From assembly GCA_946886435.1 (NCBI GenBank), contig CAMPIR010000001.1, positions 1-35,843 of the forward strand: a stretch of DNA of 35,843 bases, read 5' to 3'. The stretch comes from an uncultured Candidatus Saccharibacteria bacterium (GTDB lineage: Bacteria > Patescibacteria > Saccharimonadia > Saccharimonadales > UBA5946). Positions 1 through 35,843 of this stretch are shown piece by piece (within the stretch, counting starts at the first letter, position 1; each line of letters opens with the position of its first letter). The notes beneath the pieces were generated by a model. The model ran no database searches and was not told the DNA's origin. It worked only from the letters and a program-made list of their open reading frames with translations. The translations under genes and the position numbers were made by a program.

Positions 1-3000
1 ATGGTGTACGTACCCTCCATCAGGTAGATAGTGCCTCCACCCGCTGGAAGCGCTGCGATAGCTGCGTTGATTGCAGCGTCAGCGTTACCCGCAGTCTCGT
101 CGGCACTCGTAACTACGAAGTCGGCTGCGTCCTTGTTCTTGCTGTTATTAGCCGCGACGACGATCGTAGAGCTGCTGCGGTCTGCTTGCCACTTACCGTT
201 CGCATAAACCAGCAGCTGCTTGGTAGTTGTATCAAAGTAAACCATGCCTTCGGTTGGGCTTACTGGGCGAGTGCCGGTCGCACCACCGGTAATTGTGAGT
301 GAACCGCTCGCACCAACCATCAGGTTACTGGCGCCCACTGTCTTTGTGATTGTGTCAACAGTGAGCACATCCACTCCTGCGGCCGTCTGTACCTGGAAGG
401 CGGTGGCCGTATCTGTCGTGTTGCGCAGCGTCAGAGCGTTACTCATCTGCGCACGGTTCGCACCGCTTCGGTACAGTGCCGTGTCGCCGCCGATAGAAAT
501 ACCGCCCCCTGCTCCTTGCACGCTTAGACCCAACTGGCCCGCTGAGCCCATTGTCAAGATATCAGAGCCATTGTTCTGTATCTTGAACTGGCCAGTGCTG
601 CCGCTGGCGATATTGGTTATAAAGTTGGCATCTGTTGTCGTGTTACTGAGCGTAAAGGCGATGTTTCGCGCATCAGTCGTATTGAGCGTGTTGCCGCCGT
701 CAAATGCACCCTGGAGCGTTATTGATGAGCCGCCACCATTAGCGCCAAGGATCCATGCCGTACCGTTCCACATATAGATCTGACCGGATCCCGCAGAAAC
801 AATCGCACCATGCATCGCAAAATCGGTACTACCAGTGTTCATGATATACATCACTCGTCCGGCCGTAGTCGTTGTCGGACTTGGCATAGTTAATGTAACG
901 CCCACCGTTGTCTGAGGGATGGCAATGCCAGTGAAGCGATCGACGGTAGACCCTGCTATACCAATCGGACCATCTGTCGCAAAATCGCTAAGGGTATGTG
1001 TCGTATTGAGAGTACTTCCGCCGTTCGTGAACTGGCCACCGTTGATCGTCAGGTAATTTTCGAATGTCGTTGCGCCGGATACGTTAAGGGTGCTGTTGAT
1101 AGCCGTTGATCCGTTGAGGAATATAGAGCCCGTACCAGTACTGAAGTTGCCGGTGCCGTTATGAGAGAAGTTGCCCGAAGTCTGGATGAAACCAGTGATG
1201 TTCTGGAGGTCACCAGTATTTCCGAGGCGGAGCGTGCCGCCGGTTTCATAGCCACCGCTTGCTGCGTTGAAGTTATCTCCAGTAATGGTTCCTGTGCTAG
1301 TTAGTCCGGTCAATGAACTCAGCGTACCGATGATAGTGGAGTTGCCCGTAACCGCGATACCATTAGTTGCCGTGAGTTGACCGGATACATTCAAGACAGT
1401 GCCGAGAGCGTTCTGGCTGAGCATCGAATCACCAATGGTAAAGCCGGTGCCATTGAACATTGCGATCGTGTTAGCCGTCCCGCTACCGCCGACTGCACCA
1501 CCCGCACCGCCGGAACCGACACAGTTACCAGCAGTCGTACAGACATCAAAGCCAGCTTGCTGGAGGTTACCACTGAAGTTCGCTGTCGGAGCATCATAGA
1601 GCGCAACATTTGCACTCAGGCGGCCGTCAGCCAGTGTACCGCTCGCTATACTGCCCGCGTCAAGATTCGTCAGGAGCGCACCAGAGAGGGCAGGCAGTTG
1701 ACCGGAGGCGTTGAGCTGTACGAGCTGGCTCGCGCCATTGAAGGTATTGCCCTGCACTGTCACATTTGCACTAAGGCGGGCGTCAGCAAGTACGCCAGCG
1801 TTAATATTGCTAGCATTCATATAATAACTGGCTGCTTGACCGTTCAACTGAGCTGCGTTGACGTCCGTGATTGCTGAGCCATTTCCTTGTAGGTTGCTAG
1901 CGACGAGATCTCCTGCAACCGTAACAACACCCGCAGACTCACTCAAGATTGAGTCAGTGATCGTAAACCCGCTGCCGTCAAAGACAGCAAGTGCACCAGG
2001 GGTTCCACTGCCGCCTATGGCGCCACCGCTTGAACCGATACAATTCCCTTGGCTTGTGCAGATAACCGCGTTAACGCCCACTCCATCACTGGCGTTAAAT
2101 GTATAAGTGGCGCCGTTTGCGTTATTGAATGATGGGGTTTTGATGATAACACCACCAGTGCCGGTACCCTGAAGCGTTAGGCTCTGATCGGTACCGCTCG
2201 CCGACAACGTGCTGCTACCGCTCACACTGAGAACACCGCCGGCCTGGCTAAGTATCGAGTCGGCCAGCGTATAACCACTGCCATTAAACACCGCGATTGT
2301 TCCAGCCGTTCCGCTACCACCGAGCGCACCGCCACCTGAGCCAACACAGTTACCTGCAGTCGTACAGACATCACTACCTGCCTGCTGGAGTGTCCCAGTA
2401 AAGTTCACCGTAGCCGCGTCAAGTAGTGCAACGTTAGCGCTTAGGCGACCATCGTCCAGCGTACCGGTCGCAATACTAGATGCGTTGAGATTCGTCAGCA
2501 GCGCACCGGAGAGGGCAGGCAGTTGACCGGAGGCGTTGAGCTGTACGAGCTGATCAGCTCCGTTAAAGACGTTACCCTGCACCGTAACGTTTGGACTAAG
2601 ACGTGCGTCCGCAAGAGTGCCGGCAGAAATATTAGTGGCAACAAGATCAGTCAGTAGCGCACCAGATAATGCAGGTAACTGGGCGGTGCCGTTCAGTTGA
2701 ACCAACTGGCCTGCACCGTTAAAGGCATTACCTTGAAGTGTGACGTTTACGCTAAGGCGGGCGTCTGCCAAGGCACCTGTAGCTATGTTGCTCGCATTGA
2801 GATAATAACTGGCTGCTTGACCGTTCAACTGAGCTGCGTTGACGTCCGTGATTGCTGAGCCATTTCCTTGTAGGTTAGTTGCAACAAGATCCCCTGCAAC
2901 CGTGACAACACCTGCAGCCTGGCTGAGGGCAGAATCGCTAACCGTATAGCCCGTGCCATCAAATACCGGTAATACCCCCGCGGTACCACCTCCGCCGATA

Positions 3001-5540
3001 GCGCCACCAGAGCCAACACAGTTACCGGCCGTCGTACAAACATCGTTGCCGCCCTGCTGGAGTGTGCCAGTAAAGTTTGCTGTTACTGAGTCAAACAACG
3101 CAACGTTTGCGCTAAGGCGCGCATCATCCAGGGTACCTGTAACAACACTGTTCGCATTGAGGTTAGTAAGCAAGGCGCCCGAAATAGCCGGAAGCTGTCC
3201 CGATGCGTTGAGCTGGACGAGCTGATTAGCTCCATTGAACGTGTTGCCCTGCATCGTCACATTAACGCTCAGTCGACCATCATCCAATGTGCCGGCTGAG
3301 ATATTGCCAGCATCGAGATAGTAGCTACTCGCAAAACCACCGAGCAACGCAGCATTGACGTTTGTGACAGCCGAACCATTACCTTGCAGGTTGCTGGCAA
3401 TGAGATCACCTGCGACTGTAACAGCAGTACCACTCTGGCTTAAAAGTGAATCAGTCAACGTATAGCCGCTACCATTGAACACTGCAATTGTTCCGCTTGT
3501 ACCGTTGCCTCCAATGCCCGCGCCTGAACCGACACAGTTACCAGACATCGTACACACATCCTCACCGCCCTGTTGAAGTGTGCCGGTAAAGTTTGCAACT
3601 GCGGCGCTATATAGAGCAACATTGTTGCTCAACCTACCATCCGATAACACGCCGACAGTGATGTTTCCTGCGTTAATATTAGTCACGCCTCCACCGTTAC
3701 CTTGCAGGTTGGTTGCCGCTAAATCACCGGTAACCGTAACTGTGCCTGCTGACTGAGATAAGAGGGAGTCGCCGATAGTAAACCCGCTACCGTTAAATAC
3801 AGCGATTGTTCCTGCGGTCCCGTCACCACCGACACCACCGCCAGCTCCAAGACAGTTACCGACTGAAGTACAAATCGTTGCAGATACCGTACCAGCATCT
3901 GCAGCATTAAACGTGTACGTGGCCCCATTTGGTCCAATGAATCGTGGGACCATGATAGCAACGCTACCTATGCCGCTACCACTTAGGGTTAGATCCTGGT
4001 CGATTCCGCCCGCGCCAACCAGCAACGCGCCCGTGCCCTGCAGCTCTGCGGATCCGATCGATACCACTCCCGATCCAAATGCGTTAAGGCTAAGGTTCTG
4101 ATTGTTTGCAGATGAGATGCTGAGAGAACCAGTTGATGAAACTGCCGTTCCGGATACGTTTAGCCCATTAACGGCTGCGCTCGTTAGGCTACCGCCAGAT
4201 ATAAATGCACCGTTAACGGTGCTGCCCGAAATAGTTGCTCCGTTAATCGTGCCAGCAACAGCAACGTTACCGGCAAACGAAGCATTGCCGCCATTACTAA
4301 CGACGAGACGATCCAGCCCGTTCCCCTGTAGCCTCAGCAAATCACCACCGCCACTGTTATTTATAAATAAGCTCGGACCCGAGCCCGCGTCATCTTGCGC
4401 GGTGCCAGGCTGCAGGAGTACATATGCACCGCCGCCGCCCGTCGAACAATCCATCCCAACGGTACAAATCGTTTGGTTAACTGCACCGCCCGTTGGCAAC
4501 TGGAACGTTCTGCCTTCAGAGACAAGAACCAGCTGGTCACTGCCTGCAGATATCGTGAAGTCCTGACCGGTCGTCAAACTGGAGATCGTGTTCGCACTGA
4601 GCTGGCCAGTCGCCTGCAGATCACCACTGACTACAATCGATCCCCCTGTCTGGCTCAAGATAGAGTCAGCAAGAACTCCTGTGCCGGTGAAGATTGCTAT
4701 CTGCCCATTCGTTCCGGTACCAGTCAGGAGGTCCCCGGCCGTTCCGATACTAAAGACGCCATTACCGGCGCTAGTCACCGTCAGCTGCGGCGAAGCAGCC
4801 TGAATACTTCGTACGCCCGTGTTAGTGATCGTAGTGCCGTTGATTGCAATCCCACTACCTGCTGTAAAGTTAACAGCACCAGTTTGCCCCTGGAGTGATG
4901 TAACTCCTACGGCAGATGTTTGACCCACTGCACTGATTACATCCTGCGTTAACGAAAGTTGACCATTTTGCAACATAAGACCGGTGCCGAGGACAATCTC
5001 GCCGGCAGAGCCACCCAGAGAGCGAACCGACTCGCCTGTTGAGATAGCAACAAAAGCCTGCCCGTCGTAGATATACGGCGTGTCTGAGGCTTTATCGAAG
5101 TAGATCTGGCCTTTCGTGCCTTCTGACGGCCGGTCGGTCGGAGTCAGTATCAACGAATTGTTGGTGCGAAGCTGTCCATTGATGCTCAATGATTGACTGG
5201 TTGAGAGATTTATCGCACCAGAAGGGACGCCACTCAGATCAATCTTTTGGGCCTCATAACGGCCATTAACGCCCGTAAGGCTTGCGTTTTGGCTACTTGC
5301 ATCGCTTCGGTACTTGGCTAAAACAGCAACCGCCAAGAGACCGACAAGTAAAAGGACGACCACAACGGCACCCCAGAGCTTCATGCCGCCCGCCAGCCTT
5401 AACCGGCCAAGCACCGTACCGGTCTGTGGCTGCTGAGATGTCGCCACAGTTAAGTTAGGCGCTGCGCTCTGTTCGCCCGACCCCATGGGTTGACTATTGG
5501 CCATCCCACTATTTATTTCACTTTGTTGTTTGTCTTCCAT
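1..5540 (-). CDS. Giant membrane-anchored repeat protein, C-terminus beyond left edge
   Basis: The frame is open from an ATG at 5540 to the window edge (1,846 codons) with no stop. The first 54 residues are polar and Gln/Ser-rich. Residues 55-75 (LWGAVVVVLLLVGLLAVAVLA) form one membrane helix, so I infer an internal N-terminus and a long exterior region. The exterior carries repeating modules: a GTAGTIAVFNGSGYTL-type block, LQQxGxDVCTTxGNC, NLQGNGSAxTDVNAA, LNASGQLPALSGALLTNL and GTLxDxRLSxNV. Seven CX5C cysteine pairs recur, one per major module. Near the left edge the protein enters a region like the start of a pectate-lyase-type beta-helix (AINAAIAALPAGGGTIYL), cut by the window. The modules resemble phage tail-fibre and large CPR surface proteins; function is inferred as an adhesin or surface fibre. 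A -10 box TATAAT lies 30 nt before the ATG. The only purine-rich stretch, AAAGG, is 1 nt from the ATG, so there is no well-placed Shine-Dalgarno. Confidence 0.85.
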   Translation of the reverse strand, partial: MEDKQQSEINSGMANSQPMGSGEQSAAPNLTVATSQQPQTGTVLGRLRLAGGMKLWGAVVVVLLLVGLLAVAVLAKYRSDASSQNASLTGVNGRYEAQKIDLSGVPSGAINLSTSQSLSINGQLRTNNSLILTPTDRPSEGTKGQIYFDKASDTPYIYDGQAFVAISTGESVRSLGGSAGEIVLGTGLMLQNGQLSLTQDVISAVGQTSAVGVTSLQGQTGAVNFTAGSGIAINGTTITNTGVRSIQAASPQLTVTSAGNGVFSIGTAGDLLTGTGTNGQIAIFTGTGVLADSILSQTGGSIVVSGDLQATGQLSANTISSLTTGQDFTISAGSDQLVLVSEGRTFQLPTGGAVNQTICTVGMDCSTGGGGAYVLLQPGTAQDDAGSGPSLFINNSGGGDLLRLQGNGLDRLVVSNGGNASFAGNVAVAGTINGATISGSTVNGAFISGGSLTSAAVNGLNVSGTAVSSTGSLSISSANNQNLSLNAFGSGVVSIGSAELQGTGALLVGAGGIDQDLTLSGSGIGSVAIMVPRFIGPNGATYTFNAADAGTVSATICTSVGNCLGAGGGVGGDGTAGTIAVFNGSGFTIGDSLLSQSAGTVTVTGDLAATNLQGNGGGVTNINAGNITVGVLSDGRLSNNVALYSAAVANFTGTLQQGGEDVCTMSGNCVGSGAGIGGNGTSGTIAVFNGSGYTLTDSLLSQSGTAVTVAGDLIASNLQGNGSAVTNVNAALLGGFASSYYLDAGNISAGTLDDGRLSVNVTMQGNTFNGANQLVQLNASGQLPAISGALLTNLNANSVVTGTLDDARLSANVALFDSVTANFTGTLQQGGNDVCTTAGNCVGSGGAIGGGGTAGVLPVFDGTGYTVSDSALSQAAGVVTVAGDLVATNLQGNGSAITDVNAAQLNGQAASYYLNASNIATGALADARLSVNVTLQGNAFNGAGQLVQLNGTAQLPALSGALLTDLVATNISAGTLADARLSPNVTVQGNVFNGADQLVQLNASGQLPALSGALLTNLNASSIATGTLDDGRLSANVALLDAATVNFTGTLQQAGSDVCTTAGNCVGSGGGALGGSGTAGTIAVFNGSGYTLADSILSQAGGVLSVSGSSTLSASGTDQSLTLQGTGTGGVIIKTPSFNNANGATYTFNASDGVGVNAVICTSQGNCIGSSGGAIGGSGTPGALAVFDGSGFTITDSILSESAGVVTVAGDLVASNLQGNGSAITDVNAAQLNGQAASYYMNASNINAGVLADARLSANVTVQGNTFNGASQLVQLNASGQLPALSGALLTNLDAGSIASGTLADGRLSANVALYDAPTANFSGNLQQAGFDVCTTAGNCVGSGGAGGAVGGSGTANTIAMFNGTGFTIGDSMLSQNALGTVLNVSGQLTATNGIAVTGNSTIIGTLSSLTGLTSTGTITGDNFNAASGGYETGGTLRLGNTGDLQNITGFIQTSGNFSHNGTGNFSTGTGSIFLNGSTAINSTLNVSGATTFENYLTINGGQFTNGGSTLNTTHTLSDFATDGPIGIAGSTVDRFTGIAIPQTTVGVTLTMPSPTTTTAGRVMYIMNTGSTDFAMHGAIVSAGSGQIYMWNGTAWILGANGGGSSITLQGAFDGGNTLNTTDARNIAFTLSNTTTDANFITNIASGSTGQFKIQNNGSDILTMGSAGQLGLSVQGAGGGISIGGDTALYRSGANRAQMSNALTLRNTTDTATAFQVQTAAGVDVLTVDTITKTVGASNLMVGASGSLTITGGATGTRPVSPTEGMVYFDTTTKQLLVYANGKWQADRSSSTIVVAANNSKNKDAADFVVTSADETAGNADAAINAAIAALPAGGGTIYLMEGTYT
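1684..1727. repeat. 44-bp direct repeat, copy 1
   Basis: Identical to 2509-2552, offset 825 bp (275 codons). It encodes the QLVQLNASGQLPALS part of the protein module. Identity at DNA level, where only protein similarity is needed, suggests recent duplication or gene conversion. Confidence 0.9.
1821..1895. repeat. 75-bp direct repeat, copy 1
   Basis: Base-for-base identical to 2802-2876. The offset is 981 bp, exactly 327 codons, so recombination between copies would delete or add a whole module in frame. It encodes NLQGNGSAITDVNAAQLNGQ and the following AASYY. Confidence 0.92.
2509..2552. repeat. 44-bp direct repeat, copy 2
   Basis: Second exact copy of the segment at 1684-1727, in the same reading frame of the giant repeat gene. 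Confidence 0.9.
2802..2876. repeat. 75-bp direct repeat, copy 2
   Basis: Second exact copy of 1821-1895 within the giant repeat gene. A more diverged third version of the module lies near 3320-3400. Confidence 0.92.
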
Positions 5541-5570
5541 GCCTTTGTATCTGTTGGCTATACAAGAGTT

Positions 5571-5576
5571 ATTATA
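5571..5576 (-). promoter_or_regulatory. -10 box of the giant repeat gene
   Basis: TATAAT on the minus strand, 30 nt before the ATG at 5540. No good -35 is seen 16-18 nt upstream. The rest of 5577-5790 is AT-rich and has no gene. It contains one perfect DnaA-box-like 9-mer (minus TTATCCACA, 5639-5647) and a short hairpin (accc/gggt near 5609-5622). Confidence 0.5.
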
Positions 5577-5790
5577 CACCCGCCTGAACACATAAACTAT
5601 ACAATTTCACCCTTGAAATGGGTCAAAATCTGCAAACCTGTGGATAACTATTCATAGATTGTTATAAATCAAAAGATGACAGTAATAAATACTACAAATA
5701 TAACAGATGTGACCATGGCGTTTTTGGTTTTATAGTAATAGTTACATCACAATGCAGTCGTGCACCACTCGCCTACGTAGCCATTCTCAT

Positions 5791-5828
5791 AAAAAACACC
5801 CTCGGCTTATGGTTGCGGGGGTGTTTTT
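5791..5828 (-). terminator. Intrinsic terminator after the tRNA-Ala/tRNA-Ile genes
   Basis: Inverted repeat AAAAACACC/GGTGTTTTT with a GC-rich inner part. On the minus strand the hairpin is followed by TTTTTTA. It lies about 70 nt downstream of tRNA-Ile and would end the tRNA transcript. Confidence 0.75.
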
Positions 5829-5896
5829 GCTATAACGCACCGTTATACTACGGCGCCCTTTGGGCGCGTATGCTTAACGAAATGTATACTCACATC

Positions 5897-5973
5897 TGGT
5901 GGGCGATGAGGGATTTGAACCTCCGACCTCGTCATTATCAGTGACGCGCTCTAACCAACTGAGCTAATCGCCC
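5897..5973 (-). tRNA. tRNA-Ile(GAU)
   Basis: Cloverleaf of 77 nt with acceptor GGGCGAT/ATCGCCC, D-arm TAGCTCAGTTGGTTAGAGC, anticodon loop CTGATAA (anticodon GAT) and T-loop TTCAAAT. The 3' CCA is encoded. It lies 44 nt after tRNA-Ala, the pair usually found in the 16S-23S spacer, but here the pair is separated from 16S by a protein gene. Confidence 0.97.
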
Positions 5974-6017
5974 ACGGGTGTGAGTATGCATGCGGCCATC
6001 GTAAAAATATAAAAACC

Positions 6018-6094
6018 TGGTGGAGCGTCGGGGACTCGAACCCCGGACCCCCTGCTTGCAAAGCAGGTGCTCTAGCCAACTGAGCTAACGCCCC
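6018..6094 (-). tRNA. tRNA-Ala(UGC)
   Basis: Cloverleaf of 77 nt with acceptor GGGGCGT/ACGCTCC (one G-U pair), anticodon loop TTTGCAA (anticodon TGC) and T-loop TTCGAGT. The 3' CCA is encoded. It is first of a two-tRNA unit with tRNA-Ile; no confident promoter was seen immediately upstream. Confidence 0.97.
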
Positions 6095-6170
6095 ATGAAT
6101 AGGTTTATTGATACATGATCGTACGTGTGTGGTTTTGGAAGGTACTAAGGGGTTGGTTAAAGCCCTGTCG

Positions 6171-6201
6171 GCAGCTGTTTGGCTAACCGAGCTAACGTCC
6201 C
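6171..6201 (-). pseudogene. 5'-half tRNA-Ala-like remnant
   Basis: On the minus strand, GGGACGTTAGCTCGGTTAGC matches the acceptor strand and D-arm of the adjacent tRNA-Ala with about four transitions over the first 22 nt. It then diverges. No anticodon arm, T-arm or matching 3' acceptor strand follows. It lies about 80 nt upstream of tRNA-Ala, so it is probably a decayed partial duplicate. The match is short and could be chance. Confidence 0.4.
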
Positions 6202-6268
6202 AAGATTTTAAATGACCGCGACGGTCAGAGGACATTGTACCAGATAAACAGGGGCGGATGCAAGGTTT

Positions 6269-6886
6269 TTAGAGCGCCCGTGAACCCAACGAGCGGACAT
6301 AACGTTCATGGGTTATCTCGAGTACCTCTTCTAAACGAGCATCGGTCATTCCGTGAAGGCGAAGATCGGTATCAACCGCCTCGTTATGGGGGTAATGCAT
6401 AACTACGTGAGACCAGGTGGCCAGAGCCGTGTTCGGTACCACCCCTCTGTCATCGAGCAGAGCGATTCCATTATACAGATGCTTATTTTTAGTGATGACG
6501 GCGTCCTCCGACACGTGGTTTCCGAAAACTCCATCGAAATGTTCCGTCAGCCAGTGACGCTTCTCTATCTCGCATGCAGGATGAGCACTCAGGGGCGAGC
6601 TCAACACTCGCGGCTGCCATCCTCGGTCTATCATGCGCTGCCAGCCCTCTAGCGCACCCTCTAGGACAGGCAACGACTTAAAGAAACCAGCTTCTACATA
6701 CACTTCTTTGATCTCACTGCTGTGTTCAGGATAGTCATCGGCAATATAAAAGTTATCACGGCTTCTATCACCTTTAAACGCTACGTGACGAGACTTCATT
6801 CGCGAGATGATCTCCTCATCAAACCCGGCAATAACATTGTCCATATCAACGTAGACGGTCTTTTCGGGTATGTATCGTTCAGCCAT
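6269..6886 (-). CDS. 5'(3')-deoxyribonucleotidase-like HAD hydrolase (NT5C family)
   Basis: Predicted 205 residues. The N-terminus carries the HAD motif VYVDMDNVIAGFDEE, where the two Asp of DxD are the expected nucleophile and acid/base. VLSSPLSAH is the likely motif II with its Ser, KNKHLYNG the Lys region, and LLDDRG the acidic motif. Family members dephosphorylate (deoxy)nucleoside monophosphates in the cytosol, fitting nucleotide salvage in a reduced genome. The gene sits between the 16S terminator and the tRNAs. The start is uncertain: I chose the ATG at 6886 because it directly precedes the conserved core. An ATG at 6925 with an upstream AGAGG would add 13 residues. A second family member lies at 31065-31673. 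Confidence 0.78.
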   Translation of the reverse strand: MAERYIPEKTVYVDMDNVIAGFDEEIISRMKSRHVAFKGDRSRDNFYIADDYPEHSSEIKEVYVEAGFFKSLPVLEGALEGWQRMIDRGWQPRVLSSPLSAHPACEIEKRHWLTEHFDGVFGNHVSEDAVITKNKHLYNGIALLDDRGVVPNTALATWSHVVMHYPHNEAVDTDLRLHGMTDARLEEVLEITHERYVRSLGSRAL

Positions 6887-6941
6887 AGTACTAGTTTTCC
6901 ATACCCGCAAAACAAATGCGAGCATAAGCATACACCTCTGA

Positions 6942-6975
6942 ACTAAAAAACCACCCTACTCGAGTGGTTTTTTAG
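6942..6975 (-). terminator. Terminator directly after the 16S rRNA unit
   Basis: Perfect 13-bp inverted repeat ACTAAAAAACCAC/GTGGTTTTTTAGT with T-runs on both strands. It lies 6 nt beyond the 16S 3' processing strand, so transcription of the rRNA unit appears to end here, before any 23S rRNA. Confidence 0.85.
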
Positions 6976-6980
6976 TGTTT

Positions 6981-6999
6981 CACAACTTAGCAATGCAAG
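6981..6999 (-). other. 16S rRNA processing stalk, 3' strand
   Basis: This 19-nt trailer segment is complementary to the leader segment 8720-8738 over its full length (17 Watson-Crick plus 2 G-U pairs). Such stalks enclosing 16S are cut by RNase III-type enzymes. Two further hairpins lie between it and the mature 3' end: GTCCTC/GAGGAC and ATCGTTTTG/CAAAACGAT, near 7050-7100. Confidence 0.85.
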
Positions 7000-7156
7000 C
7001 CTCAATCGTCAGTCCCTGCCATCACTGACAGGAGTATAAGGTGAACTTAGTCTCGTCCTCTTACGAGGACTACATCGTTTTGTAAGCTCAGCAAAACGAT
7101 AAGACCGACCTAGCTCTACTATAGATTACTCGTATAGCAGGCATAGAACTCCCTAG

Positions 7157-8682
<1,526 letters not shown>

Positions 8683-8719
8683 AGATTGTAGTGCTATCGC
8701 ACTACACTGACGAAATTGA

Positions 8720-8738
8720 CTTGCATTGCCAAATTGTG
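8720..8738 (-). other. 16S rRNA processing stalk, 5' strand
   Basis: Leader partner of 6981-6999. It lies 38-56 nt upstream of the mature 16S 5' end. A small hairpin (GTAGTG/CACTAC, about 8689-8706) lies between it and the mature end. Confidence 0.85.
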
Positions 8739-8801
8739 AACGTTCATATACATCTGTATATTGTATCTGCCTCACTCCCTTGAGCGCTCAGACTGATATC
8801 C

Positions 8802-8830
8802 ATCCTACTCTACAGATGGGGGTGCGTCAA
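8802..8830 (-). promoter_or_regulatory. 16S rRNA promoter
   Basis: TTGACG (8830-8825), 17-nt spacer, TAGGAT (8807-8802) on the minus strand, starting 14 nt after the yuiD-like stop codon. A second possible -10 (TACAAT, 8765-8760) lies downstream without a good -35. No terminator is seen between yuiD and this promoter, so read-through from gyrBA into 16S is possible. Confidence 0.7.
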
Positions 8831-8843
8831 GGGTAAAATTGGC

Positions 8844-9284
8844 TTATTTCGTTATTAAAAAAGCAACAGCCAAACCAATCAAAAGCCCGAGGACGGCTCC
8901 TGCACCCACCTCTAGTGGCTTGTGGCCTAGTGCAACATATGGCATTGGCTCTTTTGAAAAGACTGATTTTTCCAACAACTTTAGGAGCGCTAACCCCTGT
9001 TCTCCGGCCGAACGACGCGACATCATCGCATCGTATGCGGTAATCAAGGCGATCACCGCTGTAACGGCGAAGAGGCCTGACTCGACACCGTCGTGAACAC
9101 CGACGACGGTCGCTAATGCGACCATCGTGGCGGTGTGGCCACTCGGCATTCTGCCCGACATATAGAGCTGCCTCCAGCCCCTACCGTCTTTGGCGTGTCT
9201 ATTTAGAAGATACTTAATCGTCTGAGCACAGGCGAACGCGAGGACTGCAGCGAGGATGTAGGCAGAAGCTTCTGGCAACGCCAT
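8844..9284 (-). CDS. Divergent PAP2 / YuiD-like (DUF212) membrane protein
   Basis: Predicted 146 residues. SGRMPSGHTATMVALA near residues 43-58 carries the conserved SGxxPSGH signature of the DUF212/YuiD family, related to PAP2 acid phosphatases. Hydrophobic segments lie near residues 8-25, 50-65, 68-86 and 125-143. Family function is not well established; a lipid-phosphate phosphatase role at the membrane is inference. The ATG overlaps the gyrA stop by one base (TAATG), so it is probably translated by coupling with gyrA. Confidence 0.82.
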   Translation of the reverse strand: MALPEASAYILAAVLAFACAQTIKYLLNRHAKDGRGWRQLYMSGRMPSGHTATMVALATVVGVHDGVESGLFAVTAVIALITAYDAMMSRRSAGEQGLALLKLLEKSVFSKEPMPYVALGHKPLEVGAGAVLGLLIGLAVAFLITK

Positions 9285-11827
9285 TAGGCCTCAGCCTCAT
9301 CATCTTCATCTACGCCCACGAGCTCTTTTTGCTGCTCAGGGATAAAGCCGATAGAGGTTACTGTATCGCCTTCCTTGAGCCGCATGACGCGGACGCCTTG
9401 AGTAGTTCGACCCAGCGTCGGGATATCCGACAGTGAAACACGGATCGTTTGCCCCTGGCTCGAGATCATTAGCACCTCTGAAGCTGTTTCCTCCAGGGAG
9501 ATAACAGTCACGATGTTGCCCGTCTTACTATTTACGACACCAGCCTTTATGCCAACGCCACCACGCTTGTGGGTCGCGAAATGTTCGACTTTTGTCAGCT
9601 TGCCATAGCCGTTCTCGCTCATAACCAGCAATTTCTGTCCTTCACAGGCTATATCCATACCGACCACACTGTCGCCCGGTCGGAGACGGATACCGCGAAC
9701 ACCGCGAGCCGAACGACCCATTGGGCGTGCGTCTGACTCTTTGAAGCGAATTGCCTGGCCAAAGTTGGTACTGATGATGATTTCATCCTCACCTGAGCTT
9801 CGTCGGATCCAGCGCAGTTCATCACCGTCATCGAGCTTAATCGCGATGAGACCGGTTTGACGAATGTTCGCATAGTCCTTGAGCGCCGTCTTCTTGACCG
9901 TACCATGGGTAGTGCTCATAAAGAGGTATCCCTCGTCGTTCTCATCCTTGCCTATCTTGATCATTGAGGTGATCTTTTCTTCTGGCTGAAGCTGCAGAAG
10001 GTTAACAACCGCTACGCCCTTCGCCTGGAGACTGGCAGCCGGCACTTCGTACGCTTTGAGGCGGAAGACGCGACCACGGTTGGTAAAGAAGAGTAGCCAG
10101 TCATGAGTTGAACAGGTCACGAGCTGATCGATGACATCCATCTCTTTCGTCGTCATGCCTCGTTTACCCTTGCCGCCTCTGTGCTGGCGACGATAATCGG
10201 TAGTTAAGGTACGTTTGACGTAATTTTCCGTTGTTAGAAGGACTACAGATTCTTCTTCAGGAATAAGCTCCTCGTCGCTAAACTTGCCTAGCTCGTGGTT
10301 GATGATCTGCGAACGGCGTTCATCACCGTACTTCTCTTTCATCTCAAGAAGTTCCGTCTTGATGATGGCGAGGATTTCTTTTTCGTCAGCGAGGATTTCT
10401 TCAAAGCGTTTGATTGCCTTAAGGAGCTCGTTGAGCTCAGCTTCGATTGCATCGCGCTCGAGGCCGGTCAGTCGACGCAGCTGCATCGCAAGAATCGCTT
10501 GTGCTTGAATTTCACTCAGCTTGAACGATTTCATCAAGTTCTTTTGGGCGATATCAGAGGTCTTGCTGGCACGAATGACGCGGATTACTTCATCGATGTG
10601 ATCGAGGGCGATCTTGTAGCCTTCGAGGATATGCGCACGCTCTTTGGCCTTGCGTAGCTCGTACTCTGTACGGCGTCGAACTACCTTTTGGCGGTGCTTG
10701 ATGAACTCGCTAAGCATCTCATGGAGCCCAAGGGTGCGCGGCTGAATGCCGTCGATGAGAGCCAGCATATTAAAGTTAAAGCTACTCTGCAGTGACGTTG
10801 ACTTATAGAGTTGGTTTAGCAGCTTTTTAGGATAGGCATCCTTTTTAAGCTCAACAACGACACGGACCTTACCGCGAGCACTCTCGTCACGTAGGTCACT
10901 GATGCCGTTAATCTTCTTGTCTTTTACGAGTTCAGCAATCTTTTCGATGAGTGTTGCTTTATTTACACCATAAGGAACCTCGGTGACAACGATCTGGTGT
11001 CGTCCATTTTTCGTCTCGACGATATCTGCAACCGCACGCATAATGACGCTGCCCCGCCCGGTTTGGTAGGCCTGTTTCATCGAAGCGCCGCCGTACACTA
11101 CTGCGCCCGTCGGGAAGTCTGGACCCTTTACGTGCTTCAGCAAATCGTCAACGGTAGCTTCCTCGTTATCGATGAGCTCGATCGAAGCATCAACAAGTTC
11201 ACCTAGGTTATGAGGCGGAATATTCGTTGCCATTCCTACAGCAATACCGATCTGTCCATTAAGGAGCAGGTTCGGTACCTTCGCAGGCAGGACGGCAGGC
11301 TCCTGACGAGAGCCGTCGTAGTTATCGCGGAAATCAACGGTTTCTTTCTCGATATCACCGAGCATCTCGTCGGCAATCTTTTGCATGCGAGCTTCGGTAT
11401 ATCGCATGGCAGCCGCAGGGTCGCCATCCATCGAACCGAAGTTACCTTGACCGTCGATCATCGGATAACGAAGCGACCATGGTTGCGCCAAACGAACCAT
11501 AGAGTCATAGATAGCGCTGTCACCGTGTGGGTGATATTTACCCATCACGTCACCGACGATAAGTGCACTCTTAACGAACCTGCTGCCTGAACGGTTATTG
11601 TTCTGGTTCATCGAGTACATGATGCGTCGGTGCACTGGCTTGAGGCCGTCGCGTACGTCCGGCAATGCGCGGTCGATGATAACGCTCATCGAGTAACGGA
11701 AGAAGCTGTCTTCCATAACTCCTTCGAGCGTACGGTGCTCAAGGCCCGGTGTATCTGTTACGACTTCACCCTCGAGCGGTGCGCCGTTTTCTAGTAGAGA
11801 GTCATCCTGTGTCATGTTTTCGTCCAT
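9284..11827 (-). CDS. gyrA: DNA gyrase subunit A
   Basis: Predicted 847 residues, close to the usual GyrA length. It is the breakage-reunion subunit of the GyrA2GyrB2 enzyme that introduces negative supercoils. Visible parts: winged-helix catalytic core with active-site Tyr143 in AMRYTEAR; quinolone-determining region [11 protein letters not shown] with Ser104 and Asp108 (equivalent to E. coli Ser83 and Asp87, both unaltered); coiled-coil arm around residues 370-500; a GyrA box QHRGGKGK near residues 545-553; then the six-bladed C-terminal beta-pinwheel repeats and an acidic tail. The GyrA box favours gyrase over topoisomerase IV. AGGA lies 8 nt before the start. It begins 10 nt after gyrB and overlaps yuiD by one base. 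Confidence 0.97.
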
Positions 11828-11837
11828 AATTATCGTC

Positions 11838-13820
<1,983 letters not shown>

Positions 13821-13847
13821 TCACTTAAAGCTATTTACAATACTCAT

Positions 13848-13876
13848 ATTATACCTGGCAAATTGTACTCAGGCAA
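13848..13876 (-). promoter_or_regulatory. gyrB operon promoter
   Basis: TTGCCT (13876-13871), 17-nt spacer, perfect TATAAT (13853-13848) on the minus strand, 34 nt from the gyrB ATG. It overlaps the promoter region of the divergent surface-protein gene. Confidence 0.8.
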
Positions 13877-13891
13877 CTACCCTATCATCTA

Positions 13892-13921
13892 TTGCATTGA
13901 ACATATTTATTATGCTAATGT
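13892..13921 (+). promoter_or_regulatory. Possible promoter of the LPXTG surface protein
   Basis: TTGCAT at 13892-13897, 18-nt spacer, extended -10 TGCTAATGT (13913-13921). A GGAG at 13931-13934 is 20 nt from the ATG, too far to be a normal ribosome binding site. Confidence 0.45.
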
Positions 13922-13954
13922 TTCTCATAAGGAGTGAAATAAAACAAAAATACT

Positions 13955-15715
13955 ATGTTTCGCAAGATTGTCTCAAATCTCGCCTTTTCGCCGGCATTGG
14001 TCGGTCAGCTTGGTTTTTACGCGAAACGACTAAAGCGAGAAGAGGTTACTCGACGGCTCGGTTTAGTCTTTACCGCCCTAGCGCTCGTGGTTCAGTCGCT
14101 CACAGTCTTCACGCCGCCAGAATCAGCGAACGCAGCGAACGCATCAGACATGATAAGGGGTGGAATCACCACTAAAAAGCAGATACTTGCTGAGTACGAC
14201 AACAAGAGAAGCGACTTCAAGGACATTATGGACTATGCTGGCATCACGCGAGCCGAACTGAAGGACATGAAAGATGGCGCGATTAACTCTAAAGGTCAAG
14301 GTACCGGTGACAGTGCCTGGCAAACCTGGGGTCGTTCGCACGTCTTTAGCGCCGCTCAGGGCGAAGTAAAACACGTTGTGCCCCTCGATACCGGCGGCTC
14401 AAGCACCGTCTACTCAAAACCGCTCTGGCTCTATGACAGCACGTCTTACACGATCCCGAACGGTTCGACGTATGATGCGTTCGTTGGTCACTCAGCAAAG
14501 CGCGGCGCCTTCGCTATCATGAAAGATTGCGGCAATCTAATCACAACATCGACCCCAAAGCCCTCTGTCAAAGCACATTTTATCGCCGCTAGCTGCGAAA
14601 CCATCCGCGGAAAAGCCTTTGACGGCCGCGACAAAAACGCCAGCATAACCGTCTACCTCTATTACGGTGGCCCTCCAGGTAAGGGCACAAAATCTTCCGC
14701 CATACAGACAAAGGTAAACGACGACAACAAATTCTCTGTCGATGTACCAACGAAGTACAAAAAGATGGCAGAGTCGACCAAAGTTTGGGGCGTGATGGTT
14801 CCACTGGCTGGCTGGGATGAGTCTACGGTTCAGTTCAACGAGCCCGTCACTATACCTGGCGGCTGCATAAAGGACGAACCAAAAGATATACAGGTGTGTG
14901 ACCTCGCTACCAAACAAATCATCACGATAAAAGAAACCGCGTTCGATGCCACCAAGCACTCGATGAACCTTCAGGATTGCGACCCTACCCTGCCACCACC
15001 ACCGCCGCCGGTTCAGAATATCGAGGTCTGTGAACTGAGCACAAAAAATACCATTACTATCGAGGCCAGTCAGTTTGATGCAACGAAGCACTCTAAGAAC
15101 CCTCAGGATTGCCAAGAACCATGCGCCGAGGATGATGCAGGGTGCATCCAGGTAACCGAGGCAAAAACAGGCCATAACCTGACGCAAGGCGTTGATGCAA
15201 CAACCGTACGTGCCCAGGCAAGTGACCGGATCGAGTACACCGTCTACCTCGAGAATATAGGCAATGCTCCCGCAACAAAGACCATCTCTGAGGAGCTAAG
15301 TGACGTACTCGAATACTCACAACTGACCCAGACTGGCGGTGGTGCTTTCGATGAAACGAGTAAAGTTCTCTCATGGAGTGAGGTGACTCTCCAACCAGGT
15401 GAAAAGGCTTCTCGCTCGTTCGTCGTTCAGATGCTAGGGACTATCCCTACGACCGCGAGAGGCACAAGTGAGCCTAGCTCCTATGACTGCATCATGACGA
15501 ACGCCTTTGGCAACACCGTCGATATCAACGTTGCCTGTGAGATACCAAAAATAGTTGAAACGACCGTTCAAGAACTACCAAAGACCGGACCGGGCGAGAA
15601 CCTGCTGTTTGCCGGTGCCGTTGGTGCGATCGTCACCTTCTTTTGGGCACGATCCCGTCAGCTAAGCTACGAAGTGAAACTAGTCCGCAAAGACTTCAAT
15701 ATGGGAACAATCTAA
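13955..15715 (+). CDS. Secreted, LPKTG-anchored surface protein with Cys repeats and a DUF11-like domain
   Basis: Predicted 586 residues. The long basic N-terminus (residues 1-34) precedes a hydrophobic stretch at about 35-52 and an ANA-like cleavage region near 58-62: a Sec signal of the long type. A domain with GGITTKKQILAEYDNKR and WGRSHVF follows (residues about 70-195). It recalls N-terminal domains of other CPR surface proteins, but I cannot name a family. Two tandem units of about 40 residues (VCDLATKQIITIKETAFDAT... and VCELSTKNTITIEASQFDAT...) each carry two Cys and are separated by a proline run. A DUF11-like beta domain (residues about 400-510) precedes LPKTG (about 541), a hydrophobic helix and a basic tail, as in sortase substrates. 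No sortase gene is in the window. The start is the only ATG after an in-frame stop. Confidence 0.8.
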   Translation: MFRKIVSNLAFSPALVGQLGFYAKRLKREEVTRRLGLVFTALALVVQSLTVFTPPESANAANASDMIRGGITTKKQILAEYDNKRSDFKDIMDYAGITRAELKDMKDGAINSKGQGTGDSAWQTWGRSHVFSAAQGEVKHVVPLDTGGSSTVYSKPLWLYDSTSYTIPNGSTYDAFVGHSAKRGAFAIMKDCGNLITTSTPKPSVKAHFIAASCETIRGKAFDGRDKNASITVYLYYGGPPGKGTKSSAIQTKVNDDNKFSVDVPTKYKKMAESTKVWGVMVPLAGWDESTVQFNEPVTIPGGCIKDEPKDIQVCDLATKQIITIKETAFDATKHSMNLQDCDPTLPPPPPPVQNIEVCELSTKNTITIEASQFDATKHSKNPQDCQEPCAEDDAGCIQVTEAKTGHNLTQGVDATTVRAQASDRIEYTVYLENIGNAPATKTISEELSDVLEYSQLTQTGGGAFDETSKVLSWSEVTLQPGEKASRSFVVQMLGTIPTTARGTSEPSSYDCIMTNAFGNTVDINVACEIPKIVETTVQELPKTGPGENLLFAGAVGAIVTFFWARSRQLSYEVKLVRKDFNMGTI

Positions 15716-15724
15716 GGAGTACGT

Positions 15725-16291
15725 ATGGGAAATCCAGAAATACTACAACCAGGCAGCGAACGAGGTGTTGAGGCGAGTGACGCAGCTGGTGAACAGCTGA
15801 AAAAGCTCCAGGAGCAAGTCGAAAAACGCTCCGAGAAGAACGAGAACACCGGAGAAAAGCTCGAGAGCGCTCGCAAAGAAACGCAAGCAGCGTTTTCAAA
15901 AGAAGCCGGCAGAGAGACCAAGCGAGGCGGTGAGCCGTCTGCCCCACGCACCTCGCACGCCACCAAACGGCAGCGTAAGGATAGTTACGAGGCGACGATG
16001 CGACAGATTAGATCCGAAATGGGCGCACCGTCACGAACGTTCAGTAAGGTTATCCATAACCCTGCCGTCGAGAAAGTAAGTGAAGTATTCGGCAACACCG
16101 CGGCACGGCCAAACGCCGTCCTTGCAGGAAGTGTCTCCGCTACCTTTCTCACGCTTGCAATCTACCTGGTTGCTAAACATTATGGTTACCGACTCTCCGG
16201 CTTTGAGACTATCGGCATGTTCCTTGTCGGCTGGCTTCTCGGCCTCGTCTACGACTACACTCGGATCATGATGAGTGGTCGCCGCGGCTAA
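15725..16291 (+). CDS. Small membrane protein with N-terminal coiled coil
   Basis: Predicted 188 residues, no recognised family. Residues about 15-60 are rich in Glu, Lys and Gln with heptad-like spacing (LKKLQEQVEKRSEKNEN), suggesting a coiled coil. Residues 60-125 are basic. Two hydrophobic helices lie near 130-150 and 160-178, the second followed by DYTRIMMSGRRG. It starts 9 nt after the surface-protein stop with a strong ribosome binding site (AAGGAG), so it is cotranscribed. The context suggests a partner of the surface protein or of the convergent secretion ATPase; that is inference. Confidence 0.75.
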   Translation: MGNPEILQPGSERGVEASDAAGEQLKKLQEQVEKRSEKNENTGEKLESARKETQAAFSKEAGRETKRGGEPSAPRTSHATKRQRKDSYEATMRQIRSEMGAPSRTFSKVIHNPAVEKVSEVFGNTAARPNAVLAGSVSATFLTLAIYLVAKHYGYRLSGFETIGMFLVGWLLGLVYDYTRIMMSGRRG

Positions 16292-16308
16292 CCCAAATAC
16301 TAGTCCCT

Positions 16309-16344
16309 AACTAAAAATACCCGGTCAACCGGGTGTTTTTAGTT
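16309..16344. terminator. Bidirectional terminator between convergent operons
   Basis: Inverted repeat AACTAAAAA-ACCCGG / CCGGGT-TTTTTAGTT with T-runs on both strands. The stop codon of the minus-strand ATPase gene lies at its edge (16343-16345). Confidence 0.88.
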
Positions 16345-19270
16345 ATGCGGGCTTTTCGTCTTGGTCGTCTGACTTATAGCGGAGATTACCGTGAAGGTCT
16401 ATGAATATCTCATCGGTATCATCGTCCTGTTGAACCGAAAGCTCCTGCGGAGGTTGCGCAGGCGGCGTGGCGGCCTTTTGTTGTTGCGCGTTACTCTTTT
16501 GGCGCGCCTCGGCAAGCGCCTGTTCCATGCTCTGCTGCTCGGAGAGCTGTTTGGCGGCTAGGTCACGCTGTTTGGCAAGCTCTTCTTTACTCAGGACAGA
16601 ACGCAGCTTGGAAAGCCGTTCATCAGCAGGCTGAGGTTTTGCAACCGGAGGTACTGGAAGCGGTTTCGGCTGCGGCGCTGGCTTCGGTTGCGCAGCTCCG
16701 CCCTGCTGTAGTTGTTTTCGCTTGGCAAGCCATTCGTCCAGGAAAGACGACCCGGAGTCCGTACCGCCGCCCGGCTTTGTCGATGCCATTCGTTGTTCGA
16801 ATGCTTGCTTTTTAGCCTCTCTGGCTGCGTCTCCGGCCCGTAGACGCGTAAATATCTCCTTTTCGACCTGTGCACGGGGTTTGCCGTATTTTGCTGCAGA
16901 GAGCTTCTTGAGAGCGTCTGCGAGTTGTGGGTTCGAACGGCCAAGAATCGGCGGAAAGGACATGCTAAACGGCGCCGATGGCACACCGTTTATCTGCACC
17001 ACCGAGACACCTTCGTAATTTGGTAGCTTCGTCAGATCCTCAGCATCAAACACCGGCATGAACTTCTTCTCCATAAGTTCAGCGTCCGTCGTACCGATAC
17101 GACCAGAGATTACCGTACCGACGTTACCGATGATCGCCTCGCGAATCTTATCAGTAAGCTGTGACACAAACTGGTTCGCGAGGATTAGATTGAGACGGTA
17201 TTTTCGGGCTTCGGAAAGGATAGACTCAAAACTGTCGGTAGCAAAGTTCTGAAACTCATCGACGTAGAGCGCAAAGTCAACACGCTGGTCTTCGGGGAGA
17301 TCTGCCCTTCCCATCGCAGCCGCCTGGAACTTCATGACAAAAATCATACCCAGCAACTGCGAGTTGAGTTCACCAGTCTTTCCTTTACTTAGGTTAACAA
17401 GGAGGATTTTCTTGTTATCCATGATGTCACGTAGGTCAAAACCGGACTTTGTCTGCCCGATGATATTACGCATCATCTCGTTGCTGAGGAATGCACCGAA
17501 CTTGCTGACGAACCAGCCAAGGACCTCAGACTTGTGGTAGTCGCTCGTCTGCGCCATCTCCTTGTTCCAAAAGTCCAGAACCGTCTGATCGGTCACATGC
17601 TTGAGCTTTTCTTTGGCAAACGCATCATCGTTAAATACCTGAGGGATATCGATAAAGCTCGTGCCTTTTGGGTCACTCATGATGGTAAGAGCTGCGTTAC
17701 GGAACCAGTGCTCGTATCGCGGGCCGATGATACCGGTGTGGCCCGGGTCATAGAGACGGTAGAGCATCGCGATCGCCTCCTGAACCAAAAAGTCACGCTG
17801 GTCAGGCGTATCAAACTCGAACAGGTTTAGGCCAAGTGGGCTCTCCATGTCTGCCGGGTTGAAATATATGACATCTTCGACACGCTCTTTTGGCACCATG
17901 CCCAGGAGCGCCTCTGCAGAGTCGCCATGCGGATCGATAAAGGCGAAGCCTTTGCCGTCGAGCATATCCTGTAAGGCCAGGTTCTCAAGCAATTTCGATT
18001 TACCGGTACCGGTCTGACCGATGATGTAGGTATGACGTCGACGGTCGTTGGTGGCGAGTCGTATCTCTTTTTTGACACCGCGATAGATGTTGTAACCCAT
18101 TAGGAAGCCTTCATTGAGGAGTTGGTTCGGTCCATCTACCTGTTTTGAGGCTTGCCGTTGTAATTGTGACGTCGGAATATTGCGCTGATCAGGTAGATGG
18201 AACATTGTTGCAAGTTCTACGCTGTTTAGAATATTCTGCTTAACCTCTTGCGGGAAGAAGCGGAAAATAAATGCAGTCACAAATGACTCCATGTTTTTTG
18301 CAAGAGAAAACTTAAAGCCGTTCTTGCCCGGGCTGTCAAACAAGGCAAAGGCTGCAACGACGTTCTTGAGTAACACCTGTGAGCGAGTCGCGGTATTAGA
18401 TGAGGCAACGACACGGACCAGCACCTCGTATCCAGGATGTCTCGTCTTATCCTCGAGCGCATCTATCGTCGCCTGCTCTAAGTTACTGAGCTGCTTATCC
18501 TCTGGTTTAACCTCTTTTTGCTCTGGAGCTTTCCAGAGCGCCTCGAGAAGATCTTTCGGCGCCAGTGCGCTGCTGACGCCAGTCTGTTTCACTCCTTTAT
18601 CTTTTCGAATCTTTGATGCAACGGTTACAACGTTTTTTGTCCACCCCTCTGGTGCTGGGCGCATCAGTATCTGGATGCCGATGCCATCTTCGCGACCAGC
18701 AACCGCAAGTGCGTTCAAAATGGCACGCATTGCATCGCGTTTCGACTCTTGGAAGGTAGCTATCGGATACGCATACTGCGTCTTCAGTGTTAGCTCACCG
18801 CCGATCGTCGCGCTCATCTTGCCGACCTTGCTAAATATATTGTGTTCTTCCACCTCCTCGAGACGAGCGGCCGGATACGCTGCCGCTACGGCCTGTCGGA
18901 CAACATCAAGTAACGCCATCGGGACGACGACGTAGTAGTGGATCAAGCCTTTGCTGCCGATTATCTCAAATGATAGGTGACGCTGACCGTATAGCTTGCT
19001 TTTGAAGCCCTTAGTGACCGTACTGGCGATGATGTTATACATCACTTGAGCCTGAGAGATCGTCTCCTCTGTTATATCTCGCTCATCGCGTCCGCCTGAC
19101 TGGATGTCATCACTTGCTGGCGGAATATGAATAAGCAGCGGTACCATCTTGAGTCCACGCTCATAGTTCTTGGCTTCACGAAGTACTTTCTGGTATTGCC
19201 AGTAGAAAAATCCCACAATAGCGCCAGCGATAGCCAGGACTATGACGACAACGATGATGATATCAAGCAT
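16343..19270 (-). CDS. TraG/VirD4-like type IV secretion or conjugation ATPase
   Basis: Predicted 975 residues. One membrane helix lies at residues 3-25, followed by a domain of about 350 residues without clear motifs. The ATPase domain has Walker A GQTGTGKS near residue 417 with FIDPHGDSAE soon after, Walker B FALYVDEFQNF near 667, and the sensor-like LILANQFVSQL. This arrangement is typical of the VirD4/TraG/TraD coupling proteins and of the VirB4-like ATPases found in CPR genomes. The last 150 residues are low-complexity Gln/Pro/Ala, ending in an acidic segment. AGGAG is 9 nt before ATG. It follows the 145-residue gene by 12 nt and converges on the LPXTG protein pair. A role in moving protein or DNA across the envelope is inference from the family. 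Confidence 0.82.
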   Translation of the reverse strand: MLDIIIVVVIVLAIAGAIVGFFYWQYQKVLREAKNYERGLKMVPLLIHIPPASDDIQSGGRDERDITEETISQAQVMYNIIASTVTKGFKSKLYGQRHLSFEIIGSKGLIHYYVVVPMALLDVVRQAVAAAYPAARLEEVEEHNIFSKVGKMSATIGGELTLKTQYAYPIATFQESKRDAMRAILNALAVAGREDGIGIQILMRPAPEGWTKNVVTVASKIRKDKGVKQTGVSSALAPKDLLEALWKAPEQKEVKPEDKQLSNLEQATIDALEDKTRHPGYEVLVRVVASSNTATRSQVLLKNVVAAFALFDSPGKNGFKFSLAKNMESFVTAFIFRFFPQEVKQNILNSVELATMFHLPDQRNIPTSQLQRQASKQVDGPNQLLNEGFLMGYNIYRGVKKEIRLATNDRRRHTYIIGQTGTGKSKLLENLALQDMLDGKGFAFIDPHGDSAEALLGMVPKERVEDVIYFNPADMESPLGLNLFEFDTPDQRDFLVQEAIAMLYRLYDPGHTGIIGPRYEHWFRNAALTIMSDPKGTSFIDIPQVFNDDAFAKEKLKHVTDQTVLDFWNKEMAQTSDYHKSEVLGWFVSKFGAFLSNEMMRNIIGQTKSGFDLRDIMDNKKILLVNLSKGKTGELNSQLLGMIFVMKFQAAAMGRADLPEDQRVDFALYVDEFQNFATDSFESILSEARKYRLNLILANQFVSQLTDKIREAIIGNVGTVISGRIGTTDAELMEKKFMPVFDAEDLTKLPNYEGVSVVQINGVPSAPFSMSFPPILGRSNPQLADALKKLSAAKYGKPRAQVEKEIFTRLRAGDAAREAKKQAFEQRMASTKPGGGTDSGSSFLDEWLAKRKQLQQGGAAQPKPAPQPKPLPVPPVAKPQPADERLSKLRSVLSKEELAKQRDLAAKQLSEQQSMEQALAEARQKSNAQQQKAATPPAQPPQELSVQQDDDTDEIFIDLHGNLRYKSDDQDEKPA

Positions 19271-19282
19271 AACGGCCCGCTC

Positions 19283-19720
19283 CTACGCCCCGTCTGAGGG
19301 TAGACCGACCGTTGTGCCGTAACGTTTTTGCAGATAATCCGCCTGGAGCTTACTGACCTCCTGCCCCTGGAGATACGGATCGTGCCTCGTCTCGGCAACA
19401 ACCTTCTTTGCTTTCTCTACCCACTCTTTCTCTATCAAGTCCTCGTCCGCAGCTACCCCAGGATTAGTGGTGTCGACAGGAGCGCCTTGTGATGCGGTGT
19501 CGTCAGCAATCGTCGGCAGCGCAGGCAGTGCCGGTGCTACTGGTGCCACAGAAACAGGATCAGCCGCCGGGCCGCCGAGGTGCTGCTCTCTAGTCTCTTG
19601 TTTTTCAGCCTGTTCAGGCGCTTTTTCTGGCTGATTAGCAGCAGGAAAAACCTCACCCCCTTGGAAGTGAGCCGGACCGTTCTCTGGTGCACGAGATGGT
19701 GACGGTAACTGAGGCTCCAT
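19283..19720 (-). CDS. Pro/Ala-rich hypothetical protein upstream of the secretion ATPase
   Basis: Predicted 145 residues, no recognised family. Residues 1-95 are low-complexity (Pro, Ala, Glu, Gln) and likely disordered. Residues about 95-145 (DLIEKEWVEKAKKVVAETRHDPYLQGQEVSKLQ...YLQKRYG) look like a small helical domain. That segment is similar in style to short proteins that precede TraG-like ATPases in CPR genomes, though I cannot name a family. It ends 12 nt before the ATPase start. There is no ribosome binding site before ATG; an extended -10 box lies only 8 nt upstream, so the mRNA may be leaderless. Confidence 0.72.
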   Translation of the reverse strand: MEPQLPSPSRAPENGPAHFQGGEVFPAANQPEKAPEQAEKQETREQHLGGPAADPVSVAPVAPALPALPTIADDTASQGAPVDTTNPGVAADEDLIEKEWVEKAKKVVAETRHDPYLQGQEVSKLQADYLQKRYGTTVGLPSDGA

Positions 19721-19728
19721 ATGAGGTA

Positions 19729-19737
19729 AGTATAGCA
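19729..19737 (-). promoter_or_regulatory. Extended -10 promoter, leaderless geometry
   Basis: TGCTATACT on the minus strand, with the -10 box TATACT at 19734-19729. Only 8 nt separate it from the ATG at 19720, so transcription would start about 1-2 nt before the start codon. Confidence 0.6.
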
Positions 19738-19771
19738 CAGCGCTAACGCGTGATGCGAGTGCGGAAAGTGA

Positions 19772-20173
19772 TTATGCTTCGCGCTTTGTGATATAGAAAA
19801 TCGCCAACGTCAAAAACAGGCCGACCAGGAGAGTATCGGTCAGTTTTAGCTGACGAACGGAGTTTAACGCCAGTAGCAGTACCGGCCCAAACGCCATAAC
19901 ACTTGCGATGTAGTAGGCTTTCCTGACGCCTATCCTGTAAGAACGTGCCGTAACGCGCTTGTTGTACTTGATAATAAGCATGCTCGCGACACGAACACCC
20001 CAGTGCAGCGCTGTGAAGAATAAGCTAGCGATGATTATGTAGATCAAGAGAAAGCTAAACAATATCCCCCCTGGGCCAGCAGCTACCGGCCCCTTACTCT
20101 CCATGAACCATAAGAGTATTAAAAATAGCCAAAACGGCATCGTATAGATCAATACCTTTAGCGACTTATGCAT
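19772..20173 (-). CDS. Small four-helix membrane protein, unknown function
   Basis: Predicted 133 residues. Hydrophobic segments lie near residues 8-24, 33-58, 88-103 and 110-127, joined by basic loops (KYNKRVTARSYRIGVRK), and the tail is KREA. No known family is recognised. It lies 51 nt upstream of the Pro/Ala-rich gene on the same strand and may belong to the secretion-ATPase cluster. A TAGGAT box is 6 nt before the ATG and could be a -10 box for a leaderless message; AGGAT could alternatively act as a weak ribosome binding site. Confidence 0.7.
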   Translation of the reverse strand: MHKSLKVLIYTMPFWLFLILLWFMESKGPVAAGPGGILFSFLLIYIIIASLFFTALHWGVRVASMLIIKYNKRVTARSYRIGVRKAYYIASVMAFGPVLLLALNSVRQLKLTDTLLVGLFLTLAIFYITKREA

Positions 20174-20270
20174 ACTCTTATCCTACCCCACTGTACTACG
20201 TGCTAAGAAGAAAAAATGCCTGAGCGACAAACCTATGTGTCCGAGAATGCGACATCCGCCTCTGGTTTAA

Positions 20271-20447
20271 TTAGGGCGCGTGCTTCGGGGACGGTCTATC
20301 GCTCGAGGCGACTGACCGCTCTTTGACTTCCGTGAGGAGGTCTTGGAGCTTATCTCTTACCTGTGGAGCTGTCTACTTAAGAAACCCAAGTAGCCATAGA
20401 TGCTCGACACATTTAGTTTGGTAATTTGGTGGTAACGCTTGTTTCAT
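20271..20447 (-). pseudogene. Possible amber-interrupted small ORF
   Basis: An ATG at 20447 opens 24 codons (MKQALPPNYQ...LLGFLK) to an in-frame TAG at 20375-20373. The same frame continues for 33 codons (TAPQVRDKLQDLLTEVKERS...) to TAA at 20273-20271. The second part looks like an amphipathic helix. The frame is also open upstream of the ATG back to a stop near 20553. No ribosome binding site and no family is recognised. It may be a decayed gene, or chance in a gene-poor stretch. Confidence 0.25.
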
Positions 20448-20487
20448 GTTTGTGGCACGATCAGGTGTTACCAGGTAATTACCAAAC
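20416..20487. repeat. Long inverted repeat in gene-poor region
   Basis: Arms of 21 nt (20416-20436 and 20467-20487) are complementary except for three central positions, with a 30-nt spacer. The right arm contains the palindrome GGTAATTACC. No T-run follows, so it does not look like a terminator. The surrounding 20174-20704 has no convincing intact gene. Confidence 0.7.
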
Positions 20488-20563
20488 GTAGGCAGAGATG
20501 TGATGTAAGGTGCAAAGCTTTTTGTTTTAAACGGTTTTTTGTTTTTGCTAAAAGCTTACTCAC

Positions 20564-20592
20564 AATCTATCACGCTCATGGCTTTATGTCAA
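20564..20592 (-). promoter_or_regulatory. Orphan promoter in gene-poor region
   Basis: Perfect TTGACA (20592-20587), 17-nt spacer, TAGATT with TG extension (20569-20564) on the minus strand. Start expected near 20557. Its transcript would cover the inverted repeat and the amber-interrupted ORF; no clear product is visible. Confidence 0.6.
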
Positions 20593-20665
20593 TGCTTGTG
20601 GTTAAAATAAACAGTGTTATATTTACAATTTAAATCCAAAATTTGTCTAGCTTATCTGTTATCTA

Positions 20666-20694
20666 TACTATGTTGATTTTTTATCAACGTAGTA
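20666..20694 (-). terminator. Hairpin after the ydcF-like gene
   Basis: TACTAtGTTGAT/ATCAACgTAGTA, about 12 bp with an AT loop, 11 nt beyond the stop codon of the YdcF-like gene. No long T-run follows on the minus strand, so it is a weak terminator or a 3'-protecting stem. Confidence 0.45.
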
Positions 20695-20704
20695 CTTTAA
20701 ACAC

Positions 20705-21364
20705 TTACGGCAACAAATGCTTGGTATAGCCAGCCGCCACGAGCACATCAAAAGCATCCTGAACGCTCCGAGGCATTTCCTGCTGGCTAGAAAATCCCAG
20801 CTTTGGATACTCACGAATACGCTGCAGATCACCCACCATAATGTTGATGACTGTATCGACGGGCTGGCCAACATTTATATAATCCGCAAAGGATAGCTGC
20901 TGCGACGTAACGTAAAAACGTGCCGCATTGTCCGGCCACTGCACTTCAAACGTCGCTTTTGCTCTACGTTCCATATAGGGTTTTGTCACCAGCACTGCCG
21001 TTTTGATAGTAATCCCCTGTTTTTTGAGCAACGCATAGGTGTTCGTGGCATTCTGACCAGTGTTGAGCGCCTCGGTCTCAAGCAGTAACGGCTGAGTGTA
21101 GCCGCATGAACGCATAACTGACCCGAAATACTCGGCCTCGTTCGCAGCATTCCACGTAGTAGCCAGTAGATCATTGCTGTGCGCACTACCTCCCGTGATA
21201 ACGACGTGAGCGTAACTATGCCTGACGGCAAGCTCGGCCGCGTGTACCGCCACCCGCTCGTCCCGGCTTCCGAGCACAATAAGGCAGTCAGCCGAACCAA
21301 CCTCATCACCTACCTGCATGTACTGCCAGATTTCTGTAACGGCCTCATCTATCTTCTCGTTCAT
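20705..21364 (-). CDS. YdcF-like (DUF218) protein
   Basis: Predicted 219 residues. SADCLIVLGSRDERVAVHAAELA, HVVITGGSAHSND and the ETEALNTGQNATNTY block match the DUF218/YdcF fold (ExxxxNTxxN-type motif). VLVTKPYMERRAKATFE completes the core. There is no signal peptide or membrane helix, as in the cytosolic E. coli YdcF. Biochemical function is not settled; S-adenosylmethionine binding has been reported for E. coli YdcF. I chose the ATG at 21364 over a TTG three codons upstream. A perfect TATAAT lies 8 nt before this ATG with no ribosome binding site, suggesting a leaderless mRNA. Confidence 0.82.
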   Translation of the reverse strand: MNEKIDEAVTEIWQYMQVGDEVGSADCLIVLGSRDERVAVHAAELAVRHSYAHVVITGGSAHSNDLLATTWNAANEAEYFGSVMRSCGYTQPLLLETEALNTGQNATNTYALLKKQGITIKTAVLVTKPYMERRAKATFEVQWPDNAARFYVTSQQLSFADYINVGQPVDTVINIMVGDLQRIREYPKLGFSSQQEMPRSVQDAFDVLVAAGYTKHLLP

Positions 21365-21372
21365 TACGAGCA

Positions 21373-21378
21373 ATTATA
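21373..21378 (-). promoter_or_regulatory. -10 box of ydcF-like gene, leaderless geometry
   Basis: Perfect TATAAT on the minus strand, separated from the ATG at 21364 by 8 nt. No convincing -35. Confidence 0.6.
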
Positions 21379-21467
21379 GCGCTGTGGTGTTGGTTTTTAT
21401 GTCTGAACACTACATATGCCATAAAGCTAATAACTTTTCCACAGTTTATAAAAGGTAAAAATTACTG

Positions 21468-21496
21468 TTGACACGAGCGTTTTAGAGACTTAATAT
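21468..21496 (+). promoter_or_regulatory. Promoter of candidate small RNA
   Basis: Perfect TTGACA (21468-21473), 17-nt spacer, TAATAT (21491-21496). One of the closest matches to the sigma-70 consensus in the window, and no protein gene follows on this strand. Confidence 0.82.
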
Positions 21497-21502
21497 AGGG
21501 GT

Positions 21503-21598
21503 AGTTCCTGAATACAAAACTTGCTCAGGAACCAAAAACCAAAAGACAAAAGAAAACCAAATTTTAAAACAGCCGTTCCTCGCAGACGGCTGTTTTTT
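21503..21598 (+). ncRNA. Candidate small regulatory RNA, about 96 nt
   Basis: The predicted transcript starts 6-7 nt after the -10 box. At its very 5' end an 8-bp perfect hairpin forms (GTTCCTGA 21504-21511 with TCAGGAAC 21525-21532). An A-rich, almost G-free single-stranded linker of about 33 nt follows (21533-21565). The RNA ends in a textbook intrinsic terminator (ACAGCCGT/ACGGCTGT then TTTTTT). The longest frame lacks an ATG and a ribosome binding site, so it is unlikely to be coding. It resembles no RNA family I know. The terminator may also serve the convergent GH5 gene. Confidence 0.68.
21566..21598. terminator. Intrinsic terminator of the sRNA, possibly shared with the GH5 gene
   Basis: AAAACAGCCGT/ACGGCTGTTTT with T6 on the plus strand. 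On the minus strand TTTTAAAATTT follows, 16 nt after the GH5 stop, so it can act in both directions. Confidence 0.88.
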
Positions 21599-21613
21599 AT
21601 TTCCTTTTATACG

Positions 21614-22615
21614 CTACCTACCCTGCAACGATCTTTGCTCCCGATAATTCCACGGCCCTCTGCCCGGTGCTTTATACGACCAGTAGCTATGCGCCCATGT
21701 TGCTCGCTTGAACAGCTCAGCCTGGGCATAGTAATAACGTTCTGTTTTCTCGGCGCGATTTGATGAAGCCTCTGCGAGCGCTTTCTCCGGAAGCGCCGCG
21801 CTCCACTCGCCAACGAGTACGGGTACATACCGCATCAATTCATCGAGCAGGACACTCCAGTCCTTTTCAACCACACGGATATGCTCAACAAAGCTTCGAG
21901 CCTGCTCGCGGCGCGAGAACAGCTGGTACAGGTGAACATCGAGCACCAGTCGGTCACCATAGCGACGTCTCGCGAGCGCCCGAGCCATCCTGAGCGGCCT
22001 GAACGCATCGCTGACTATAATCTTCGTCTCCGGTCGAAGGTATAGAGTGGCGACCCTATAGGCTCGATCATAATAGCGAAGCAATCTATAGAGAAACCAT
22101 CGCACTTTCGGCTCATTGATCAGCTCGATAGCAAGCAAGGACTCCTGAGTCCCGTATGTCCTGCACATATACTCGAGTGTTCTTAGAGCCTGCTTTTCAT
22201 TACCGTGACGATACAGCCGTACTTGTCCGACTTGGCCGCTGTGGTCTTGGCCGTTCTGTGAGCCCTGTAAACCGTGAAAGTCCAAGACGATACCGAGGCG
22301 GTGACGACTCGCCCATTCGAACGCCTGCCGAAGGTAGCCTTCACCGTCGACGAAGTCTGTAGTCTCCTCAAACAGCCAATACCCGACCGGTAGCCGAACG
22401 AAGTCAAACCCCTGTCGAGCGATCCATGCAAAATCTGCCTCGGTTATAAATGTCTGTCGATGCGCCTCTAGACGTTCACGGGCAGCCTCAGAGCCAAGTT
22501 CGCGCACTAAAGCGATCTCTCCCTCTCCCTGAACCCCTTCGTAGAGCTCGGGCGTCATCCAGCGTTCCGTCACTAACCAGCCGCCGAGATTTATACCGCG
22601 CAGTGCTTTTGTCAT
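21614..22615 (-). CDS. Glycoside hydrolase family 5-like protein (exo-beta-1,3-glucanase/cellulase type)
   Basis: Predicted 333 residues. The N-terminal LRGINLGGWLVTERWMTPELYEG is the signature of GH5 enzymes related to fungal exo-1,3-beta-glucanases. FDFVRLPVGYW and GIVLDFHGLQGSQNG give substrate-site residues. The acid/base Glu is in ELINEPK (about residue 169) and the nucleophile Glu in VLVGEWSAAL (about 265), both present. Such enzymes cleave beta-glucans with retention. There is no signal peptide, so it may act in the cytosol or leave by another route. The start at 22615 is chosen because it directly precedes the conserved block; TATAAT lies 6 nt before it. Confidence 0.85.
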   Translation of the reverse strand: MTKALRGINLGGWLVTERWMTPELYEGVQGEGEIALVRELGSEAARERLEAHRQTFITEADFAWIARQGFDFVRLPVGYWLFEETTDFVDGEGYLRQAFEWASRHRLGIVLDFHGLQGSQNGQDHSGQVGQVRLYRHGNEKQALRTLEYMCRTYGTQESLLAIELINEPKVRWFLYRLLRYYDRAYRVATLYLRPETKIIVSDAFRPLRMARALARRRYGDRLVLDVHLYQLFSRREQARSFVEHIRVVEKDWSVLLDELMRYVPVLVGEWSAALPEKALAEASSNRAEKTERYYYAQAELFKRATWAHSYWSYKAPGRGPWNYREQRSLQGR

Positions 22616-22621
22616 CTCTCT

Positions 22622-22627
22622 ATTATA
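22622..22627 (-). promoter_or_regulatory. -10 box of GH5 gene, leaderless geometry
   Basis: Perfect TATAAT on the minus strand followed by AGAGAG and then ATG: 6 nt spacing puts the expected first transcribed base at or next to the A of ATG. AGAGAG could instead be a weak ribosome binding site on a longer transcript. Confidence 0.55.
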
Positions 22628-22677
22628 TCGCCCATACAAAAAAGCGTTTACGAGCACCCCAAATAGCGTTTACCAGT

Positions 22678-22702
22678 AAAAAAGCCCAACGCATAGTTGG
22701 GC
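22678..22702 (-). terminator. tmRNA terminator
   Basis: GCCCAAC/GTTGGGC followed by TTTTTT on the minus strand, 8 nt after the tmRNA CCA end. An outer complement (CCAGTAAAA/TTTTACTGG) extends the stem into the CCA end. Confidence 0.9.
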
Positions 22703-22710
22703 ACTTTTAC

Positions 22711-23102
22711 TGGTGGAGCTGCGGGGTACTGCCCCCCGGTCCGGTTGGTAACTGATCATTCGTCTACAAGCATAGTTAGTTCCAGGTTACATTCTCGGCA
22801 TAAAGAACTAACAAAAAAGCGAGAATGGTCTATGAATGGATGTCACGGATCCGCTTCACAGCTACGGAGACGTCAAGCCATATGAGTATGACACTCCAGA
22901 ACCCTTATATGGCGTCAAGGCTGGAGCGGCTCTCGTAATTAAACTCGAGCTGGCGCAAAGGCAAAGCTAGGAACGCTGAAAGCGCTCTTCACTGAAGCCC
23001 ATGCTGATGCAAATGGTTTTGCAGTTAAAAACTGTTTGCGTCAGTTAGTCGGCTTGCAAAATGATCTGTTAAGGTCCAATCGTCGAAAGCTATGTCAGCC
23101 CC
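22711..23102 (-). ncRNA. ssrA: Transfer-messenger RNA
   Basis: About 392 nt. The tRNA-like end has a 7-bp acceptor (5' GGGGCTG with 3' CAGCTCC, then A and an encoded CCA) and the conserved TTCGACG in the D-region. Helix P2 is built of UUGG/CCAA, UAAC/GUUA and GAUCAUU/AAUGAUC, joining both ends of the molecule. A resume codon GCA (23022) is preceded by TAACT and opens a 27-codon tag, AKPFASAW...FAFAPARV, ending TAA at 22941-22939. tmRNA with SmpB rescues stalled ribosomes and tags the product for proteolysis. Two oddities: the T-arm CGGGG/CCCCG encloses loop GGCAGTA instead of TTCGANT, and the tag lacks the usual LAA-type end. No clear promoter is seen; the strand and ends are secure from the helices. 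Confidence 0.9.
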
Positions 23103-23300
23103 TCGTCGGGATTCACTCTCGGCGTCGCTGGTATTTTGCAATCAAGTAGCAAAATCCTCAACAACACCTTCGTTATTCCTCCTCTCGATGAAATAGTGCT
23201 TCGCGCTTTTTCATCGGACAGTCGCAGTAGCTACAAGAACTACTTTGTTGAGCTGTCTCGCAGGTGTTTGCAGCTCAACAGAGTAAGTATACCAAAAATG
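23103..23300. other. Hairpin-rich gap between ssrA and comM
   Basis: No gene is recognised. The comM frame stays open upstream to 23136 but shows no ComM similarity there. Stems seen: ATTTTGC/GCAAAAT (about 23131-23153); GATGAAA-AGTGC/GCGCT-TTTCATC (about 23187-23216); GTTGAGCTG/CAGCTCAAC (about 23248-23280). CTCAACAA near 23158 can pair with TTGTTGAG near 23246, which would break the last hairpin. Confidence 0.45.
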
Positions 23301-23328
23301 TTGTTGGAAATAAATACTTATGTATACT
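23301..23328 (+). promoter_or_regulatory. comM promoter
   Basis: TTGTTG (23301-23306), 16-nt spacer, TATACT (23323-23328). The start codon is 11 nt after the -10 box, giving a leader of about 4-5 nt with no ribosome binding site. Confidence 0.65.
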
Positions 23329-23339
23329 TTATTTTAGTT

Positions 23340-24845
23340 ATGGCTACTGCGAGAGTTATATCCGCCACTGCCTACGGCTTCGAAGGACGCCTGATCGATA
23401 TTGAGTGCGATACTTCCAAAGGCCTACCGACCCTCTCCATCGTCGGTCTCGGTAACAAAGCTATTGATGAAGCCAAGGAGCGGGTTCGTAGTGCAATCAA
23501 AAACTCCCATCTCGACTTCCCGAACCAGCGAGTTACCATCAACCTTGCTCCAGCGGATCTACCGAAAGATGGATCACATTTTGATCTACCTATAGCGCTG
23601 GCGATTCTTATCGTGAGCGGCCAACTGCCCCAGGCTCACCTGGCCGGTGTCCTATGCGCTGGAGAACTCGGCCTTGGTGGTGAGCTCCGGCCAGTACGCG
23701 GCATCATCAATATCGTCGAAACAGCACGAGCCGCCGGCTTCGCTACTGTTGTTGTCCCGAAAGCAAACGAAGCGCAAGCACGACTTGTCGAAGGCATCGC
23801 CGTTGTCGGCGCCCCCGATCTGACCAGCCTTTTTCTCCATCTTATCGGCGAGAAAAAGCTGTTGCAAACTGATGACAAAAAAGCAACGAAACGACCGCAC
23901 CACCCTGTTGATATCAGTGACATCAAGGGGCAAGATCAAGCAAAACGTGCCCTTCTTATCGCTGCGGCTGGCGGTCACAACCTCCTGCTCGATGGCCCAC
24001 CGGGTGCAGGAAAAACTATGCTCGCACGAGCATTGATGTCGATATTGCCACGCCCTAGTTATCAGGAGCAAATCGCAATCACGAAACTCCACAGCCTCGT
24101 GGGCGAGGAAAACGAAGAGATAGTCCGTGAGCGCCCATTCCGCTCACCTCACCATACGTCCAGTACCGTGGCGCTTATCGGTGGCGGAACCCGGCCGCTA
24201 CCGGGAGAAGTCAGTCTTGCCCATCACGGCGTACTGTTCCTCGATGAACTTCCCGAATACCCACGGGCTACTCTCGAGTCACTCCGTCAACCACTCGAAG
24301 ACCGTCAGGTTCATGTCTCGCGCGCAAGCTCTCGGGTCACCTACCCCGCCAGTTTTATGCTGATAGCAACAAAGAACCCTTGCCCCTGCGGTCACTACGG
24401 TGATCCTGACCATGAATGCAGCTGTGCTGTCTCCCAGGTCATAAACTATCAAAAGCGTGTATCAGGACCACTCATGGATCGTATCGATATGGTACTGAGC
24501 GTGGCACGGGTGCCCGAGCGTGACTTGCTGGTAGTTCATAATGGACCCAAGGAAAGCCCTGGACTCCGAACTCAAGTCGAGAAAGCCCGCACCGTCCAGT
24601 ACGCTCGGCACGGCGGCCAGCTGACAAACACCGAGTTACCGAGCAAGAATATCGCCGACATAACCCAGCTCTCACCAGAGGCGGCAGAGCTCCTGAACCG
24701 AGCAACCGAGCGCCTCAAGCTATCGGCCCGTAGCTACTTCAAGCTCATCAAGGTAGCCCGAACAATCGCTGATCTCGAAGAAAGCAAGACGATCGATTCG
24801 GCTCATATGGCAGAGGCGCTTCAATACCGTAAACGTGATGAATAG
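23340..24845 (+). CDS. comM: YifB/ComM family AAA+ helicase (Mg-chelatase-like)
   Basis: Predicted 501 residues, the family's usual length. The N-terminal Lon-protease-like ChlI domain is TAYGFEGRLIDIECD...LPTLSIVGLGNKAIDEAKERVRSA. The AAA+ domain has Walker A GPPGAGKT (about residue 220), FRSPHHTSS, GEVSLAHHGVLFLDELPEY with Walker B (about 300), a four-Cys cluster NPCPCGHYGDPDHECSC (about 347-363) likely binding zinc, and a C-terminal helical lid. ComM is a hexameric branch-migration helicase used in natural transformation. This start is chosen because MATARVISATAYGFEG matches the family N-terminus and a promoter lies just upstream; an ATG at 23136 would add 68 unrelated residues. Confidence 0.92.
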   Translation: MATARVISATAYGFEGRLIDIECDTSKGLPTLSIVGLGNKAIDEAKERVRSAIKNSHLDFPNQRVTINLAPADLPKDGSHFDLPIALAILIVSGQLPQAHLAGVLCAGELGLGGELRPVRGIINIVETARAAGFATVVVPKANEAQARLVEGIAVVGAPDLTSLFLHLIGEKKLLQTDDKKATKRPHHPVDISDIKGQDQAKRALLIAAAGGHNLLLDGPPGAGKTMLARALMSILPRPSYQEQIAITKLHSLVGEENEEIVRERPFRSPHHTSSTVALIGGGTRPLPGEVSLAHHGVLFLDELPEYPRATLESLRQPLEDRQVHVSRASSRVTYPASFMLIATKNPCPCGHYGDPDHECSCAVSQVINYQKRVSGPLMDRIDMVLSVARVPERDLLVVHNGPKESPGLRTQVEKARTVQYARHGGQLTNTELPSKNIADITQLSPEAAELLNRATERLKLSARSYFKLIKVARTIADLEESKTIDSAHMAEALQYRKRDE

Positions 24846-24885
24846 CCGACAGCGCGACGGCTATGACGATTTTTACTTCATCTGC

Positions 24886-24914
24886 TTGTCATCTCCCCTG
24901 TTATCTGTTAAAAT
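24886..24914 (+). promoter_or_regulatory. infC-rpmI-rplT promoter
   Basis: TTGTCA (24886-24891), exact 17-nt spacer, TAAAAT (24909-24914). Transcription would start near 24921, giving a leader of about 40 nt before the infC AUU codon. Confidence 0.8.
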
Positions 24915-24950
24915 TACCGGTGGTATAAATGCTAACTGTAAGACCTAAGA

Positions 24951-24954
24951 GGAG
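24951..24954 (+). promoter_or_regulatory. Ribosome binding site deciding the infC AUU start
   Basis: GAGGAG ends at 24954, and 8 nt separate it from ATT at 24963. This ideal spacing, together with an in-frame TAA at 24939-24941 and no ATG/GTG/TTG between, supports AUU initiation. Confidence 0.85.
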
Positions 24955-24962
24955 TTCTTAGT

Positions 24963-25469
24963 ATTAACAAATCAGTTCGAATAAACGAAGCTATCAGAGC
25001 TTCGGAACTTCGAGTCATCGGCGAGAGCGGCGAGCAACTAGGTATCATGTCACGAACAGATGCACTAGCCGCCGCTGAAACAGCTGGACTCGATTTGGTT
25101 GAGATATCGCCTGCCGCATCTCCTCCTGTAGCGAAAATCATTGACTGGGGTAAGTACCAGTATCAAAAGATGAAAGAGCTGCAGCGGAACAAAAAGAATG
25201 CGAAACAGAGTGAGCTAAAGCAAATGCGACTTGGTCTCAAGATCGGCCAACACGACCTCGACATCAAACTGAAAAAGATCCGTTCTTTTCTCAGCGATGG
25301 CGACAAGGTAAGGATTCAGATATTCTTCCGCGGACGTGAGATGGCCCACCAAGAACTCGGCTATGAGCTAATCAACCGTATTATCGAACTCCTCGAGGAC
25401 GACGCAGTTGTCGAACAAAAGCCTCAGATGGCTGGTCGCAATCTGAGCATCACGGTAAGGAGTAAATAA
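24963..25469 (+). CDS. infC: Translation initiation factor IF-3, AUU start
   Basis: Predicted 168 residues. The N-domain reads (I)NKSVRINEAIRASELRVIGESGEQLGIMSR...GLDLVEISP, aligning with canonical IF-3 from its usual first residues. A basic linker (YQKMKELQRNKKNAKQSELKQMRLG) and the C-domain (IGQHDLDIKLKKIRSFLSDGDKVRI...FFRGREMAHQELG) follow. IF-3 binds 30S and rejects non-AUG starts; in many bacteria infC itself starts with AUU and is autoregulated by this property. An ATG start at 25047 would delete about 28 conserved N-terminal residues. First gene of infC-rpmI-rplT; its TAA overlaps the rpmI ATG (TAATG). Confidence 0.95.
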   Translation: MNKSVRINEAIRASELRVIGESGEQLGIMSRTDALAAAETAGLDLVEISPAASPPVAKIIDWGKYQYQKMKELQRNKKNAKQSELKQMRLGLKIGQHDLDIKLKKIRSFLSDGDKVRIQIFFRGREMAHQELGYELINRIIELLEDDAVVEQKPQMAGRNLSITVRSK

Positions 25470-25663
25470 TGCCTAAAATGAAGACCCACAAGGGTACTGC
25501 CAAACGAGTCAAACTGACTGGAACCGGCAAAGTAACCCGACGACGCGCCTTTGGCGGTCACCTGCTCTCAAAGAAGAGCGCAAGCCGCAAACGAACCATC
25601 GGCTCATCAGCTGAAGTTACTGGCAAGATTGCAAAAAATATTAAACGAGCACTAGGAGTCTAA
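25469..25663 (+). CDS. rpmI: 50S ribosomal protein L35
   Basis: Predicted 64 residues, the normal L35 size, very basic. [21 protein letters not shown] is the family signature, followed by [14 protein letters not shown]. It overlaps the infC stop by one base, and an AAGGAG lies upstream inside infC. L35 is a late-assembling 50S protein. Confidence 0.96.
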
Positions 25664-25665
25664 CT

Positions 25666-26013
25666 ATGCGAGTAAAACGAGGAGTCGCCGCCCGAGCCAA
25701 GCACAAAAAGGTGCTCAAGCAAGCCAAAGGTATGCAGCACGCGCGTACCCGCAGCTACCGTCTCGCGAAACAAGCAGTTATCCGTGCTCTCCAGTACGCC
25801 TACCGCGATCGCCGCAACAAAAAGCGCGATCTACGTAGTCTATGGATTACCCGTATCAACGCTGCCGCCCGTGAGAACGGTACTACGTACGGCCAACTGA
25901 TGCACGGTCTTAAGCTGGCCAAGATTGAGCTTGACCGCAAGACACTTGCTGACATCGCAGCCCGAGAACCAAAAGTTTTCGCCGCTATCGTCAAAGCAGC
26001 CGCTAGTAAATAG
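25666..26013 (+). CDS. rplT: 50S ribosomal protein L20
   Basis: Predicted 115 residues, full length. [47 protein letters not shown] and [28 protein letters not shown] are L20 hallmarks. L20 binds 23S rRNA early in 50S assembly and represses its own operon in several bacteria. It starts 2 nt after rpmI with GGAG 7 nt before ATG. A terminator follows 18 nt after the stop. I see no obvious L20-binding mimic in the short leader. Confidence 0.97.
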
Positions 26014-26031
26014 GAGGGGCTCACCCCAAAA

Positions 26032-26065
26032 ACTAAAAAATCCGCCAGTTGGCGGGTTTTTTAGT
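26032..26065. terminator. Bidirectional terminator between rplT and rnpB
   Basis: ACTAAAAAATCCGCC/GGCGGGTTTTTTAGT, with T-runs on both strands, lies directly between the convergent rplT and rnpB genes. Its minus-strand arm abuts the rnpB 3' end. Confidence 0.9.
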
Positions 26066-26422
26066 AGCCAGATGATCGGTAAGCCGGGTTCTGTCGTGGA
26101 CGATCATCTATCTAGACCCGAGATCGCTCGCGGGTTCGAGCGGGTTAAAACGACCTGCTGAACGAACAGTCACCACCCGGGGGTGGCATAGCAGACCTCC
26201 TTGCAGCCGACAGGGTTTACCCTCGCACTATGTCACCATAGCGTGCTGTGAGCTCTTACCTCACTCTTTTCACCATTTCCTTGTCCTTTAGGGGCAAGGT
26301 AGTATCGTTTCTGTGGCACTTTCCCTAGGGTTGCCCCCGGTTGCCGTTAGCAACTGTCGTTGTTCTGTGCTGCCCGGACTTTCCTCCTGTGTTGCCACAG
26401 GCGATCGCCTAATCATCTGGCT
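26066..26422 (-). ncRNA. rnpB: RNase P RNA, bacterial type A
   Basis: About 357 nt. The ends pair as helix P1 (AGCCAGATGAT/ATCATCTGGCT). Conserved segments are GAGGAAAGTCCGGGC (CR I), a GGTAAGAGCTCAC-like P10/P11 region, AGGGTAAACCC, and ACAGAACCCGGCTTA (CR V). It is the catalytic RNA that removes tRNA 5' leaders. An extended -10 TGCTATACT lies 7 nt before the P1 5' end, which calibrates start-site spacing in this genome. Confidence 0.96.
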
Positions 26423-26429
26423 ATCAAAT

Positions 26430-26438
26430 AGTATAGCA
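26430..26438 (-). promoter_or_regulatory. rnpB extended -10 promoter
   Basis: TGCTATACT on the minus strand (-10 box 26435-26430), with 7 nt between the box and the structurally defined first base of rnpB at 26422. No good -35. Confidence 0.75.
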
Positions 26439-26444
26439 AATCTC

Positions 26445-27314
26445 TTAGATTTCGCGCTGGTCGAGTATCTTGTTGACCACCCCATCAGCGAGTTTGTTGT
26501 ATTCGCGGCGCACATGCGAGTAGGTTACTTTGTCGAACTGCTTAGCAAGCTCTTTTATGCGGTTGTTGATGATGGCGAGATCGGGATGCTTGATCTTATA
26601 AATACCGTTCATTTGGTTAGCCACTAGCTGCGAGTCCATCCGGAAATCAACCACGCGAACACCAAGCTCCTGAGCCTGAACAAGGCCAAGATATACCGCC
26701 TGGTACTCGGCAACGTTGTTAGTGGTTATGCCGAGATAAGCGCCCCCCTCAGTTATCACCTCACCTGCTTCATTCAAGAAAACAAAGCCGCTTGCCGACG
26801 GACCCGGGTTGCCACGTGATCCACCGTCAGTATAGATAAGAGCGTGCTCAAATGATGTGTTTTTTGCATCTACGGTGATGTCGGTTTGTTGTGGTGTCCC
26901 TGTTGCAAACGGAATCTCCTGAAGACCAAGCACCTGAAGCGTAGACTGCGTCAGCTCATTTCGTTGTATATCGCTCAACTTTTTCCAGACATATCGATCA
27001 TATTCTGAACTGAGTTCAATCGTTTTATCAGTCGGCTTCAGGCTCGCCTCGTAGACGATAAAAACGTACTGGAGCTCACGATCATCCGGGTCGACGAACG
27101 ACATAACGTCGTGCAGCTGGACCGTTTCGGCCGTCACGTTAGTATGAATCCGGAGCGCATGCCGCACCGCATCTTCGGGCTGCTGGTTCATGTGAACGCG
27201 ACCACCTGGCAACTCATACATCCCCCGGATACTTGGACGGCCACCGGTGCGACGAAGCAGCAAGACTTTGCCGTCTTGCTTGATGATTGCTTTGGTAGTG
27301 ACTTTTTGTTTCAT
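26445..27314 (-). CDS. Degenerate Nudix domain fused to RNase HI
   Basis: Predicted 289 residues. Residues 1-145 form a Nudix fold (VLLLRRTGG...RGMYELPGGRV), but the Nudix box has lost its metal-binding glutamates: Q44, A53, I56 and H57 stand where E, E, E and E are expected. Residues 155-289 are RNase HI with all four catalytic acids: D163 (YTDGGSRGNPGP), E203 (NNVAEYQA), D227 (FRMDSQL) and D277 (NKLADGVVN). The enzyme should cut RNA in RNA/DNA hybrids; the Nudix part is probably a binding or structural domain. An extended -10 (TGCTATAAT) lies 16 nt before ATG, giving a leader of about 9 nt that contains AAAGAG. Confidence 0.92.
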   Translation of the reverse strand: MKQKVTTKAIIKQDGKVLLLRRTGGRPSIRGMYELPGGRVHMNQQPEDAVRHALRIHTNVTAETVQLHDVMSFVDPDDRELQYVFIVYEASLKPTDKTIELSSEYDRYVWKKLSDIQRNELTQSTLQVLGLQEIPFATGTPQQTDITVDAKNTSFEHALIYTDGGSRGNPGPSASGFVFLNEAGEVITEGGAYLGITTNNVAEYQAVYLGLVQAQELGVRVVDFRMDSQLVANQMNGIYKIKHPDLAIINNRIKELAKQFDKVTYSHVRREYNKLADGVVNKILDQREI

Positions 27315-27330
27315 GATAGTATCTCTTTAA

Positions 27331-27339
27331 ATTATAGCA
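27331..27339 (-). promoter_or_regulatory. Extended -10 promoter of the Nudix-RNase HI gene
   Basis: TGCTATAAT on the minus strand (-10 box 27336-27331). It lies 23 nt downstream of the tRNA-Pro 3' end. Confidence 0.65.
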
Positions 27340-27361
27340 TAAGTAGTATGAAATTGCAATA

Positions 27362-27438
27362 TGGTCGGGATGACTGGACTCGAACCAGCGACCTCACCAC
27401 CCCCAGCGGTGCGCGCTACCAGACTGCGCCACATCCCG
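27362..27438 (-). tRNA. tRNA-Pro(GGG)
   Basis: 77 nt with acceptor CGGGATG/CATCCCG and D-arm GCGCAGTCTGGTAGCGC. The anticodon stem is CACCG/TGGTG, its loop CTGGGGG (anticodon GGG), and the T-loop TTCGAGT. CCA is encoded. It lies 17 nt downstream of a candidate structured RNA and may be processed from the same transcript. Confidence 0.95.
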
Positions 27439-27455
27439 ATATTTCCAAAATAAAA

Positions 27456-27594
27456 CCTTCGAGAGACCGAGGAAGATGAGTTCCCCGCGTAAGCGCAAGG
27501 TGGGTGCTCGCAGGACACATCCACAGATGTGAGCATATAAAGCTCCCTTTCATCTAGTGTTAGGAAAACATTACCCCCGGTTGGTCTCGAAGGA
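27456..27594 (-). ncRNA. Candidate structured RNA upstream of tRNA-Pro
   Basis: The two ends pair: CCTTCGAGA with TCTCGAAGG (9 bp) plus an inner GG/CC. Inside are a second helix (AGATGA/TCATCT), a 7-bp hairpin around CCTTGCG/CGCGGGG, and an apical hairpin CACATC/GATGTG. An extended -10 lies exactly one start-site distance upstream of the closing helix on the minus strand. TTTTATTTT follows the 3' strand. End-to-end pairing in a rod of about 140 nt recalls 6S RNA, but I see no diagnostic sequence, so the identity is open. Confidence 0.5.
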
Positions 27595-27601
27595 TACCTT
27601 T

Positions 27602-27610
27602 ATTGTATCA
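27602..27610 (-). promoter_or_regulatory. Extended -10 promoter of the candidate structured RNA / tRNA-Pro
   Basis: TGATACAAT on the minus strand (-10 box 27607-27602). Seven nt separate the box from 27594, matching the rnpB spacing. It lies just after the M50 protease stop codon. Confidence 0.55.
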
Positions 27611-27624
27611 CTAAAGCAGCCGGG

Positions 27625-28257
27625 CTACAGGCCAAAGATAGCCGCAAAAACAGCAACGATAGCGTCCCGAGCGGCCAGTATAAAGCGACCTATCTGATTA
27701 CTAAAAAGCAGTACAACCGCGAACACGAGTAGTATCCCCTGGCGTTCAATAACCTCCATCGCCCGGCGAGCGCCATCGGGAGCGAGAGCATAGAGCAGCC
27801 GTGAGCCGTCCAGGGGTGGGATAGGGAGCATGTTAAAGATAAAGAAGCCAAGGTTGACCATAACCCCAACAACCAGCGCTTCACCTAGGAACCCGCTCGG
27901 CTGGCCGAATAGCACATATGCACCGAAGAGGAAGAAAGCTATGACAACGTTCGTCAGCGGCCCAGCCACACCGACGAGGGCTGCACCGAACTCCTCGAAA
28001 CGCACCCGCATCGGGTTGAATGGCACCGGCTTTGCTCCACCGAAGATAGGCAGCCCCATGATAGCCAGCAGGATCGGAAGTCCGAGTGTGAAAAACGGAT
28101 CGATATGGGCTATAGGATTCAGCGTCAGCCTTCCCTGCGCCTTGGCCGTGTCATCTCCGAGCCAATAGCTCGTATAGGCGTGCATTGCCTCATGAACCGT
28201 CATCGATATCAAAACCACGACGATAACCAGGGCAATATAAGCAACATCAAAAGTCAT
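27625..28257 (-). CDS. Site-2-protease family membrane metalloprotease (peptidase M50)
   Basis: Predicted 210 residues. HEAMH (H22, E23, H26) in the first membrane helix is the zinc-binding HExxH motif. NMLPIPPLDGSRLL (Asp150) supplies the third ligand. The short form has hydrophobic segments near residues 5-21, 55-72, 92-118, 125-145 and 172-205, and no PDZ domain, as in the YwhC-like subgroup. These proteases cleave within or near membrane helices; the substrate is unknown. A -10 box TATACT lies 7 nt before ATG, suggesting a leaderless or nearly leaderless message. Confidence 0.92.
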   Translation of the reverse strand: MTFDVAYIALVIVVVLISMTVHEAMHAYTSYWLGDDTAKAQGRLTLNPIAHIDPFFTLGLPILLAIMGLPIFGGAKPVPFNPMRVRFEEFGAALVGVAGPLTNVVIAFFLFGAYVLFGQPSGFLGEALVVGVMVNLGFFIFNMLPIPPLDGSRLLYALAPDGARRAMEVIERQGILLVFAVVLLFSNQIGRFILAARDAIVAVFAAIFGL

Positions 28258-28264
28258 TGTTCCT

Positions 28265-28270
28265 AGTATA
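28265..28270 (-). promoter_or_regulatory. -10 box of the M50 protease gene, leaderless geometry
   Basis: TATACT on the minus strand, 7 nt before the ATG at 28257. The AGGA in between is only 3 nt from the start codon, too close for a normal ribosome binding site. Confidence 0.55.
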
Positions 28271-28295
28271 CCCCAAAAAAGATTTGCGCGACCCC

Positions 28296-28324
28296 TTGAC
28301 GCGGAGTCTAAAAAACAGTAGTAT
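28296..28324 (+). promoter_or_regulatory. rpmB promoter
   Basis: TTGACG (28296-28301), 17-nt spacer, TAGTAT (28319-28324). The leader of about 22 nt contains AAAGGA, 11 nt before ATG. Confidence 0.75.
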
Positions 28325-28352
28325 AGAACGGTTGTAAAGGAATAAATAAACT

Positions 28353-28547
28353 ATGGCAGCACGATGTGAACTCACCGGTAAAGGCAAGCAGCACGGACAT
28401 AACGTGAGCTTCTCTTTGCGTCGCACAAAGCGCGTCTTTAAACCTAACCTGCAAAAGAAGACGTTTCTCGTCGACGGGCAGAAGGTTTCGATGGTGCTCA
28501 GCACGCAGGCTATCCGTACGCTGAAGAAAAAAGGCGTCCTGGTATAG
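28353..28547 (+). CDS. rpmB: 50S ribosomal protein L28
   Basis: Predicted 64 residues, L28 size. MAARCELTGKGKQHGHNVSFSLRRTKRVFKPNLQ matches the family's N-terminal signature (C-x-x-TGK...G...S....T.R.....NLQ). Only one Cys is present, so no zinc ribbon. Monocistronic, with its own promoter and terminator. Confidence 0.95.
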   Translation: MAARCELTGKGKQHGHNVSFSLRRTKRVFKPNLQKKTFLVDGQKVSMVLSTQAIRTLKKKGVLV

Positions 28548-28560
28548 ACCTAACCACATA

Positions 28561-28590
28561 GAAAAACCTCCCGCTCGGGAGGTTTTTTAT
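28561..28590 (+). terminator. rpmB terminator
   Basis: AAAAACCTCCCG/CGGGAGGTTTTTT, 13 nt after the stop. It can also stop the convergent minus-strand MBL transcript. Confidence 0.9.
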
Positions 28591-28612
28591 TTATCTAGAG
28601 ACTCCTTGCCCT

Positions 28613-29239
28613 CTACGCGGTGCGTTCGAGCTCAACCAGCGTTAGGATTTCGGGCACTGCACCCTTGATCTTCCATTTTGCTGTTTTTTCAGACTCTGGT
28701 GCGCCTAGCTCCTTGAGGAACGGCTCGAGATCCATCTGAGGTACCTCATACGATAGCCCCTTATCTGCATAATGAGTTGGTATAACTACCTTTGGGTCAA
28801 TCTGGCGCACAACTCCTATCGCCTGGTGAGCATCGAGGGTATAGCCGCTACCACCAACCGGGATGATCGCTACATCTACCACTCCCAGCGCTTCGAGCTG
28901 ATCCTCAGAGAGCGGGACAGCTACGTGACCGATAACCGCAAACCTGACACCACCCATGGTGATCCGGTACATAGTTGCCTGCGTACTTTTGTTATGATCA
29001 ATCATCCGCTCAGCCGGTACGCCGACTACAGAAATATCGCGCACCTCATATTCACCCGGACGTTCGATAACGACGCTATCCTCGTCACTGACGATAAACT
29101 CGGGCTGGGTCGCGACCACGATCGCATTTTTTGGAGCCACATCCTTGAGTCCGACGTCTGACAACTTTGGGTCGATCACGATCGTCGTCTTTTTTGTTGT
29201 GATAGTGATGCAGTTAGCGCCTTTGTATTCTATATCCAT
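28613..29239 (-). CDS. Metallo-beta-lactamase-fold protein lacking the main zinc motif
   Basis: Predicted 208 residues. MDIEYKGANCITITTKKTTIVIDPK is the first beta sheet of the UlaG/UPF0173-like lactamase fold. The HxHxDH loop expected after it is replaced by VVATQPEFIVSDED. Later family elements remain: GEYEVRDISVVGVPAER, FAVIGHVAVPLSEDQLEALGVVDVAIIPVGG, and VVIPTHYAD. With several metal ligands gone it is probably not a normal hydrolase and may bind nucleic acid or protein; that is inference. GGAGG lies 6 nt before ATG. It follows the winged-helix gene by 19 nt, so the two form an operon. Confidence 0.78.
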   Translation of the reverse strand: MDIEYKGANCITITTKKTTIVIDPKLSDVGLKDVAPKNAIVVATQPEFIVSDEDSVVIERPGEYEVRDISVVGVPAERMIDHNKSTQATMYRITMGGVRFAVIGHVAVPLSEDQLEALGVVDVAIIPVGGSGYTLDAHQAIGVVRQIDPKVVIPTHYADKGLSYEVPQMDLEPFLKELGAPESEKTAKWKIKGAVPEILTLVELERTA

Positions 29240-29258
29240 ATAATTCCTCCGTGTATGG

Positions 29259-29849
29259 TTAGCTGTCGCTCAGTACGTTTTCTGAATCAGCAATAATAGT
29301 ATGTTTGGTATTGAGCAGCGTGGTGACAAAACGGTCTTTTATGCTAAGACGGTAGTAAAAGCTCTCGTAGTCCATGACGCTGTAGTTGAGGCTCTTGTTC
29401 TCTTCCTCTTCCAGCTCGCTGATGAACTTTTTGAGCTGGGTCTTGTTGACTGTGCCGGCAATCAACACGACGACATCACTCGTCGATCCATGTACTAGTT
29501 TGCCAGAAAATATTACTACTCGCACATCTCCAAGTGGTTTGAGCCGCTTGGACCAGTCGTTTGCATCGGCAACCCCAACCGCATCCGATACGCCGCTGTC
29601 GGCGAATATCTGATGAAGCGGTGCAAAGTGCGGATACTCTTGGTTGATCTCATAGTAGAGCCGGTTATTGCTGTTCTCGCTCTTTATGATGCCGATGCTG
29701 AGCATGTTAGCAAGCTCGCGCCGAACAGAGTTGATCTGTTCATCAATCTTACGAGTAATCTCGCGGACGTAAAAAGCCCGTCCTGGATTGTTCAGAAACA
29801 GGTGCAACAATTTTACTCGCGTTTTTGAACCAAATAATGCGTCAATCAC
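29259..29849 (-). CDS. Winged-helix DNA-binding protein
   Basis: Predicted 196 residues. Residues 1-75 form a winged helix-turn-helix: FGSKTRVKLLHLFLNNPGRAFYVREITRKIDEQINSVRRELANMLSIGIIKSENS...LYYEINQEYP. The C-terminal part (RVVIFSGKLVHGSTSDVVVLIAGTVNKTQLKKFISELEEEENKSLNYSVMD) resembles nucleotidyltransferase-like sensor domains seen after such helices; that part is tentative. The start is GTG with GAGGG 9 nt upstream. The likely target includes its own operon with the MBL-fold gene. Confidence 0.8.
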   Translation of the reverse strand: MIDALFGSKTRVKLLHLFLNNPGRAFYVREITRKIDEQINSVRRELANMLSIGIIKSENSNNRLYYEINQEYPHFAPLHQIFADSGVSDAVGVADANDWSKRLKPLGDVRVVIFSGKLVHGSTSDVVVLIAGTVNKTQLKKFISELEEEENKSLNYSVMDYESFYYRLSIKDRFVTTLLNTKHTIIADSENVLSDS

Positions 29850-29891
29850 TGTATTTTTCCCTCGCTGGTATCGAATACTATACTAGCACAT

Positions 29892-30773
29892 TTACTCTAG
29901 AATTGTCTCGATATATGTACGCGCCTCGTCGAGGGCTAACCACCGTACGTAGTCGTGACGTCGCAACCAGGTTACCTGCCGCTTAGCTAGCTGCTTATCC
30001 CTGTTCGCGAATTGTTCGATCGCCTCGGATCGGGACAGTTCACCGCCCTGCATGCGCCGAATGATCGGATAGATGTTACTCGACATGGCCTCGTTATCCC
30101 AGCCGTAGCGACTCGCCAGGGCTACGGTTTCTTCGACAACACCAGCCCCGAACATCTGCTCGGCACGTGCCTGAATGCGTTCTGCAAGGATAAGCCTGTC
30201 TGTTGATATAGCTACAACGTTAGTATTTTCCAGAGGTAGCCGACGAGATTTACCAGTACTTGCACCCCGTACCAGCGCATTTACGAGATGGCGCCGATTC
30301 ATACTATTCTGGGGCATCCCTAGTTGTTGCTTTTTTATCATCACTCGTAATTCATCGTCCGAGTAGGTATCAAAATCACCTGGATCCTGCCTACGCTCGG
30401 GCCACTGAAAATCTAGTACAACCGCGTCGATATACAGCCCAGTGCCGCCCACCAAGAACGGCACTTTGCCCCGCATACGTATATCCGAAATCGCCCGGTA
30501 CGCCGCAGCCTGAAAGTCCGCAGCCGTATATCTCTCGCCTGGCTGGACAACATCTAGCAGGTGGTGCGGTACCCGGGCCTGCTCATCTGGTGTCGGTTTG
30601 GCGGTACCGATATCCATGCCTTCGTAAATAGTGCGCGAGTCAGCGCAGATGATCTCACCGCCGTATCGCTCAGCCAGATCGAGCGCCAGTCCTGTCTTGC
30701 CGCTCGCTGTCGGGCCCGTGATAACAATGAGTGGAAGCTGGATACTAGGTGTTGGATGATGGACGGTAGACAT
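29892..30773 (-). CDS. miaA: tRNA dimethylallyltransferase
   Basis: Predicted 293 residues. P-loop VITGPTASGKT (residues about 16-26), ADSRTIYEGMDIGTAKP with the catalytic Asp, VPHHLLDVV, and VGGTGLYIDAV are all diagnostic of MiaA. A C-terminal basic KRQVTWLRRH follows. It adds a dimethylallyl group to A37 of tRNAs reading UNN codons. Its ATG overlaps the ATL stop by one base (TGATG) and has GGAGG 5 nt upstream; this start is preferred over a TTG four codons earlier. Last gene of thrS-nucleotidase-ATL-miaA. Confidence 0.95.
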   Translation of the reverse strand: MSTVHHPTPSIQLPLIVITGPTASGKTGLALDLAERYGGEIICADSRTIYEGMDIGTAKPTPDEQARVPHHLLDVVQPGERYTAADFQAAAYRAISDIRMRGKVPFLVGGTGLYIDAVVLDFQWPERRQDPGDFDTYSDDELRVMIKKQQLGMPQNSMNRRHLVNALVRGASTGKSRRLPLENTNVVAISTDRLILAERIQARAEQMFGAGVVEETVALASRYGWDNEAMSSNIYPIIRRMQGGELSRSEAIEQFANRDKQLAKRQVTWLRRHDYVRWLALDEARTYIETILE

Positions 30774-31078
30774 CAGGGCCTCCAACGGAGGCTATCAAAG
30801 TTGACGACTCGGTAATCTTTTATCTCCAAACCCTCTGCCTCAAGTGCAGCCTGATGCCCCTCTTTGCCCCCATAGTAACCGGCGGCACAGTCACCTAGAC
30901 GGTTCACGACGCGGTGCCATGGCAGCTCGGTCGGACCGAAGTGAGCTAGTCCGCCAACCTGACGCGCCGCATAGGGGTGCCCAGCAAGACCAGCGATATC
31001 GCCGTAGGTCATCACCCTGCCCTCCGGAATCATGGAAACAATTGCATACACGGCGTCCCGAAACTCATGCGATGGCAT
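30773..31078 (-). CDS. Alkyltransferase-like protein (ATL), O6-alkylguanine sensor
   Basis: Predicted 101 residues: the MGMT DNA-binding domain alone. The active-site PCHRV of true methyltransferases is PWHRV here (Trp54), the hallmark of ATL proteins such as E. coli YbaZ. GRVMTYGDIAGLAGHPYAARQVGGL is the helix-turn-helix with the Arg finger (Arg39). ATLs bind O6-alkylguanine, cannot remove the alkyl group, and pass the lesion to nucleotide excision repair. The start at 31078 has GGGAG 7 nt upstream and overlaps the nucleotidase gene by 14 nt. Confidence 0.92.
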   Translation of the reverse strand: MPSHEFRDAVYAIVSMIPEGRVMTYGDIAGLAGHPYAARQVGGLAHFGPTELPWHRVVNRLGDCAAGYYGGKEGHQAALEAEGLEIKDYRVVNFDSLRWRP

Positions 31079-31673
31079 CGAAATACTCCCGTATGTCCGC
31101 CCAACTACCCAGTCTAACGATATCGGGATGGATCGTCTTGCCTTTGCTCCAACCATATTCGCCGAACAAAATGCCCTTTATGCCGCACTCCCGGGCTAGC
31201 TCGAGATGGCCCGGGTTGTCGTCTATCAAGTACTGAGCCCTTAGCTGCATGCATACATCCGCTTTGGAGCCTTTAACCTCACCAGTCCAGAGAGCCACAA
31301 ACGCAATATCATTAAATATTTCCGGGAAATGCCTGTTCAGCCACGCCTCGGTGATCTCTGCAAGATGTGCTTCTCGCGAGGTAACGATAACCAGGTCGAA
31401 GCGCTCTCGCAAGGAGCTGAGCGCCTCAAGCGCTCCATCCATGACCCGCAGGTCGCTCTTGGCCCCTGAGGCGAGGTACTCGTCGTAGTGGCGTCTGCCC
31501 TCTTCGCTGCCCAGGCCCTGAACCGACTCCCAATAGCCCCAGTATTCACCTGGCGCAAGGTAGTCCTCGGCTGTATGCGTAAACCCATAGTTCTCGTTAG
31601 CAAAAACACGCACCGCTTCATTCTCGATAGCGAGTACATCGTCTATGTCAACGGCAATGATAGGTTTGTTCAT
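31065..31673 (-). CDS. HAD-family 5'-nucleotidase (NT5C-like)
   Basis: Predicted 202 residues. IIAVDIDDVLAIENEAVRVFANE carries the DxD nucleophile pair. IVTSREAHLAEITEAWLNRHFP is motif II with Thr/Ser. YLIDDNPGHLELARECGIKGILFG is the acidic motif IV region. It probably dephosphorylates nucleotides or a related small phosphate, like the paralogue at 6269-6886, from which it differs strongly. It starts 8 nt after the thrS stop with AGGA 6 nt before ATG and overlaps ATL, so it is in the thrS operon. Confidence 0.82.
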   Translation of the reverse strand: MNKPIIAVDIDDVLAIENEAVRVFANENYGFTHTAEDYLAPGEYWGYWESVQGLGSEEGRRHYDEYLASGAKSDLRVMDGALEALSSLRERFDLVIVTSREAHLAEITEAWLNRHFPEIFNDIAFVALWTGEVKGSKADVCMQLRAQYLIDDNPGHLELARECGIKGILFGEYGWSKGKTIHPDIVRLGSWADIREYFDAIA

Positions 31674-31680
31674 AAATATC

Positions 31681-33522
31681 CTAGAGGGATGACATACTGG
31701 CGCGAGCCTTGATCTCATGAGCAAGACTACCGAAGAACTGGTCAACATCGAGCGTTATCTCTTCGCGACCTTCGACCGCCAGGTCAGCTCGAACCCGAGG
31801 CGTGAGACGACCCTCGGCAACTTCTTTTTCACCGATCACGAGCGTGTACGGCACTTTCATCATCTGTGAGCCGCGGATCTTTTTGCCGACGGTTTCATTG
31901 CTATCGTCAACCGTTATCCGTATGCCGTTCTCGTCAGCAAGCACGCGCAGGCGGTCGACGAACGTGACGACCTCATCACTGTCTTTAACTTGGATAATAC
32001 GTAACTGCTCTGGCGCCAACCATACCGGGAAGCGTCCTGCCGTATGCTCAATATAGACGCCGAGGAAGCGTTCGATAGAGCCGAGAAGCGCGCTATGGAT
32101 CATAACTGGTGCCTGCTTTACGCCCTGCTCGTCTGTGTACTCGAGCCCAAAACGCTCTGGCATCACGAAGTCTAGCTGGACAGTGGCGACCTGGTGTTCG
32201 CGCCCGATAGCGTCGGTAGCCATAAAGTCTATCTTCGGCCCATAAAAGGCAGCCTCACCATCGACTTCGAAGTATTCGAGTCCGTTTTTGATAACGGCCT
32301 CTTTGAGCTGTTCCTGTGCGGACTGCCAGAGTGCGATATCACCGAGGTACGCCTCGCTCTCGTCACGGTAGCTCAGCCGGACCTTGAGGCCCATACCAAC
32401 GGCACTATAGAGCTCATTTGCCGCAGCAAGCAGCTGGTCGATAGTCTCGTTGATCTGGTCGGGACGACAAAACGCGTGGCTGTCATCCTGAGTGATCGAA
32501 CGAACACGACTCAAGCCGCCGAGCTCACCAGTCTTCTCGTCACGATAAACCGTCGTGGTCTCGAGGTATTTTACCGGTAAGTCGCGGTAGCTGCGAGGTT
32601 TTGAAGCGTCGATCTGGGTCTGGTGCGGGCAGTTCCTCGGCTTCATGACGAAGTTATCACTTGTCTCCTGGCTCTTAACGAGAAATAGTTCGTCGCCAAA
32701 CTTTGCCCAGTGCCCAGAAGTTTCATAGAGCTCCTGCTTTGTAATATGCGGAATCCAGACTTTCTCGAACCCTGAGCGTTCGCGGAGTTCATTTGAAAAG
32801 CGAGTCAGCTCTTCTCGAAGCACCGTGCCGCGGGGCGTAAACAGCGGCAACCCTGCACCGACGAGCGGCGAGGTCGTGAACAAGTCGAGCTCTTGACCGA
32901 GCTTGCGATGATCCCGTTTTTTGGCCTCTTCGAGCATCACGAGATACTGGTCAAGTTCTTCCTTCGTTGCAAATGCTACACCATAGAGACGCTGCATCTG
33001 TGGGTTCTTCTCGTCACCACGCCAGTACGCACCGGCTACTCGCATCAGCTTGAAGGCGCCGACCTTGCCCGTGCTCTCGGCATGTGGCCCACGGCATAGA
33101 TCCATGAAGTCACCGTCAGTATAAAACGATACCTTTTCAACAACACTCTCTCCGTTGGCAGCGACTCCGAGTGTATCAGCGTCGAGGTCGCGGGCGACTG
33201 TCGTACCGGCCCGTTTTAGGTCATTTAACAACTCGACTTTGTAGGGCTGCTTAGCTTCTGCGGCCCACGCAAGCGCTTCATCGATGTTTTTCTCACTATG
33301 TTCAAACGGAAAATCTTTGTTGATGATTGTACGCATCTCTTTTTCGATACGTTTAAAATCGCTCTCAGAAATCTTTGTCTCACCGAGATCGATATCATAG
33401 TAAAATCCGTTATCGACGACCGGCCCAACACCAAACTTTGCCTCTGGCCATAAGTGCTGTACTGCTTGTGCGGTGACGTGCGCCAGGCTGTGACGCATCG
33501 CATGTAGTTGTTCTTCGTTCAT
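31681..33522 (-). CDS. thrS: Threonyl-tRNA synthetase without the TGS domain
   Basis: Predicted 613 residues. The protein starts directly with the editing domain (MNEEQLHAMRHSLAH: His11 and His15; DLCRGPH near 140). The TGS domain of about 60 residues found at the start of E. coli ThrRS is absent. The class II core follows: motif 2 VYRDEKTGELGGLSRVRSITQDDSHAFC (about 320-348), zinc ligands in RNCPHQ, DDSH and IHSALLGS, motif 3 LLGSIERFLG, then the anticodon-binding domain. It charges tRNA-Thr. I chose the ATG at 33522; an upstream ATG at 33579 adds 19 unrelated residues and overlaps the promoter. An extended -10 lies 9 nt before ATG. Confidence 0.95.
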   Translation of the reverse strand: MNEEQLHAMRHSLAHVTAQAVQHLWPEAKFGVGPVVDNGFYYDIDLGETKISESDFKRIEKEMRTIINKDFPFEHSEKNIDEALAWAAEAKQPYKVELLNDLKRAGTTVARDLDADTLGVAANGESVVEKVSFYTDGDFMDLCRGPHAESTGKVGAFKLMRVAGAYWRGDEKNPQMQRLYGVAFATKEELDQYLVMLEEAKKRDHRKLGQELDLFTTSPLVGAGLPLFTPRGTVLREELTRFSNELRERSGFEKVWIPHITKQELYETSGHWAKFGDELFLVKSQETSDNFVMKPRNCPHQTQIDASKPRSYRDLPVKYLETTTVYRDEKTGELGGLSRVRSITQDDSHAFCRPDQINETIDQLLAAANELYSAVGMGLKVRLSYRDESEAYLGDIALWQSAQEQLKEAVIKNGLEYFEVDGEAAFYGPKIDFMATDAIGREHQVATVQLDFVMPERFGLEYTDEQGVKQAPVMIHSALLGSIERFLGVYIEHTAGRFPVWLAPEQLRIIQVKDSDEVVTFVDRLRVLADENGIRITVDDSNETVGKKIRGSQMMKVPYTLVIGEKEVAEGRLTPRVRADLAVEGREEITLDVDQFFGSLAHEIKARASMSSL

Positions 33523-33531
33523 ATACGCTAC

Positions 33532-33540
33532 ATTGTAGCA
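33532..33540 (-). promoter_or_regulatory. thrS extended -10 promoter, leaderless geometry
   Basis: TGCTACAAT on the minus strand (-10 box 33537-33532), 9 nt before the thrS ATG. No ribosome binding site lies between, and there is no room for a T-box leader. Confidence 0.6.
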
Positions 33541-33547
33541 GATACCC

Positions 33548-33576
33548 TTGCCTCTCGCCCCTGTTTTTGATAGACT
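33548..33576 (+). promoter_or_regulatory. tRNA-Val promoter
   Basis: TTGCCT (33548-33553), 17-nt spacer, TAGACT (33571-33576), 16 nt before the mature tRNA. It overlaps the divergent thrS promoter, so the two may compete. Confidence 0.7.
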
Positions 33577-33592
33577 CATATCTGCCCAACGA

Positions 33593-33669
33593 GGGCGATT
33601 AGCTCATTTGGCTAGAGCGCCACATTGACGTTGTGGAGGTGGCAGGTTCGAATCCTGCATCGCCCACCA
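33593..33669 (+). tRNA. tRNA-Val(GAC)
   Basis: 77 nt with acceptor GGGCGAT/ATCGCCC, D-arm TAGCTCATTTGGCTAGAGC, anticodon stem CCACA/TGTGG with loop TTGACGT (anticodon GAC), T-loop TTCGAAT, and encoded CCA. Stand-alone unit with its own promoter and terminator. Confidence 0.97.
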
Positions 33670-33705
33670 TTTAAAAAACTGGTCCCTAGGATCAGTTTTT
33701 TAAAT
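33669..33705. terminator. Bidirectional terminator between tRNA-Val and the S74 surface gene
   Basis: Perfect 13-bp arms ATTTAAAAAACTG (33669-33681) and CAGTTTTTTAAAT (33693-33705). It starts at the last base of the tRNA CCA end. Confidence 0.88.
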
Positions 33706-33714
33706 GCCCAGTCT

Positions 33715-35843
33715 CTACTGGATCACATGGTACGTAAAGCGGTATGTCTTGCCCGTCTGCAGACCATCGAATGAGAAGGTCATCTTGTCAGTGCTTGCAT
33801 CAAGAGAACTGTCGAGGCGCGCCGAACCCCGGTCTTTCGCCGTGAGAGTAGCGTTCGGTGCCAAGCTGTACTCTTTAGCAAAGACGAAGCGTAGATCCGC
33901 GGAGGTACAGCTCGCTTCATCAACCTCGAACTGGATAGCCCCGGCGATATCCGTACCGGTTACCAGTATCCCATCTACACAGCTCAGGAGTGACGTATCG
34001 ACTGTCGGAGTAGATCCACGACTGACCAGGTGGCCTTCTACGTAGATATCACCCTTCACGTGAGCATCACCGTGGACCGTTAAGGACTGTACCGTAGCAG
34101 GGCCGTTGACCGTAAGGCTCGTGAAGCTTGGATTACCGCCCTGCAGTTGAACGATCTGAGACTGCTGCTCTTTTATTGCCTGCATCAAAAATGGTATGAA
34201 GGCCTGATAGTTGAGCCCCGTCACCTCACCGTTTGCGCCATAGGCAACGGCGTGGGGCAAGATATCTCGCACCTCTTCAGCGATAAGGCCATAGTCGTGG
34301 ATACTGCCATTCATTGCCGTACCTGTACCAGCCTTCCAGTCAAAGCTTACAGGCCGTAGTTGGTTTAGTAGGCTCAACACGGAACTATCAAGACTGACTA
34401 CGTTCTCTTTATAGCGAATTGACGATGCGGTACTACAGCCTGTCCATGCTCGTACCACTAGATTATCGGATCCTCGGTGACACAAATAGACGCCGTTATC
34501 CGCACCAGGAGGATTCATCCACATCGTACCGTTCACGGTAAACTGAGATGCCGAGAAACTACCGCTGACCGTCCCATTGCCGGTAATATTAAAGTTCGCG
34601 CTTTGTGCACCTGTGGTGTTCTGGATGTAACTACCAGAGCCAGAAGCAGCCGCAAAAGCGGTACTATTTAGCCCGTCAAGCAAGTCTACGTTGAGATTAG
34701 CTACCTTTGTCGTACTAGTTACTGTTAGTGGCGCTGTACCGGTCACAACAGTGGTGATAAGCCGTGAGCCCTGGAGCGTACTGGCCACCCTCAAGGCGCT
34801 GCCGATATCTACTCCATTTGCTGCCTGTAAAAACATATCGCTAGCACTTGAAATTGAATAACCGTCTCCCGAAAGTCCAGCCGCGGAAAGCGTAACGGCG
34901 CCACCGCCGACGCTTAACTCTCCACCTAAGACACCGTTACCGGTAATGTTGAAATAACCTGATTGCTGGGTCATAGAGTTCTGTATATAGCTACTAGAGC
35001 CTGAAGCCGCTGCAAAGGCAGTACTGTCGAGGCCGTCCAAGAGATCTACGTTGAGGTTTGTGACCTTGGTTGTACTGTTAACGGTAAGCGGTGCTACACC
35101 GGTCGCAGTAGTGGAGATAAGCCGAGTACCCTGGATTGTGTTAGTGGTGACGATCGTGCCAAAACCGCTAGCAATACTACCAGCAGCGAGGGCGCCTGTG
35201 CCAGTAATACCAGCGTAACTGCCGCTAATCCGTGCTGAAGCGACCGTGCCGCTCGCGAGATTATTCGCACTGAGATTTGTCATACCAGATCCAGAACCAG
35301 AGAAGCCCCCAGCGATAACCGTACCGGAGATGTTGATGTTGCCTGTCTGAGCGGTACCGGGGCTACTTGCCTGCAAGAGGACGCTGTTGGCAGACGTCAT
35401 AATATCGCTGCTTCCGATTTTGCCAGTTCCGGTGTTGTCGATCTTGATAAGCCCAGGGCTATCGTCAGTGGCCAGGTCAAAAACCAGCGTATCCGTCGGC
35501 GCGGTCGTCGTAAATGTGCCATCATAGGTAACTGTTGCTCCGCTAGATGCTCGAGATGTCAGGTTAGTTAACGCCCATGAGGCGGTCTTGAGGTAGACCT
35601 TGATATTGTTACTCGCATCGCGGTACACCTGGATGTTACCCTGGGTGAAGCCATTCCCCCCATACGCACTACCCGTAACCGAAAACCCATCGCGCTGAGT
35701 AAAGGCTAGGCTGACATTTCCACCGCGGGAGTTATGGCCGCCCAGCATACCATCGACCAGTACCGTGCCGTTGTTGGCATTGGCCTGCCCAAGATAGTAC
35801 CAGCGGTTACCAGTCACGCTACCTTCGCTGATATACACATTCA
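33715..35843 (-). CDS. Giant repeat surface protein with S74 intramolecular chaperone, N-terminus beyond right edge
   Basis: The frame is open to the window edge (709 codons plus stop); the true start lies outside, and the GTG at 35838 is not a credible start. From the edge inward: a YISEGSVTGNRWYYLG domain; NLSANNLASGTV modules like those of the left-hand giant protein; two copies of a 120-residue-spaced repeat (LQGxRLITT...APLTVxSTTKV...NVDLLDGLxSTAFAAASG...FNITGNG); then Peptidase_S74 at about 34150-34432 with SSIRYKENV (Ser and Lys five apart, the autocleavage pair), YGLIAEEV and GLNYQAFIPFLMQAIKEQ. A further 140 residues of beta-rich sequence follow S74, ending TYRFTYHVIQ. S74 domains trimerise fibres and then cut themselves off. 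A trimeric surface fibre or adhesin is inferred. Confidence 0.87.
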   Translation of the reverse strand, partial: NVYISEGSVTGNRWYYLGQANANNGTVLVDGMLGGHNSRGGNVSLAFTQRDGFSVTGSAYGGNGFTQGNIQVYRDASNNIKVYLKTASWALTNLTSRASSGATVTYDGTFTTTAPTDTLVFDLATDDSPGLIKIDNTGTGKIGSSDIMTSANSVLLQASSPGTAQTGNINISGTVIAGGFSGSGSGMTNLSANNLASGTVASARISGSYAGITGTGALAAGSIASGFGTIVTTNTIQGTRLISTTATGVAPLTVNSTTKVTNLNVDLLDGLDSTAFAAASGSSSYIQNSMTQQSGYFNITGNGVLGGELSVGGGAVTLSAAGLSGDGYSISSASDMFLQAANGVDIGSALRVASTLQGSRLITTVVTGTAPLTVTSTTKVANLNVDLLDGLNSTAFAAASGSGSYIQNTTGAQSANFNITGNGTVSGSFSASQFTVNGTMWMNPPGADNGVYLCHRGSDNLVVRAWTGCSTASSIRYKENVVSLDSSVLSLLNQLRPVSFDWKAGTGTAMNGSIHDYGLIAEEVRDILPHAVAYGANGEVTGLNYQAFIPFLMQAIKEQQSQIVQLQGGNPSFTSLTVNGPATVQSLTVHGDAHVKGDIYVEGHLVSRGSTPTVDTSLLSCVDGILVTGTDIAGAIQFEVDEASCTSADLRFVFAKEYSLAPNATLTAKDRGSARLDSSLDASTDKMTFSFDGLQTGKTYRFTYHVIQ
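34580..34787. repeat. Intragenic repeat unit B of the S74 protein
   Basis: Encodes the copy of the LQGxRL-to-FNITGNG unit closer to the C-terminus. It is 360 bp (120 codons) from unit A; the copies are similar but not identical. Confidence 0.8.
34940..35147. repeat. Intragenic repeat unit A of the S74 protein
   Basis: Encodes the first visible copy of the LQGxRL-to-FNITGNG unit. Shared core: APLTVxSTTKVxNLNVDLLDGL. Confidence 0.8.

What the first reader, a model, noticed from the sequence alone, without database searches (positions are those of the whole stretch)
21468..21598. Self-contained small RNA gene with no known family
A near-consensus promoter (TTGACA, 17 nt, TAATAT) is followed at the expected distance by an 8-bp 5'-end hairpin, an A-rich and almost G-free linker of about 33 nt, and a strong intrinsic terminator. 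There is no credible ORF. The whole unit is about 96 nt and sits alone between ydcF-like and GH5 genes. The exposed A/C-rich linker could be a target-pairing or protein-binding segment. I know of no family with this layout.
Basis: partly seen in the sequence, partly recalled or inferred. Interest (0 to 1): 0.72.

Follow-up and report, generated by a model that had tools for sequence, protein, structure and literature searches.

The report
Class-wide small RNA of Saccharibacteria
A tiny RNA gene of about 100 letters, matching no known RNA family, recurs across the Saccharibacteria, and an almost unchanging loop in it is the mirror match of sites in other RNAs of the same bacteria, so it probably works by pairing with them.

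Summary
Window 21468-21597 carries a promoter, a 5' hairpin, an A-rich linker and an intrinsic terminator. It is a conserved RNA gene: a covariance model finds it in 251 of 392 Saccharimonadia genomes at E <= 1e-4, nearly always once. All 18 hits in a phylum-wide sample of 286 lie in genomes also drawn for that class. Both hairpins covary. tmRNA is the usual convergent neighbour; ydcF is not. No Rfam family fits.

The most constrained part is the terminator loop: CUCGCAG in 90 of 91 copies. The complementary word (CUGCGAG or UGCGAG) occurs at the ribosome-binding site of a DUF4367 membrane-protein gene, mostly where the sRNA loop is CCUCGCAG; in a 5'UTR hairpin of a surface-protein gene (8 of 11); after khpA (11 of 11); and in the 3' hairpin of a second sRNA (7 of 7). 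Hfq: 0 of 61 genomes.

Best reading: an Hfq-independent trans-acting sRNA that pairs through its terminator loop, with a mirror-loop sRNA as decoy. The gene is near certain; pairing is inferred. The window's closest relatives lack the DUF4367 site, so no target is shown for this organism.

The parts
21435..21443 (+). DnaA-box-like TTTTCCACA upstream of the promoter
   Evidence: TTWTCCACA, either strand, lies within 120 nt upstream of the -35 in 44 of 90 loci; 60 shuffled words give a mean of 0.35, the largest 15. 'DnaA box' is a recalled label.
21455..21465 (+). palindrome GTAAAAATTAC just before the -35, possible regulator site
   Evidence: exact in 3 of 4 sequences of the window clade; a comparable AGTATTTTTTACT-like element stands there in many other relatives (by eye)
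21468..21496 (+). sigma-70-type promoter TTGACA-17-TAATAT
   Evidence: conserved in 90 loci
21497..21603 (+). the small RNA (covariance-model span; the transcript probably starts near 21503)
   Evidence: 251 of 392 class genomes
21504..21532 (+). 5' hairpin, 8 bp
   Evidence: helices 1 and 2
21533..21565 (+). A-rich single-stranded linker (carries ACTCCAC in most relatives, not here)
21566..21596 (+). intrinsic terminator; its A tract and T tract could let it act on both strands (inference)
   Evidence: helix 3
21579..21585 (+). CTCGCAG, near-invariant terminator-loop word, proposed pairing seed
   Evidence: 89 of 89 sequences of A6; of the two loci left out of A6, L154 has it and L162 does not
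22711..23102 (-). tmRNA, the conserved convergent neighbour
   Evidence: tmRNA 3' end convergent downstream in 79 of 90 loci (regular expression); tmRNA found in 15 of 16 loci by Rfam

Best explanation
It is an autonomous, trans-acting small RNA of the class Saccharimonadia. Shown: a conserved promoter, a covarying 5' hairpin, an A-rich unpaired linker, a covarying terminator hairpin with an almost invariant loop word CUCGCAG, and no conserved ORF. Inferred: the terminator loop is the pairing seed. It would pair with CUGCGAG(G) at the ribosome-binding site of a DUF4367 membrane-protein mRNA and block translation, and make loop-loop contacts with a hairpin in the 5'UTR of a surface-protein gene. 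Its free level would be set by decoys with the same word: a second sRNA of similar architecture and the stretch downstream of khpA. It works without Hfq.
For: RNA gene: 251 of 392 class genomes at E <= 1e-4, one copy in all but two; 18 of 286 phylum genomes at E <= 1e-3, all 18 also in the class draw; 95.9% of cells paired, covariation score 0.463 against 0.237 in shuffles, 160 both-side-changed cells against 48.6, and at most 32 with slid partners. Loop: CUCGCAG in 89 of 89 aligned RNAs although the bases on either side vary. Targets: of 367 ortholog triples in three genomes, the loop piece's two best scores, 28.7 and 24.7, exceed the best of 8 shuffles, 21.8. The best is an 11-nt perfect match at the SD of the DUF4367 gene in two of the three genomes. 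In 50 genomes read, TGCGAG stands in the 160 nt before that gene in 21 of 36 whose sRNA loop is CCUCGCAG and 1 of 14 with another loop (Fisher p = 0.0012, not corrected for kinship); 16 of the 21, and the one, lie 11 to 26 nt before the matched start. TGCGAG is first of 120 permutations in these stretches (22 genomes; mean 1.07; next best 4), its reverse complement occurs in 0. Control: comM UTRs 0 of 83. Surface-protein 5'UTR with CTGCGAG in a hairpin: 8 of 11 usable genomes. Two or three TGCGAG downstream of khpA in 11 of 11. Second sRNA: CTGCGAG in its 3' hairpin in 7 of 7; its 5' 16-mer in 54 of 392 class genomes against 1 for the reversed pattern. Hfq in 0 of 61 class genomes, 5 of 14 control genomes ring.
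Against: No transcript or binding data. The window clade (G001, G002, G003, G326) lacks the DUF4367 site, so no target is shown for this organism. Linker and whole-RNA target scans did not beat shuffles. CTGCGAG is not strongly enriched in UTRs at large: rank 23 of 420 permutations. CUCGCAG and CUGCGAG share the outer CU...AG and differ only in the middle three letters; folds often put part of CUGCGAG into short stems, so the complementarity is less independent than seven letters suggest and sites may be partly hidden. Two covariation measures, number of pairs with both-side changes (10 against 9.9) and further pair types (22 against 22.0), do not differ from shuffles. 5 of the 21 DUF4367 sites lie 45 to 81 nt before the matched start (G044, G087, G120, G143, G167). 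Genomes of one class are not independent.
Confidence: 0.62

Rival explanations
1. The terminator loop is a protein-binding site (for example for KhpA or another RNA-binding protein). The sRNA titrates or guides that protein, and the CUGCGAG hairpins are sites of the same or another protein; complementarity between the two words is incidental.
For: Both words sit in small hairpins with CU...AG flanks; the stretch after khpA, a KH-domain gene (Pfam PF13083), itself carries the word, as an autoregulated RNA-binding protein's message might.
Against: The shared word is the exact reverse complement, not the same word; the DUF4367 sites lie mostly at the SD and track the base next to the loop core; the bases that would close a mini-stem in the sRNA loop are not conserved.
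Confidence: 0.17
2. The RNA acts through its linker: ACUCCAC is an anti-Shine-Dalgarno-like stretch that pairs with GUGGAGU-type ribosome-binding sites or otherwise touches the ribosome, with the hairpins serving only as stability ends.
For: ACTCCAC in 76 of 89 RNAs; GTGGAG in the SD zone of 13 of 780, 8 of 820 and 8 of 795 genes in three genomes, against 1 to 3 in either control zone.
Against: Absent from the window and its closest relatives; linker target scores do not exceed shuffles; it leaves the near-invariant loop unexplained.
Confidence: 0.1
3. The conserved thing is mostly cis-acting punctuation: a promoter island and a bidirectional terminator that insulates convergent tmRNA, with the RNA itself a by-product.
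For: The tmRNA 3' end is convergent and close (median 61 nt in the 79 of 90 loci where the regular expression finds it); the terminator has an A tract before and a T tract after it.
Against: Covarying 5' hairpin and near-consensus promoter; near-invariant loop letters, which a terminator does not need; complementary word in a separate second sRNA.
Confidence: 0.06

Closest known systems
Hfq-independent base-pairing sRNAs of Gram-positive bacteria with C/U-rich hairpin loops (RNAIII, RsaE/RoxS type; recalled)
   Same: Short autonomous transcript, hairpins with an exposed C/U-containing loop aimed at Shine-Dalgarno sequences, no need for Hfq.
   Different: No Rfam family matches; the proposed seed sits in the terminator loop and is almost invariant across a class.
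sRNA sponges and decoys (recalled; a Caulobacter example, PMC12559287, seen as listing and abstract start only)
   Same: A second RNA copies the target word and could soak up the sRNA.
   Different: Here the proposed sponge is a separate sRNA with a layout like the regulator's and the complementary word in its 3' hairpin.
Kissing-loop antisense pairs such as ColE1 RNAI/RNAII (recalled)
   Same: Complementarity between hairpin loops of two structured RNAs.
   Different: Not encoded on opposite strands of one locus: the two sRNA genes lie about 20 to 46 kb apart in the three genomes read (places).
Ribosomal protein L10 leader, RF00557
   Same: 37 bits on a 241-base stretch, with terminator and A-rich stretch.
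   Different: Below the family's 44-bit cut-off, not listed for 16 relatives at E <= 10, and no L10 gene downstream.
tmRNA and 6S RNA as housekeeping RNAs
   Same: Single-copy, class-wide, next to tmRNA.
   Different: The tmRNA is present separately; no long bulged hairpin as in 6S RNA (6S fold recalled), and no Rfam hit.

Membership tests
Trans-acting base-pairing sRNA | Own promoter and terminator, no conserved ORF | tested here: met
   By sequence only:
Trans-acting base-pairing sRNA | Conserved sequence and structure | tested here: met
Trans-acting base-pairing sRNA | Conserved complementarity to RNAs from other loci | tested here: inconclusive
   Met in many relatives; not met for DUF4367 in the window clade, where the other partners were not read
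Trans-acting base-pairing sRNA | Transcript of about 100 nt and effect on targets | not testable with these tools
   no expression data
Hfq-dependent sRNA | Hfq in the genome | tested here: not met
   PF17209 in 0 of 61 class genomes, 5 of 14 control genomes ring
L10 leader RF00557 | Score above the gathering cut-off | tested here: not met
   37 against 44 bits; not listed for 16 relatives
L10 leader RF00557 | rplJ gene downstream on the same strand | tested here: not met
   GH5 and tmRNA on the other strand, a Mg-chelatase-type gene (comM) further on
Any Rfam 15 family | Score above the gathering cut-off | tested here: not met
sRNA sponge (second sRNA) | Same word as the targets, accessible | tested here: inconclusive
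   CTGCGAG in the 3' hairpin in 7 of 7, but the folds pair part of it in a short inner stem

The most novel reading that the evidence does not exclude
Saccharibacteria run an Hfq-free RNA network built on two sRNAs of one architecture whose 3' hairpin loops are mutually complementary. One is the regulator described here, the other its decoy. mRNAs for envelope and surface proteins and the khpA 3' region copy the decoy's word. DnaA-box-like sites before the regulator's promoter in about half of the loci would tie it to replication and hence to the switch between life stages on the host cell.
Probability: 0.33. Interest if true: 0.87.

Novelty: new variant of a known kind. Interest (0 to 1): 0.76.

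Why it matters
In the paper library held here, none of the rows listed for Saccharibacteria or Patescibacteria together with sRNA, small RNA, noncoding, regulatory or structured RNA is, by title or start of abstract, about this RNA or about a regulatory sRNA network of this group (the first three lists were capped, 109 shows 9 of 10 papers and 110 all 21). Term searches in two Patescibacteria papers found no sRNA, small RNA or noncoding RNA (PMC10633639; PMC11665869; passages only). The second paper says that the mechanisms governing differentiation between host-attached and swarmer cells remain completely unknown and that translation regulation is likely to be key (passage). A class-wide sRNA with a near-invariant loop, candidate targets among envelope genes and a mirror-loop partner would turn that question into tests on one small gene, and show what RNA regulation can look like in a reduced genome without Hfq.

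Tried and rejected
L10 leader: below cut-off and not repeated in relatives. Origin of replication (because of DnaA-box-like sites): the RNA is far from the skew minimum and from dnaA in G242 and G145 and from dnaA in G171 (these three have no exact TTWTCCACA near the RNA). Coding gene: no conserved ORF. ydcF leader or partner: the neighbour is not conserved. Linker as seed: no target above shuffles. General UTR enrichment of CTGCGAG: weak, rank 23 of 420 permutations; TGCGAG rank 4 of 120. Intergenic CTGCGAG: 32 sites in three genomes against a mean of 15.7 for 40 permuted words; in hairpin loops by fold 5 against a mean of 1.45 and a maximum of 6, so only suggestive. A pairing at rpsB (second-best triple) was not followed. 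Viral contigs gave no match. An imagined pairing of 5' GGGGU with linker ACUCC was dropped because GAGGU variants break it (inspection). A consensus fold of the khpA 3' region is weak (-6.6 kcal/mol, ten sequences) and pairs part of the word, so a defined structure is not claimed.

Selections to know: the 90 loci are the 30 best R1 hits plus 60 that I chose from the further places listed, all with E below 1e-7. L154 and L162 were left out of alignment A6 by eye as divergent. R2 is trained on 88 sequences from the genomes it then finds. The DUF4367 gene was found in 86 of 90 genomes; the stretch before it was read in 50 of them, the three discovery genomes included, 20 of the rest chosen by me (8 for their A-type and 1 for its T-type loop). 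For the 40-UTR word count, starts were set by script; 10 genomes were not located and were left out of that count but are in the recount. khpA: 8 of 15 genomes with a hit were cut out, plus three. Surface protein: 10 of 15 genomes with a hit were cut out, one unusable, plus two.

Full report
OBSERVATION. The sequence at 21468-21597 is as described: TTGACA, 17 nt, TAATAT; an 8-bp hairpin; a 33-nt A-rich linker; a 12-bp terminator. The folding energy is far below dinucleotide shuffles (z = -5.7). The promoter score alone is not above chance for a 4-kb stretch (5 found, 4.1 expected). Rfam gives no family at its cut-offs. The best sub-threshold hit, L10 leader at 37 bits (cut-off 44), is not listed for 16 relatives at E <= 10.

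CONSERVATION. Through the neighbouring YdcF protein three Saccharibacteria contigs with the same order were found (L001-L003; ydcF, this RNA, tmRNA), and the whole unit is conserved there with compensatory changes. A covariance model from four sequences found 357 of 392 genomes of the class at the loose limit E <= 1 (weak ones may be chance). A second model from 89 sequences found 251 of 392 at E <= 1e-4, one copy in all but two; 141 had no match at that limit. In 286 genomes drawn from the phylum, 18 matched at E <= 1e-3, and all 18 were genomes also drawn for the class; how many of the 268 others belong to the class is not told. As far as sampled, the family is widespread in Saccharimonadia and not seen outside. 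Base pairs: 95.9% of cells pair; 160 both-side-changed cells against 48.6 in shuffles and at most 32 with slid partners; covariation score 0.463 against 0.237. The number of pairs with both-side changes (10 of 14) and of further pair types (22) equal the shuffled means. Shuffles do not correct for kinship; the slid control does.

ANATOMY OF THE FAMILY. Promoter: TTGACA in 86 of 90 loci, spacer 17 in 89, TATTAT in 66. The stretch between -10 and RNA reads AGGGGTAG in 61 of 89; whether part of it is transcribed is open. The linker carries ACTCCAC in 76 of 89, but not in the window clade. The terminator loop carries CTCGCAG in 89 of 89 aligned sequences; of the two loci left out of the alignment one has it (L154) and one does not (L162). 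The base before it is C in 69, A in 19 and T in 1. Its neighbours are a convergent tmRNA (79 of 90 by regular expression; 15 of 16 by Rfam) and comM (84 of 90; downstream on the same strand in 67), not ydcF (3 of 90). DnaA-box-like TTWTCCACA lies upstream of the -35 in 44 of 90 against a mean of 0.35 for 60 shuffled words, one of which reached 15. The RNA is not at the replication origin in the three genomes read, and those three have no exact such box near it.

TARGET SEARCH. Three genomes were gene-called crudely and 367 ortholog triples scored for pairing at -40..+22 with three pieces of the RNA. Linker and whole RNA gave nothing above 8 shuffles (20.3 against up to 26.5; 20.5 against up to 23.3). 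The loop piece gave two triples above the shuffled maximum (28.7 and 24.7 against 21.8). The first is a membrane protein (membrane span by eye) with a C-terminal DUF4367 domain: CCTGCGAGGAA, an 11-nt perfect complement of the loop, at its Shine-Dalgarno position in G242 and G145, but not in G171, whose sRNA loop reads ACUCGCAG. The second is rpsB by its sequence (recalled), not followed.

TEST IN OTHER GENOMES. The DUF4367 gene was found in 28 of 30, 29 of 30 and 29 of 30 genomes. The 160 nt before it were read in 50 genomes, the three discovery genomes included (recounted). TGCGAG stands there in 21 of 36 genomes with the CCUCGCAG loop and in 1 of 14 with another loop; that one, G063, reads TTGCGAGT and so matches its A-type loop. 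Without the discovery genomes the figures are 19 of 34 and 1 of 13. Of the 21, 16 lie 11 to 26 nt before the matched start; G143 (-45), G167 (-50), G120 (-51), G044 (-53) and G087 (-81, start unknown) lie further up. Fisher p = 0.0012, not corrected for kinship. In these 50 stretches TGCGAG is present in 22, the mean of its 120 permutations is 1.07, the next best 4, and its reverse complement 0. Among all 6-, 7- and 8-mers in the 40 UTRs located by script, TGCGAG (16), TGCGAGG (13) and CTGCGAGG with TGCGAGGA (11 each) are the commonest. Controls: CTGCGAG in the SD zone of 1 of 780, 2 of 820 and 0 of 795 genes; TGCGAG in 0 of 83 comM UTRs. The window clade (G001, G002, G003, G326) has no site.

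FURTHER RNAs WITH THE COMPLEMENTARY WORD. (a) A surface protein with a DUF11 domain and a sortase-type C-terminus (by eye) has a 5'UTR hairpin with CTGCGAG at its tip and a stem that varies in a compensating way (by eye): 8 of 11 usable genomes, of which 6 of 9 new ones. Eighteen genomes were searched, 15 had the gene, 10 loci were cut out, one of them unusable. (b) Downstream of khpA (KH domain PF13083), before trmD in G242, a conserved stretch has two or three TGCGAG in 11 of 11 genomes (3, 8); individual folds form hairpins but the consensus fold is weak and pairs part of the word. (c) A second sRNA with a promoter-like pair in most of the copies (by eye), a 5' hairpin and a 3' hairpin has CTGCGAG in the upper part of that hairpin in 7 of 7 genomes; in six it is the terminator, in G171 a hairpin before it. 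Its 5' 16-mer occurs in 54 of 392 class genomes with at most one mismatch, the reversed pattern in 1. No Rfam family reaches its cut-off at (b) in G242 or at (c) in four loci (Yfr10 at 33.2 and 31.3 bits, cut-off 43, in two of them). KhpA was found in 15 of 16 genomes; Hfq in 0 of 61.

MECHANISM. Best reading: the terminator loop is a seed that pairs with CUGCGAG. At the DUF4367 SD this should block ribosome binding; in the surface-protein UTR it would be a loop-loop contact of unknown sign; the second sRNA and the khpA 3' region would be decoys. Shown: the RNA gene by comparative sequence, its conserved loop, the conserved complementary words. Inferred: transcription, pairing, repression, decoy action. 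Caveats: CUCGCAG and CUGCGAG differ only in the middle three letters and the latter often folds into a short stem, so the complementarity is weaker evidence than seven free letters; a general excess of the word in UTRs is slight; a protein-binding reading remains (17%).

KNOWN OR NEW. Paper searches (listings and abstract starts, several of them capped) and term searches in two Patescibacteria papers (passages) showed no description of this RNA. One listed paper concerns RNA-guided TIGR systems of phages and parasitic bacteria (PMC12045711, abstract start), a different matter. As a kind it belongs to base-pairing sRNAs with sponges; the mirrored 3' hairpins of two sRNAs from separate loci in an Hfq-less lineage make it, if right, a new variant.

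Noticed in passing
L367-L370 (around base 1501); G242 C1:661782, G145 C1:405328, G171 C1:153879: Second sRNA (5' GCACCTGTTTGAATC, 3' hairpin with CTGCGAG, promoter-like pair in most copies); 5S rRNA lies in the same 3-kb locus in 3 of 4.
   Followed up: partly
L194 around 17330-17440; L349-L356 downstream of khpA: Conserved non-coding stretch after khpA with two or three TGCGAG in 11 of 11 genomes; no Rfam family in G242.
   Followed up: partly
L357-L361, L363; G242 and G145: 5'UTR hairpin with CTGCGAG at its tip before a DUF11 surface-protein gene, stem varies in a compensating way.
   Followed up: partly
L301-L348 upstream of the DUF4367 gene: Words TGCTTATG / CATAAGC recur upstream of the DUF4367 gene, perhaps a regulator site.
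   Followed up: no
window 1-8682: The rRNA operon looks split: 16S, a 5'-nucleotidase-like ORF (NT5C), tRNA-Ala, tRNA-Ile, then an ORF of at least 1863 aa running off the window; no 23S found in the window.
   Followed up: partly
window 21408-21419: ACACTAYATATG in 3 of 4 sequences of the window clade, perhaps the ydcF promoter or a regulator box.
   Followed up: no
L144, L145, L146, L151, L153, L172: Insertions of about 10 to 21 nt in the 3' side of the 5' hairpin in one subgroup.
   Followed up: no
L162 (G311): Divergent copy whose terminator loop reads CTCATTGCAG and whose ACTCCAC lies after the terminator.
   Followed up: no
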